The notes under the pieces are model-generated. The model searched no databases. It was given only the letters and a program-made list of their open reading frames with translations, and was not told where the DNA came from. The translations under genes and the position numbers were made by a program. Shown in pieces: positions 1 through 46,180 of a DNA stretch of 46,180 nucleotides. The DNA lies in contig JAHFKT010000002.1 in NCBI GenBank assembly GCA_023245235.1, positions 16,803 through 62,982 on the forward strand. The letters are read 5' to 3'. The first letter of the stretch is position 1. Each line of letters starts with the position of its first letter. This stretch comes from Candidatus Yanofskyibacteriota bacterium (GTDB lineage: Bacteria > Patescibacteriota > Minisyncoccia > 2-02-FULL-40-12 > GWA2-44-9).

Positions 1-1
1 G

Positions 2-229
2 AATCTCCAGAAGAACCTTGACGTGTGCGCCGCGAATCTTGTACGCGCGAAAAAATCAGAGAATGAGGTCGAGCACCTCTACCGCGAAGGTCTGGTGGAG
101 CTTTTCAAGACCAAAGATGTCATCAGGATAATGAAGACCCGCGAGGTGTACCGCCATCTGTCGAACGCCGCTGACCGCGTCGGCGAGGCGGCGGACATCA
201 TCGGCGACATCCTCGTCAAGAATGCATAA
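2..229 (+). CDS. PhoU-like DUF47 family protein, C-terminal fragment
   Basis: The frame is open from base 2, so the true start lies before the window and only the last 75 residues are seen. They form two helical stretches with the pattern E-x-E-x2-L-Y-R-E-x-L, then L-F, then a helix with R-x2-E-V-Y-R-H-L and A-D-R-x2-E-A-A-D-I-I, ending about ten residues later. This is the C-terminal half of DUF47 proteins, PhoU-like helical bundles usually encoded beside Pit-type phosphate transporters. The partner transporter would lie upstream, outside the window. The GTG at 23 is internal and unlikely to be the start. Family assignment is from pattern memory; role in phosphate uptake is inferred. Confidence 0.7.
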   Translation, partial: NLQKNLDVCAANLVRAKKSENEVEHLYREGLVELFKTKDVIRIMKTREVYRHLSNAADRVGEAADIIGDILVKNA

Positions 230-324
230 GTTAGAGCGTGAAACCTTGCAGGTCCGGATGAACTAGTCTACAATTCTTTTTAACAAGGTCGAAAAAACTA
301 ACAATAACTTTGAAGAAGATAACC

Positions 325-603
325 ATGTCAAAAACAAAATCTCAAAAAGCGAATGATGCGATGAGGCAATCACTCCTGGTCGGTCTGGGACTACTGGACC
401 TGACGGTCACGAAGGTCGAAAAGTATTTGTCTGAACTGAAAAAAGACCTGCCGGCCAAGGACAGGAAACAGGCGGCTCAGGAGTTCATCAAGTCGGTGAA
501 ATCAAACAGCCAGGCCCTTGAACATTCGGTCAGAAAGAGCCTCAAGAAGTCCCTGGACGAAATGAGCGCCGCGGTGGATCCCGGCAAAAGACGTTCTGCG
601 TAA
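325..603 (+). CDS. small helical protein of unknown function
   Basis: A 92-residue protein if the ATG at 325 is used; a TTG at 310 would add five residues, but ATG is the more likely start. The chain is rich in Lys, Ser and Ala and is predicted almost wholly helical, with one hydrophobic amphipathic segment (LLVGLGLLDLTV, about residues 18-29) followed by charged helix. That layout resembles phasin-like or granule-associated helical proteins, but no family is recognised. A strong terminator follows 14 bases after the stop, so it is probably monocistronic or the last gene of the DUF47 transcript. Confidence 0.6.
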   Translation: MSKTKSQKANDAMRQSLLVGLGLLDLTVTKVEKYLSELKKDLPAKDRKQAAQEFIKSVKSNSQALEHSVRKSLKKSLDEMSAAVDPGKRRSA

Positions 604-616
604 GAACAAGCTCTCA

Positions 617-648
617 TTTAAAACTCCACCGTTCGGTGGAGTTTTAAA
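617..648 (+). terminator. intrinsic terminator
   Basis: Perfect 14-bp stem (617-630 with 635-648) with a GTTC loop; the arms end in A and T runs, so it can work in both directions. It closes the 325-603 gene. Confidence 0.8.
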
Positions 649-675
649 TTGAGCCGGACAAAGTAAAGAAGCCCG

Positions 676-969
676 TCAGGGCTTCATGAACATCCGGTAG
701 ACGCCAAAGAGGATAAAAGAGAACGGCACCAGCAGATAGAGCTTCGGCCAGAGACCAGTATAAACCTTGCGGGTGTACCAGGCCTCGACCAGCGGTGAAG
801 CTCCCAAGAGCACAAAGAACGGACCGACCGATAACGTTCCCGTTACGGCATATCGTTCAAGCTGAAAAACGAGTGCCGACGAAAGAAGAACTACACCTGC
901 CAGACGTATCCAGTTCGGCATCAGGTTTTTGACGCTCGTATGGCTGCCTAACGGAGTCCAGTAAGTCAT
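676..969 (-). CDS. small integral membrane protein, unknown
   Basis: 97 residues with three hydrophobic segments (about residues 22-39, 48-62 and 76-94) separated by short polar loops; the loop before the last segment holds WYTRKVYTGLWPK. No signal peptidase site is evident, so it is likely a three-pass inner-membrane protein. The stop codon lies in the loop of a small GCCC/GGGC hairpin (671-682) followed on the minus strand by a T-rich run, suggesting its own terminator. I do not recognise a family. It is oriented opposite to the preceding gene and is followed upstream by the terminator of the DUF6941 gene, so it is probably a single-gene unit. Confidence 0.65.
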   Translation of the reverse strand: MTYWTPLGSHTSVKNLMPNWIRLAGVVLLSSALVFQLERYAVTGTLSVGPFFVLLGASPLVEAWYTRKVYTGLWPKLYLLVPFSFILFGVYRMFMKP

Positions 970-1021
970 CTGTTTTCTGCGGTAAAAAGATACCGATATT
1001 TTGTGGTTCTGTCAATCAAAA

Positions 1022-1039
1022 ACACCCCGGGCGGGGTGT
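1022..1039 (-). terminator. intrinsic terminator of the DUF6941 gene
   Basis: ACACCCCG/CGGGGTGT stem (8 bp) followed on the minus strand by TTTTTGATT. Confidence 0.75.
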
Positions 1040-1044
1040 CTGAT

Positions 1045-1425
1045 CTAATTGGCCTGAATGAGCTCGATGGGCATGTTGGCTATCTCATCTTTGCCGACCT
1101 TTATCCGGATGGAATACCGGCCGGGTTTCTGGAAACTCACATTCTCAAAATTGAGGATAAGATTCGGGGACTGGTTATCCTCTTTTGTCTCAAGTTTGAA
1201 ATTCAGTTCGGGAACGGCCGGTTTCCCGCCCTGGTCGAGAATCGCTACGACTCCGTCGTACATTCCCCGTGTGCCCACCTTCAGATTGGCCACAAAAGAG
1301 AACCGGGGATGTGTAAGCGGGAACTGTTTACCGGAGATGGCCCCGAAGATACCGATGACATTAACCTTGCCGTCCTGCGACAGGAAAGCGTAGTCACACA
1401 AGTGCGCATAATTGAGCTTTATCAT
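1045..1425 (-). CDS. DUF6941 family protein
   Basis: 126 residues. The opening, hydrophobic residues then HLCDYAFLSQDGKVNVIGIF, matches a family I know as DUF6941: short beta-rich cytoplasmic proteins starting with a pattern like N-Y-A-x-L-x-D-Y-A. The rest alternates strands and loops (VANLKVG, VVAILDQ, NLILNF, GRYSIRIKVG), consistent with a beta-sandwich. Function is unknown. A TATAAA box (1432-1437) lies exactly six bases before the ATG and there is no Shine-Dalgarno, so the message is probably leaderless; that box lies just outside the start codon, in the gap after the neighbouring hydrolase gene's stop region. A terminator follows within six bases of the stop. Confidence 0.7.
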   Translation of the reverse strand: MIKLNYAHLCDYAFLSQDGKVNVIGIFGAISGKQFPLTHPRFSFVANLKVGTRGMYDGVVAILDQGGKPAVPELNFKLETKEDNQSPNLILNFENVSFQKPGRYSIRIKVGKDEIANMPIELIQAN

Positions 1426-1431
1426 ACGGTA

Positions 1432-1437
1432 TTTATA
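1432..1437 (-). promoter_or_regulatory. -10 box, leaderless start
   Basis: TATAAA on the minus strand, six bases before the ATG of the DUF6941 gene. The -35 region is weak. Part of a recurring arrangement in this window. Confidence 0.5.
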
Positions 1438-1440
1438 GCA

Positions 1441-2052
1441 TTAATCGTCCAGATTACGAATATCTTCAACAAGTTCCGGAAATTCCTCCTGATTTAAATG
1501 TTTCCTGTCATCAAAAATCCGGGTATGGGCTTTCGGCAAAGCTTTCCTGTACTTTTCCAGAGCAGAGAACGGAACGACCGGGTCGTCCGTGCTGTGATAC
1601 AGGTAGATCTGTTCAGTTTGTAAGTTTAACGTATGCGGCAAAGCAAAGCCGGCCAAAGAATATCCGTCACAGTCTGTATCATAGACCGCGCCGACAAGGA
1701 ACACAGCCTTTATCTTTTTGGGGAATTTGTTTTCGGACAGATATTTTACGACAAAGGACCCGCCAAGAGAGTGCCCCATCAGGATAACCCCGTCGTTCAA
1801 AAAAGGAATGAGCTTCCCGAACCACAGTTTCCATTCCTTGAATCTGGCGTTCGTCTTGTTGGGCATGGCCGGCAGGATAACCTCGTAACCCTCGCCCAGT
1901 TTTTGTCTCAATCCCGGCTTCCAGTCATCCTTGCTCGTCTTGTACCGTTCGATGTCGATCTTGTAATTCCGGAGAAAATCCAAATACCTTCCATAGGTTT
2001 CAAAGGTGTCTCCCCCATGAATAATAACAACCTGTTTTTTCAGAATCGGCAT
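1441..2052 (-). CDS. alpha/beta hydrolase of the RBBP9/YdeN type
   Basis: 203 residues, about the size of the RBBP9/YdeN serine hydrolases. It begins with a strand and the H-G-G motif (VVIIHGG, residues 8-14), has the nucleophile elbow GHSLGGS with Ser95, the acid region TDDPVVP (Asp156/157) and a C-terminal DRKHLN with His185, so all triad parts are present. No signal peptide, hence cytoplasmic. Substrate unknown; relatives hydrolyse small esters. A TAGAAT box sits 11 bases before the ATG. It lies 15 bases upstream of the DUF6941 gene on the same strand; that gene has its own -10 box, so coupling is possible but not required. Confidence 0.85.
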   Translation of the reverse strand: MPILKKQVVIIHGGDTFETYGRYLDFLRNYKIDIERYKTSKDDWKPGLRQKLGEGYEVILPAMPNKTNARFKEWKLWFGKLIPFLNDGVILMGHSLGGSFVVKYLSENKFPKKIKAVFLVGAVYDTDCDGYSLAGFALPHTLNLQTEQIYLYHSTDDPVVPFSALEKYRKALPKAHTRIFDDRKHLNQEEFPELVEDIRNLDD

Positions 2053-2113
2053 ATTCAGACTTCATTCTAGCATAGCAATAGGCTCCGGACATCATCAATT
2101 TCTGAAAATCAAA

Positions 2114-2131
2114 GAGCCCCGATGGGGGCTC
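2114..2131 (-). terminator. intrinsic terminator
   Basis: GAGCCCC/GGGGCTC stem with GATG loop, then TTTGATTTTC on the minus strand; ends the 2136-2441 gene. Confidence 0.7.
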
Positions 2132-2135
2132 CGTT

Positions 2136-2441
2136 CTACTTTGCGGTTTCGTCCGCGGCGATGCGCAGAGAGCGCAGGAAGCGCCGGTCGTTGGCGGTTA
2201 TGTCCGGACTGCCGGGCATCCGGGGTTCGGCGTGTTCGGCCGGCGGGACTTTCATAAGCGCGGTGCTCGTGGTGGCGGGCGGGCGGTGAACGAAGTGAAC
2301 AACGGCTTCGAGCGACAGCCTCATTTCGAATCCCGCCGCCCGTGCTTTCTCGCGGCATGTCTCGACCTGAGGATTCCCGGCGATCGCCTCGGCGATGGCC
2401 TGGGCAAGCTCGTGCGCGAACCGGTTGACGATGTCGTCCAT
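2136..2441 (-). CDS. small orphan protein with C-terminal NDRRFLRSLRI motif
   Basis: 101 residues, no recognised family. The N-terminal third is an amphipathic helix rich in Ala (FAHELAQAIAEAIAG), the middle is a Pro-rich linker (HRPPATTSTALMKVPPAEH), and the end carries NDRRFLRSLRIAADE. A very similar stretch ends the protein at 28452-28844, though the rest of the two proteins is unrelated. It has its own promoter (TTGATT-17-TCTAAT at 2462-2490), an AAGGAC ribosome-binding site and a terminator just after the stop. The last bases before the ATG (AGTTCTT) are identical to those before the 26115-26507 gene. Confidence 0.6.
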   Translation of the reverse strand: MDDIVNRFAHELAQAIAEAIAGNPQVETCREKARAAGFEMRLSLEAVVHFVHRPPATTSTALMKVPPAEHAEPRMPGSPDITANDRRFLRSLRIAADETAK

Positions 2442-2461
2442 AAGAACTGATTTGTCCTTGA

Positions 2462-2490
2462 ATTAGACGATATTTTGTTTAAAAAATCAA
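2462..2490 (-). promoter_or_regulatory. sigma-70-type promoter
   Basis: Minus strand: -35 TTGATT (2485-2490), 17-base spacer, -10 TCTAAT (2462-2467), followed by AAGGAC ahead of the ATG at 2441. Confidence 0.6.
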
Positions 2491-2516
2491 TACAATCTGC
2501 AGCACCCCGAACATCT

Positions 2517-3146
2517 TTACGGCAAAGCTACTCCGAGTTCTTTTAGATCAGCTTTCAGCTGCTCGTTATTTTTGAACAGTATCGGCACGTAACCGATCTC
2601 AGCGGATTTTTCCAGGCTTTTCACCGCGTCGTCAACAAAAACCACTTCTTCCGGCTTCACATGAAGCTTCTCAAATATGACCCGGAAGGCTCCCTCGTGA
2701 GGTTTTTGAAATCCTATCTCCGCAGAAACAACGACCTCATCCACCAGATCGGTTATGTTCTTCTCGCGCAGACGCTCTCTTAAGTCCGAGGTGTTATTGC
2801 TCAATATGCCGATCTTCAATCCTAACTGCCGGAGTACCGGTAATAGGACCAACAGTTCACTGTTCATCTCTCTTTTCGAGTTGGCATCACGTACCATCGC
2901 TCTGACTTTGCGTTCTATCTCGGGACTATCGTTAAACTCTGCAACAACTTTTACTATCATATCTTCCCAGCTCAAATTTTCTACATTGGACAGATGATTG
3001 TACTTAAAATAGGCATTTCGGAACTCATCGAAAGAAACGCCCAACAAGTCGGCGATAGATTTCCTCATGTCTCCGGCTTCTAATTCTATGACTCCTCCGT
3101 AGTCAAAAACTACCGCCTTAATATTTTTGTTCGTGTGATTCGTCAT
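2517..3146 (-). CDS. HAD-superfamily hydrolase
   Basis: 209 residues from the ATG at 3146. The frame runs upstream to 3272 but that extension would cross the terminator of the next gene (3197-3226), so the internal ATG is preferred. Motif I is VVFDYGGVI (nucleophile Asp15; the usual second Asp is Gly, as in YihX-like and related sugar-phosphate phosphatases), motif II is ILSNNT, motif III the Lys in QKPHEGAF, and motif IV VFVDDA. A helical cap lies between motifs I and II. Likely a cytoplasmic Mg-dependent phosphatase acting on a small phosphorylated metabolite; the substrate cannot be read from sequence. The proteins downstream give no pathway clue. Confidence 0.85.
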   Translation of the reverse strand: MTNHTNKNIKAVVFDYGGVIELEAGDMRKSIADLLGVSFDEFRNAYFKYNHLSNVENLSWEDMIVKVVAEFNDSPEIERKVRAMVRDANSKREMNSELLVLLPVLRQLGLKIGILSNNTSDLRERLREKNITDLVDEVVVSAEIGFQKPHEGAFRVIFEKLHVKPEEVVFVDDAVKSLEKSAEIGYVPILFKNNEQLKADLKELGVALP

Positions 3147-3196
3147 GTTCTCGGTCTTATGGTACCACAACGTTCCCAACGTCATCAATTTCCCAA

Positions 3197-3226
3197 CCCA
3201 AAACCCGCCGACTGGCGGGTTTTGGG
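3197..3226 (-). terminator. intrinsic terminator of the protease/TPR operon
   Basis: Perfect 13-bp stem (3197-3209 with 3214-3226) with GACT loop, lying after the stop of the trypsin-like gene. Its position also argues against a longer HAD gene. Confidence 0.85.
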
Positions 3227-3255
3227 ATATTTTTAGTCGAAGATAACATAAGTGA

Positions 3256-4185
3256 CTACTTAGGAAAATCAATCTCTGAAGCCGCCACTATCTCCGATCC
3301 TTCTGTCGATTTCTTTGGTGTTTTAGTTATTACCGGATACGTATTTAGTATGTGTTCTAAGGTTGGATGATTGTTTACATCGCGGGTTATGATTAAACCC
3401 GTTTCCCTATCTTTAAGATTTCTCATTGAAAATTCTAAAATTTCAGAAACGATATATGCAGGTATAGCTAAAGTAAGCGATGTATCGGTATAATAAGGAA
3501 GTCTGATGTCATTCGGTAGAGAAATATTTTTATTATCAATAATGCCCGCGTATAACAAAGCAGTAACCTTATTGGTTTTTGGATTAAAAATTGGAGAACC
3601 ACTTGCTCCACCCTGGACTACGGCATCAATAAGCAATCCGTGAGGCTTAGCACACGGGAACGGCTGAATAGCACTTACGATTCCTCGTTGCAGTACCGGA
3701 TTGATCTGATGAATCCAACCCGGAGCACGAAGCGTCGCAGTTCCTAGCGGATATCCCGACATATAAACCTCGTCACCTTCTTGGAGGTCAAAAATTTTTT
3801 CCAGTTCGAGCGAAGGGAGTCCTTTTACTTTTACGTATATCAGTCCAATATCAGGTACATCCGGACCATAGTGAATACCTTCTACTGGTTTTTCGCGTCC
3901 TAGTGTCGCAACAGCTTCAACGTCCATGAATAATTCCGCCATGCCCTTGCCAGGTATACTGTGTAAATACATAACACTGATCGGCCATTCATCGCCCGGA
4001 GCCCCCTTTTTCCTCGGTAATTGCTTTATTAATTCAATAACGTGATTATTTGTAACAATAATCCCATCTTCGTGAGCTATAAATCCAGTACCAATAATGT
4101 CTGGAAAGTCGGGCCTTTGTGAGATTCTAGAAACAATAGCTACGACTCCAGGTTTAAGTTTTTTGTATTCTTCTGAGAAAGGCAT
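3256..4185 (-). CDS. trypsin-like serine protease, cytoplasmic
   Basis: 309 residues. The triad is readable: His48 in TNNHV, Asp112 in PDIGLIYV and Ser195 in GGASGSPIF, within a trypsin/HtrA-like double barrel that fills roughly residues 10-250. There is no signal peptide and no PDZ domain, so it should act inside the cell. It starts 22 bases after the stop of the TPR/HNH gene, and a terminator follows its own stop, so the two form one operon. That pairing suggests the protease acts on, or is controlled by, the TPR protein; this is inference. A-T-richer codon choice than the ribosomal region (many AAT, ATT, TTT codons) hints at a separate history. Confidence 0.85.
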   Translation of the reverse strand: MPFSEEYKKLKPGVVAIVSRISQRPDFPDIIGTGFIAHEDGIIVTNNHVIELIKQLPRKKGAPGDEWPISVMYLHSIPGKGMAELFMDVEAVATLGREKPVEGIHYGPDVPDIGLIYVKVKGLPSLELEKIFDLQEGDEVYMSGYPLGTATLRAPGWIHQINPVLQRGIVSAIQPFPCAKPHGLLIDAVVQGGASGSPIFNPKTNKVTALLYAGIIDNKNISLPNDIRLPYYTDTSLTLAIPAYIVSEILEFSMRNLKDRETGLIITRDVNNHPTLEHILNTYPVITKTPKKSTEGSEIVAASEIDFPK

Positions 4186-4207
4186 TTCTATATAGTTAGT
4201 TTACCTA

Positions 4208-5575
4208 TCACGAAACACCCATCACAATTTTTGCCGCATGATAATATAAGCTGCTCTTTGTTTGGTCGTGATGCGGCTTACATAATGGTTCGCCGTTATT
4301 CGGGTCCCATAACGCGGCACATCCACAGGCCTGGGCAGTATTAGTTATCCTATAGTCTCGTAATATGCCATAAAATGATTTATACCGGTGATGAATCTCC
4401 AGATTTTCCGTTTTGTCACATGTGGCGATGGCGCACTTTCTGCCGAATCTTTCAAAAACGATCTTTCTCCAATTCTGATATTCGGGCATGCTCTCTATTT
4501 CTTTTCGTAGTTTGGTATATGCAATCCACGCTTCTTGCCTTCTTTGCTCCGCCTCTATTCGTATCTTCTCTTGGTTCTCCGAACGTATGCGAGCATCTTC
4601 GGCCAGTTTCCGCGCCCTCTCCGCTCTACGCTCCGGAGTATTATGCTCAATAATCTCCGCAACAATCTTCACAACAATCCAGCCACCAATCAAGAAAAGG
4701 ACTGCCTGCCAGGCAAAAATCGCAAGAGGAATTAGAATCACTAGAGATATTCCGTAGCCAATGATGCGAAGAATTGGTCCGAGTACGGGTATTGTTGTTA
4801 CATCTTTAACGTACGAGGAAGAGGGAATGTTTGTCGGCACTTGTGGTTGACTTCGTTGGGTGGCCGAAGTTGCACGAACTCGGTTATCTACTGGATCAGA
4901 TTTGAGTACAGAAGGACCCTTTATGTTTACATTCTCCACGCCTTCGCCTAGTACCGGGAGGATGGCCGTTGTCTTCTCTTTCGCCAATACCTGCGCTCTA
5001 TTCTCTAATGCATTCATATTTGTTGGCTCAATTTTTAAAACTTCATCAAAAGATTTCAGGGCATTTTGATGATCGCCAATTTCGTACAAGGCAACTCCTT
5101 TATTGTTTAGCACTAATACATTTGTTGGCTCAATTTTTAACACCTCAATATAAGCCTCCAGGGCCTCCTTGTGTCTACCAAGATTTCTGAAACAAAATCC
5201 GATATTGGCTAAAGTAGTGATCCTATTATTTAGTGCTAATATATTCTGTGGATCAATATTTAATATTCCGTCATCAGCCTCCAGGGCCTCTTGATATCTG
5301 ATCAACGCCTCATGATATTTGCCAATATATAGTGAGATAAACCCCTGATATGCTGAAAACCGACCTTTGTTGTTAAGTGCTTCGACATCTTCAGGATTAA
5401 TTTTTAAAACTTGGCGATAACCCTCCAGTGTCTTCTCTAGAATTGCAATATGTATCTGAGCACTTAAAATTCTTTTTGTGCCGTGTAGCGCCCCTACGTA
5501 TTTAGGGTCAGTTTTTAATCCTTCGCTAATTAAATCCAGATTCTGCTCTAATTCTTCTTTATCAGATAGATTCAT
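4208..5575 (-). CDS. TPR-repeat / membrane / HNH-like nuclease fusion protein
   Basis: 455 residues with an unusual order of parts. Residues about 1-195 are tetratricopeptide repeats, each near 34 residues with N-K-G or N-N and A-L-x-x-Y/F-x-E-x-L-K signatures. A polar linker is followed by two adjacent hydrophobic segments (about 265-315). Residues about 320-375 form a charged helix likely to be a coiled coil (RAERARKLAEDARIRSENQ). The end carries Cys381-x4-Cys386, His395-His396 in EIHHRYK, Cys417/Cys419 and LCKPHH (Cys432, His435, His436), the layout of an HNH/McrA-type zinc-binding nuclease fold. It leads a two-gene operon with a trypsin-like protease. A defence or stress-effector role is a guess from architecture. 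Confidence 0.75.
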   Translation of the reverse strand: MNLSDKEELEQNLDLISEGLKTDPKYVGALHGTKRILSAQIHIAILEKTLEGYRQVLKINPEDVEALNNKGRFSAYQGFISLYIGKYHEALIRYQEALEADDGILNIDPQNILALNNRITTLANIGFCFRNLGRHKEALEAYIEVLKIEPTNVLVLNNKGVALYEIGDHQNALKSFDEVLKIEPTNMNALENRAQVLAKEKTTAILPVLGEGVENVNIKGPSVLKSDPVDNRVRATSATQRSQPQVPTNIPSSSYVKDVTTIPVLGPILRIIGYGISLVILIPLAIFAWQAVLFLIGGWIVVKIVAEIIEHNTPERRAERARKLAEDARIRSENQEKIRIEAEQRRQEAWIAYTKLRKEIESMPEYQNWRKIVFERFGRKCAIATCDKTENLEIHHRYKSFYGILRDYRITNTAQACGCAALWDPNNGEPLCKPHHDQTKSSLYYHAAKIVMGVS

Positions 5576-5668
5576 ATCATTTATTTCAATTTCCTAACTG
5601 GCTCCAATGCCGAGAATCTTTCAAATTCTATTGCCCTAGATTATACCACATAACGGTTCTTTTGTGAA

Positions 5669-5717
5669 GGCCTGCGAAAGCGAAGCCCCATGTCTTCAGC
5701 GAGAAGCTGCGCAGGCC
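5669..5717. repeat. intergenic dyad
   Basis: GGCCTGCG (5669-5676) and CGCAGGCC (5710-5717) are perfect 8-bp arms around a 33-base centre containing GCGAGAAGC. It may be a distant relative of the palindrome family described in the findings. The gap 5576-5748 otherwise shows nothing. Confidence 0.45.
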
Positions 5718-5748
5718 CGAAGCTTGGTGCTTGGTGAGGGCCGAGCAT

Positions 5749-6414
5749 CTATTTGACTTTTTGCTCAATTAAATTGCCGGATGTTTTATCAAATCTGAAC
5801 ATAGGCCCCAGAGATTGAGTCGATTTATCGTAGAAATAGATATAGAGTTCTCCGTTCTTATGAGAATAGCCTTCCGAGTAATAAACTGGCCAATCAACGG
5901 CGTTGCCGTGCTTAAGACCATCCTTTCCCATAACCAGAGGGATCAGTTCCCCAGTGCAAATAGCACCACCACACCAGTCTTGAAAAACAAAATAGCTATT
6001 GCCATTAAAATCGTAACGGTCATATCCTGCAAACTCATAGCCATATGCAAATTGATCGGACTCGGAATCAATTTTAAGTATGCTCGTTTTATTTTTAAAA
6101 ACCTCCAGATACCTCCAGCGGGTTTCACTAACGGCACCGTCCATAAATCCTTTCTCGATCTTTAGTGAATAGTCTGAAAAGCCCTCCAGCATAAGAACGG
6201 GGCTTTGCGGATCACTGCTGATAAAGTCTGCAGAGCTATGAACGATCCCGTCTTGGGAAGTGCGGGTAGGCGTAGTGATTGGAGTTTCCAAGCTATTAGA
6301 CACAAGGTTAGCGCTAAGATTAGGGGCTTGAGAAACTTTGTAAGTCAGGGCAAAATAACTGACTCCGGCAAGAATCAGAATACCGAGGGTATAGAATTTA
6401 TGTTCTGCTTTCAT
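5749..6414 (-). CDS. membrane-anchored exported protein, unknown
   Basis: 221 residues. A single hydrophobic segment near the N-terminus (FYTLGILILAGVSYFALTY, about residues 7-25) is followed by a Ser/Thr/Pro-rich linker to about residue 60, then a beta-rich domain with many aromatic residues (YGYEFAGYDRYDFNGNSYF). No lipobox Cys follows the hydrophobic stretch, so it is likely an uncleaved anchor with the domain outside the cell. Two Cys in DWCGGAICTG could form a disulphide. No family recognised. Its ribosome-binding site, TAAGGA, lies in one arm of a long inverted repeat (6418-6433 with 6571-6586), so translation may be controlled by leader folding. Confidence 0.65.
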   Translation of the reverse strand: MKAEHKFYTLGILILAGVSYFALTYKVSQAPNLSANLVSNSLETPITTPTRTSQDGIVHSSADFISSDPQSPVLMLEGFSDYSLKIEKGFMDGAVSETRWRYLEVFKNKTSILKIDSESDQFAYGYEFAGYDRYDFNGNSYFVFQDWCGGAICTGELIPLVMGKDGLKHGNAVDWPVYYSEGYSHKNGELYIYFYDKSTQSLGPMFRFDKTSGNLIEQKVK

Positions 6415-6417
6415 GAT

Positions 6418-6586
6418 TTTTAATCCTTACCCCCGACGATGATATCAGGGGTGTATGACTCCCGATCATCGTCGGGGGTGCATCCCAATTGAATTAGCTC
6501 GAGGCCTGCTCAATCTCCGTAGAAATTGACGTGCCCTTATTTAGTTAGCACTGCTCTCTAATCACAATCAGGGGTAAGGATTAAAA
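6418..6586 (-). promoter_or_regulatory. structured 5' leader that can mask a Shine-Dalgarno
   Basis: Perfect 16-bp inverted repeat: 6418-6433 pairs with 6571-6586. In a minus-strand transcript the first arm met is an anti-Shine-Dalgarno and the second contains GGGGTAAGGATTAAAA directly before the ATG at 6414. Nested inside is a 14-bp perfect hairpin (6430-6443 with 6465-6478), which shares four bases with the outer stem. Either a regulatory leader or a small inverted-repeat element; no target-site duplication is seen. Confidence 0.5.
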
Positions 6587-6598
6587 CTCACTGAACGG

Positions 6599-6919
6599 CT
6601 AGCGCGAATTATTTCGCCATCGCAGTTTATTCAACCAGTTATGAGAGATACCGGAATAAGTAGTAAACCGCCACCACCAAGGAAGTTTCTTTTCTTCCTC
6701 AAAGAGCATCTTCCTCAACTCCAGATGTCTTGGTTCTTGGTCAACTTTCTTTGGATCAAGCGGGCCCGCTCTACCAACAGAGTAATGAGCAGCCGTATAT
6801 AAATGCAACTGTAGACCTATCCCTCTACGGAAATATCTTCCGCAGACGGGACATTTAATGCGGTCGTAGCAATTAGTATCTTTCCAATCATTTATGAATT
6901 GTTGCAGAGAGTTTATCAT
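6599..6919 (-). CDS. small C2H2 zinc-finger-like protein
   Basis: 106 residues. Residues 23-45 read C-P-V-C then 12 residues, His39, five residues, His45: a C-x2-C-x12-H-x5-H classical finger with the expected hydrophobic positions (Y, F, L). The rest is basic and aromatic (LPWWWRF). Bacterial proteins of this kind may bind nucleic acid, but this one has a single finger and no other known domain, so the role is open. Upstream lie three to four copies of an 11-base repeat (6932-6984) that could be an operator. No Shine-Dalgarno is obvious; the TAAAAT box five bases before ATG is too close to use with confidence. Confidence 0.65.
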   Translation of the reverse strand: MINSLQQFINDWKDTNCYDRIKCPVCGRYFRRGIGLQLHLYTAAHYSVGRAGPLDPKKVDQEPRHLELRKMLFEEEKKLPWWWRFTTYSGISHNWLNKLRWRNNSR

Positions 6920-7286
6920 GTTAGATTTTATTCCATCAATTAACCCTTAATCTTGTCCATTGATTATCCATTAATTGTCCATTCTTTTACCCCTATTTAA
7001 GACAAAACCCGCACGTTGGCGGTTTCCTACAAATCACTCCTTGATATTTAATGGTCCCCTTTGGCCGTCTTGTTTCATATCTTTCTCTTTATAGCTGAAG
7101 AATAAATTTTACGCAATAGATTTATATCAACAGCTCCGGTGCCGAATGTTTATTCCAATGCGGGTCGTCGGACAATGACTCGGCAATGCCTAGCATCGTC
7201 CTCCTCTTGGGAACCAGGCGGTTCCCAACTTCCTCCACGGGAGCGTTACGCCGCTCCCGACCCCATACGTCCCCGCAATGGAAAAG
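6920..7286. other. 370-bp gap with repeats and a large structured element
   Basis: No convincing gene. It holds the 11-base direct repeats (6932-6984) and a folded element at 7153-7283: outer arms 7153-7164 and 7272-7283 pair (10 of 12), enclosing two perfect hairpins, TTGGGAACC/GGTTCCCAA (7207-7228) and CGGGAGCG/CGCTCCCG (7238-7259), joined by purine-rich linkers on the minus strand. Confidence 0.6.
6932..6984. repeat. 11-base direct repeats upstream of the zinc-finger gene
   Basis: TCCATCAATTA (6932), TCCATTGATTA (6956), TCCATTAATTG (6967) and a partial TCCATTC (6978). The last three are contiguous with an 11-base period, about one DNA helical turn, which fits cooperative protein binding. 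Confidence 0.5.
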
Positions 7287-7311
7287 AAAACTCCCGCGAG
7301 GCGGGAGTTTT
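7287..7311 (-). terminator. intrinsic terminator of the ribosomal-protein cluster
   Basis: Perfect 11-bp stem AAAACTCCCGC/GCGGGAGTTTT with GAG loop, nine bases after the rpsI stop. Confidence 0.85.
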
Positions 7312-7319
7312 CAAAACGC

Positions 7320-7895
7320 TTAACGTTTGTTCCATTGCGGGGCCTTGCGGGCTTTCTTGAGGCCGTATTTGCGGCGTTCTTTGATTCTTGAATCGCGGGT
7401 CAGGAAGCCGGACTTCTTGAGCTTCTTGCGGAAGTTCGGATCAAACAGTTCCAATGCGCGGGAGATGCCATGCTTGATGGCGCCGGCCTGGCCGGCAATG
7501 CCGCCGCCATGGACCAGGACCGTGGCCTTGAAACGGTTCAATGATTTGAGCTTGCGCAGAGGCGACTCCACGACATGCTGGAGGTTCACATCCTGGAAAT
7601 AGTCGATATAGTTCTTGTCGTTGACGGTCACCAAAGCCCGTTCTTCATCGACGGTATCGGAGGCTTTCTTGGTATATAAACGGACGCGGGCGATGGATTC
7701 CTTGCGCCGGCCGACGGACTGGAAATATTTCTCGGTGCCGTTCGCCTTCTCCTCGGTGCTCTCGGTGTCCTGAACAACATCAAGACCGGCGAGCGGGACG
7801 GCTTTGATCTCGACTTCGGGTTCCGCAACTGCCGGCGCCGGATGTGCCGGAGCTTTATGGACAACCTTATGTTTTACGGGTTTCTTGGTAGGCAT
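7320..7895 (-). CDS. rpsI: 30S ribosomal protein S9
   Basis: 191 residues from the ATG at 7895; an upstream ATG eight codons earlier is less likely because S9-like N-terminal extensions in these genomes begin with basic residues like MPTKKPVKHK. The first 60 residues are a low-complexity extension rich in Ala, Pro, Glu and Val. The S9 core starts at YFQSVGRRKESIARVRLY and ends with the universal RKYGLKKARKAPQWNKR, whose terminal Lys-Arg tail reaches the ribosomal P site. It is the last gene of the cluster, directly before a strong terminator. Core identity is certain; the long N-terminal tail is unusual for S9 and its role unknown. Confidence 0.97.
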   Translation of the reverse strand: MPTKKPVKHKVVHKAPAHPAPAVAEPEVEIKAVPLAGLDVVQDTESTEEKANGTEKYFQSVGRRKESIARVRLYTKKASDTVDEERALVTVNDKNYIDYFQDVNLQHVVESPLRKLKSLNRFKATVLVHGGGIAGQAGAIKHGISRALELFDPNFRKKLKKSGFLTRDSRIKERRKYGLKKARKAPQWNKR

Positions 7896-7946
7896 ATTTA
7901 TATAACTTGCTGGCCGCACGCTCTTGCCTTGGGCATTCGAGCGGCT

Positions 7947-8042
7947 TTTGACCGACCTGCTTCGTTAGATCTTCCGCTTGCTCCTCAATGTACCACAGTA
8001 CATATCGTCGCAATACTCGGATCTGCCTCGCATTCGGTCAAA
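7947..8042 (-). repeat. palindromic element between rplM and rpsI
   Basis: Perfect outer arms 7947-7955/8034-8042 (9 bp), inner arms AGATC/GATCT (7967-7971/8020-8024) and a central hairpin ATGTAC-CACA-GTACAT (7988-8003). On the minus strand the unpaired stretches are purine-rich (TGAGGAGCAAGCGGA), like the elements near 26.0 and 36.7 kb. Confidence 0.6.
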
Positions 8043-8080
8043 CCAGCAGCGTTCTATTTGATTCGATTACTCATTTTTAA

Positions 8081-8422
8081 TTATTTGAACTTGATATTTT
8101 TGATTATCTTATCGCGGGTTTTGTTGACCGGCAACATGCGGTATACGATATGGCTCAATAACTTCTGCGGCTCTTTCTCCCAGCGCTCGCCCATGGTCCG
8201 GCTCTTGATGCCGCTGTGGTATCCGGAATAGTGGTGATACATTTTCTGATCGAGCTTGTTGCCGGTAAATTTGGCCTTATCGAGGTTTTTGATGACGACT
8301 TCGATATTAGGCATCTTGTTCGGCTCATAGGAAGGCAGATGTTTGCCGCGCAAAACCGTCGCCACTTCGGTTGCGATCCTGCCTAATGCCCTGTCTGTTG
8401 CGTCTATTTCGTATGTGGTCAT
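8081..8422 (-). CDS. rplM: 50S ribosomal protein L13, short form
   Basis: 113 residues against about 142 in Escherichia coli. It opens with YEIDATDRALGRIATEVATVLRGK, the conserved core near the normal N-terminus, and continues with KFTGNKLDQKMYHHYSGYHSG and a C-terminal VYRMLPVNKTRD. It lacks the usual first about 17 residues and the last about 15, which form peripheral parts of the protein. Its start codon is separated from the rplQ stop by no spacer (they touch at 8422), so the two are translationally coupled. A palindromic element lies between this gene and rpsI. Shortened ribosomal proteins are known in reduced genomes. Confidence 0.96.
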   Translation of the reverse strand: MTTYEIDATDRALGRIATEVATVLRGKHLPSYEPNKMPNIEVVIKNLDKAKFTGNKLDQKMYHHYSGYHSGIKSRTMGERWEKEPQKLLSHIVYRMLPVNKTRDKIIKNIKFK

Positions 8423-8811
8423 TATTTTGTTGCGGGTGTAGGTGTCGGTGCGTTATGGGTGTGGCCACGGGTGAACTCCACTAATGCCATTTCGGCACCG
8501 TCGGATTTACGCTGGCCCAAACGGATCATGCGGGTGTAACCGCCCTGGCGGTCGGCGAACTCGCGGGCAAGCTCGCCCATCAGTTTCTTGACGGCTTTTT
8601 CACCGACATGCCCGAGCAGCTCTCTCCGGGCGTTCAGATTCTGGCGTTTGGCCAGCGTGACCAGCCGGTCCATGACCGGGATGAGGGACTTGGCCTTGGC
8701 CTGGGTCGTCTTGATCTGGCCGTGGTCTATCAATGCCGTCGCCAGCCCTTTGTAGAGGGCGTTGCGGAGCTTGGTCGTGAGTCCGAATTTTCGGTGATAG
8801 CCGCGTCGCAT
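8422..8811 (-). CDS. rplQ: 50S ribosomal protein L17
   Basis: 129 residues, normal length for bacterial L17. Begins MRRGYHRKFGLTTKLRNAL, close to the conserved M-R-H-x3-G-R-K-L-x-R opening but with MRRGYHRKFG, and ends with the family's R-x-G-Q-R-K-S-D-G-A-x-M-A-L-V-E-F followed by a short Pro-Thr tail. It starts six bases after the rpoA stop and its own stop overlaps the rplM start at base 8422. The rpoA-rplQ order is the classical alpha operon arrangement. Confidence 0.97.
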   Translation of the reverse strand: MRRGYHRKFGLTTKLRNALYKGLATALIDHGQIKTTQAKAKSLIPVMDRLVTLAKRQNLNARRELLGHVGEKAVKKLMGELAREFADRQGGYTRMIRLGQRKSDGAEMALVEFTRGHTHNAPTPTPATK

Positions 8812-8817
8812 GGGTGA

Positions 8818-9558
8818 TTACTTGGATTTCTTTTTAGCTTTGGGTTCTTTCTTCTCTTTTACTTCTTTCACTTCCGGTACCGCCACTTCCGAAACGACTC
8901 TGAAATGGTCGATAAGGATCTCGGCCGCTTTCTTCATGGCCGCTTCGGGCTGGAGCGAACCGTCGGTCTCAAGTTCCATGGTGATCTTGTTGAAATCGAT
9001 GCGGTGGCCGACACGGACGTCCTCTATCTTGAAATTGACCACCTGGACCGGCGAGAAGGCCGCGTCGATGGCGATGACGCCGATGGCGAGCTTTTCTTTT
9101 GCGCGCTGTTCGACGGGAACGTAGCCGATGCCTTTTTCGATATCAAGCTCCATCGAGAACTCGGTTTTCTTGTCGGTGAGGGTGGCGATATGCTGGTCGG
9201 CATTGATGACCTCGACATCGGCATTGGCCTTGATGTCGCGGGCGGAGACTGTTTTCTCGCCCTTGACCTCAAGGTGCAGTTTGACCGGTCCGTCGCCGTG
9301 AAGATTGAACCGGATCTTCTTTACATTCAGAATGATCTGGATGACGTCTTCAAGGACTCCCGGGATGCTTGAGAACTCATGGTCAACCTTGCCGATCTTG
9401 ATGGAGGTGACGGCCGAACCTTCGAGCGAGGACAATAAGGCCCGGCGCAACGGGTTTGCGATGGTGGCGCCGTATCCCGGCATCAACGGTCCGATCTCAA
9501 ACGTGGCCCAGTTGGCGTTCTTCGCTATTACTTTGACTTGTTCCGGTAGCTGTATCAT
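8818..9558 (-). CDS. rpoA: RNA polymerase alpha subunit lacking its C-terminal domain
   Basis: 246 residues against about 315-330 in most bacteria. The N-terminal dimerisation and assembly domain is complete: EIGPLMPGYGATIANPLRRALLSS, the GxLEDV segment, the insert domain and the closing LEIDTDGS-like region (LETDGSLQPEAAMKKAAEIL). It then ends in a lysine-rich tail of about 25 residues (KEVKEKKEPKAKKKSK). The helix-hairpin-helix C-terminal domain that binds UP elements and activators is absent. The stop is followed after six bases by rplQ, with no leftover coding signal, so this is a true shortening, not a frameshift. Consequence inferred: no UP-element or class I activator contact through alpha. 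Confidence 0.96.
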   Translation of the reverse strand: MIQLPEQVKVIAKNANWATFEIGPLMPGYGATIANPLRRALLSSLEGSAVTSIKIGKVDHEFSSIPGVLEDVIQIILNVKKIRFNLHGDGPVKLHLEVKGEKTVSARDIKANADVEVINADQHIATLTDKKTEFSMELDIEKGIGYVPVEQRAKEKLAIGVIAIDAAFSPVQVVNFKIEDVRVGHRIDFNKITMELETDGSLQPEAAMKKAAEILIDHFRVVSEVAVPEVKEVKEKKEPKAKKKSK

Positions 9559-9604
9559 GTGTTTTTGGTTCTTCGCCTTAATAATCAGCGCATGGCCATT
9601 GTTA

Positions 9605-10240
9605 TTACCGCGAATAAAACTCGATTATTGCCTGCAGGTCGGTCGGCTGGATACCGCTTTCTTCGGTGGTGGCCTGGCCCTTTACGGTCGCGGTCATCGT
9701 ATCTTTGTCCAACTGGAGCCACGAAGGCGGATCGTGCTTGGGCAGCCATTCCGGGACCAAGTTCATGAAATAAGCGGATTTCTTGGAACCTTCCCTGACG
9801 GAAATGATGTCGCCGATGGAAACATGGGCCGAAGGGATGCCGCACTTGCGGCCGTTGACCAGTATGTGGCCGTGGTTGACGAGCTGGCGGGCCTGGTCGC
9901 GGGACTGGCCGAGGCCCATGCGGTAGACCACGTTATCGAGCCGGTGCTCAAGCGCGTTGAGGATGGTCCCGTACGGTTCTTTTCTCGAGGCGACGGCCTG
10001 CTTGATGGAGTTCTTGAACTGCTTCTCAAGCATGCGGTAGGTGTTCCTTACTTTCTGTTTGGCTTTCAGCTGCTGGCCGAACTCCGACAGTTTGCGGCTC
10101 GGCTTGCGGCCCTGCTGGCCGGGCGGATACGGCTTTTTGGTGATGGACGTTTTGCCCATGACCGAACGCAGGCCCTTGATGCCGATCTTTTCGCCGATGC
10201 GCCGCTCTATTTTTTCTCGTGGTCCGGTATATCTTGCCAT
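9605..10240 (-). CDS. rpsD: 30S ribosomal protein S4
   Basis: 211 residues, usual length. Start MARYTGPREKIERRIGEKI is typical; the N-terminal region has no zinc-binding Cys cluster, so it is the Cys-free form. The S4 RNA-binding domain reads LEHRLDNVVYRMGL, SRDQARQLVNHGHILVNGRK. The final segment (LQAIIEFYSR) matches the family end. It lies 12 bases after rpsK and 46 bases before rpoA. In many bacteria S4 autoregulates this operon; no S4 leader site can be assigned here. Confidence 0.97.
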   Translation of the reverse strand: MARYTGPREKIERRIGEKIGIKGLRSVMGKTSITKKPYPPGQQGRKPSRKLSEFGQQLKAKQKVRNTYRMLEKQFKNSIKQAVASRKEPYGTILNALEHRLDNVVYRMGLGQSRDQARQLVNHGHILVNGRKCGIPSAHVSIGDIISVREGSKKSAYFMNLVPEWLPKHDPPSWLQLDKDTMTATVKGQATTEESGIQPTDLQAIIEFYSR

Positions 10241-10252
10241 GGTAGTAAAATG

Positions 10253-10705
10253 TTATACGCGTCGCGGTTTCTTACGTCGGACGCCGTTATGCGCGATCGG
10301 GGTCGCATCCTGGATAGCCAGAATGTTCATGCCGGTGCCGGCCAGTCCGCGGATAGCCGATTCACGGCCGGGGCCGATGCCCTTGATAATGATCTTAATG
10401 TTGGTCAGGTTGTATTTCTTGGCTTTCTCGATGCAGTCCTTAGCGACCATATTGGCAGCATAGGGAGTCGATTTCTTGGTGCCTTTGAACCCGAGCAGGC
10501 CGGCCGATGACCATGAAATGACCTGGCCCTTGGAATCACTGACCGAGATGAGCGTGTTGTTATATGAAACGTTTATGACCGCGATGCCGTTGATGACCTG
10601 TTTCTTGGCGTTCTTTTTCTGAGTGTCCGAACCCGCCGCCGGCTGTTGTTCGGAAGTGGCGGCCTGAGGCGCGTCTTCTTTTGTGATTATTTTCTTTTTA
10701 CCCAT
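10253..10705 (-). CDS. rpsK: 30S ribosomal protein S11
   Basis: 150 residues, about 20 longer than Escherichia coli S11 because of an N-terminal tail of Lys, Ala, Gln and Ser (KKKIITKEDAPQAATSEQQP). The core is clear: AVINVSYNNTLISVSDSKGQ, SSAGLLGFKGTKKSTPYAA, GIGPGRESAIRGL and the C-terminal PIAHNGVRRKKPRRV. S11 lines the 30S platform and the mRNA exit channel. It sits between rpsM and rpsD in the conserved order. Confidence 0.97.
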   Translation of the reverse strand: MGKKKIITKEDAPQAATSEQQPAAGSDTQKKNAKKQVINGIAVINVSYNNTLISVSDSKGQVISWSSAGLLGFKGTKKSTPYAANMVAKDCIEKAKKYNLTNIKIIIKGIGPGRESAIRGLAGTGMNILAIQDATPIAHNGVRRKKPRRV

Positions 10706-10726
10706 CGTGGTTATCTATATGAGCGA

Positions 10727-11113
10727 TTATGTCTTCTCTCCTGCGGGTTTGCGGCCCGAACCCATCGTCTTCCGGACATTGCCGCGGGTCGTGCGGGAAT
10801 TAGTCTTGGTCCGGCCGTGAAGCGGCAGACGGCGCGCGTGCCGGACACCCTTCCAGGTGCCGATCTCTTTCAGGCGTTTCACGTTCTGGCTGATCTCCCG
10901 GCGGAGGTCGCCCTCTACACGGTAGCTCTTTTCGATGAGCTTCTGGATCTTATTCATCTCGTCGGCGGTCAGGTCTTTGGCGCGCTTGTTCGGATCAACT
11001 CCGACAGACCGCAAGATAACAGCGCTGGCCGTCTGGCCAATGCCGTAGATGTACTGCAGAGAGTACTCTATTTTCTTGTTATCGGGAATATTGATACCGA
11101 GAATGCGTGGCAT
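10727..11113 (-). CDS. rpsM: 30S ribosomal protein S13
   Basis: 128 residues. The start MPRILGINIPDNKKIEYSLQ and the helix-turn region YIYGIGQTASAVIL are diagnostic, as is the basic end (RTKTNSRTTRGNVRKTMGSG) that reaches the tRNAs in the ribosome. Nine bases after the rpmJ stop. Normal length for the family. Confidence 0.97.
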   Translation of the reverse strand: MPRILGINIPDNKKIEYSLQYIYGIGQTASAVILRSVGVDPNKRAKDLTADEMNKIQKLIEKSYRVEGDLRREISQNVKRLKEIGTWKGVRHARRLPLHGRTKTNSRTTRGNVRKTMGSGRKPAGEKT

Positions 11114-11122
11114 ATGTTTTGT

Positions 11123-11236
11123 TTAACCCTGGCGCTGTTTATGCTTCGGATTCGTGCATAAGCAATAGAGCCGACCCTTTCGTCGGACCAATTTGCAGTT
11201 CGTACACATCTTTTTTACACTTGCTCGTACTTTCAT
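11123..11236 (-). CDS. rpmJ: 50S ribosomal protein L36
   Basis: 37 residues, read directly on the minus strand between infA and rpsM: ATG at 11234-11236, TAA at 11123-11125. It starts [11 protein letters not shown] and carries the zinc ligands C-T-N-C and, further on, C-L-C-T-N-P-K-H, ending K-Q-R-Q-G. This is a textbook L36, with Cys11, Cys14, a Cys near 27-29 and His32 available for zinc. Order infA-rpmJ-rpsM is conserved in bacteria. Confidence 0.95.
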
Positions 11237-11247
11237 GTTATACGTTG

Positions 11248-11312
11248 TATAATCTGCTCGTTCGGACAAAGTGTAAGCTCAGCCTCCACTTTGCTCCTCA
11301 CTCACGATTATA
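11248..11312 (-). repeat. two-helix purine-loop element between infA and rpmJ
   Basis: Outer helix TATAATC/GATTATA (11248-11254 with 11306-11312) and inner helix CAAAGTG/CACTTTG (11267-11273 with 11287-11293). On the transcribed minus strand the internal loop has GTGAGTGAGGAG on one side and TCCGAACGAGCA on the other; the element at 34929-34988 shares GTGAG-Y-G and CGAACG in the same places. Confidence 0.55.
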
Positions 11313-11346
11313 ACTTGCGCGTTACGTTCTAATTTCTGATTCTTTA

Positions 11347-11616
11347 TTAATAACGATACGTGATCCTGCCCCGGGAACCGTCCGGGCTCAGTTCGACCGC
11401 AACTCTGTCGCCGATCATGACCTTGATATAGTGAAGCCGCATTTTGCCGGCCAGATATACAAGCACCTCACGGCCGTCTTCCAGCTGGACTTTGAATTTC
11501 GTGTCCGGAAGGGCCTCGATGACCACAGCGTTGAGTTTTTCTTTTTGCGGTTGGTTGGGCAATTGATTACTGAAAAAATTAAGCCACTCATAAAGTGGTA
11601 GAAAGGGGTTCACCAC
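11347..11616 (-). CDS. infA: translation initiation factor IF-1
   Basis: The S1-like core is unmistakable: NAVVIEALPDTKFKVQLEDG, YLAGKMRLHYIKVMIGDRV, VELSPDGSRGRITYRY. The longest frame starts at GTG 11616 and gives 89 residues, with about 26 residues before the core, more than the usual few. A shorter start at TTG 11562 (71 residues) would fit family length better, but neither has a good Shine-Dalgarno. A five-codon upstream frame (ATG at 11626) ends in a TGA that overlaps the second GTG, which could couple translation to the longer form. It leads the ribosomal cluster behind a TTGACA promoter and a GC-rich leader. Confidence 0.93.
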   Translation of the reverse strand: MVNPFLPLYEWLNFFSNQLPNQPQKEKLNAVVIEALPDTKFKVQLEDGREVLVYLAGKMRLHYIKVMIGDRVAVELSPDGSRGRITYRY

Positions 11617-11682
11617 TTAATAATCATGGGGACCCCGGATTGGAGCCTAGCCCCGATCGCGGGAGGATTTCTCAGCCCTGGT

Positions 11683-11711
11683 ATGGTAGCAAAATACCCG
11701 GGCCATGTCAA
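11683..11711 (-). promoter_or_regulatory. promoter of the infA-rpsI cluster
   Basis: Minus strand: TTGACA (11706-11711), 17-base spacer, TACCAT (11683-11688). Transcription would start near 11676, giving a GC-rich leader of about 60 bases before infA with GGGG/CCCC pairings; a ribosomal-protein feedback site is possible but not shown. Confidence 0.65.
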
Positions 11712-11716
11712 CACGG

Positions 11717-13591
11717 TTAATAGGACAATATGATATGGACCCGGCTCCGGTCGTGCGGAATTGACCTGACCCATAGCGGGGACAAAAGGACATTGGCTGA
11801 CGCGACATCCGGAAGGCCCTTCAGGTAATCCCGGATCTGAGTGCCATTTTTACCTATCAGGTCCGATATAAGCCGCTCCTGGTCTATCTTTTTGAATCCC
11901 GGACCTTTGACCGAAACGGTGAAGCTCAGGGCGTTCGTGATCGGATTGAACTGGATGTTCTGGTATTCCACGGCCAAAGAGTCGGCCCGTGCGACCAGGC
12001 TGTACTTAGCGTCGACATATTGGCTGATAAGCCCCTGAAGGTCAGACTCTTTGAATCCGACGGTTTTGAGCGAGCCGGCGATATTCATAGTGAACGTATC
12101 GGCGGCATCATCGACCGCGGCCGTTGAATCGACCTTGTCGACATTGACCTGGGAATCGCCGATGACCTTCAATCCGGCGATCTCCGACTTCAGTTCGTCG
12201 CTGACCGACGTCTTCAGCCGGTCCGTCAATGTGTCTTTGGCCTGGCTGTAATCGCCGGCCGCCACGACGCTTGCCTTACCGCTGGTGCCGCCGTGCATCG
12301 CGGCATCGGATTGGCCGTAAATGTTTTCGTACTTTACCGCGTCTCCTTTTTCGTGGAATGCGGGGATGGTGAATGTTCCGGCGGCGATATTAAAATCCTG
12401 GCCGGCTTTATCGGCTATGACCTGAATGATGACCTTGCCCGGCACCGTGGAATTTTTAGCGGCCGGAACTATCACTCCCTGCAGGGTGTGGAAGATATGA
12501 TGATCCGCCGACTCAAAGCGCGTCGTGGCGACCAACTGCTGGGCGGCGGAAGTTTTATTATACGCGGTAATGATACCGCGGGCCTTCTGGGCGACGTCCT
12601 GCGATCCGGTCGCATGGAAATCCTGCGATACCTTTTTTTCGATCGTGAACAGCTGCCCCGGGATCTTCAGGTCGCCGACGCTTACCGACGAAACCGTGTC
12701 GGCCGCGGTCACGTTCAATTTAAGGTCGAGAGGTTCCGATTGAGGCTTGATGGTGATCTCGGCGGTTCCGGTCGAAATGTATATGACGACGCCGAACAGT
12801 ACCAGCGCGACTGCGCCAAAGCCGACCATCGTACGATGGTAGCCGTTTTTGGGCGTGAACTTCTTGACCGAAAGTTTGGGTCCGGGCCATGAGGACCAGA
12901 AACTCGGTATCGCTTTCTTAGCCGGCATGACGGACGTGCCTGATTGCCAGACGGTTTTTATCTCATCCAGCGCCCGCCGTTCAAGGGCCTCGCTTTTAAA
13001 ATCATGGTGAACATCTATGGGAGCCCGTTTTTCACGGACAGCGGAAATTTTCACATCCCGCTTTTTATCATAATCCACCTGAACGATATCCTGCATCTTG
13101 CGGGAAGGGGCGGCCGGTGCTTCGATTTCGTCCTCCTCATCTTGTCCGCCGTCATCGGCCGGTTGTTCGTCAATCGCCTGCTCATCCGGAACTTCCGGCC
13201 GCGAGGGTTCAGGCACCGGCTTTGGTTGAACGACCGGCGCCGGAGTTTGTTCGTAGAAATCTTCAATCTCGTTGACCATACTGATGGAGCCCGATTCACT
13301 GCGGGGCGTGCCGGACTTCCTGACCGGCGAGGATGAGCGCGTCAACAGGACGTCAAAGCCGTATTTTTTGGCCATTTCGTTGAGTTCCGCGTTCGAACAA
13401 AGAAATGAAACGGCCTTGCCGAGCTGTTTTGTTTCCTTCTTGAGCTCGGAGAAATGCTCTTCTTTTTGAAATGCTTTCGAACGTTTGGGCAGGACGAAGA
13501 TAACCTCCTCGGCCGGCGTTGCTTTGAAGAGTTCGAGGATCTCCTTAAAGGAGTCATCCTTTAAAACATTGATAATCTTTGTTGAAGCCAT
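11717..13591 (-). CDS. membrane-anchored protein resembling baseplate-J-like proteins
   Basis: 624 residues. Residues about 1-90 form a small alpha/beta domain (STKIINVLKDDSFKEILELF, EVIFVLPKRS); about 95-240 is an acidic, Pro-rich, probably disordered linker; one transmembrane helix follows (VGFGAVALVLFGVVIYIST, about 262-280), and the rest is a long beta-rich extracellular part beginning GTAEITIKPQSEPLDLKLNV. That part resembles the baseplate J/gp47-like proteins I know from Patescibacteria genomes, including the VATTRFESADHHIF segment. Function unknown; a cell-surface or envelope-spanning apparatus role has been supposed for relatives. It starts 23 bases after dus ends and is likely co-transcribed. 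Confidence 0.75.
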   Translation of the reverse strand: MASTKIINVLKDDSFKEILELFKATPAEEVIFVLPKRSKAFQKEEHFSELKKETKQLGKAVSFLCSNAELNEMAKKYGFDVLLTRSSSPVRKSGTPRSESGSISMVNEIEDFYEQTPAPVVQPKPVPEPSRPEVPDEQAIDEQPADDGGQDEEDEIEAPAAPSRKMQDIVQVDYDKKRDVKISAVREKRAPIDVHHDFKSEALERRALDEIKTVWQSGTSVMPAKKAIPSFWSSWPGPKLSVKKFTPKNGYHRTMVGFGAVALVLFGVVIYISTGTAEITIKPQSEPLDLKLNVTAADTVSSVSVGDLKIPGQLFTIEKKVSQDFHATGSQDVAQKARGIITAYNKTSAAQQLVATTRFESADHHIFHTLQGVIVPAAKNSTVPGKVIIQVIADKAGQDFNIAAGTFTIPAFHEKGDAVKYENIYGQSDAAMHGGTSGKASVVAAGDYSQAKDTLTDRLKTSVSDELKSEIAGLKVIGDSQVNVDKVDSTAAVDDAADTFTMNIAGSLKTVGFKESDLQGLISQYVDAKYSLVARADSLAVEYQNIQFNPITNALSFTVSVKGPGFKKIDQERLISDLIGKNGTQIRDYLKGLPDVASANVLLSPLWVRSIPHDRSRVHIILSY

Positions 13592-13614
13592 CTACGTTAA
13601 AGAGTTACGCTTCT

Positions 13615-14793
13615 TTATTCGGGCTGAGTCTTTTCGCGTTTTTCCTCGCGGTCGATCTCGAGTTCTTCCTCCTCGGGCGTAGTGTCGGCGGGATCGCCGT
13701 CCAGATCGCCGGTATATTCGGAATCAATTCCTGTCGGGTTCGGCTTTTTATCCTGATCCTGCTCTGACTCATCCTGAACTCTGTCGAATTCTTTGGCGAC
13801 GTCTTCCTCACTGACTTTTGGTTTAGGTTTATTCATATTGCCAGTATACCACGGGTCAAGTATTCCATCTATATCTTCAGCACGCCGAACAGTCATGAGA
13901 GCTGCCCTTAATTCTTTGGCGCCGTCAAAATCATTGATATATACCTTTATGAACCTTTTCATGACATCGAAATTTTTGTCCGAACCCCACAATTGAGTAA
14001 ACAATCCGATATGTTTTTTCATGAGAGCTATCTTATCCCGGGGTGTTTTTGAGGCAGGATCCACGGCCGGGTCAAAGAACCAGGGATTCAAAAAAACTCC
14101 CCGGCCGATCATGATGCCGTCGAGGCCGTAGCGGCTCGCCTTCTCGATTCCTTCAGCATGGCTCATGACATCACCGTTGCCGACGATCGGAATGCCGGCT
14201 TTACGGCACAGCACGGCCGCTTTACCGATCTCGTCCCAGTGGGCGGGAACTTTGGACATTTCCTTCATCGTCCGGCCGTGAATAATGATAGCGGCCGGAC
14301 CCGCTTCTATAAGATGCGAGATCCATTCTTCGGTGATTATTTTATTGTAGCCGATGCGGGTCTTGACCGAGACCGGCAGACCGCCGGCCCCGCGCTTGGT
14401 CTCACGGATTATTTCTTTAGCCAGTTCCGGATTGAGTATCAGACCGGCCCCGCTGTCCTGCTTCACTATTTTTCCGGCCGGACAGCCCATATTGATATCG
14501 ATGCCGTCAAAGCCGAGTTCTTTGGCGAGCTGAGCGCATTTGAAAAAGTTCTCCGGTTTGGAACCGAAAAACTGGGCCACGACCGGCCGTTCATTATCGG
14601 AGAATGCAAGATGCGGAAGAAGTTTCGGCCGGCCCTTCTCGGAACAGAGTCCGTCGCATGATACGAACTCCGTAAATAAAACATCCGGCTTGCCGCATGA
14701 GACCACGATCTGCCGGAAGGCCATATCGGTCACATCGGCCATCGGCGCCAGAATAAAAAACGGTCTTTTGAGTTGTTGCCAGAAATTTTTCAT
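13615..14793 (-). CDS. dus: tRNA-dihydrouridine synthase with acidic C-terminal tail
   Basis: 392 residues; the enzyme part is about residues 1-320. It starts with FILAPMADVTDMAFRQIV (FMN-binding opening), carries the catalytic Cys104 in DINMGCPAGKIVKQDSGAGL, then VSVKTRIGY, IIIHGRT and the FMN phosphate site GLDGIMIGRGVFLNPWFF. It reduces uridines in the tRNA D loop using FMN and NADPH. Residues about 330-392 are an added acidic, disordered tail full of Asp, Glu and Pro, not found in standard Dus proteins. Which of the DusA/B/C types it belongs to cannot be fixed here. A TATAAT box lies 15 bases before the ATG. Confidence 0.93.
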   Translation of the reverse strand: MKNFWQQLKRPFFILAPMADVTDMAFRQIVVSCGKPDVLFTEFVSCDGLCSEKGRPKLLPHLAFSDNERPVVAQFFGSKPENFFKCAQLAKELGFDGIDINMGCPAGKIVKQDSGAGLILNPELAKEIIRETKRGAGGLPVSVKTRIGYNKIITEEWISHLIEAGPAAIIIHGRTMKEMSKVPAHWDEIGKAAVLCRKAGIPIVGNGDVMSHAEGIEKASRYGLDGIMIGRGVFLNPWFFDPAVDPASKTPRDKIALMKKHIGLFTQLWGSDKNFDVMKRFIKVYINDFDGAKELRAALMTVRRAEDIDGILDPWYTGNMNKPKPKVSEEDVAKEFDRVQDESEQDQDKKPNPTGIDSEYTGDLDGDPADTTPEEEELEIDREEKREKTQPE

Positions 14794-14829
14794 GATGTCT
14801 ATCTACTTATTATAACGAAAACCCGAGCA

Positions 14830-15381
14830 TTAGGCTCGGGCGGTGTCTGATTGAAGCTGAAGCTCCGACTTATGACGCTCCAGCGGAATATACTCGTGAG
14901 CCAGTCTGACCAGTTCGCGGGATGCCTGTTTCTCCCATGAGACCACGATGGTATGGATCTTTCTGCGGCGCTCCTGGACCCGTTTCAGTAACGGGCAGAA
15001 ATCGCCGTCGCCGGAAAAGAGCATGATGGTGTCGACGGGACCGTTGTGGAGAGTGTCCATCACGTCGATGGCGATCTCCACATCATGATTGCCGAACGAA
15101 TGCACGGTCCCCTTTTGCGTGTCGTATACCCTCCGGATCTGCTTTTCGCGGACCGTGAATCCTTTGTCTTTGAGCATGTGCCCGAACCCGCTGCCATGCC
15201 GCTCATGTTCGAGCCGCATGATGTCGAAATCGATGATATAGATGAACCGGTTGGTAACGGTACCGAACCGGTCGGTCAGTTCGATCAGGCGGTCAAAATC
15301 CATGTCCCAGCCGCGGTTGGTCGGGCAGATGTTATGGAAATCAATGAATACGCTGACGAGTGCCTGTTCCGGCATTTTCAA
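14830..15381 (-). CDS. NYN-domain ribonuclease-like protein
   Basis: 183 residues. The PIN-like NYN fold is shown by the acidic residues at expected places: VFIDFHNI (Asp14), the NHDVEIAIDVMDTL helix with two Asp, and LFSGDGDFCPLLKRV. NYN/LabA-like proteins are metal-dependent ribonucleases or RNA-binding relatives. There is no extra domain. It sits between dus and the structured RNA at 15.4-15.8 kb, transcribed in the same direction; a processing link between this enzyme and that RNA is possible but only inferred from proximity. Confidence 0.85.
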   Translation of the reverse strand: MKMPEQALVSVFIDFHNICPTNRGWDMDFDRLIELTDRFGTVTNRFIYIIDFDIMRLEHERHGSGFGHMLKDKGFTVREKQIRRVYDTQKGTVHSFGNHDVEIAIDVMDTLHNGPVDTIMLFSGDGDFCPLLKRVQERRRKIHTIVVSWEKQASRELVRLAHEYIPLERHKSELQLQSDTARA

Positions 15382-15424
15382 TGTCCATTGATGCCCATAT
15401 ATTACAATTAAATTCTGATTTGGT

Positions 15425-15763
15425 CAAATAAAGCAAAGAGCGCCTGTGGAGGCGCTTTGCAAAGAACCAGTCGAGGATGCCTGTGCGGGCTCATCCGTCC
15501 CGCCAGCATGGCCGCAAAACGATGTTGTTGTGCGGAGCGGCAATGCTGTGTTTAGGCTTACCTGTGATCAGCAGGTGGATTCCCTTGGGTTTCGTCGGTA
15601 TTGCCCGGCGTGACTTATGCCCGAGGTACTCAGGAGCCGGTTAGCTTGATCCTGCGATGGTTCAAGCAGATAGCCGGTCCTACAACCCCAGCCGGCACGG
15701 CTGGTTTGGCCTGATCCCGTCACTGGGACTCACTGTTGTTTTGCTCAACAGACATCCCTCGAC
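15425..15763 (-). ncRNA. structured non-coding RNA of unknown class, about 330 nt
   Basis: The two ends pair: GTCGAGGGATG at 15763-15753 with GCATCCTCGAC at 15480-15470, with one bulged G. Inside are perfect or near-perfect hairpins: 15733-15738/15746-15751; 15688-15693/15699-15704; a two-part helix 15637-15640/15674-15677 plus 15644-15649/15662-15667; and 15504-15515/15537-15548 with one mismatch. A TTGACG-18-TATCAT promoter points to a start at about 15763, the first base of the closing helix, and a hairpin at 15433-15460 ends it. I find no RNase P, tmRNA, SRP or 6S signatures. Segments 15676-15689 and 15625-15634 resemble parts of 23S rRNA domain I, by memory. Confidence 0.7.
15433..15460 (-). 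terminator. terminator of the structured RNA
   Basis: GCAAAG-CGCC pairs with GGCG-CTTTGC (two-base bulge), then TTTATTTG on the minus strand. Confidence 0.6.
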
Positions 15764-15770
15764 AAGATCT

Positions 15771-15800
15771 ATGATAACAGAGCCCGGAGCCGGTCGTCAA
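15771..15800 (-). promoter_or_regulatory. promoter of the structured RNA
   Basis: Minus strand: -35 TTGACG (15795-15800), 18-base spacer, -10 TATCAT (15771-15776). The -35 lies only six bases beyond the alaS stop, so the RNA has its own promoter and is not simply an alaS tail. Confidence 0.7.
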
Positions 15801-15805
15801 AGATG

Positions 15806-17665
15806 CTAGTCCACAACTGCACGGATGCGCCGGGCGCCGCCGGAAACCGACTCTTCCTTAGTGATAGTGATGCGGCCGATCTCGCCGGTATGGGTCACGT
15901 GGGGGCCGCCGCAGAGCTCCCGGCTGAACCAGTTCTTTTCGTCGCCGATGGTGTAGACCTTCACCCGCGGCGGATATTTAAGCTTAAAGAAAGCCGAAGC
16001 GCCGGAATCCAGTGCTTCCTTCAGATCCATCTCTTGAGCGGTCACCGGCAGATCTTTGGCTACGATATCGTTGGCGATATCTTCGGCCTGCTTCAATTCT
16101 TCCGGAGTGACCTTGCGCGGAAAAGTAAAATCAAAACGCAAACGCTCAGCCGTGATGTCCGAACCGGCCTGGGGTAACTTCTGGCCGAGCACTTTCTGAA
16201 GCGCGGCGACAATAATATGGGTCGCGGTATGGAGGCGGGTTTTCTTCTTCATTTCTTCGGCATCCCCCGCCGTCAGGTCGCCTTCTTTCATTCCGTGTCC
16301 GCCGAATTTCTTCCCGGCTCCGGCGCGGGATATCTCCTGATGGCGCTTTCGTTCTGTCTCAAAATCTTCCCTGGTCAGCCCCGAAGCTTTGTTCCGGGCG
16401 ACCTCGCGGATGACCTCGAACGGCAGGCCGAAGCTTTCATATAACCGGAACGCGGAGACGCCGTCGACAGAATCGAGCTTTTCAAGTTCCCGAAGACCGT
16501 TCTTGAATGTTTTCTGGAATTTTTCATTCTCCGCGTCGAATGCCGATTTTATTTTCTCGATATTCAATTCGGGATAGTAGGCACCGCAGAGCTCAACGAT
16601 CTTTTCAAAGATGTTATGGATGGCTTCGAGTTCGATACCGTTCAGATGGCATTGGACGATGACCCGGCGCATCAGGCGGCGCAGAACATAACCCTGCTCT
16701 TTATTCGAGGGCACTATGCCGTCAGCGATAAGAAACGCCGCCGCCCGGCTATGGTCGGTAATGATGCGTTTGACCCGTTCATCAACGCCGTCATCCGGCA
16801 GTATCTGTATGAGCGGCTCGAAAACGTCCGTCGAGAATATGTCCGGTTGGTTTTGTGCCGCCGCCGTGATCCTTTCAAAACCGCCGCCGAAATCAACATT
16901 CCGCTGCTTGAGGAGTTCGAAAGTTCCGTCAGGCAGTTTTTTGTACTCCATAAAAACGCTGTTGCCGATCTCCAAAAATCTTCCGCAGTCGCAATTGGGA
17001 TGGCATTCTTTGCCGTATGAAGGGTCATGAGGAACATCAAATTGATAGAATATCTCCGAATCTGGGCCCCCGGGCTCCCCCGCGGGCATTGTGTCCGGCC
17101 TCCCGGCCCGTGACCACCAGTTCTTTTCGGCACCATAAAAAAATATGCGGCTATCCTTCATGCCGACCTTTGATGCGTTGGCGAGAGTTATGAGATCGGC
17201 CTCTTTCGCATCAATGCCGGCCTCTTCGAACAGCTGTTTCCAGATAGCCGGGGATTCCGTGTCTCTGGGGATGCCGTTCTTTTCGTCACCGGCAAAAACC
17301 GTCACATAGAGCCGCGCCGGATCAATGCCGACCTCTTTCGTCAGAAATTCAAATATCCAGGCCAGTTGTTCTTTCTTCCAATAATCGCCGAATGACCAGT
17401 TGCCGAGCATCTCAAAGAATGTCGTATGCCGGTTATCGCCCACCTCATCAATATCGTCGGCCCGAAAGGACTTTTGAATATCGGCGATGCGTTTCCCGAG
17501 CGGGTGGGGCTCTCCCAGAAGATACGGCATCATCGGCTGCATGCCTGATCCGGTAAAAAGCGTGGTCGCGTCATTTGCGGGCAACAGTGAAGACGAGGGC
17601 ACGATGACGTGCTTTCGGGCTTCGAAAAAATCCAGAAATTTTTGGCGTATCTCATGGCTGGTCAT
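15806..17665 (-). CDS. alaS: alanyl-tRNA synthetase, short form without C-terminal domain
   Basis: 619 residues from the ATG at 17665 (an in-frame ATG 12 codons upstream lies beyond the -10 box and is rejected). The class II catalytic core has FFEMLGNWSFGDYWK (motif 2 region, 83-97) and GNSVFMEY; a Cys cluster ECHPNCDC (220-227) is typical of a subset of short AlaS enzymes. The editing domain is intact, with His479-x3-His483 in HTATH and Cys585-x3-His589 in CGGPH. The oligomerising C-Ala domain of about 250 residues is missing. It charges tRNA-Ala. Promoter TTGAAT-17-TAGAGT ends seven bases before the ATG, so the message may be leaderless. Confidence 0.96.
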   Translation of the reverse strand: MTSHEIRQKFLDFFEARKHVIVPSSSLLPANDATTLFTGSGMQPMMPYLLGEPHPLGKRIADIQKSFRADDIDEVGDNRHTTFFEMLGNWSFGDYWKKEQLAWIFEFLTKEVGIDPARLYVTVFAGDEKNGIPRDTESPAIWKQLFEEAGIDAKEADLITLANASKVGMKDSRIFFYGAEKNWWSRAGRPDTMPAGEPGGPDSEIFYQFDVPHDPSYGKECHPNCDCGRFLEIGNSVFMEYKKLPDGTFELLKQRNVDFGGGFERITAAAQNQPDIFSTDVFEPLIQILPDDGVDERVKRIITDHSRAAAFLIADGIVPSNKEQGYVLRRLMRRVIVQCHLNGIELEAIHNIFEKIVELCGAYYPELNIEKIKSAFDAENEKFQKTFKNGLRELEKLDSVDGVSAFRLYESFGLPFEVIREVARNKASGLTREDFETERKRHQEISRAGAGKKFGGHGMKEGDLTAGDAEEMKKKTRLHTATHIIVAALQKVLGQKLPQAGSDITAERLRFDFTFPRKVTPEELKQAEDIANDIVAKDLPVTAQEMDLKEALDSGASAFFKLKYPPRVKVYTIGDEKNWFSRELCGGPHVTHTGEIGRITITKEESVSGGARRIRAVVD

Positions 17666-17672
17666 TGTGGTT

Positions 17673-17701
17673 ACTCTATCAAAAATCCCGTGTTCATTCA
17701 A
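17673..17701 (-). promoter_or_regulatory. alaS promoter, leaderless start
   Basis: Minus strand: TTGAAT (17696-17701), 17-base spacer, TAGAGT (17673-17678), seven bases before the alaS ATG. Confidence 0.5.
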
Positions 17702-17711
17702 ACAAAAAGCC

Positions 17712-18017
17712 CTACTGTCCCAAAAAGGTAAATAGGGCGTTCAGGTGCATCATGACCATCATTGTGTACGCTCCGAGGAGGAACGAAAGGAGCAGAAAGC
17801 TTTCTCTCCGGTACAGTTTAACGCTCAACCCGATGCCGATGCCCCGGGTAATGAGCATCGCGGGCACGACACCGACAAGATGCATCAGCGCCTTATCGAG
17901 CGGATTCGCTTCAGCGGCGGGACCGAACCGCTGGACCCAATACCAGGTCCAGGTGCCGTCTGCGATCAACGCGCCGCATAAAAATACGAACAGCCACAAG
18001 GCATGTTTCGGTTTCAT
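17712..18017 (-). CDS. small integral membrane protein with EANPL motif
   Basis: 101 residues from ATG 18017 (or 104 from 18026). Three to four hydrophobic helices: LWLFVFLCGALIADGTW, LVGVVPAMLITRGIGIG, FLLLSFLLGAYTMMVMM. The segment WYWVQRFGPAAEANPL recalls small membrane proteins in which a G-x3-E-A-N-P-L loop follows the first helix (DUF5658-like); I would not assign it firmly. No signal peptide. It lies upstream of alaS on the same strand, ten bases before the alaS -35, and is divergent from the deaminase gene. Confidence 0.6.
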   Translation of the reverse strand: MKPKHALWLFVFLCGALIADGTWTWYWVQRFGPAAEANPLDKALMHLVGVVPAMLITRGIGIGLSVKLYRRESFLLLSFLLGAYTMMVMMHLNALFTFLGQ

Positions 18018-18068
18018 TATTGTCAAAGAATTGCCGATACCGTATCATAGCGGGGCATCCTTAACAAC

Positions 18069-19106
18069 ATGCCTGAGCCACGCTGTCCGGTCGACTGCCT
18101 GCTTCATGACCATGGCGACGGCGCCTATCCGCTGGCCATTGTTCTGCGCGACCTGTTCACCATGGCCGGGAAAGCGATACCCGACAATGCTGACCTCGTG
18201 GCGCAGGTCCGGAAAAAGTTCCAGGACCCGCACGCGGACATCATCGAGGCCTTCTCCAATACCACCGGCGTCCTGCAAACCTGGGATGCCTTGTTCCTGG
18301 CCGCTCACAACCATGTGGTCGTCCGGGCCTCACAGGGCATCCGGTACGCCGAGGTAATGTTCGCGCCCCAGTACCACGGGTTCCAGGGTCTCACGCCCAA
18401 ACGGGCCGTGGAGGCAATCATTGCCGGTATTAAGTCAGGCGAACAGAAATGTCCCGACATTGAGGTCAATTTCCTGGCCGCTATCGGCCGTGAATTGAGC
18501 CCCGAGCAGGCCATTGAGCTCATCAAGGTCTTTGAAGAGTGCGACCGGAACTATCTGGTCGGTATTGACTGGGTATGCGACGAGGCGGCATTTCCGCCGG
18601 AACGGCACATCAAGTCAGTCCGGTATGCCCACGATGCAGGATTCCCGGTTGATTTCCACGCATCCGAATGGGTCCGCGGTCCCCACGACACGCCCGACTT
18701 CTGGCGCGACCTGCCGCAGCTGGTCCAGAATTTGAATATTGCGATGAGAGTAATGCGGTGCAAACGCATCGGGCACGGTATTGCCCTGCCCTATGCTCCC
18801 ACCCTGATGCGCTACGCCCTCATCAATCAGATCGGCATTACCGGTTGCCCCGGTTCCAATCTTCAGGGTCAGAATGTGCCGGACCTGGAAGCTCTCCAAA
18901 TTACGCAAATGCTTGATTCCGGTATTTTGTGGTCAATGAATCCCGATGACGATTTCTTCCAGCCGGATATCAACGAGGTCTATCAGGCCTGCGACCGGGT
19001 CTACTGCTTCACCGCCGAACAGCGCATGAGAATGCGCCTGAACGCGTGGAAGACAAGGTTCGGGAAACGCAAACCGGTCCCGAACGATATTGCACCGCTC
19101 ATCTGA
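18069..19106 (+). CDS. adenosine/AMP deaminase-family amidohydrolase
   Basis: 345 residues, the length of bacterial adenosine deaminases. Metal and catalytic motifs are present in order: His13-x-His15 in LLHDHGDG (a variant of the usual H-x-H-L-D-G), HASE with His197 and Glu200, RIGHG with His236, and NPDDD at 291-295. These form the zinc site and proton shuttle of a TIM-barrel deaminase that converts adenosine or related purines to inosine forms. The deviant first motif and the CPGSNLQG segment make the exact substrate uncertain (adenosine, deoxyadenosine, adenine or a modified purine). Transcribed opposite to its neighbours, with a hairpin overlapping its stop codon. Confidence 0.88.
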   Translation: MPEPRCPVDCLLHDHGDGAYPLAIVLRDLFTMAGKAIPDNADLVAQVRKKFQDPHADIIEAFSNTTGVLQTWDALFLAAHNHVVVRASQGIRYAEVMFAPQYHGFQGLTPKRAVEAIIAGIKSGEQKCPDIEVNFLAAIGRELSPEQAIELIKVFEECDRNYLVGIDWVCDEAAFPPERHIKSVRYAHDAGFPVDFHASEWVRGPHDTPDFWRDLPQLVQNLNIAMRVMRCKRIGHGIALPYAPTLMRYALINQIGITGCPGSNLQGQNVPDLEALQITQMLDSGILWSMNPDDDFFQPDINEVYQACDRVYCFTAEQRMRMRLNAWKTRFGKRKPVPNDIAPLI

Positions 19107-19111
19107 GCGGT
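19094..19111 (+). terminator. intrinsic terminator overlapping the deaminase stop
   Basis: ACCGCTCA/TGAGCGGT, 8 bp, followed by TTTCTTTTA; the stop codon TGA (19104-19106) is inside the stem. Confidence 0.8.
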
Positions 19112-19126
19112 TTTCTTTTACAAAAA

Positions 19127-20980
19127 TTACAGTCCCAGCCTCTTGTGGAGGTAAAAGAGACGCGAGGAGTTGGCGAACGGGATGAAGTCAGTGGCAAAGT
19201 TGTATGCGGCCGCGCCGGCGGGTCCGATGACGCCGGCAATGACCAGGCCGAAACCGATGGCGTTCACAATACCCCAGATCCAGAAGTCCTGGCGGGCTAC
19301 GCTCATTGTGTACCGTCCGAGCTCTATCGCATCGCCGATCTTGGAAAAGTCATCCTTCATCAGCGCGATATCGGCAGCCTCAATAGCGGCATCGGAACCG
19401 ATGACGCCCATTGCAATGCCGACATCGGCCAAGGCCAGAGCGGCCGCATCATTGACGCCGTCGCCGACCATGGCCACCTTTGTTTTCTTATTCAGCTCTT
19501 TTTTAATATAGGTCAGCTTGTCTTCGGGTAACAAGTTAGCGTGAATATCGGTGATGCCCACCTCGTCCGCTATCTTCTGCGCAACCTTCTCATTGTCGCC
19601 GGTGAGCATGACCAGTTTTGAAACGCCGAGGCTCTTGAGCTCTTTGATGGCTTCGGGCACTTCGGGCCTGATCTGGTCGGCCAGACCGATAAATCCTATC
19701 AGCTCTCCGCCATACGCGATCAACGTCGTATTCAGGCCCTTATTCTTGGCTGACTCCAGGTCGCCAAGCTGGTGATTTGAGACCGGGATCTTCTTGTCCT
19801 GCATGAATGTCAGTTTGCCGGATATGATCTCCTTGCCGTCCAGCTCTCCGACACTGCCCTTGCCGGGCGTTTCGTGGCAGTTATTCGGCTGGGGGTGATC
19901 AATATGTTTTTCTTTCGCGTATAAGACGATGGCCTTGGCGGCCGGATGGTCGGATAAGCATTCGGCAGTGGCCGCGTATTTTATCAGGTCATCCGATGAG
20001 AAATTATCGAACGGCACCACGGCCTGAACTCTCAAGATGCCCGCCGTGAGCGTGCCGGTCTTGTCCATAAGCAGGGTTTTTACTTTTGTCAGCCCCTCCA
20101 GAAAATCACCGCCCTTGATAATGATGCCCTGCCGGGCGGCGGTTCCGATGGCGGCCAGGAACGCGAGCGGTACGGCAACCGCGATATCGTCGGCGCAGGC
20201 GACCAAGAGCAGAGCCAGTACAAAGTTCAGGTTGCCGGTCCAGAAATAAACGATGACCGCGCCGATGAGGGTCGAACTGATGTACCAGGTCGTGAAACTT
20301 TCAGCGATGGTATGAATACCGGCCTTTGATTCCTGCGATGATTCCACCAGTCTGATGATCTTAGCCAGAGTGGTGTCGCTGCCGATCTTATCGGCCCTCA
20401 CTTCCAAAGTGCCGGAAACATTGAGGGTCGAGCTGAAGACCCGGTCGCCCTTTTGTTTTGAGACCGGGATGGATTCACCGGTCAGCGATGACTGGTCAAT
20501 GCTGGCGGTTCCGTCTTCCACGATGCCGTCAACCGCGACCCGTTCCCCGGCTTCAATGACAACAAGGTCACCGACCTTCACATCTTCAACGGAAATCTCT
20601 GTGACAGCCCCGGCGCGCCTGACCTTAACCTGCTGTGGCCGGAGCTTGAGCAGGCTCTGAATGGCCCGGCGGGCCTGGCCTTCGGTATAACGGCCGAAGA
20701 TACGCGCCGATGACAACATGAGGTTGATGAATACGGCCGACGGCCATTCCTTGGCCAGCATGGACGCAACCAAGGCGATACTGGCCAGAAGGTCAATTGA
20801 AATTTCGCGGTTCTTCAATGACCGGAACGCGCTGATGACGACGGGGATGGTGCCGATGAATGCCAGCACAAAGAGCGCCCGGTCATCGAATGAGTTCAAG
20901 CCGCCGGAATAGTGGAGCCCCAAAAAACCTGCTAATAAAGCGAGGAGGATGTAATCGAACCATTCTTCAAGTCGTTGCAT
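19127..20980 (-). CDS. P-type ATPase of the heavy-metal-like subgroup, CPC motif replaced
   Basis: 617 residues from ATG 20980. Standard P-type parts are present: actuator TGES (167-170), phosphorylation site DKTGT (306-310), an SDHPAAKAI motif like the His-Pro of P1B pumps, and MVGDGVNDAAALA. Overall size and helix order fit P1B metal pumps without an N-terminal metal-binding domain. However, the transport-site motif in the helix before DKTGT reads CADDIAVAVP (262-271) where P1B pumps have CPC, SPC or similar. Two Asp in the membrane suggest a different ion. It is an inner-membrane protein; the C-terminal helices close with FATDFIPFANSSRLFYLHKR. Confidence 0.85.
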   Translation of the reverse strand: MQRLEEWFDYILLALLAGFLGLHYSGGLNSFDDRALFVLAFIGTIPVVISAFRSLKNREISIDLLASIALVASMLAKEWPSAVFINLMLSSARIFGRYTEGQARRAIQSLLKLRPQQVKVRRAGAVTEISVEDVKVGDLVVIEAGERVAVDGIVEDGTASIDQSSLTGESIPVSKQKGDRVFSSTLNVSGTLEVRADKIGSDTTLAKIIRLVESSQESKAGIHTIAESFTTWYISSTLIGAVIVYFWTGNLNFVLALLLVACADDIAVAVPLAFLAAIGTAARQGIIIKGGDFLEGLTKVKTLLMDKTGTLTAGILRVQAVVPFDNFSSDDLIKYAATAECLSDHPAAKAIVLYAKEKHIDHPQPNNCHETPGKGSVGELDGKEIISGKLTFMQDKKIPVSNHQLGDLESAKNKGLNTTLIAYGGELIGFIGLADQIRPEVPEAIKELKSLGVSKLVMLTGDNEKVAQKIADEVGITDIHANLLPEDKLTYIKKELNKKTKVAMVGDGVNDAAALALADVGIAMGVIGSDAAIEAADIALMKDDFSKIGDAIELGRYTMSVARQDFWIWGIVNAIGFGLVIAGVIGPAGAAAYNFATDFIPFANSSRLFYLHKRLGL

Positions 20981-21026
20981 CTTTTTATTGTATCTTATTT
21001 CACCCCTAAATTGTAAGTTTTTTAAT

Positions 21027-21055
21027 TTGACTTTTGATGATTTTCCTGATATAAT
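21027..21055 (+). promoter_or_regulatory. strong sigma-70-type promoter
   Basis: TTGACT (21027-21032), 17-base spacer, TATAAT (21050-21055), followed by AGGAGG (21093-21098) five bases before the GTG at 21104. Confidence 0.75.
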
Positions 21056-21103
21056 TTGATAACTAGTTCTTAATAACAACATGCAAAAGGACAGGAGGCA
21101 GCG

Positions 21104-21679
21104 GTGAATCTCACCATGCTCGCGTGCGTCGTCGCCGTTGTCGCATATTGCTTCATGGCCCGCGGCCTCTTGGCCGGCGATTCGGAGCAGAACTTCACCA
21201 CCTGGATACTCTGGGGAGTGCTCGACGGCATCGCCGCCGCGACCATCTTCTTCCAGAGCGGCAGCTGGGCCATCCCGGCCGTCTATGCCGTCGGCAGTAC
21301 GGCCACGGCGTTCCTCATCCTCAAGTCAGGCACCGTTTCATGGACCTGGTTTGATACGATGATCATCTGCATGGTGGTCGCGTGCATGGTTATCTGGAAG
21401 GTCTCGGGGGCCCGCACCGCAACCATCGCCAGCACCGTCGCCGTGACCATCGCCGGTATCCCCCAACTCGTCGAAACATGGAAAAAACCGGAAGGCAGTC
21501 CGTTTCCGGTCTATCTGATGTTTGTCGTCGGCAACAGCCTCGCGACGGCCGGGGCCAAGAGCTGGAGCGTCGAAGAACGCCTCTATCCCGCCGTCTGCAT
21601 CGCGCTGACGACCGCCTACCTATTGGCCATGTCCCGCAAGTTCCTGCCAAGTCACCAAAAAGCCGCCAACGCTCTCTAG
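21104..21679 (+). CDS. PQ-loop-like integral membrane protein
   Basis: 191 residues starting with GTG, chosen because AGGAGG lies five bases upstream. Six to seven hydrophobic helices; the second half contains AGIPQLVETWKKPEGSPFP, close to the PQ-loop motif (P-Q-x-x-x-x-x-K) of SWEET/semiSWEET-type and related transporters, and the first half has a weaker match (FTTWILWGVLDG). It may therefore be a small duplicated sugar- or amino-acid-transporter-like protein; function unproven. It has its own promoter and terminator and higher GC at third codon positions than the flanking genes. Its leader shares AGTTC-Y-T and AACATGCAAA with the next gene. Confidence 0.65.
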   Translation: MNLTMLACVVAVVAYCFMARGLLAGDSEQNFTTWILWGVLDGIAAATIFFQSGSWAIPAVYAVGSTATAFLILKSGTVSWTWFDTMIICMVVACMVIWKVSGARTATIASTVAVTIAGIPQLVETWKKPEGSPFPVYLMFVVGNSLATAGAKSWSVEERLYPAVCIALTTAYLLAMSRKFLPSHQKAANAL

Positions 21680-21692
21680 CGAAGGCGGCTTT
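21659..21692 (+). terminator. intrinsic terminator overlapping the stop codon
   Basis: AAAGCCGCC/GGCGGCTTT (9 bp) with a nested CGCT/AGCG; the TAG stop is in the loop. Confidence 0.75.
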
Positions 21693-21717
21693 CCTCATTT
21701 TTATGAATCATTTTGGT

Positions 21718-21745
21718 TTGACTTTTTATTAAATTACTATATAGT
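21718..21745 (+). promoter_or_regulatory. sigma-70-type promoter
   Basis: TTGACT (21718-21723), 16-base spacer, TATAGT (21740-21745). A GGAAGG ribosome-binding site precedes the ATG at 21790. Confidence 0.65.
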
Positions 21746-21789
21746 ATTACACGGACAGTTCCTCAAAACATGCAAAGGAAGGTGCGCTG

Positions 21790-22377
21790 ATGATCCGAAC
21801 AAGCGTGGTTCTTGCCGCTCTGGCGGCATTCTTCATGCTGAGCACTCCGGCTAGGGCGCAGGTATCAGGCGAGACCGAGAGCGGCACCGATGGCCGCGGC
21901 GGTTCATTCGTCAGCCAGTATGTCTTCTACGACTGGAAGGACGACAATCTGTTGGTCCGATACTTCTGGGTCAACGGGGCCGTCAATCGTGCCGAGGTCG
22001 CCTTCGGCCCGACTTTCAAGACCGGTAATACCGTCACCAAACTGCAATTCGGAGCGACGACCGCCAAAGAAGCGATGGCTGCCGTTCTGATCATCAGCAA
22101 GGTCGGAGGGCGGCAACTGATGTATATCGGCGACTTCAAGCCGGCGATGGGACACCTGGACTACGCACTGTACCAGAAGTTCTTCTGGGCCATCGATACA
22201 AAGTCCGTCTGGCAGTTCCGGATCGAGGCTCTGAACATCAACCGCGGGCAGGCGTTCCTCCGGATCGGCGGCGAATACCAGCTCCAGTTCGATCCCAAAC
22301 ATCACCTCTACGTTGCACCTTTCTACGACCCTGTCGTAAAAGCGCCGGGAGTGCAATTCGGCTTCCGATTCTTCTAA
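21790..22377 (+). CDS. secreted beta-rich protein, unknown
   Basis: 195 residues with a clear Sec signal peptide: basic start, hydrophobic core (VVLAALAAFFMLS) and Ala-x-Ala cleavage near residue 24 (TPARAQ). The mature part alternates short beta strands (VSQYVFYDWKDDNLLVRYF, GRQLMYIGDFK, FLRIGGEYQLQF) and ends GVQFGFRFF. A final aromatic residue with alternating hydrophobics is the signature of outer-membrane barrels, surprising if the cell has a single membrane. Length would allow about eight strands. No family recognised. It has its own promoter, Shine-Dalgarno and terminator, and GC-rich codon use. Confidence 0.65.
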   Translation: MIRTSVVLAALAAFFMLSTPARAQVSGETESGTDGRGGSFVSQYVFYDWKDDNLLVRYFWVNGAVNRAEVAFGPTFKTGNTVTKLQFGATTAKEAMAAVLIISKVGGRQLMYIGDFKPAMGHLDYALYQKFFWAIDTKSVWQFRIEALNINRGQAFLRIGGEYQLQFDPKHHLYVAPFYDPVVKAPGVQFGFRFF

Positions 22378-22379
22378 CC

Positions 22380-22421
22380 GCCCGCGAAAGGCCCGCACTC
22401 CGTGCTCGCGCCTTCGCGGGC
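22380..22421 (+). terminator. intrinsic terminator
   Basis: GCCCGCGAA-GG pairs with CC-TTCGCGGGC (one bulge), with a GCAC/GTGC inner hairpin, then TTTTCGTTTTT. Confidence 0.75.
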
Positions 22422-22436
22422 TTTTCGTTTTTAGGG

Positions 22437-25388
22437 CTATGCCATCATTTTGCGGAGCGCGCAGTATTCGCAGTCCTCGTCATCGCAGGACTTGTCCCAA
22501 AACGAGAGTTCCGATATCTGCGAAACGACATCGCGGACGACCTTCTCAAGTTCTTTCACTTGTTCGCCGGAGATGGCGAATTTTTCTTTCTTGTATTTGC
22601 CGCTGTCATTCGGTTCAAGAAAATCTATCTCGCCGGAGACCATCTTAAATTTCCCTTTTTGCCACCGGTCAAGCAATAATTTATAGAACACGAGCTGACG
22701 GAACTCGTTGCCGGTGGAGTTCTTCGTCTTACCCATGATCTCATTGGCCGACATCGGTTCTTTGGTCTTATAGTCCACGACGTTCACGGTCCGGCCGTCA
22801 GGTGCCGGCTCAATCCGGTCCAGCTGGCCCGACAGCGGGATACCATCAAGTTCCATGCCATCTATTTTTTGTTCGGTGATGATCTTTTCGGGCCATTTGC
22901 CGACATACCAGTCGTAATAGCCTGATAATATCTTTTTACCTTCGGCGAGGGCCTGCTCGATCTGCCGCTCGGGCAGGGGTGCACGCTTCAATGCCGTTTC
23001 AAAATGAGAGACCAGGTAGTTCTTTCCGGGATCGGCGGCGGCGGCGAACTTATCAAAAAATGCTTTCAGCGCGGCGTGAGCGGCTTTGCCGTACTCCGAC
23101 GGCACGCTTGGCGCTTCAGGTATGCGCACCAGATTGGTAAAGAAGTACCGCCATGGACAATCAAGAAAGTTATTGAGCGCCGTTACCGACAATCCCTGCG
23201 TTCTGAACAGCTGGTTCAGATATTCTTTTTGGGTCAGGAGAGCGGTACGCGATGGTTCAGCGAACTGAACATCCCGATGCTTCTCATACTCTTTGGCCCA
23301 TCGCGATACATCTGCCTGTTTTTTATATTCCGCCGGGATAGCCAGCACGAACACGCTCGGTGATTGCTCTTTGCCGTCAGCTTTTCGTTCAGACCAGGTG
23401 ATGATGGCTTCCTTCTTTGCCCGCGTCAGCGCCACATAAAAAAGATTGCGCGTATCGGCCTCGGAGTCCTCTTCTTCATCAAGTCCGGCGGTAATGCGCC
23501 AGACCGCATCCGGCAGTTTCAGCTCCGGCGGCTTTCGGGCGCCGTCCCAACGGCCGTGAGCGGCATTGATGATAAATACGGTATCAAATTCCAGACCCTT
23601 GGCTTTATGGACGGTCATCAGGCGCACGGTATGTTCCGGAGGCACGATCTGAACCCGCAACGAACCCCCGTGCCTGGATAACAGATCGAGCGAATCAAGA
23701 AACCCCGTCATGGTCAGATCTTTGGCTGATTCCATCTGGGAGCGGACGAGATCGAACAACGCATGCAGCTTAGCCAGAACCCGGTCACCACCCGGCAACT
23801 TTATGCCATGCGGCAGGAATCCGGTTTCACGCACCAGAGATTCCAAGGCCAGACCCGCGCTTTTATTGGAGCACTCGCGGGCCAAGAGAGAAAGCATCTT
23901 GAATACGGCCTTAACGCGGGCGGGATCCTCCAGGTTCAATTTTTTTAGCTCGGCATCGGAGCGGATAATATCCCAGACGTTAACGCGCTGACGGGTCGCA
24001 TAAGCGGAGATCTTGAATACATCGAGCGGTGCGACGCCCAGGAAATCAATGTACAGCGTCCGCAACAAAGATCCCGGATCATCCATATGGCATGCCGTCC
24101 GCGCAATGAGGAGCAATCTACGGATCTGCGGATCTTCCAGTACTTCGTCATCGGATTCCACGGCGTATGGAACATTGAGCCGCTCAAGCATGCGGGCGAC
24201 CGGTTCGGCTTCGGCGTTCGTCCGGTACAGGATAGCGATGTTCTCGAGCTTTGTACCGGTTTTTATTCTCTCCCGTATCATTCCCGCGATGGCATACTCC
24301 TGAATGGCGGGGCTTGGGAACGCATACAGTGCGACCGGTCCTTCCTTATGCCCGGCTTTTGCTTTCAAACTCCCCTGTTTTGGTGAAATTCCGGCGGCGG
24401 CCTCCAAGACCGCTTGCGTGGAACGATAGTTCTCTTGGAGCTTTATGATGGCGGCTTTAGGATACCGGGCCGTAAAATCACGGAAATTTTCAAGCGATGC
24501 ACCCTGAAACCGGTAGATGGCCTGCTGGAGATCGCCGACCACGAATATATTGGGCTGGTCATGGAATTCACCGATGAGCTGGACGATACGGTTCTGGGTC
24601 CGGTTGGAATCCTGATGCTCGTCCACAAGAATATAGAGATACTTTTCCTGGAATGTCAGCCGGAGGTCCTCATCGGTTTCAAGGGCTTTGGCCACCTCCA
24701 TGAGCATGTCGGCAAAGTCGTAGAAATTATCCCTGAGCAGCGTGTCCTGATATTCGCGGTATATGCCGGCCAGTTCCTGCTGTTTGAATATCGCCTTTTC
24801 GGCCGAGCGGTATTTAGCTCTGGTTTTACCGCTCTCGTCGGCCAGATCTTCAGTGGCGGCAAATACTTTCTTCTCTTTGACGAGCATCGCTTCAAAATCA
24901 TCCGGACTCACACCTTCACGCTTAAGGTCATCGATAGCGCCTTTGACCGATCTCACATAGGCTTCCGGCCGGCCCAGGGGCCGCAGCCATTTCAAGGGCC
25001 GCTGCATGATGATGGCCTCCAACAAGCGCAATTGATCGGGCTCGGTGATGGAAGAACCGCCGATGATGTGCGGAAACTCATCCGGCTCGGTTTGGATAAC
25101 CTCGTTGCAGAATCCGTGGAATGTCCGGATATGGACGCGATATGCCGCCTCGCCGATCATCTCAATGAGCCGCTGACGCATATTGTACGTTGCTTTTTCG
25201 GTGAACGTGAGTGCCAGAACCGCTTCGGGCGGCGTGTCGGTCTTTTTGAGTATGTTGGCGATACGGAGCGTAAGGATCTCGGTCTTGCCGGTGCCCGGTC
25301 CGGCGACGACCATGACCGGGCCTTCAATGGTGTTCACCGCTTTCTTTTGCTGAGGGTTGAGTTCTTTGTATCGCTTCTCGAAATCCAT
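22437..25388 (-). CDS. UvrD/Rep-type helicase fused to a RecB-like nuclease with Fe-S cysteines
   Basis: 983 residues. Superfamily 1 helicase motifs: GPGTGKTEILTLRI (Walker A), LVDEHQDSN (Walker B), GDLQQAIYRFQGA, LQENYRS, TVHKAKGLEFD and VALTRAKKEAIITW. The last about 250 residues form a PD-(D/E)xK nuclease: DCPWRYFF, AAHAALKAFF, SGQLDRIE, VVDYKTKE and QLVFYKLLL. Cys in DCPWRY together with C968, C973 and C976 (CDDEDCEYC) look like the iron-sulphur cluster of AddB/Cas4-type nucleases. It likely resects or unwinds DNA ends in repair, doing the job of AddAB or RecBCD parts. A TATACT box seven bases before the ATG and no Shine-Dalgarno suggest a leaderless message. Confidence 0.92.
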   Translation of the reverse strand: MDFEKRYKELNPQQKKAVNTIEGPVMVVAGPGTGKTEILTLRIANILKKTDTPPEAVLALTFTEKATYNMRQRLIEMIGEAAYRVHIRTFHGFCNEVIQTEPDEFPHIIGGSSITEPDQLRLLEAIIMQRPLKWLRPLGRPEAYVRSVKGAIDDLKREGVSPDDFEAMLVKEKKVFAATEDLADESGKTRAKYRSAEKAIFKQQELAGIYREYQDTLLRDNFYDFADMLMEVAKALETDEDLRLTFQEKYLYILVDEHQDSNRTQNRIVQLIGEFHDQPNIFVVGDLQQAIYRFQGASLENFRDFTARYPKAAIIKLQENYRSTQAVLEAAAGISPKQGSLKAKAGHKEGPVALYAFPSPAIQEYAIAGMIRERIKTGTKLENIAILYRTNAEAEPVARMLERLNVPYAVESDDEVLEDPQIRRLLLIARTACHMDDPGSLLRTLYIDFLGVAPLDVFKISAYATRQRVNVWDIIRSDAELKKLNLEDPARVKAVFKMLSLLARECSNKSAGLALESLVRETGFLPHGIKLPGGDRVLAKLHALFDLVRSQMESAKDLTMTGFLDSLDLLSRHGGSLRVQIVPPEHTVRLMTVHKAKGLEFDTVFIINAAHGRWDGARKPPELKLPDAVWRITAGLDEEEDSEADTRNLFYVALTRAKKEAIITWSERKADGKEQSPSVFVLAIPAEYKKQADVSRWAKEYEKHRDVQFAEPSRTALLTQKEYLNQLFRTQGLSVTALNNFLDCPWRYFFTNLVRIPEAPSVPSEYGKAAHAALKAFFDKFAAAADPGKNYLVSHFETALKRAPLPERQIEQALAEGKKILSGYYDWYVGKWPEKIITEQKIDGMELDGIPLSGQLDRIEPAPDGRTVNVVDYKTKEPMSANEIMGKTKNSTGNEFRQLVFYKLLLDRWQKGKFKMVSGEIDFLEPNDSGKYKKEKFAISGEQVKELEKVVRDVVSQISELSFWDKSCDDEDCEYCALRKMMA

Positions 25389-25395
25389 TGTTTTG

Positions 25396-25401
25396 AGTAT
25401 A
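25396..25401 (-). promoter_or_regulatory. -10 box, leaderless start of the helicase
   Basis: TATACT on the minus strand, seven bases before the ATG at 25388. Confidence 0.5.
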
Positions 25402-25421
25402 TCACATCAGCATAACAAAAA

Positions 25422-25438
25422 GCCGCTCAGTGAGCGGC
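25422..25438 (-). terminator. intrinsic terminator overlapping a stop codon
   Basis: GCCGCTCA/TGAGCGGC around one base, then TTTTTGTTATG on the minus strand; it contains the TGA of the 25427-25747 gene. Confidence 0.8.
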
Positions 25439-25747
25439 GGTTTCGGGCAGGTCGGCGAACATGAATCCCTGATGAATATCATGGGCATCATCCGAGGACC
25501 AGTCAAGCAGACCGCCCTTGAATGTCTTCGGAAATCCCGCCAGGATCTCGGACCACTTCATGGACAACGTAACGGTGCCGTGCAGATCCCGTTCCTCCTG
25601 GAATCTCATGACCTTACGAAGGTCGGAGAACAGACAAACCAGTTTCGTGCCGTCCGTTTCGTCGGTGTGGCCGTATATCGCATAATCGCGGCCGGAGCGG
25701 ATGACATAGAACTTCCGGTCCTTCGGAATCGTTTTGAAGTCCAGCAT
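25427..25747 (-). CDS. small orphan protein
   Basis: 106 residues, no family recognised. Begins with a beta-strand pattern (KFYVIRSGRDYAIYGHTDET) then LVCLFSDLRKVMRFQEE, an amphipathic helix, and a Trp- and Phe-containing second half (MKWSEILAGF, LLDWSSDD). It looks like a compact soluble alpha/beta domain. It ends PETAAH; the 26115-26507 gene ends PETAH and the 2136-2441 gene ends ETAK. Terminator overlaps its stop codon; a TCTAAT box lies 12 bases before the ATG. High GC at third positions, like the other orphan genes here. Confidence 0.6.
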   Translation of the reverse strand: MLDFKTIPKDRKFYVIRSGRDYAIYGHTDETDGTKLVCLFSDLRKVMRFQEERDLHGTVTLSMKWSEILAGFPKTFKGGLLDWSSDDAHDIHQGFMFADLPETAAH

Positions 25748-25981
25748 TGTCAGGGATCAATTAGATGCAGTCTAGTCCTAACCTCCCTAAAAAACAATGA
25801 CCGCTGGGACCCCACCTCTCCATACTCTCCGCCCGCGATATCAGTCAATATCCGCGAGGCCCATGAATGAGGACGAGATGTATCGGTCGATACATCAAGG
25901 ACGAATGAAGATGGTATCGCGGAGATTGGCTTTATCCCACAGAGATTCCCGGCTAAAGCACGAGAACCTTCTCCGAGAAGG

Positions 25982-26084
25982 GTTGCGGCAGTTTTTCCGC
26001 CTGGCTTCGTTGCTCCTCGGAGCTGTAGCTTTGGCTACTAATCTCCTTCGTCGCGCCTTGCCAGACAAAAAAACTGCCCGCAAC
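25982..26084 (-). repeat. palindromic element, purine-loop family
   Basis: Outer arms 25982-25996 and 26069-26084 pair (one bulge), inner arms CTGGC/GCCAG (26001-26005/26060-26064), centre GTAGC-TTTG-GCTAC (26025-26038). On the minus strand the loops read AAGGCGCGACGAAGGAG and CGAGGAGCAACGAAG, nearly identical to those at 36719-36798, while the helices differ. Confidence 0.65.
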
Positions 26085-26089
26085 GCGGG
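26067..26089 (-). terminator. intrinsic terminator
   Basis: CCCGC/GCGGG stem then CAGTTTTTTT on the minus strand, 25 bases after the stop of the 26115-26507 gene. Confidence 0.75.
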
Positions 26090-26114
26090 ACAGGATTGTA
26101 TGGTGAGGTGGGGT

Positions 26115-26507
26115 CTAATGGGCGGTCTCCGGCATATTGCCGTCGAGCAGGCATCTGATGGTAGCGGCGTCGTAATGGCGGATCTGGTCATACGTCACCC
26201 ACGATACGGTCCGGTGAGCTTCCACAAGAACCGTGAACTCCGGGTCCTCATCGTGGATCTCTTCCAATCCGCATTGAGCGCAGATGCGAAGGATGAAGTG
26301 TGTTGTCCGGCTTTCACAGATCACCGAAGCATCGTGAACGCAGGAGCCCTGAAGCTCCGCCTTGAGGTCAGCGACCACCCGGTTGAGCCGATCGATCTCC
26401 CGCAGGTGGGATCTGATCCAGCTTCGATGAAGGTCGTCCTTCTCATCATTCGCAGGGTCAAAGAGCGTATCAAGCTCTTGGAGTAACGGATCAGTGGTTG
26501 GCTGCAT
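26115..26507 (-). CDS. small orphan protein
   Basis: 130 residues from the ATG at 26507. The longer start at 26522 lies directly beside the -10 box and upstream of the expected transcription start (about 26516), so it is rejected. The N-terminal half is helical and acidic (DPLLQELDTLFDPANDEKDD, then a coiled-coil-like SHLREIDRLNRVVADLKAEL); the second half has Cys and His residues (GSCVHD, ICESRTTHF, RICAQCGL) that could bind zinc: C-x2-C plus His. Ends PETAH. No family recognised. Own promoter and terminator. Confidence 0.6.
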   Translation of the reverse strand: MQPTTDPLLQELDTLFDPANDEKDDLHRSWIRSHLREIDRLNRVVADLKAELQGSCVHDASVICESRTTHFILRICAQCGLEEIHDEDPEFTVLVEAHRTVSWVTYDQIRHYDAATIRCLLDGNMPETAH

Positions 26508-26522
26508 AAGAACTATGGACAT

Positions 26523-26551
26523 ACTATACTGCTAAAACAACTTTTTGTCAA
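26523..26551 (-). promoter_or_regulatory. strong promoter giving a very short leader
   Basis: Minus strand: TTGACA (26546-26551), 17-base spacer, TATAGT (26523-26528). Predicted start near 26516, about nine bases before the ATG at 26507. Confidence 0.7.
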
Positions 26552-26556
26552 AATAA

Positions 26557-26577
26557 GACCGTCGGAAAACGACGGTC
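26557..26577 (-). terminator. terminator of the two-gene orphan operon
   Basis: GACCGTCG/CGACGGTC with a five-base loop, then TTATTTTG on the minus strand; it abuts the next promoter. Confidence 0.7.
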
Positions 26578-26968
26578 AGACGGTCTCGAAAAGTCCCCTC
26601 CCGACTTTGATGGTATCTCTGAAACAGTCGGCAATGATCGAGAATATGCCCTGCGTCCGGTGGATGTCTTCGGGCAACACCGCCAGCGCGAAGAAGGCCT
26701 GTTCGCAAACCCCGACCGCGAAACGAATGTCGGCTTCGCAGACCGTGTCTCCGCAGATGGTGCGCAATTCATACATGCCGAGCTCTTCAAGGGCGATACT
26801 CCCCTCATCGAGCTGGAATCCGCGCTCGATATCGCGCAGGAGTTCAAGCGCTACATCGAGGGCGGCCCGGGCCTTCTCGTCCCACTTGCCCTGTTCGTAC
26901 AGGTCCAGTGAGTATTCGCCGCGGATGCACCAGACGGCCCGTTCGATGATTTCCCAGTTATTGAGCAT
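26576..26968 (-). CDS. small orphan protein, second gene of a pair
   Basis: 130 residues, mostly helical and acidic: a Trp-containing start (NWEIIERAVWCIRGEYSLDLY), a middle helix (ARAALDVALELLRDIERGF) and a third (ADIRFAVGVCEQAFFALAVL). No signal peptide, no known motif. It begins two bases after the stop of the 26971-27339 gene, so both are translated from one message and may work together. Its own stop is inside the terminator region. Ends FETV. Not recognised. Confidence 0.6.
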   Translation of the reverse strand: MLNNWEIIERAVWCIRGEYSLDLYEQGKWDEKARAALDVALELLRDIERGFQLDEGSIALEELGMYELRTICGDTVCEADIRFAVGVCEQAFFALAVLPEDIHRTQGIFSIIADCFRDTIKVGRGLFETV

Positions 26969-26970
26969 GG

Positions 26971-27339
26971 TCAGACTCCGACCAACACCCGATCGCGCTG
27001 GGACAGTTTGAATAGTGCGGCCTCGTGAGCGGACCTGGCAACTTCCGCCGGAATATCCAGATGGTCTATCGAGACAACACGGAGGTGGTCCAGCGGATAG
27101 CCGATGCGGCCGTTGGTCAGGACGGTCACCGATTCGATAAAGCAGTCATCCCGCAGGGCTTCACAACCGATACCGGCAGCCCGACGGTCTTTGAAGTAGT
27201 CGAGCACCTTGCGATCGCTGACGTTTTTCAGGACCGACCACTCCTCGACTCTCCAGCCGGCCAGCGAAGAGCCGCGCGTGAGCTGGCTGTCGGCCCTTTC
27301 GGCATCATTAAGCTCCGGATGATTGTACAGTTGCCACAT
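26971..27339 (-). CDS. small orphan protein, first gene of a pair
   Basis: 122 residues, no family recognised. Trp-rich start (MWQLYNHPELND), then GWRVEEWSVLKNV, a charged helix (DRKVLDYFKDRR), two Cys around GIGCEALRDDCF, and a beta-rich stretch (IESVTVLTNGRIGYPLDHLR) ending in a helix. A compact soluble domain is likely. It is co-transcribed with the next gene (two-base spacing). GC-rich codon use like the other orphan genes of this stretch. Confidence 0.6.
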   Translation of the reverse strand: MWQLYNHPELNDAERADSQLTRGSSLAGWRVEEWSVLKNVSDRKVLDYFKDRRAAGIGCEALRDDCFIESVTVLTNGRIGYPLDHLRVVSIDHLDIPAEVARSAHEAALFKLSQRDRVLVGV

Positions 27340-27382
27340 ATTTATTCAGGTACGTGGCCAGAATATACATATAAAAACAACA

Positions 27383-27419
27383 TTAGTCCATAGACTAAAA
27401 TATTTTTTCGTGTCATAAT
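27383..27419 (+). promoter_or_regulatory. obg promoter with operator-like dyad
   Basis: TAGACT (27391-27396), 17 bases, CATAAT (27414-27419), eight bases before the ATG at 27428. A perfect dyad TTAGTC-N4-GACTAA (27383-27398) covers the -35, a place where a repressor could act. Confidence 0.45.
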
Positions 27420-27427
27420 AGGTGCTC

Positions 27428-28396
27428 ATGTTGATCGATGATATTACAATCAGAGTGGTAGCGGGAAACGGCGGTGACGGCATGGTGGCATTCAATAAGA
27501 ACATGATGTCGCTGGGCCCGACCGGCGCTTCCGGCGGTACCGGCGGCCAGGTCTATGTCGAGAGTATCTCTGATCTCGGCGCTTTGACACGCCTGCGCAA
27601 CGCCAAGGTCTTTAAGGCCGGAAACGGCGGCACCGGCGGACGGCAATATAATGATGGTTCCGATGGCGAAGACCTGGTCATCAACGTTCCGGTCGGCACG
27701 GTCATCCACAATCTCGACACCAAAGAACACAAAGAGATAACCAAGATCGGTGAACGCGTCCTGATCGCCAATGGCGGCCGCGGCGGCAAGGGCAACTTTC
27801 ACTACCGCTCCTCGACCAATACCAGCCCCAAACAGTCCCAGAAGGGCGAACCGGGCGAAAAGTTCCGGATACGGCTCGAGCTGAAACTCATCGCTGATGT
27901 CGGTCTTATCGGCCTGCCGAATGCCGGCAAGTCCTCTCTTTTAAATGAACTGACGCGAGCCAAAAGCCCGGTAGCTAATTATGCTTTCACGACCCTCGAG
28001 CCTTACTTAGGCGTATATTATGACCTCATCCTGGCCGATGTGCCGGGTATCATCGAAGGTGCTTCCGGCGGCAAGGGCCTCGGTATTAAATTCCTCCGTC
28101 ACGTCGAACGTACCAATACTCTTTTTCATCTCATTTCAGCCGAATCGCTTGACCCGGTCAAAGATTACCAGGTCATCCGCAAGGAACTCGGCGACTATAA
28201 TCCGGCACTCCTGGAAAAGAAGGAGCATCTTTTCATATCGAAGTCGGATATGGTTTCGCCTGAACAGATCAGGACGATGGTCAAAGAATTGAAGCCGCTG
28301 AACGCAACGGTGACCCCCATATCCATCCACGACATGGAAAGCCTGGACACGGTCAAAAAAATACTCAATAAGCTTGCGGACGAGAAGATCGCATAG
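27428..28396 (+). CDS. obg: Obg/CgtA GTPase
   Basis: 322 residues from ATG 27428; the GTG at 27422 is too close to the -10 box. The glycine-rich Obg fold fills residues 1-155 (AGNGGDGMVAF, GASGGTGGQVY, NGGRGGKGNFHY), followed by the G domain: GLPNAGKSS (G1), YAFTT (G2), DVPGII (G3) and a variant G4 (SKSD in place of NKxD). There is no C-terminal OCT domain. Obg binds the 50S subunit and acts in ribosome maturation and stress control. G4 with Ser is unusual but the Lys and Asp that read guanine are kept. Confidence 0.95.
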   Translation: MLIDDITIRVVAGNGGDGMVAFNKNMMSLGPTGASGGTGGQVYVESISDLGALTRLRNAKVFKAGNGGTGGRQYNDGSDGEDLVINVPVGTVIHNLDTKEHKEITKIGERVLIANGGRGGKGNFHYRSSTNTSPKQSQKGEPGEKFRIRLELKLIADVGLIGLPNAGKSSLLNELTRAKSPVANYAFTTLEPYLGVYYDLILADVPGIIEGASGGKGLGIKFLRHVERTNTLFHLISAESLDPVKDYQVIRKELGDYNPALLEKKEHLFISKSDMVSPEQIRTMVKELKPLNATVTPISIHDMESLDTVKKILNKLADEKIA

Positions 28397-28398
28397 TA

Positions 28399-28427
28399 TT
28401 GATAGGGTCGTCAAATACGAATACCAT
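28399..28427 (+). promoter_or_regulatory. sigma-70-type promoter
   Basis: TTGATA (28399-28404), 17-base spacer, TACCAT (28422-28427), upstream of the GTG at 28452. Confidence 0.55.
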
Positions 28428-28451
28428 TAGGGGTAGAACCTTCAAGCGTGC

Positions 28452-28844
28452 GTGGCTCTGACTGACCTCGAACGCCTCCGGCTAGCCCGCGAACACCTTT
28501 ATTTGCGGGATACTCCTCTGGAAAGCTGGACCTTTGAGGAGCTGGAGCGGTTAAAAAATCTCATCATCGAAGCCGATGAGAAGATAGACGGGAACGATCC
28601 CCGCGATATGCGGCGGATCCGAGCCGTTAAAAAATTGTGGACCGACGTTTATCTTGCATTCAAGAATCTGAAGGGCCACAAAGATATCGCGGCGCCGGGA
28701 TCATCCGGCCAGGCCTCAACGCCCCGAAAAGCATACCGTCTTGAATTCAACGACCGCCGCCTTTTGCGAAGCATGGGTATCGTCAGTGACGATGATGAAC
28801 CGGAACCGGAGAATGACGAAGACGAGCCGAACGGGAACAAATAA
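28452..28844 (+). CDS. small helical protein with C-terminal NDRRLLRSMGI motif
   Basis: 130 residues starting with GTG. The first 75 residues are strongly helical and charged (LERLRLAREHLYLRD, FEELERLKNLIIEADEKID, RRIRAVKKLWTDVYLAFKNL). A Gly/Ser/Pro linker leads to EFNDRRLLRSMGIVSDDDE and an acidic tail. The NDRR-x-LRS stretch closely matches the end of the otherwise unrelated protein at 2136-2441, pointing to a shared short linear motif. No family recognised. It follows obg by 55 bases but appears to have its own promoter; a terminator follows. Confidence 0.65.
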   Translation: MALTDLERLRLAREHLYLRDTPLESWTFEELERLKNLIIEADEKIDGNDPRDMRRIRAVKKLWTDVYLAFKNLKGHKDIAAPGSSGQASTPRKAYRLEFNDRRLLRSMGIVSDDDEPEPENDEDEPNGNK

Positions 28845-28849
28845 CGTAT

Positions 28850-28867
28850 GAGCCTCTCATGAGGCTC
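28850..28867 (+). terminator. intrinsic terminator
   Basis: GAGCCTC/GAGGCTC with TCAT loop, then TCTTTTTATTT. Confidence 0.8.
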
Positions 28868-28872
28868 TCTTT

Positions 28873-29325
28873 TTATTTATTCTCAAGCTGATTGAGTATC
28901 TGGAGAATGAGCTTATTCTGATTTTCCAGGTGCAAAAGGATGGTCTCGATCTCATCCTCGGCTTGGACGTTCACGTCATAGTCCGCTTCGGCCCGGGCCT
29001 CGGCGTGTTTACCCTGGAGATTCTGGCCGACCATGATGAGCGGCATGAGCATGATCTGGATCATGTTAGATATGAACAACCAGAGGACAAAGGCCGGGAA
29101 CGGGTCAAATCTGAGATGAACCGGGGCGAAGATGTTCCAGCTCAGCCATAATGCGGTCCATCCGAGAATAAGAAGAAAAAATCCCATTGTACCGACATGA
29201 CCGGTGATAAAGAGGGCGACTTTCTCAAGATGCGAAAGCCTCTCATGGTGTTCGATATTAACATTGCGTGGAGCCTTACGGCGGGCGCGGAGTTCCTGAA
29301 CGGTCAACGGAGTTTGAATGGTCAT
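28873..29325 (-). CDS. DUF1003 membrane protein
   Basis: 150 residues. Two transmembrane helices (about 43-62 and 76-97) joined by a loop with FDPFPAFVLW, then NMIQIMLMPLIMVGQNLQGKHAEARAEADYDVN: this helix-loop with GQN, the R-A-E-x-D-Y-D-V-N stretch and the closing coiled coil (LLHLENQNKLILQIL) define DUF1003. The family is widespread and of unknown function, usually small inner-membrane proteins. A TATAAT box six bases before the ATG implies a leaderless message. It runs opposite to the 28452 gene; they share the terminator region. Confidence 0.9.
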   Translation of the reverse strand: MTIQTPLTVQELRARRKAPRNVNIEHHERLSHLEKVALFITGHVGTMGFFLLILGWTALWLSWNIFAPVHLRFDPFPAFVLWLFISNMIQIMLMPLIMVGQNLQGKHAEARAEADYDVNVQAEDEIETILLHLENQNKLILQILNQLENK

Positions 29326-29331
29326 GATCCT

Positions 29332-29337
29332 ATTATA
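29332..29337 (-). promoter_or_regulatory. -10 box, leaderless start of the DUF1003 gene
   Basis: TATAAT on the minus strand, six bases before the ATG at 29325 and directly after the stop of the upstream gene. Confidence 0.55.
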
Positions 29338-29724
29338 TCAGAAGAGGGCATATAATATTCCGCCGGCCAAGTCGGCCATGAGATCCGTCAATGTATCGAT
29401 CAGATCGCCGCCGTAGAAATATTTATGAAGCAGCGGATGGGAGGGCGCCAAGAATGAAGAACTGAACTCGGCGAACTCCCAGATCAGACCGACAAGCCCG
29501 GCCATAGCGACTAAGATCAAGAACCGGTGGAACCGGGAGACGCCCGCCAAGTCCTTTTGGAAGAACCGGGCAAAGAACCACGCCACGATGAATCCCCCGG
29601 AAATATGGAGGATCTTATCAAAGTGAGGGATGGCGGAATAGATATCGAACTTCGTGGCCAGTACGATGCCGAATGCCATCACAGCAAAACCGACAATGAT
29701 CGGGAGAAATAATCTTCGGGACAT
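29338..29724 (-). CDS. VanZ-like small membrane protein
   Basis: 128 residues, four hydrophobic helices. DKILHISGGFIVAWFF and GLIWEFAEFSSS, followed by DTLTDLMADLAGG, place His, Glu and Asp residues within or next to helices in the pattern seen in VanZ-like and DUF2238-like membrane proteins. Function unknown in this group; VanZ itself affects teicoplanin resistance by an unclear route. Ends at the -10 box of the DUF1003 gene. TATACT (29733-29738) lies eight bases before its ATG. Confidence 0.7.
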   Translation of the reverse strand: MSRRLFLPIIVGFAVMAFGIVLATKFDIYSAIPHFDKILHISGGFIVAWFFARFFQKDLAGVSRFHRFLILVAMAGLVGLIWEFAEFSSSFLAPSHPLLHKYFYGGDLIDTLTDLMADLAGGILYALF

Positions 29725-29732
29725 TTATACCA

Positions 29733-29738
29733 AGTATA
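29733..29738 (-). promoter_or_regulatory. -10 box, leaderless start
   Basis: TATACT on the minus strand, eight bases before the ATG at 29724. Confidence 0.45.
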
Positions 29739-29744
29739 CCACGG

Positions 29745-30359
29745 TTATTGCCCGGGAACCGCCTGGCAGTGGGAGCGCAGATGATCCAGATGCCTGCTGT
29801 GCACGGTGTCGTCCACGGTATCGAGTATCTTTTGACACAGGGCCTGGCGCTGGTCTTGCATAAAATTCAGTTTTTCAGCCTGATCGATGGTGTCATTGGC
29901 TTCATTTTGAAAATCATCCGAAAGGTGGCCGACGGTTTCATCGTTATCCTCATCAATACCGGGATGCTCGGCCTTCATCTCCTCGATCTCATGAAGCCGC
30001 CGCTGAGCGAACGACTGATGAAGAGCGACCTGCTGTTGCGGCGTTGCCAGTCCGAGCCGGACCTGCTCGCTGAAGCGTTTGAAATTATAGAGCGGGTGGC
30101 TTGCCGGCACGTTATTGGCATCGGCATAGGTCATGACACCGCCCGTCATTGAGACTGCAATAAGTCCGGCAACAAGCGCGTAGCGCCATTTGACGACATG
30201 ATGGTGAATGGGAATTCTGGCAGGCTTCAGTTCGGTCCGGATCTCTTGGGTGAATCTGTTTTTTGCCGACTTCAGAAATCCCCCGTCGGGAGCATAATAC
30301 CGCCGCAACTGATTGCGGAGCTTTCGTTCTTGAAGTTGTCGGCGAATAGCATTAATCAT
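29745..30359 (-). CDS. DUF5667 membrane protein, probable anti-sigma partner
   Basis: 204 residues. A basic cytoplasmic N-terminus of about 57 residues is followed by one transmembrane helix (ALVAGLIAVSMTGGVMTYA) and an extracytoplasmic helical domain starting VPASHPLYNFKRFSEQVRLGL, the pattern of DUF5667 proteins: a D/A-x-P-G/S-H-x-L-Y-x-x-K stretch followed by long helices. Its start overlaps the end of the ECF sigma gene by eight bases, the usual arrangement for a sigma factor and its membrane-bound regulator. The regulator role is inferred from that overlap and topology, not from a known anti-sigma domain. Confidence 0.8.
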   Translation of the reverse strand: MINAIRRQLQERKLRNQLRRYYAPDGGFLKSAKNRFTQEIRTELKPARIPIHHHVVKWRYALVAGLIAVSMTGGVMTYADANNVPASHPLYNFKRFSEQVRLGLATPQQQVALHQSFAQRRLHEIEEMKAEHPGIDEDNDETVGHLSDDFQNEANDTIDQAEKLNFMQDQRQALCQKILDTVDDTVHSRHLDHLRSHCQAVPGQ

Positions 30360-30882
30360 AGTGTTTGATGATCTTCTTTTTGAGCCTGTGGATGATGACC
30401 CGCAGATTGGCCTCTGATTTTCCGGTTATCCGCGCAATGTCGGTATATGACAGGTCGGCCAGGAAGTGGAGCTGGAACAGTTCCTGCTCCTCGGCCGGCA
30501 GTGTTCTGACCGCGTTCATCACTTCCCGGAGTTCCGCGTTCACAACGGTCCGGTCGGACGGATCTGCGATATTTTCTCCTTCCTGGTCCAGCTCTTCAAG
30601 ATACCCGGATTTCTTCTGGCGGAAGAAGTCGATGAGCGCGTTGTGAGCGATGCGCCAGAACCATGGGGTAAAATCACCCTGCTCGGCGGCATAGCTCTGG
30701 ATATTCCGGACAACCTTCAGAAAAACTTCCTGGGTCAGGTCCTGGGCGGTCTCGCGATGATTCGTACGGGCAAAGAAAAACCGGTAGATCTGAGGCGAAA
30801 AATAATCAAAGATCTGACCGCCGGCGGTTTCATCACCCCGCTGAAGGCGTTCGGCAAGCGTATTGAATTTCGGCTTACTCAT
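30352..30882 (-). CDS. ECF-type RNA polymerase sigma factor
   Basis: 176 residues. Region 2 reads FDYFSPQIYRFFFARTNHRE, TAQDLTQEVFLKVV and FTPWFWRIAHNALIDFFRQKK; region 4 reads LPAEEQELFQLHFLADLSY and TDIARITGKSEANLRVIIHRLKKKI. Regions 1.1 and 3 are missing, as in extracytoplasmic-function sigma factors. It would direct a small regulon responding to an envelope signal sensed through the overlapping DUF5667 protein. No copy of its own promoter can be recognised upstream. Confidence 0.93.
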   Translation of the reverse strand: MSKPKFNTLAERLQRGDETAGGQIFDYFSPQIYRFFFARTNHRETAQDLTQEVFLKVVRNIQSYAAEQGDFTPWFWRIAHNALIDFFRQKKSGYLEELDQEGENIADPSDRTVVNAELREVMNAVRTLPAEEQELFQLHFLADLSYTDIARITGKSEANLRVIIHRLKKKIIKHYD

Positions 30883-31044
30883 ATATACGGATTAGGTGCC
30901 TATTATGTTGCGTATTGCAGAATCAAGGGTACTCCAAAACCGGCGATAATTCAACCGATCGAGCGATATGTAATAACAGATCGGCCGGGTCGTATATGTT
31001 ATCGGAGCTGACTCCTTAGACACACCTCTTATAGGAAACCTCCC

Positions 31045-31072
31045 GAAACCGCCGCTGACCTACGGCGGTTTC
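31045..31072 (+). terminator. terminator-like hairpin without an assigned gene
   Basis: Perfect 10-bp stem (31045-31054 with 31063-31072), followed by GTTTTGG. No plus-strand gene ends here; the 30883-31044 stretch before it may hold a small transcript, or the hairpin shields tRNA-His from readthrough. Confidence 0.5.
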
Positions 31073-31104
31073 GTTTTGGTCTGGATTTTTACCGGAAAAT
31101 CAGA

Positions 31105-31110
31105 TATAAT
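31105..31110 (+). promoter_or_regulatory. -10 box of tRNA-His
   Basis: TATAAT 18 bases before the tRNA; TGGATT 17 bases upstream is a weak -35. Confidence 0.5.
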
Positions 31111-31128
31111 AGCAGTGATTAACATTAT

Positions 31129-31201
31129 GGGGGCTATGGTGAAACGGTTATCACAGCGCTCTGTGGAAGCGCGGTCATGGGTTCAATTCCCATTAGCCCC
31201 C
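31129..31201 (+). tRNA. tRNA-His (GTG)
   Basis: Acceptor GGGGCTA/TAGCCCC preceded by an encoded G-1 opposite C73, the tRNA-His identity element. D stem GTGA/TCAC, anticodon stem GCGCT/AGCGC with loop CTGTGGA (anticodon GTG), T stem ATGGG/CCCAT with TTCAATT. The CCA end is not encoded. A terminator follows. Confidence 0.95.
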
Positions 31202-31209
31202 CAGATATA

Positions 31210-31231
31210 AAACACCGCTTGAGCGGTGTTT
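31210..31231 (+). terminator. intrinsic terminator after tRNA-His
   Basis: AAACACCGC/GCGGTGTTT with TTGA loop, then GGTTTTCC. Confidence 0.75.
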
Positions 31232-31344
31232 GGTTTTCCCGAAAGAGGCCTTTTTTTACCGGTCTGTGACAAGATTGTTTAGGGTTTGAAAACAGGGCTA
31301 CTTCGTGTTACTCTTTGCCCCGAGTACGTTTACATCTAAAGATA

Positions 31345-33624
31345 ATGGGCACTAAAGGTCCTCAAGATGCCGTTCTAGCATTTTTCAGGAGCAAGCTCAA
31401 AAAAGACTACTGGGTCATCAAGCGCCGTCCATGGCTGAAATACGTCTTTCTGGCACTTGGTCTCTTCATCGCCGTGGGCGCATACGGAGCGTATTACTAC
31501 GTATACCGCTACAGCGGCGACCTGAAAGACGACCAGGGCCGGCCGCTGGACTTCAGTAAATTGGCCAGATCTGATTTCAAGAAGGCCTCCTACGTCTACG
31601 CTGATGACGGTGAGATCGTGGGCAGGTTCTTCGGACAGCCGGTGCTTGACCCTATCAAGATCGCCGAGGTCCCGGAGTTATTGAAAGATGCGTTCATTGC
31701 GGCTGAAGACAGACGATTCAACGAGAATCGCCCCAAGCGGTTGTGGATGGACAGCATCTGCGATCCTCTTTATGGAGGGGTCGATCCCTGCGCCATTCTT
31801 CGGGCCGGGTTGGGCAATATCACGAGAGACCATCGCCTTTCGGGCGCAAGCGGCATAAGGCAACAGTTCGTACGGTTGTGGTACGGGGGCGAGCTGGCCG
31901 AGTTCAGGACCAGGCAACATAGCATCAAACGCAAGGTCAAAGAAGCCCGGCTGGCCATCCAAATAAGCCGGAAGTACCGAAAAGATGAGATCCTCGAAGG
32001 TTTCCTGAATCTGATCTATTTCGGCCACGGCGCCCAGGGAGTCCTGGAAGCTCCGCGGAGATACTTCGGCAAAGACTTGAGGCGGGGCGACAAGCTTACG
32101 CTCCGGGAGATTGCCATTCTGGCCAGTCTTAATAAATCGCCGACCCTGTACGATCCGATATTCCATAAGCCGGCCAAACCGTCCGAGACGGCCGGGAGTG
32201 AAACGCAGCATGAATACGAATCGGCATTGGCTCATGAGATGGCCCGGGTTCTTGGAGCCCGGGACCGATCGAATTGGGTATTAGGCCGGATGCTTGAAGA
32301 CGGCTACATCAGCCGGAGCGAATATCAGAAGGCACTTTTTAAGGAAGACGAGCCCCTGGACCTGCCCGACCTCAATGTCCGGCCGCTCAAAAACCCGGGC
32401 TTCGGATACGGTGACCGTCTGGTCAAAGAGATGCTCCTTGGCTCCGGTCATAGCGAGGATGAACTATCCGCTTCGGGCGGATTACGCATTCATACGACAA
32501 TTGACGCGGCCATTCAAAGGATTGCCACCAATGAGTTCGAGAAACACCTTATTCTGGTCAATCAGGAAAAGGAGCCCGACGACCACATCGAAGGAGCATT
32601 CGTGATCATCGAAGTTAAAACCGGCAAGATACTCGCATTGAGCGGAGGCCATAATTTCGACGAGTCCCAGTACAACCGAGTGATGGCCTCGCGCTCTCCG
32701 GGCTCCGCATTCAAGCCGTTCACCTATGCGGCGGCGATGGAATACTTCGGCAAAGGATTTTTCGATCCGATCTGCAACTGTCCCTTCTCAATGCGCGGCA
32801 GTTCACCCGGCAAACGATGGGTACCGAAGAACTTCCGGGAAGATAATCCGGTTCCCTACGGTAACATCCCATTTGCCACAGGACTCATCAGGTCGGTCAA
32901 TCTGGCCACGCTGAACCTCGCCCGCTCAATGGACATCAGGTCAGTGGTGAAGCTTGCCAACGATATGGGCGTCTGGGGAAATCCCGGGATGGTCCGGGAC
33001 AGCGATGGGAATGTCTGGTTCAAAAGACCGGGTTACGAGATCAAGGGCGGACTGGTGCCATTGCTGCCGACCGCGATCGGCGCATCCGACGTGAATCTTC
33101 TGGAGCTGGCTAACGCGTACACCGTCTTTTTCCGTGACGGTGCCTATATCAGGCCGACCCTCATAAATGAGATCGACACAACGAACGGCGATCTGATGTA
33201 CCGGCCCGAGCCACCGGCACCGAAGCGGGTGTTGTCGAAGGAAACGACCCAAAAGATGGTTGTACTCATGAGAGCGGTGACCAAGATCGGTACCGCAAAA
33301 GTATCGATGCGCGGCATCGAACAGCAGATGGCCTGCAAAACAGGCACCTCGAACGGCCCGACCGACCTCATGCTGATATGCGGCAATCCGGACCTGGTCA
33401 TGGCAATCCGGATCGGGTACGATAAACCCAAGCCCATCGAACTACCGGTGTACATGAAGAAGATAAGCGGTGCCGGCAATCTGCAGGTCTCGGGCGGATG
33501 GGTCGTCGGCCCGCTGTTCAGGAAGATCGTTGACCAGATCTACACCACCAGACCGAAAGTCGAGTTTGACCCGATGACCGAAGAAGAACTGCAGGCACTC
33601 GACAATCGCCTGCCCTATAAGTAG
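31345..33624 (+). CDS. class A penicillin-binding protein (PBP1A-like)
   Basis: 759 residues from ATG 31345; the TTG at 31315 lies at the expected transcription start (TTGAAA-17-TACTCT upstream). One transmembrane helix (about 35-54) is followed by the transglycosylase domain with catalytic Glu121 in EDRRF. The usual GASTITQQ motif is changed to GASGIRQQF. The transpeptidase domain has Ser454-x2-Lys457 in SPGSAFKPF, SVN (517-519) and KTGT (665-668). The protein polymerises and crosslinks peptidoglycan outside the membrane. An insertion with several Cys (ICNCPFSM, MDSICDPLYGGVDPC) may form disulphides. Two lytic proteins encoded at 43-46 kb may work against it in wall turnover. Confidence 0.94.
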   Translation: MGTKGPQDAVLAFFRSKLKKDYWVIKRRPWLKYVFLALGLFIAVGAYGAYYYVYRYSGDLKDDQGRPLDFSKLARSDFKKASYVYADDGEIVGRFFGQPVLDPIKIAEVPELLKDAFIAAEDRRFNENRPKRLWMDSICDPLYGGVDPCAILRAGLGNITRDHRLSGASGIRQQFVRLWYGGELAEFRTRQHSIKRKVKEARLAIQISRKYRKDEILEGFLNLIYFGHGAQGVLEAPRRYFGKDLRRGDKLTLREIAILASLNKSPTLYDPIFHKPAKPSETAGSETQHEYESALAHEMARVLGARDRSNWVLGRMLEDGYISRSEYQKALFKEDEPLDLPDLNVRPLKNPGFGYGDRLVKEMLLGSGHSEDELSASGGLRIHTTIDAAIQRIATNEFEKHLILVNQEKEPDDHIEGAFVIIEVKTGKILALSGGHNFDESQYNRVMASRSPGSAFKPFTYAAAMEYFGKGFFDPICNCPFSMRGSSPGKRWVPKNFREDNPVPYGNIPFATGLIRSVNLATLNLARSMDIRSVVKLANDMGVWGNPGMVRDSDGNVWFKRPGYEIKGGLVPLLPTAIGASDVNLLELANAYTVFFRDGAYIRPTLINEIDTTNGDLMYRPEPPAPKRVLSKETTQKMVVLMRAVTKIGTAKVSMRGIEQQMACKTGTSNGPTDLMLICGNPDLVMAIRIGYDKPKPIELPVYMKKISGAGNLQVSGGWVVGPLFRKIVDQIYTTRPKVEFDPMTEEELQALDNRLPYK

Positions 33625-33643
33625 CTCCCACGAGAAGGGAGCT
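33623..33643 (+). terminator. intrinsic terminator
   Basis: AGCTCCC/GGGAGCT stem, seven-base loop, then TTTTTG; overlaps the end of the penicillin-binding protein gene. Confidence 0.85.
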
Positions 33644-33664
33644 TTTTGTTTTAAGCCCGGTGAA

Positions 33665-34501
33665 TTACGGCTGGAGAATGCCTTCGGTCTTGCCGTCGAT
33701 AGAGATGACAACTGTATCAATGCCGACAAATTGCTTGATGGTATTTTCTATTTCTGACCTGATAGCGGTGATCCTGCATGAGCCGGCTACGCCTTCCCCG
33801 AGGACTTGGTTAAAATCGACATATGCGGTACGGCCGTCTCCGGAAATACGCAATGAATTCATCTCTGACCCGGCGGGTATTTGAGTCTGGGCACCCTTAC
33901 TGACTTCGACCGGCGCGGGACCCTTGAGAAGTTCCGCTAAGCTCATATACATGGGTTGGTTGGTCCTTGTTATCTCGCGCGGGAAGAGGGTCACCGTCGT
34001 ACAATCGGAACCGTTCAAAAAAGCCGTGTAGACATTCATAGTATCAGTATATTTCAATTGAACCGGCACTGCGGCATAGCCCTCGAACGAACCGTCCCCT
34101 TTCGGAGAATAACTCAACGCTTCGACTTTCATCATCGCCGTTGCCACCCCGGCCGGGATCGGGATACGAACACTGTAATTACCGAACTGGCCGGCATCTT
34201 TGGCATCGGTAAATACATGGGCTTCGGCGACTACGGCACCGCTCGAATTTTTGACCTGAACCGTGAACTGATTCTCAAAAACTCGGGCTTTTCCGGTGAC
34301 TACTATCGGGGAATAAACCGTGTCATTGGTCTTCGGGGAAGTTATGGTAATGTTCGGGCTTGCTCCCGGGGAAACTGATACGCTCGGCGAAGCCAAGACT
34401 GGCTCGCTCGGCGCGACAGCCGGCGATGGTGCCCTCAATAACCACCATGCTCCCAGGAGTACGGCAACAATGATCACCAGTCCGAATGAGATGCGTTTCA
34501 T
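33665..34501 (-). CDS. Gmad2/GerMN-domain exported protein
   Basis: 278 residues. A signal anchor (LVIIVAVLLGAWWLL, residues 8-22) is followed by a Ser/Pro linker, a Gmad2 immunoglobulin-like domain (about 50-145: ITITSPKTNDTVYSPIVVTG, FTVQVKNSSG, AHVF) and a GerMN domain (about 150-278: MNVYTAFLN, LAELLKGPAP, LRISGDGRTAYVDFN, IRSEIENTIKQF). GerMN and Gmad2 occur together in spore-germination proteins such as GerM and in lipoproteins of non-sporeformers, where they probably bind peptidoglycan or wall proteins. This organism is unlikely to sporulate. Function inferred: cell-envelope factor. Confidence 0.88.
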   Translation of the reverse strand: MKRISFGLVIIVAVLLGAWWLLRAPSPAVAPSEPVLASPSVSVSPGASPNITITSPKTNDTVYSPIVVTGKARVFENQFTVQVKNSSGAVVAEAHVFTDAKDAGQFGNYSVRIPIPAGVATAMMKVEALSYSPKGDGSFEGYAAVPVQLKYTDTMNVYTAFLNGSDCTTVTLFPREITRTNQPMYMSLAELLKGPAPVEVSKGAQTQIPAGSEMNSLRISGDGRTAYVDFNQVLGEGVAGSCRITAIRSEIENTIKQFVGIDTVVISIDGKTEGILQP

Positions 34502-34603
34502 AGATCGTATCGTAATACTTTCTGCCAGTACTGTAAATCCGCGACGGAACTGCTGAAATACCTTTACCGAACGCTATTTTTAGAGTAAAATTCAAAGGTT
34601 AAT

Positions 34604-34675
34604 GCCCCCGTAGCTCAATGGATAGAGCAGGGCTCTTCTAAGGCCTTTATGTGGGTTCGATTCCTACCGGGGGTA
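34604..34675 (+). tRNA. tRNA-Arg (TCT)
   Basis: Acceptor GCCCCCG/CGGGGGT (first pair G-T), D arm GCTC/GAGC, anticodon loop CTTCTAA with TCT, T stem GTGGG/CCTAC with TTCGATT loop. Discriminator A. First of three plus-strand tRNAs in a row. Confidence 0.93.
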
Positions 34676-34698
34676 CAAGAGATGTTGATAGAAATGAC

Positions 34699-34769
34699 CG
34701 GGATGTAGTGTAACGGTAGCACGAGACGTTTGGGACGTTTTAGTCCGGGTTCAAATCCCGGCATCCCGA
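34699..34769 (+). tRNA. tRNA-Pro (TGG)
   Basis: Acceptor CGGGATG/CATCCCG with C1-G72, typical of tRNA-Pro; D stem GTGT/GCAC; anticodon stem AGACG/CGTTT with loop TTTGGGA (TGG); T arm CCGGG-TTCAAAT-CCCGG. Discriminator A. Confidence 0.93.
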
Positions 34770-34782
34770 CAAAGTGAATACT

Positions 34783-34853
34783 GCGGGTATCGTATATCGG
34801 TAATACATGAGTTTTCCAAACTCAAGAGGCGGGTCCGACTCCCGCTACCCGCT
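34783..34853 (+). tRNA. tRNA-Gly (TCC) with an altered T loop
   Basis: Acceptor GCGGGTA/TACCCGC, D stem GTAT/ATAC with GG kept in the D loop, anticodon stem TGAGT/ACTCA and loop TTTCCAA (TCC), T stem GCGGG/CCCGC. The T loop is TCCGACT where TTCGANT is expected, so position 55, normally pseudouridine, is C. Discriminator T. Confidence 0.92.
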
Positions 34854-34862
34854 CAAGATAAT

Positions 34863-34890
34863 AAAAAAGAACTCAACCGAGTTCTTTTTT
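34863..34890 (+). terminator. intrinsic terminator of the tRNA cluster
   Basis: Perfect 12-bp stem AAAAAAGAACTC/GAGTTCTTTTTT with AACC loop, nine bases after tRNA-Gly. Confidence 0.9.
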
Positions 34891-34928
34891 ATTCTTAGGG
34901 TATCGGTTCGAACCCGCGCGGGTTCTCC

Positions 34929-34988
34929 CGAATTTTTTAACGTTCGCTATCCTTCGCCAGCTCAGGAATAGACGCTCACTAAAATTCG
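34929..34988 (-). repeat. two-helix purine-loop element
   Basis: Outer helix CGAATTTT/AAAATTCG (34929-34936/34981-34988), inner helix CTATCC/GGAATAG (34947-34952/34965-34971, one bulge). Minus-strand loops GTGAGCGT and CGAACG match the element between infA and rpmJ. Confidence 0.5.
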
Positions 34989-35038
34989 TGTTCAGAATGA
35001 AGCAGTTCACTCTGAACGCCGCTACCCGATCCGCGAGA

Positions 35039-35073
35039 GAATCAAAACAGCCCTGACCGGGCTGTTTTGATTC
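35039..35073. terminator. bidirectional hairpin
   Basis: Perfect 15-bp stem 35039-35053 with 35059-35073, TGACC loop, rich in A and T at the base. No gene clearly ends here. Confidence 0.55.
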
Positions 35074-35098
35074 TTGACCAAGTGGGATGTTATAGACT

Positions 35099-35203
35099 AT
35101 GATTCCCATTACCTCTCGCTACCTTGAATACGAGCGGTCAAAAATTGTTCCTTTGTCTGAACTGTTTGAAAGATCGCGGGATCACATTAAGAAAAACCGA
35201 TAA
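35099..35203 (+). CDS. possible 34-residue peptide
   Basis: ATG at 35099 to TAA at 35201-35203 encodes a peptide starting M-I-P-I-T-S-R-Y-L-E-Y-E-R-S-K and continuing V-P-L-S-E-L-F-E-R-S-R-D-H-I-K-K-N-R. Amphipathic, basic and helical, it looks protein-like rather than random. TTGATT-18-TATAGA lies just upstream, which would give a leaderless message. No family known; it could be chance. Confidence 0.3.
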   Translation: MIPITSRYLEYERSKIVPLSELFERSRDHIKKNR

Positions 35204-35345
35204 AAACGTACGATTGGGGACCTGTTGTTGTGCGGCCGGCAAGAATCCGCAACAAACCTTCGGCGCCCTCGCCACCTTCCAATCCAACCGCAGAGTCGTT
35301 CTCTCCCCCGCCCCGGCCGGCTTATAGCCGGTCTTTGCATTTAAA

Positions 35346-35368
35346 AAAACCTCCGCTTCAGAGGTTTT
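35346..35368. terminator. bidirectional terminator
   Basis: AAAACCTC/GAGGTTTT with CGCTTCA loop; overlaps the stop of the oxidoreductase gene and could end a plus-strand transcript from about 35.1 kb. Confidence 0.75.
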
Positions 35369-36617
35369 AGGCTTTACCGCTAATCAAGAACTTAAGTACA
35401 TGGGCTCCCGTACGGATGCCGGAGGCTAATCGTACACCGTAGTATGTCTGGCGATTGCCGGGATCATGCCCGTCAATGGAGAATATTCTCCCGGCATGTT
35501 TATTGCTCATCAGGTTCAGTAATTCCGATGCTCCGGCTAATGCAAGCGAGAGCTTGCCGGGATGGAAGGAATGCAAATTTGTAATACCGTCTTTGGCATG
35601 ATGCCAGAAGACCGGACGGTTACGGTCGATACCGCCGGGAAGCTTGACCCGCCAGCCGACCTTAGCGTGCTCATAACCTGGTATTGTCTTACCGGTGAGT
35701 TCCCGCAATGCATTGCGGAGATACTCAATCTCACGGCGATCGTATCCGCCGATGGGATGGCTTCCAGCCGCAATATTCGTGGGGCCGACCTGAAGGGTTT
35801 GCCCGTGCCTGAGATGGATGACGTATTTCCCGTCGTCGGGAGAGAACGAAATGATATTATTCCTGAACGGCACGCCGGGTACCAACATCTGGGTACCCCG
35901 ATACAGTCTGATGTCCAGATCTATCCCGAACTGCCGGGCAGTTTCTGCCAACCAAGGACCGGTCGCATTCACAATGGAAAGCGGCCGACTCCGGCCCCGG
36001 ATCTTTATCATCGTACCGGTCCGGGATCCGGTCACGTGCAAAGCCTGCACGGTCCGGCCACCGACATGCGCTTCAAATACAGGACCGACCGGCACGATAG
36101 CTGCACCTGCCCCGGAAATGTTCCGACGAAGGACCCCTAGCAGCATTGCCGCATCGACAGCCAGCTCATGTACCACGAATGCACCGGTAAAATAGCCGGG
36201 CCGTAAAGCCGGTTCCAGATCAGACAGATGGGTGCCCGAAATGAACTGATATGGCGGGCGGGCGAGCATCCGGGATGTCAGCATTTCGTAATACGCGATA
36301 AGGCCCTCAATGACCCGCCGCGGGTACGGCATGTTCGGTCCGATCGGTATCACGAATGGGGTCATCCGGATAAGATCCGGGAATAATTTTTGCAATAACA
36401 GGCACGCAGACGCACTTTCCGCGACAAGCGGCAGATCTTCAAGCAGATAGTCGGACCGCGGAGCAATCAGGCCGGTCGCGGATTGGGTCGTGCCCGATAG
36501 ACCCCGATCAAGAACCACTACTGAATAGCCCCGCCGTACGGCATGATATGCCACGGATAATCCGGCAATGCCGGCGCCGATCACCACTATATCAGCTGAC
36601 AGAACTTCTTCTGACAT
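35367..36617 (-). CDS. FAD-dependent oxidoreductase of the DAO family
   Basis: 416 residues. The N-terminal dinucleotide-binding site is IVVIGAGIAGLSVAYHAVRRG (G-x-G-x-x-G) followed by an acidic residue after the second strand (VVVLDRG). TTQSATGLIAPRSDY and the central INATGPWLAE fit D-amino-acid oxidase/glycerol-3-phosphate-dehydrogenase-like (DAO) enzymes; the C-terminal half has strands and a second FAD-contact region (FHPGKLSLALAGASELLN). It uses FAD to oxidise an amine or hydroxy compound, but the substrate is not evident. Some relatives modify tRNA (MnmC-type), though no methyltransferase domain is attached. Single gene, terminator directly after. Confidence 0.88.
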   Translation of the reverse strand: MSEEVLSADIVVIGAGIAGLSVAYHAVRRGYSVVVLDRGLSGTTQSATGLIAPRSDYLLEDLPLVAESASACLLLQKLFPDLIRMTPFVIPIGPNMPYPRRVIEGLIAYYEMLTSRMLARPPYQFISGTHLSDLEPALRPGYFTGAFVVHELAVDAAMLLGVLRRNISGAGAAIVPVGPVFEAHVGGRTVQALHVTGSRTGTMIKIRGRSRPLSIVNATGPWLAETARQFGIDLDIRLYRGTQMLVPGVPFRNNIISFSPDDGKYVIHLRHGQTLQVGPTNIAAGSHPIGGYDRREIEYLRNALRELTGKTIPGYEHAKVGWRVKLPGGIDRNRPVFWHHAKDGITNLHSFHPGKLSLALAGASELLNLMSNKHAGRIFSIDGHDPGNRQTYYGVRLASGIRTGAHVLKFLISGKA

Positions 36618-36718
36618 TTTTTAGTAAAGAGCGATCGATCTGATTACACCACATTTCCCGGAAACACAAAACCCCTAGACCCCTAAATTAATATAAGCTC
36701 TCGGCGCGTTGTTCGATA

Positions 36719-36798
36719 CCATTGACCGGATCAAGGCGCGATGAGGCAGGTGTACTGGATAGTACTCCGACGAGAAGCAACGAAGATCCGGGCAATGG
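36719..36798 (+). repeat. palindromic element, purine-loop family
   Basis: Outer helix CCATTG-A-CCGGATC with GATCCGG-G-CAATGG (36719-36732/36785-36798, one mismatch), centre GTACT-GGAT-AGTAC (36752-36765). Loops AAGGCGCGATGAGGCAG and CGACGAGAAGCAACGAA match those of 25982-26084. A hairpin followed by TTTTTGTTTTG lies just downstream, so it could be a short independent RNA. Confidence 0.65.
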
Positions 36799-36846
36799 TA
36801 GCAACAACCCTCCGGGATGCCGGGTTTTTGTTTTGATGCTTCGGCG

Positions 36847-36896
36847 TTCAGATTTGGAGTAGAGTCTACACCTCCATCCTCTCGCCTTCGCCTGAA
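36847..36896 (-). repeat. weaker related palindromic element
   Basis: TTCAG/CTGAA arms (36847-36851/36892-36896) and centre GTAGA-G-TCTAC (36859-36869); minus-strand sequence contains AAGGCGAGAGGATGGAGG, similar to the loop of the neighbouring element. Confidence 0.4.
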
Positions 36897-36904
36897 AACA
36901 AAAA

Positions 36905-36923
36905 CTCTGGCATCGCGCCAGAG
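36905..36923 (-). terminator. intrinsic terminator of the patatin-like gene
   Basis: CTCTGGC/GCCAGAG, five-base loop, then TTTTTGTTTTC on the minus strand. Confidence 0.75.
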
Positions 36924-36953
36924 AATTATATTAACTTAGGAGTCACTGGGTCA

Positions 36954-38111
36954 TTATTCTGTCTCGATCTCTTTTCTGACCGATTGGAACGCGTCATAGC
37001 CGATATTGATCGAGTCACGCATTGTTGCGCTATTGAAATGCCGGAAATGAAATGCCGGAACTTCCCGCGACTTGACCACGATGAGTCTTGTCTTTTTCTG
37101 CCCTCTGAATGAATAGCTCCGTTCAGCCTCGCTGAGCAGAGCGTGGGCGCTAGCCAGAAGCTCGGCAACTTCCGGACTGACCTTATCCTGGCCGGCCAGA
37201 TGTTCGATAAGTGTCCGGGCGGTCTTTGCCTTTTCAAGCTGCTCCAGATCGTTCTGAATGTTGGTCTTCTTCTCCAGAACCAACTTAGTGTTCTCGTCCA
37301 CTACGATGTCCCACGACCGCTGGAGTGTTTCCAGCCAATGGTTATAGGCCGTGTCAGTGGCGCCAATGCTGGCACACGTGTACTGGACGGCGACGATCGT
37401 ATCGCATCCGGAGCGTTCAGCCAGATCTATCGGCGAGTTGCTTATGACGGCTCCGTCCACGTAGTAGTGTCCGGGAGACGCCCTGCGGGCGCTGAAAAAT
37501 CCGGGAATACGGGTACTGTCTACGACACCGTCGATGAACCGCACCGGATCACGGTCCTCCGGGCGGAAATTGGAGACGATGACCTGACACCGCGTATTCA
37601 TATCCACAGCCACCATCTCAACGGCTACCGGAGAGTTGAACGCCAGATCGAAATCCATCACATTAGCCAGAAGATGCTTGAGCCGTTCATTAGAGAAGAT
37701 CGCATCGGACGCAAGCAGTTCTTTGATATCGATCGCTTCCAGGGCAAGCGTGCCGCCGATAACACCGGCGGTAAGGCCATAGCGCATCCAGCGGTTCTTG
37801 ATCTTATTGATGGGCAGGAGAAGAGAAAATGCCGCAAGCGCGGTCAGGCCTCCGAGGACCTCCAGCCTTGGATTAACGGTGTAAAATTGGCCGGGTCTCA
37901 GATTGATGAGCGTTTCCTCGGTTTTCCGGAATTGAGCTCCGTTCCATTGGGAAAGATTGGCCGCCGCGATAGCGCCGGCCGAAACACCCACACAGTAGCT
38001 CGGTACGGGAAAACCCCGCTGAGATGCCTCGAACCATGCTGACGTGAACCCCGAATGGGGGCCAAGCCGGGCAAAGTGGCCAAGGAACACGATACCGATC
38101 TTCGGTGCCAT
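36954..38111 (-). CDS. patatin-like phospholipase
   Basis: 385 residues. The nucleophile elbow is GVSAGAIAAAN with Ser44 and the dyad Asp is Asp219 in YYVDGAVISNSP, both in standard patatin form. The usual oxyanion motif G-x-G-x-x-R/K-G is altered (LGHFARLGPHSGF). Two hydrophobic segments (about 86-101 and 110-125) are inserted between the two catalytic residues, suggesting membrane contact. A charged helical region (about 265-310) follows. Likely a membrane-associated lipid acyl hydrolase. Preceded on the minus strand by a TATAGT box about 20 bases before the ATG. Confidence 0.87.
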   Translation of the reverse strand: MAPKIGIVFLGHFARLGPHSGFTSAWFEASQRGFPVPSYCVGVSAGAIAAANLSQWNGAQFRKTEETLINLRPGQFYTVNPRLEVLGGLTALAAFSLLLPINKIKNRWMRYGLTAGVIGGTLALEAIDIKELLASDAIFSNERLKHLLANVMDFDLAFNSPVAVEMVAVDMNTRCQVIVSNFRPEDRDPVRFIDGVVDSTRIPGFFSARRASPGHYYVDGAVISNSPIDLAERSGCDTIVAVQYTCASIGATDTAYNHWLETLQRSWDIVVDENTKLVLEKKTNIQNDLEQLEKAKTARTLIEHLAGQDKVSPEVAELLASAHALLSEAERSYSFRGQKKTRLIVVKSREVPAFHFRHFNSATMRDSINIGYDAFQSVRKEIETE

Positions 38112-38175
38112 GTTTTTAACGAGCCATTCTTACTATAAGCATATGCCCGCCGTTATTTTTGGCAAGTATCGAAAA

Positions 38176-38203
38176 ATCAAAACCCGCAATTGCGGGTTTT
38201 GAT
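38176..38203 (-). terminator. intrinsic terminator after HU
   Basis: Perfect 13-bp stem (38176-38188 with 38191-38203); ends the rny-HU operon. Confidence 0.85.
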
Positions 38204-38231
38204 CTGATACATTGGATCCAATATACCAAGA

Positions 38232-38513
38232 CTACATGGCGATGGCTTCTTTCAAAAGTTTACCGGCAGTGAATCGCGGCTTCTTGGAAGCTTTGATGTG
38301 GATCTTCTCTCCGGTGCGCGGATTGATACCTTCTCGGGCCTTGCGGTCGGACACTTTGAAGATACCGAAACCGGTAATATTGACTTTATCACCTTTGCGC
38401 AGAACTTTGGTTATCTCATCGGTAAAGGCGTCGATCCATTCGACTCCCTGCTTCTTTGAAACACCCATGCGTTCGGCTAATATCTGTGCTAATTGGCTTT
38501 TTTTGACTGGCAT
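38232..38513 (-). CDS. HU-family DNA-binding protein
   Basis: 93 residues from ATG 38513, chosen because an ideal Shine-Dalgarno (AAAGGAGG, 38520-38527) lies six bases before it; the longer frame to 38585 has no support. The family pattern is complete: KKSQLAQILAERMGVSKKQ at the start, VNITGFGIFKVSDRKAREGI and the arm motif NPRTGEKIHIKASKKPRFTAGKLLKEAI. HU is the small dimeric nucleoid protein that bends DNA. It follows rny by 74 bases. Its strong Shine-Dalgarno contrasts with the many leaderless genes around it, as expected for an abundant protein. Confidence 0.95.
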   Translation of the reverse strand: MPVKKSQLAQILAERMGVSKKQGVEWIDAFTDEITKVLRKGDKVNITGFGIFKVSDRKAREGINPRTGEKIHIKASKKPRFTAGKLLKEAIAM

Positions 38514-38519
38514 ATGACA

Positions 38520-38527
38520 CCTCCTTT
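38520..38527 (-). promoter_or_regulatory. strong Shine-Dalgarno of the HU gene
   Basis: AAAGGAGG on the minus strand, six bases before the ATG at 38513; it decides the start. Confidence 0.85.
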
Positions 38528-38587
38528 CGAATATACCTCGGTACCGCCTTTGCGATAGCCTCGGCGTTAAATTGTTATCATTCACTG

Positions 38588-40120
38588 TTATCTGGCGTGT
38601 TCGATCGCTCGTGTCTCACGGATCACATTCACCTTGATCTCGCCGGGATATTTCATCTCTTCTTCGATCTTTCTGGCCACATCTTTGGCTAATTTAATGG
38701 CCCCCAGATCATCAACGCGTGTCGGCGTGACGAATATTCTCAGTTCACGGCCGGCCTGAATGGCGTATGTCTTTTCAACACCCTCGAAACTGTTGGCGAT
38801 CCGCTCAAGATCTTCCAGACGTTTCAAATAGATCTCGACACTGTCTTTTCTTGCGCCGGGGCGGGCCCCCGAGATAGCATCCGCGGCCTGTACGATACGG
38901 GCTTCCAGGATCGCATACGGATATTCATCATGATGGGCTTCCATCGCCTGGACGACTTTGGGGTCCATATTGAACTTCTGAAGGATCTTCCGGCCGATCT
39001 CGACATGAGTCCCTTGGACCTCATGGTCGACCGCCTTACCTATATCATGGAATAATGCGCCTTTTTTCGCAAGAGAGACATCCGCACCCAGCTCCGAAGC
39101 CAACATTCCGGCGATATGGGTCATCTCCACGGAATGGAGCAGGACATTCTGGCCAAAACTGGTCCTGAATGCCAAACGGCCCAGTAAATACGTGAGTTTC
39201 GGGTCTACTACCCCTACTCCGGTCTCAAAAAGCGCGGCCTCTCCGGCTTCTCTGATCTTATCGTTGATCTCATTCTTAGCCTTTTCCACCATTTCCTCGA
39301 TCTTAGCCGGATGAATGCGCCCGTCGGCAATAAGCTTATCAATAGCCAACTTGGCGATCTGTCTTCGTACCGGATCAAATCCCGATACGATCAAAGCTTC
39401 GGGAGTGTCGTCGATAATAATATCAACGCCGGTCAGCCGTTCAATAGCCTTGATGTTCCGGCCCTCTTTACCGATGATCTTACCTTTCACTTCATCAGAC
39501 GGCAGATTCACAACAGTCGTCATCGAATCGCCGATATGCGAACCGGCGTAGCGCTGAACGGCCAGGGTAACGATCTCCCGGGCTTTTTTCTCAAATTCAT
39601 CGCGGTTCTCGGTCTCAAGCTTCCGCACTCTTTTGTACAGTTCATCCTTATACTCTTCTTCGAGCTTTGATACCAGTTCGGTCTTGGCGGTCTCGCGGTT
39701 CAGACCGGCAATACGCTCAAGTTCCGTGATCTGGCGACTCCTGGTCTGATCAATGTCGGCCTTGATAGTGCGGATCTCATCAGCCTTGGAGCGTAAGACG
39801 TCTTTCTCCTGACCAAGTTCCTTGCTGCGCTGCTCAAGCTCACTTTCCTTGCGGGTCAAGAGATTTTCGATACGAGAAAGCTGGGCCAGCCGGTCCTTTT
39901 CTTCTTTTTTCGATTCTTCGAGAGCTTTGAGGGCGCTATTCTTGGCCTCAAGGAGTACGTCCTGGGCTTTCGATCTAGCATCCGAAATAATAGACTGAGC
40001 CTTTGATTCAGCGTGTGTTGCCCGTAATGCGGCCAGAACCTGACGAATGATATACCCGCCCGCCAAGCCAAAGATCAACGCCAAAAGAACCGCGATTTGC
40101 GATGGGATTCCTAATATCAT
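38588..40120 (-). CDS. rny: ribonuclease Y
   Basis: 510 residues, normal for RNase Y. An N-terminal transmembrane helix (LLALIFGLAGGYIIRQVL) is followed by a long coiled coil (about 30-190, with KEEKDRLAQLSRIENLL), the KH domain (GKIIGKEGRNIKAIERLTG) and the HD phosphohydrolase domain with ALFHDIGKAVDHE and EAHHDEYPY. It is the membrane-bound endonuclease that starts mRNA decay in bacteria lacking RNase E. Upstream of HU in the same orientation. Confidence 0.96.
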   Translation of the reverse strand: MILGIPSQIAVLLALIFGLAGGYIIRQVLAALRATHAESKAQSIISDARSKAQDVLLEAKNSALKALEESKKEEKDRLAQLSRIENLLTRKESELEQRSKELGQEKDVLRSKADEIRTIKADIDQTRSRQITELERIAGLNRETAKTELVSKLEEEYKDELYKRVRKLETENRDEFEKKAREIVTLAVQRYAGSHIGDSMTTVVNLPSDEVKGKIIGKEGRNIKAIERLTGVDIIIDDTPEALIVSGFDPVRRQIAKLAIDKLIADGRIHPAKIEEMVEKAKNEINDKIREAGEAALFETGVGVVDPKLTYLLGRLAFRTSFGQNVLLHSVEMTHIAGMLASELGADVSLAKKGALFHDIGKAVDHEVQGTHVEIGRKILQKFNMDPKVVQAMEAHHDEYPYAILEARIVQAADAISGARPGARKDSVEIYLKRLEDLERIANSFEGVEKTYAIQAGRELRIFVTPTRVDDLGAIKLAKDVARKIEEEMKYPGEIKVNVIRETRAIEHAR

Positions 40121-40298
40121 GATTGTATGAAGTTAAAAACGGCATAGAAGGCGCCAATCCCGATGATGAGACCGGCGGTCGTTATTAAACAAAGTTAAAA
40201 ACCAATGAACATAGTATACGAAAATTCCGTGGTTTATGCAAATTATCATATCAACACGATTTCTTCGGGACAGTAAACTCATTCGGCCGCAAAAGTGT

Positions 40299-40304
40299 TA
40301 TACT
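40299..40304 (+). promoter_or_regulatory. -10 box, leaderless start of gpmI
   Basis: TATACT six bases before the ATG at 40311; no Shine-Dalgarno. Confidence 0.55.
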
Positions 40305-40310
40305 GGCAAT

Positions 40311-41852
40311 ATGCGACCGGTTGTACTCACAATTTTAGACGGCTGGGGATTCTCTAAGCAGCGCCTGGGCAATGCTATCTTAACCGCTCAGACACCCACG
40401 ATCAATGAGATCGCGGCCAATTACCCTTCGATGCTGCTGCAGGCTTCAGGCATGGGTATCGGTATGACCTTTGGTGAATCGGGCAATAGCGAAGTTGGCC
40501 ATCTTACCCTCGGGGCCGGCCGGATAATTTTCCAGTATCTGACCCGGATCAATAAAGCCATTGAGACCGATGACTTTTTCACAAATTCCGTGCTTGTTGA
40601 CGCCGCCAAGCATGTGAAGGAGAACGGCTCCATCCTCCATATAGTCGGCCTTTTGACCTCGGGCGCTGTCCATGCCCACTTTATACACTTGAAAGCGCTC
40701 ATTGAATTTGCGCAGAAGAATGAGCTCCCGTTCCGGCTTCATTTATTCATGGACGGGCGCGATTCGGGCCTCAAAGAAGGCGCGGCAACCTTACGGCGCC
40801 TTTCCGATGAAGTTGACGGGTTATCCAACCTGGGAAGTATCGTCGGCAGGGATTTCGCCATGGACCGCAATCATAACTGGGACCGCACCGAGATTGCTTA
40901 TAAATTGCTCGTGAATGCCGTCGGCAACGCATCAGACGATGTCTTTAAGGCTCTCGAAGGATATTACAACCAGGGTATGACCGATGCTAATATTCCGCCG
41001 ACCGTAGTTAATCCCAGCCCGGTCAATAACGGAGACGCCCTTGTATTTTTCAACTTCCGGGAAGATTCGATGCGCCAGCTGCTTCGGGTGTTCGTGGAGA
41101 ATGGTTTCGATCTGTTCCTTAAAAAAGTCCCCGAGAATCTTTACATCGCCACCATGACCGAATATATCGAATCCCCGGCGTTGCATGTCCTATTTCCTCC
41201 GCCGGCCATAAAGAACTGTCTCGCGGAAGTACTGGCGGATAACGGTAAAAAACAGCTCCATATCGCCGAAACGGAAAAGTACGCCCACGTAACACTATTC
41301 TTCAACGGTCTTCACAATAAACCCTTCAGCGGTGAGGTCGACATTTTCATGGAATCACTGGAAAAACCCCTCGAGAATCCTCAGATGCGGGCTTCCGACA
41401 TCGCCCGGAAGGTCGCGGAAGAGATGGACCGCGATCTTTATGACTTCTTTGTGCTTAATCTCGCTAACGGAGACATCCTCGCCCATCTCGGCGTATTGAA
41501 TCCCGCCGTAATTGGAGTGCAGGCGATCGATACGGCGCTTGAGATCCTGAAAGAAAAAATACTTGAAAAAGACGGCATTATGATAATCACCGCGGATCAC
41601 GGGAATGCCGAATCGATGATCTACCGGGGTACCGGTGAGAAAGAGACTAAACATGACGACAATCCGGTCCCGCTATATCTGATCGGACGGGAGTATCAGA
41701 AACCGCGGAGCGAGGAAGAAGTGGACCGCGATATGAAACAGGCTAACGGCCTTCTGGCGGATGTGGCACCGACCGTTCTCGCATTGATGGGAATAGAAAA
41801 GCCGGTCGAGATGACCGGCGAGAGCCTACTTCCCGCTTTGGGACTTCTTTAG
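40311..41852 (+). CDS. gpmI: 2,3-bisphosphoglycerate-independent phosphoglycerate mutase
   Basis: 513 residues from ATG 40311, matching the family's M-x-P-x-x-L-x-I-L-D-G-W-G opening; the frame extends upstream but lacks homology there. Nucleophile Ser60 is in GESGNSEVGHLTLG; other metal ligands lie in LFMDGRDSG, GRDFAMDRNHNWDR, TADHGNAE and HDDNPVPLY. It interconverts 3- and 2-phosphoglycerate in lower glycolysis using two Mn ions. The last 27 bases overlap the convergent small gene at 41826-42083. Confidence 0.97.
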   Translation: MRPVVLTILDGWGFSKQRLGNAILTAQTPTINEIAANYPSMLLQASGMGIGMTFGESGNSEVGHLTLGAGRIIFQYLTRINKAIETDDFFTNSVLVDAAKHVKENGSILHIVGLLTSGAVHAHFIHLKALIEFAQKNELPFRLHLFMDGRDSGLKEGAATLRRLSDEVDGLSNLGSIVGRDFAMDRNHNWDRTEIAYKLLVNAVGNASDDVFKALEGYYNQGMTDANIPPTVVNPSPVNNGDALVFFNFREDSMRQLLRVFVENGFDLFLKKVPENLYIATMTEYIESPALHVLFPPPAIKNCLAEVLADNGKKQLHIAETEKYAHVTLFFNGLHNKPFSGEVDIFMESLEKPLENPQMRASDIARKVAEEMDRDLYDFFVLNLANGDILAHLGVLNPAVIGVQAIDTALEILKEKILEKDGIMIITADHGNAESMIYRGTGEKETKHDDNPVPLYLIGREYQKPRSEEEVDRDMKQANGLLADVAPTVLALMGIEKPVEMTGESLLPALGLL

Positions 41853-42083
41853 ATTGACGACCTCCGGATGCAGATCTTCGGTATCTTTCCGAAGCTCCAA
41901 GAGTACCTGGAAGAGCGTGGAACTGCCCAGCAACCGCTTGTCCCGGACAAGCCGGGTCAGCTCGCGCCGCATATCCTGCAAGAATTTGATCCGTTGCTGG
42001 CGCTGGTAAATGAGCTGTCTGAACTCAAGGTCGATCGCCTCATCCGCTCGGATCGGCCGAGGAGGATTGAACGGTTTTGCCAT
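41826..42083 (-). CDS. small basic protein, unknown
   Basis: 85 residues, helical and basic (LIYQRQQRIKFLQDMRRELT, LVRDKRLLGSSTLFQVLLEL), no family recognised. Supported as real by its own promoter, TTGGCG-17-TATAAT, inside and right after the mnmA stop, and an AGGA sequence before the ATG. It overlaps the 3' end of gpmI by 27 bases on the opposite strand, so the two transcripts are partly antisense. Confidence 0.55.
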   Translation of the reverse strand: MAKPFNPPRPIRADEAIDLEFRQLIYQRQQRIKFLQDMRRELTRLVRDKRLLGSSTLFQVLLELRKDTEDLHPEVVNLKKSQSGK

Positions 42084-42102
42084 CTGTCAGTCCTGTATCG
42101 TG

Positions 42103-42131
42103 ATTATATCACAAAATCACTCCGCCGCCAA
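42103..42131 (-). promoter_or_regulatory. promoter of the 85-residue gene
   Basis: Minus strand: TTGGCG (42126-42131), 17-base spacer, TATAAT (42103-42108), the -10 directly following the mnmA stop codon. Confidence 0.6.
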
Positions 42132-43146
42132 GCAGACGCCGGCCGCGGTAGAAAACCGCCGATTGGCCGGCCGTGACCGCCCGTTCAGGCTTTACAAACT
42201 TTAGAACCCCTCTTCCAGTCAGGGTGGCCCTGACCGAAGGCGCACGATACCGGACCTTAACGCCGAATGCCGCCGGCAGCTTGAGGTCTTTCAGCCAGTT
42301 CAGCTTTCCGATCCGTGCTTCTCCGGCAACAGCATCACGGTCATCGCCGACATAAATGATATTGCGCTTGATGTCTTTTCTTATTACGTAGAAAGGCCCG
42401 GCGCCTGAGCCGATGTTCAGGCCGTGCCGCTGGCCAAGCGTATAATAGTAAACACCGTCATGAGTGCCGATGACACGGCCGTCCTTGTGGATGATCTTGC
42501 CCGGCTTCGGTTTGATATATCCGGCAAGGAATTCTTTCATGTCCAACGGACCGATAAAACATACCCCCTGACTGTCCTTCTTGGCGTAATTAGGGAGTTT
42601 GAATTTTTCTGCCATGACCCGTATCTCCGGTTTCGTATAATCGCCGATGGGGAAAAGACAGTATTGCAGCTGCCCCGGCGTCAGAGTCCATAAAAAGTAC
42701 GACTGGTCCTTATTGTTGTCTTTTGCCTGCCACAGTTGAGTCCCCCTTTTACGCACATAATGTCCGGTGGCGATATAATCGGCCCCCTCTTTCAGGGCCC
42801 GCTTTAAAAATAATCCGAATTTGATCTCTTTATTGCACATCACGTCGGGATTTGGCGTCCGGCCGGCCCGATATTCCCGGATCATATAGTCAGTGACCGA
42901 ATGTTTATATTCTTTCGAAAAATCCCAGGTCAAGAGCGGAATACCGATAACAGCGGCCGAGCGGAGAGCGTCCTCGCGGTCCTGCTTCCATAGACAAAAT
43001 TGGTCATCACCGAACGGCTGCCACGGTTTCATAAAAACTCCGACGACATGAAATCCGCGCTTTTTAAGCAATGCGGCCGCAACCGAGCTGTCCACCCCTC
43101 CGGACATCCCGACATATACCTTTTTCTGACTATATTGACGGAGCAT
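42109..43146 (-). CDS. mnmA: tRNA-specific 2-thiouridylase MnmA
   Basis: 345 residues from ATG 43146. The PP-loop is VGMSGGVDSSVAA; the two catalytic cysteines are Cys104 in DVMCNKEIKFG and Cys196 in GVCFIG. ATGHY, KDQSYFLWTL and the C-terminal barrel (LGQRHGLNIG) complete the family pattern. The enzyme thiolates U34 of tRNA-Lys, -Glu and -Gln. The promoter TTGAAT-17-TATAAT lies ten bases before the start, in the 38-base gap to the divergent DUF167 gene. Confidence 0.96.
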   Translation of the reverse strand: MLRQYSQKKVYVGMSGGVDSSVAAALLKKRGFHVVGVFMKPWQPFGDDQFCLWKQDREDALRSAAVIGIPLLTWDFSKEYKHSVTDYMIREYRAGRTPNPDVMCNKEIKFGLFLKRALKEGADYIATGHYVRKRGTQLWQAKDNNKDQSYFLWTLTPGQLQYCLFPIGDYTKPEIRVMAEKFKLPNYAKKDSQGVCFIGPLDMKEFLAGYIKPKPGKIIHKDGRVIGTHDGVYYYTLGQRHGLNIGSGAGPFYVIRKDIKRNIIYVGDDRDAVAGEARIGKLNWLKDLKLPAAFGVKVRYRAPSVRATLTGRGVLKFVKPERAVTAGQSAVFYRGRRLLGGGVIL

Positions 43147-43156
43147 AATTCGTGTT

Positions 43157-43185
43157 ATTATATGATAAAATTCTCTATTATTCAA
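43157..43185 (-). promoter_or_regulatory. mnmA promoter overlapping a divergent start codon
   Basis: Minus strand: TTGAAT (43180-43185), 17-base spacer, TATAAT (43157-43162). The -35 covers the first base of the DUF167 ATG at 43185. Confidence 0.65.
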
Positions 43186-43403
43186 TGAAAATTTCAGTAC
43201 AGGCAAAACCGGGAGCCCACGAAAATTCGGTCACAAGAGTAGATGCCGGACACTATATCGTTTCGGTTACTGAGCCTCCGGTGGCCGGCCGGGCAAACCG
43301 GGCCATCATCCAGGTACTCGGCGAATATCTTAATATCCATCCGGGCCGCATTATTATCATTGCCGGCCATACAAACCGGTCAAAGATCGTCGAAATCAAA
43401 TAA
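43185..43403 (+). CDS. DUF167 family protein
   Basis: 72 residues from ATG 43185. The pattern M-K-I-S-V-x-A-K-P-G-A-H-E-N, then EPPVAGRANRAIIQVLGEYL and a final NRSKIVEI, is that of the small DUF167/YggU proteins, whose fold is a compact alpha/beta unit. Role unknown. It is divergent from mnmA, with only 38 bases between the starts, so the two may be controlled together. A convergent terminator follows. Confidence 0.9.
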   Translation: MKISVQAKPGAHENSVTRVDAGHYIVSVTEPPVAGRANRAIIQVLGEYLNIHPGRIIIIAGHTNRSKIVEIK

Positions 43404-43406
43404 AAA

Positions 43407-43424
43407 TCCTCCGTTGCCGGAGGA
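43407..43424. terminator. convergent terminator
   Basis: TCCTCCG/CGGAGGA with TTGC loop between the DUF167 gene and the lysozyme-like gene. Confidence 0.65.
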
Positions 43425-43428
43425 ACTC

Positions 43429-44775
43429 TTAGAGTAAATTATTCTGCTGGAGATACCGGAGCTTCATCATATAGCCCTGCGTCTCCGACTTCAGTCCGCC
43501 CTTTGCGGCCGAAAGTCCGTCGATCCAATCGCCGATACCCGCCAGTATAGCGGCATGCAGGGCTTGGTAGGCATGCTGAGGTTTGCCGTTATATGAGGCG
43601 GCCAGGTACTCTTCAAGCTTGGGATCATCAAGCACTCCCGAGCCGTTTGAACTGATGAGTCCCTTGAGGTTCTCATCATAGAGCAGTATCGCGGCTTCCA
43701 TGGAGTTCACATGATCGCGCGCGCCGGCCGTGAAATCTTTGATCAACGCTGCAGCCGGATAGTCACGTACGATCGCCGAATACGTACCGGGGTACTTTTT
43801 GCCGTTCTTCACGGAGGCGTTATCGGTGAACTGCAGCCATCCGCAGGCGCTGGAAGAATTACAGGTATGTTCAAAGGCCCGGTCTTGATTAGCCCCGATG
43901 ATGACCTGAACCCGCTCAACGGTATTTTGAGGGCTGAGAAAGAACTCGGTCTGATCGGTCTGCTCAAGGAGCGGGATCCGTTGAAAGAAGTACGATCGGG
44001 ATGCGAATACATCCGCGATAAGGGTACTACCGACCGCGCGGGACATCACGCCTTTTCTTCTCAGATCGGCGAATGCCTGTGCTACGACACCGGCCGTATA
44101 ATCGCTCCCCGCCCGGACCAGGTCCTGGCTATGAATATCAGGACTGTACGGCGTATAGACATCGTAGTCGATGGTCTGCTTCGTAACGTATACTGTTTTG
44201 CCCTTATTTTTCTGGGCAACAGTAACCTTGTGATCGCTCGGGTAGACGTTGGCGATAACGACGTAATTCTCCGGCCAATCGATCCGGTATGCGGTATTGC
44301 GTCCGTTCCAACGAATGCCGTTGGGCCGGTCCAGAATAGCGATCCCCCACCCTTGCGGTGCGATAAGGTCGGCGCCCTTTTTATCAATCACGACCGATTT
44401 GATCTCTCCGGTTTGAGTATTCAATACCGCCAGTGCGATCTCTTTTTCCGGTTCCTTAAATGATTTACTGCTCATGATAACCCCATTGGATGCACTGACC
44501 GTGATCCGGGTTTCCTTATAAGAGATATCTTTTGTCCCGACCTTGAGCGTGACGCCCTGGAGCAATGCCGTCGCTTCGGCGATCTTATCCTGGATGGTCC
44601 AGGTCGGGGTCGGAGACGGAGATGGAGCCTGGACTGCTGCGATATTGACCTGCCGGCCGGGCAGAATACCGCCCGGAAATGGTATTCCCAGGGCAAATGT
44701 TACGGCGGCCATACTTGAAAGTATGACTACGACGGTAAGAAATATAAAAACCGTCTTTTTAACATTCGGTTTCAT
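43429..44775 (-). CDS. exported lysozyme-like (lytic transglycosylase-related) protein
   Basis: 448 residues from ATG 44775. A signal anchor (VFIFLTVVVILSSMAAVTFA) and a Pro/Ser/Thr linker precede a beta-rich part (about 80-210), then a helical end with FEHTCNSSSACGWLQFTDN and AASYNG, reminiscent of the Gly-x-x-Gln-F and late Tyr-Asn motifs of transglycosylase/lysozyme folds. A catalytic Glu is not certain. Likely acts on peptidoglycan outside the membrane. A TATACT box six bases before the ATG suggests a leaderless message. Confidence 0.7.
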   Translation of the reverse strand: MKPNVKKTVFIFLTVVVILSSMAAVTFALGIPFPGGILPGRQVNIAAVQAPSPSPTPTWTIQDKIAEATALLQGVTLKVGTKDISYKETRITVSASNGVIMSSKSFKEPEKEIALAVLNTQTGEIKSVVIDKKGADLIAPQGWGIAILDRPNGIRWNGRNTAYRIDWPENYVVIANVYPSDHKVTVAQKNKGKTVYVTKQTIDYDVYTPYSPDIHSQDLVRAGSDYTAGVVAQAFADLRRKGVMSRAVGSTLIADVFASRSYFFQRIPLLEQTDQTEFFLSPQNTVERVQVIIGANQDRAFEHTCNSSSACGWLQFTDNASVKNGKKYPGTYSAIVRDYPAAALIKDFTAGARDHVNSMEAAILLYDENLKGLISSNGSGVLDDPKLEEYLAASYNGKPQHAYQALHAAILAGIGDWIDGLSAAKGGLKSETQGYMMKLRYLQQNNLL

Positions 44776-44781
44776 GATGTC

Positions 44782-44787
44782 AGTATA
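44782..44787 (-). promoter_or_regulatory. -10 box, leaderless start
   Basis: TATACT on the minus strand, six bases before the ATG at 44775. Confidence 0.5.
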
Positions 44788-44849
44788 CCTCAATTTTCAA
44801 ATGACTATAACTGTATTGTAGCGCGTATAAATATTTTCGGAAGAGAGGA

Positions 44850-46160
44850 TTAAAGACTTAGTTCGATATCAGCCGCGGTCCGTTGGACGGCATTGGCATA
44901 AGAATTGCACGGACCGCTCGAACAGTTAGCTTTGCCGCTATAGTAGGCCTTTGAGGCGGCAATCTCGGCTGCCTTGGTATTTGCGGTTGCACCGGCCCGA
45001 GCCAGTTTTATGGCAGCGGCAGTGAATGCATCCTCCACCTTCCAGGGATCGGCGAAGACCCTGCCGACGATACGGGCAACATCAGCGGCGTACGCGACCC
45101 AGGTCGTCGGAATGAACTGGGCGGGGCCCATGGCACCGCCGTAGCCGTATTGACGGCCGTTGACGTATTGAGGGCATGATACGGCAGTAGTATTGGGGTC
45201 TTTCCCCAATTGAGACGTGATGGTCAGGAATGGTTGGATGTCGTAAGAGTGCATAATGACGCGAAAACCCTTTGAGGGCGGATCGCCGGGGCGATTACAC
45301 TTACCGACATTTTGGCCGAGTCCCGACTCGACTTCCAGCTCGGCGATGAGAAACGCCGGCCGGATGCCGGTGGCGATCGCGGCGAGCTGGCCGTATTTGA
45401 CCGCATCCTCAACCGAAACACCGTTCTGGAGCAAATAATAGACCTGGTCCTGTAATCGCGCGATATCCGTCTTTGATTGTTTGACCAGAACCTGGAACTT
45501 AGATTCCTGACCCTGGGTATCCTTGAGGAGTTTGTCTTTTTCAGCTTTTGATCCCGCCAAACTTCTCTGTTCGACCTGGACCAAGCCCTGCTGTTGTTCG
45601 AGATCGGCCTTCTTGCTCTCAAGGTCAGTTTTTTGGTCTTCTAATGATACCTCGAGGTCCTTGATACTATCGATGGTAAGTTTTAGATCATCCTGAGTTG
45701 TCTTTACCCTGTTGAGATCATTGAAAAACTCGGATAACGTGTCGTTCTTCAGTAAAATACTGGTCAGGCTTTCCTGGTCATTGCGATAGAGCACGCGCAG
45801 ATACTGACCGAGGGTTTCCTGGTCTTTGGTGATCTTAGCCTCGGCATCGCCGATCTTAGTCTCGGTGTCGGCGATCTCAAGATTGGTCTCGGATATGGAA
45901 ATACCCAAGCTCTTCAGTTCCAGAGTGATCTGGCTGATCTTGGCGGTCAGGCTTTTGACCTGGCCCTGAAGGGTTAGTGCCTGGGAATGGATGGTGTCGA
46001 TCTGCTGCTGATAGGCATCGACCTGCTGCTGGATCTCCTGTATCTGCTGATTTTTCGAGGCGATATCATCGGCAACGGCCGCATATACGCCGATTATCGG
46101 ATAAAAAACAAAAAACACGGCCAGCGCGTAAAAACAGCTCTGCATAGGTACTCTTTTCAT
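44850..46160 (-). CDS. exported coiled-coil lytic transglycosylase
   Basis: 436 residues. Signal peptide (SCFYALAVFFVFYPIIGVYA), a long coiled coil (about 30-250, rich in Gln, Lys, Leu, like EnvC/CwlO-type N-termini), then a transglycosylase domain with LIAELEVESGLGQNVG (probable catalytic Glu) and GGAMGPAQFIPTTW, the SLT/MltB-type motif, ending in a helical tail. It probably cleaves peptidoglycan glycan strands, its coiled coil placing or restraining the enzyme as in division-linked hydrolases. A TATAAT box lies eight bases before the ATG. Confidence 0.88.
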   Translation of the reverse strand: MKRVPMQSCFYALAVFFVFYPIIGVYAAVADDIASKNQQIQEIQQQVDAYQQQIDTIHSQALTLQGQVKSLTAKISQITLELKSLGISISETNLEIADTETKIGDAEAKITKDQETLGQYLRVLYRNDQESLTSILLKNDTLSEFFNDLNRVKTTQDDLKLTIDSIKDLEVSLEDQKTDLESKKADLEQQQGLVQVEQRSLAGSKAEKDKLLKDTQGQESKFQVLVKQSKTDIARLQDQVYYLLQNGVSVEDAVKYGQLAAIATGIRPAFLIAELEVESGLGQNVGKCNRPGDPPSKGFRVIMHSYDIQPFLTITSQLGKDPNTTAVSCPQYVNGRQYGYGGAMGPAQFIPTTWVAYAADVARIVGRVFADPWKVEDAFTAAAIKLARAGATANTKAAEIAASKAYYSGKANCSSGPCNSYANAVQRTAADIELSL

Positions 46161-46168
46161 GTATAAGT

Positions 46169-46174
46169 ATTATA
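46169..46174 (-). promoter_or_regulatory. -10 box, leaderless start
   Basis: TATAAT on the minus strand, eight bases before the ATG at 46160; any -35 is beyond the window end. Confidence 0.5.
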
Positions 46175-46180
46175 CCAAGT

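Follow-up and report, generated by a model that had tools for sequence, protein, structure and literature searches.

A free-standing RNA gene next to alaS in a Candidatus Yanofskyibacteriota bacterium, very likely derived from domain I of 23S rRNA and possibly a mimic of the ribosome

The window, i.e., the whole stretch of 46,180 nucleotides analyzed here, carries on its minus strand a stand-alone RNA gene of ~294 nt (15763 to 15470). It lies between alaS and a gene for a NYN-domain protein, a putative RNase, past which dus is found (13615-14793). Downstream of dus there is a 624-aa protein (11717-13591, minus strand) without Pfam match and with a hydrophobic stretch in its middle. The elements of the RNA gene and its immediate neighbors are as follows.

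15806-17701, minus strand: alaS, the upstream gene (Pfam tRNA-synt_2c and tRNA_SAD)
15795-15800, minus strand: -35 box TTGACG, directly past the alaS stop
15771-15776, minus strand: -10 box TATCAT, with TG just before it
15748-15763, minus strand: 5' strand of the closing helix P1, GUCGAGGGAUGUCUGU
15470-15484, minus strand: 3' strand of the closing helix P1, ACAGGCAUCCUCGAC
15439-15456, minus strand: intrinsic terminator hairpin, then a U-rich tail
14830-15381, minus strand: NYN-domain gene (Pfam NYN), directly downstream of the RNA

The promoter, TTGACG-18-TATCAT (minus strand, 15800 to 15771), is of the sigma-70 type and matches at 10 of 12 positions, while shuffled sequences contained a mean of 0.3 promoter-like sites. 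Its -35 box follows directly on the alaS stop codon (15806-15808). Transcription probably starts at 15763, the base that opens the closing helix, in which 15748-15763 pairs with 15470-15484 (15 pairs and one bulge). The fold energy of 15770-15425 was -137.2 kcal/mol, while shuffled sequences averaged -115.1 (z = -4.6), and none of 100 shuffles did as well. No open reading frame of 60 aa or more overlaps 15412-15802. By computation, this is an independent RNA gene with its own promoter and terminator; there is no transcript evidence. The original prediction, which described an independent structured RNA with this promoter, a start at the base of a helix, a terminator and no coding frame, held in all these points.

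It held as well in assigning the RNA to no recognized class. At the Rfam gathering threshold there was no match to the RNA, and with E values up to 10 only three chance matches appeared. The models for raiA, 6S, tmRNA, RNase P and SRP do not match it, ARAGORN found no tmRNA at the locus, and even the bacterial LSU rRNA model (RF02541) does not detect it; nor does the RNA lie within a complete LSU gene or an rRNA operon. Only size and structure speak for a divergent member of one of the known large classes (raiA, 6S, tmRNA, RNase P or SRP). However, the negative results of Rfam even at E = 10 and of ARAGORN, together with the location of the RNase P of the genome elsewhere (contig C18 of the source genome, G000), all but exclude this explanation, and the divergent raiA that the original prediction had offered as an alternative is not supported. 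The likeness to raiA motif RNA and other large bacterial non-coding RNAs is limited to being a structured intergenic RNA of ~200–300 nt; a covariance-model match is missing. As a separate observation, the RNase P RNA of this genome (G000:C18:10528-10960) is divergent and scores 72 bits, under the Rfam gathering score of 100.

A DNA similarity search of 95 relatives gave a single significant match, located in a Ca. Yanofskybacteria MAG of another genus of the same family (G010; contig CAIKUK010000009.1 in GTDB). In G010, alaS and dus likewise flank the RNA, which is on the same strand and has a terminator, a promoter at the matching place (TTGACA-16-TACTAT) and the same closing stem, here with G-C to G-U changes. 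The NYN-domain gene is not present at the G010 locus and follows the RNA in the source genome only. The two RNAs are identical at 61% of the aligned bases, whereas the fourfold-degenerate sites of alaS are only 34% identical (the alaS protein, 55%). From this difference we infer purifying selection, and the computation shows that the RNA has been kept by it since the two genera split, with the reservation that only two sequences are available. Identical runs of 18 and 13 nt fall at nucleotides that correspond to junctions of the 23S rRNA. Conservation of the helices in related genomes, proposed as a check in the original prediction, was partly confirmed: one homologue at the same locus keeps them, and two sequences are too few for R-scape.

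The relationship with 23S rRNA was apparent from both directions. We built a covariance model from the two RNAs only (R1) and then added the 23S topology to it (R2). Apart from the two RNAs, practically everything these models matched in ~700 Patescibacteria genomes was 23S domain I. Searching 380 genomes of the phylum and 384 of the class, the best non-self matches were 23S domain I, the strongest with 39–61 bits over the full model, and Rfam confirmed the matched loci as LSU rRNA. Most 23S scores rose by ~9–19 bits from R1 to R2, with a best E value of ~4e-19 per genome. R2 also matches the 23S of Bacillota and Bacteroidota, i.e., Geobacillus (55 bits), Mesobacillus, Priestia, Prevotella and C. 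difficile, and it does not match the core of the source genome's own 23S. The few remaining weak matches, in G085 and G117 (~18 bits), are not LSU and were put down to chance. The one in G117 (18–19 bits) was considered as a further homologue and rejected, as it overlaps a coding frame and is not LSU. In the reciprocal test, an HMM of 23S domain I built from seven other Patescibacteria had one significant match over the whole window, at 15742-15674 on the minus strand (E = 7.9e-8), together with a second, weak collinear segment; it finds the G010 RNA too (E = 1.2e-7). Besides, a BLASTN search of 7.3 Gb of plasmids with the RNA as query returned six weak matches (E 0.02–0.3), all at RNA bases 44–89, and the three that were checked are 23S.

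In the alignment, the match begins in AGAAAGCAA..GCGAUUCCC (H12/H13), covers H16, H18, the base of H19, H20 and the hairpin that follows, and stops at AAGCCUAAACAC. The original prediction had pointed to two stretches resembling 23S domain I (15676-15689 and 15625-15634); both are real and are included in this longer collinear match. Helix numbers are those in general use for 23S rRNA, and the 23S pairing was taken from the Rfam structure line. When the RNAs were aligned with trimmed 23S sequences by MAFFT, H20 was misplaced, and for this reason no joint model was built. Read from 5' to 3', the parts of the RNA inside the closing helix are the following.

15714-15729, minus strand: H13-like hairpin, shortened, lacking the near-universal 23S loop GAGUAGCGGCGAGCGAA
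15709-15712, minus strand: H16-like 5' strand AGGC (AGCC in 23S), pairing with GCCU at 15554-15557
15688-15704, minus strand: H18-like hairpin CCAGCC-GUGCC-GGCUGG
15676-15688, minus strand: GGGUUGUAGGACC, canonical 23S junction motif, not present in the source genome's own 23S
15632-15681, minus strand: H19-like arm AGGA.CCGG/CCGG.UCCU, reduced to a simple hairpin
15626-15634, minus strand: CCUGAGUAC, canonical motif of the 23S H19/H20 junction
15583-15626, minus strand: H20-like hairpin CCUcGGG...CCCaAGG, with inner GUC/GAC
15560-15576, minus strand: hairpin ACCUG...CAGGU, the 23S hairpin after GAAUC, with two two-sided changes relative to G010
15548-15559, minus strand: AAGCCUAAACAC (AAGGCUAAAUAC in 23S), including the 3' strand of H16
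15505-15547, minus strand: 3' hairpin A, for which no 23S counterpart was found (G010 also has a hairpin here, of different sequence)
15485-15503, minus strand: 3' hairpin B, its loop ending in the conserved AUGAG(C)

Compared with bacterial 23S domain I, H12 to H20 (RF02541), the RNA has the same junction motifs in the same order (AAACC, GGGGUUGUAGGAC, CCUGAGUAC, GAAUC and AAGSCUAAAYAC) and the same topology of H13, H16, H18, H19, H20 and the next hairpin. The sequence of the unpaired nucleotides in the junction is almost fully retained. It differs in being a separate gene without the other parts of 23S, in the deletion of the H13 loop and of the outer arm of H19, in the swapped H16, and in the new closing stem and two 3' hairpins. 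Neither of the two RNAs has the loop GAGUAGCGGCGAGCGAA or a complete H19 arm; from GGAC to CCUGAG this arm takes ~40 nt in the RNA against 98–120 nt in the 23S sequences compared. In what has been lost, these two elements are joined by all of 23S outside this part of the domain. The new hairpins share between both RNAs a conserved stretch, AUGAGC...GCACAG.

The pairing supports the same picture. With a 23S-type H16 enforced, the two RNAs assume the 23S layout at a cost of 0.1 and 0.4 kcal/mol. For the pairs of H16, H18, the base of H19, H20 and the hairpin after it, 28 of 29 are standard in the window RNA and 29 of 29 in G010, that is, 57 of 58 pair cells (98.3%), against 10–55% when partners are slid by one to three columns. 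Relative to 23S, H16 shows a compensated swap of C-G to G-C. A shuffle control of the pair changes (121 of 500) is uninformative with two sequences, and we take the evidence from pair changes as support and not as proof.

On these grounds it is very likely that the core of the RNA is 23S rRNA domain I from H12/H13 to H20, and very likely too that the whole is a paralogue of a 23S domain that functions as RNA; the stand-alone rRNA-domain-like RNA suggested in the original prediction held. Convergence, by which an unrelated RNA would have evolved the same junction for the same protein without descent from 23S, can claim that the H16 swap and the missing loops are not those of a simple copy. Against it stand the collinear match over H12/H13, H16, H18, H19, H20 and the next hairpin, and its extension over the non-junction stretch AGAAAGCAA..GCGAUUCCC, and we consider it very improbable. 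Hardly more credible is a decaying rRNA pseudogene without function. The 23S origin and the occurrence in only 2 of 28 family genomes would fit it, but neutral decay is not met by 61% identity where neutral sites retain 34%, and the promoter, closing stem and terminator are found in both genomes, together with compensated changes.

The source genome has a 23S of its own (G000:C14), complete over the Rfam model (1–2925) and with its own H13 loop, H16, H19 and H20. The possibility that domain I had been lost from this gene was therefore rejected, and the complete 23S leaves no gap that the RNA would have to fill. This is the difference with the split or fragmented 23S rRNAs of some lineages, in which a piece of 23S is also encoded apart but is absent from the main 23S. 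Actually, the RNA is more canonical than the 23S of its own genome: the H18–H19 junction of the latter has drifted, as in relatives, to GGGGUAAUAGGGGUAG instead of the GGGGUUGUAGGACC kept in the RNA. Either the RNA split off before the drift of the 23S or it came from another lineage. The G010 MAG has no 23S at all, so the same comparison could not be made there.

An accessory rRNA fragment, entering some 50S subunits in trans to replace or supplement the divergent domain I, would be consistent with the canonical junction sequences kept in the RNA and lost from the 23S of the family. We regard it as unlikely, with a complete 23S present in the cell and an RNA in which the H13 loop and the outer arm of H19 are missing and whose closed stem would hinder insertion.

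Our preferred reading is that of a co-opted paralogue of a 23S domain that acts in trans as a mimic of the ribosome. Its functional part is inferred, and to the statement as a whole we assign a probability of roughly 0.45. The RNA would descend from H12–H20 of 23S domain I, with the new closing stem standing where the remainder of 23S would be. It would offer the domain I junction to a protein that ordinarily recognizes this part of 23S, whether a ribosomal protein or a factor in 50S assembly. By titrating or docking this protein, the RNA would couple its supply to ribosome assembly. Fragments of E. coli 23S domain I that compete for L4 would be a parallel, the mimic being here a dedicated RNA gene. 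The trans-acting mimic is placed first because the RNA keeps the parts of 23S involved in folding and protein contact, and because of the precedent of competition for L4: the S10 leader loses this protein to a 23S fragment (PMC10931766), and 23S domain I RNA competes for it (PMC7186457). L4, L22 and L24 are early binders at this end of 23S during assembly (PMC2672003). Even so, without binding data mimicry and titration remain an inferred mechanism, on which we lean slightly towards doubt. A mimic of the present 23S of the same cell would not be expected to keep GGGGUUGUAGGACC where that 23S has GGGGUAAUAGGGGUAG.

In E. coli, the minimal L4/L24 site is located in the outer arm of H19. Since the RNA lacks this arm, L4 and L24 are disfavored as targets, and another protein or an assembly factor could be the likelier one, a possibility that is again inferred and without binding data. 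A close functional analogue is the L4-binding leader of the E. coli S10 operon, an extra-ribosomal RNA mimic of 23S domain I and its rival in binding a ribosomal protein (PMC10931766, PMC7186457), as is proposed for the RNA described here. The leader, in contrast, is a cis-acting part of an mRNA with little sequence likeness to 23S, while our RNA is a predicted separate transcript with clear 23S sequence. There is a bolder version, which we consider unlikely, in which the RNA keeps the canonical junction to work in trans on ribosomes or ribosomal proteins that might be those of another cell, e.g., the host of a presumed epibiont.

The main rival to the ribosome mimic is an RNA derived from 23S with a function unrelated to ribosomes, the domain I fold being a scaffold and the closing stem and 3' hairpins (loop AUGAG) the functional parts. 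This remains possible. The 23S of the source genome has drifted from the motif kept in the RNA, and the conserved AUGAGC...GCACAG of the new hairpins is common to both RNAs. On the other side, the highest conservation is found exactly at the 23S junction nucleotides, so that the junction itself appears constrained.

To our knowledge, no independent gene made from a domain of 23S rRNA has been described, and structured bacterial RNAs of this size are rare. We found no Rfam family and no precedent in the literature searched for a free-standing 23S-domain RNA. Within these limits the gene lies outside the catalogued RNA families. If functional, it would indicate that domains of rRNA can be recruited to act in trans as RNAs of their own, and would provide a natural minimal construct of the domain I junction, with which to ask what proteins read it outside the ribosome.

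The RNA is rare. A covariance model search of 28 genomes of the family and 45 of the order gave no copy beyond the two, and none was found in the other 26 family genomes or in wider samples, which makes it dispensable, as far as can be judged from two sequences without expression data. Inspection of five further loci (L003, L005, L006, L012 and L019) revealed no second homologue. A conserved two-block pattern found only G010 and chance matches in GTDB contigs, and only chance matches in coding sequence in IMG/VR, where a second, more specific pattern found none; phage records had no match to the RNA. At the alaS/dus junction of the other family genomes with a readable alaS end (in G020 alaS lies at a contig end) the RNA is absent; alaS and dus are adjacent, or other small genes stand between them, or alaS is followed by another gene. 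Judged by alaS, the source genome is no nearer to G010 than to genomes without the RNA; therefore, either an ancestral gene was lost several times or it was gained repeatedly at a variable junction.

Other features of these genomes were noticed along the way. In the 23S genes of the family (L023, L078–L085) the near-universal motif GGGGUUGUAGGAC is changed to forms such as GGGGUAAUAGGGAUAGUAC, and those of the order (L078–L106) are often 3–6 kb long or in pieces through inserts. The source genome's own 23S spans ~3.4 kb (G000:C14:6860-10257), and an intron or insertion is likely. The alaS/dus junction in the family (L028–L053) is itself variable, and where it is open several relatives carry different small ORFs, often with hydrophobic products. 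This junction may be a small insertion hot spot, and the RNA one cargo gene among several.
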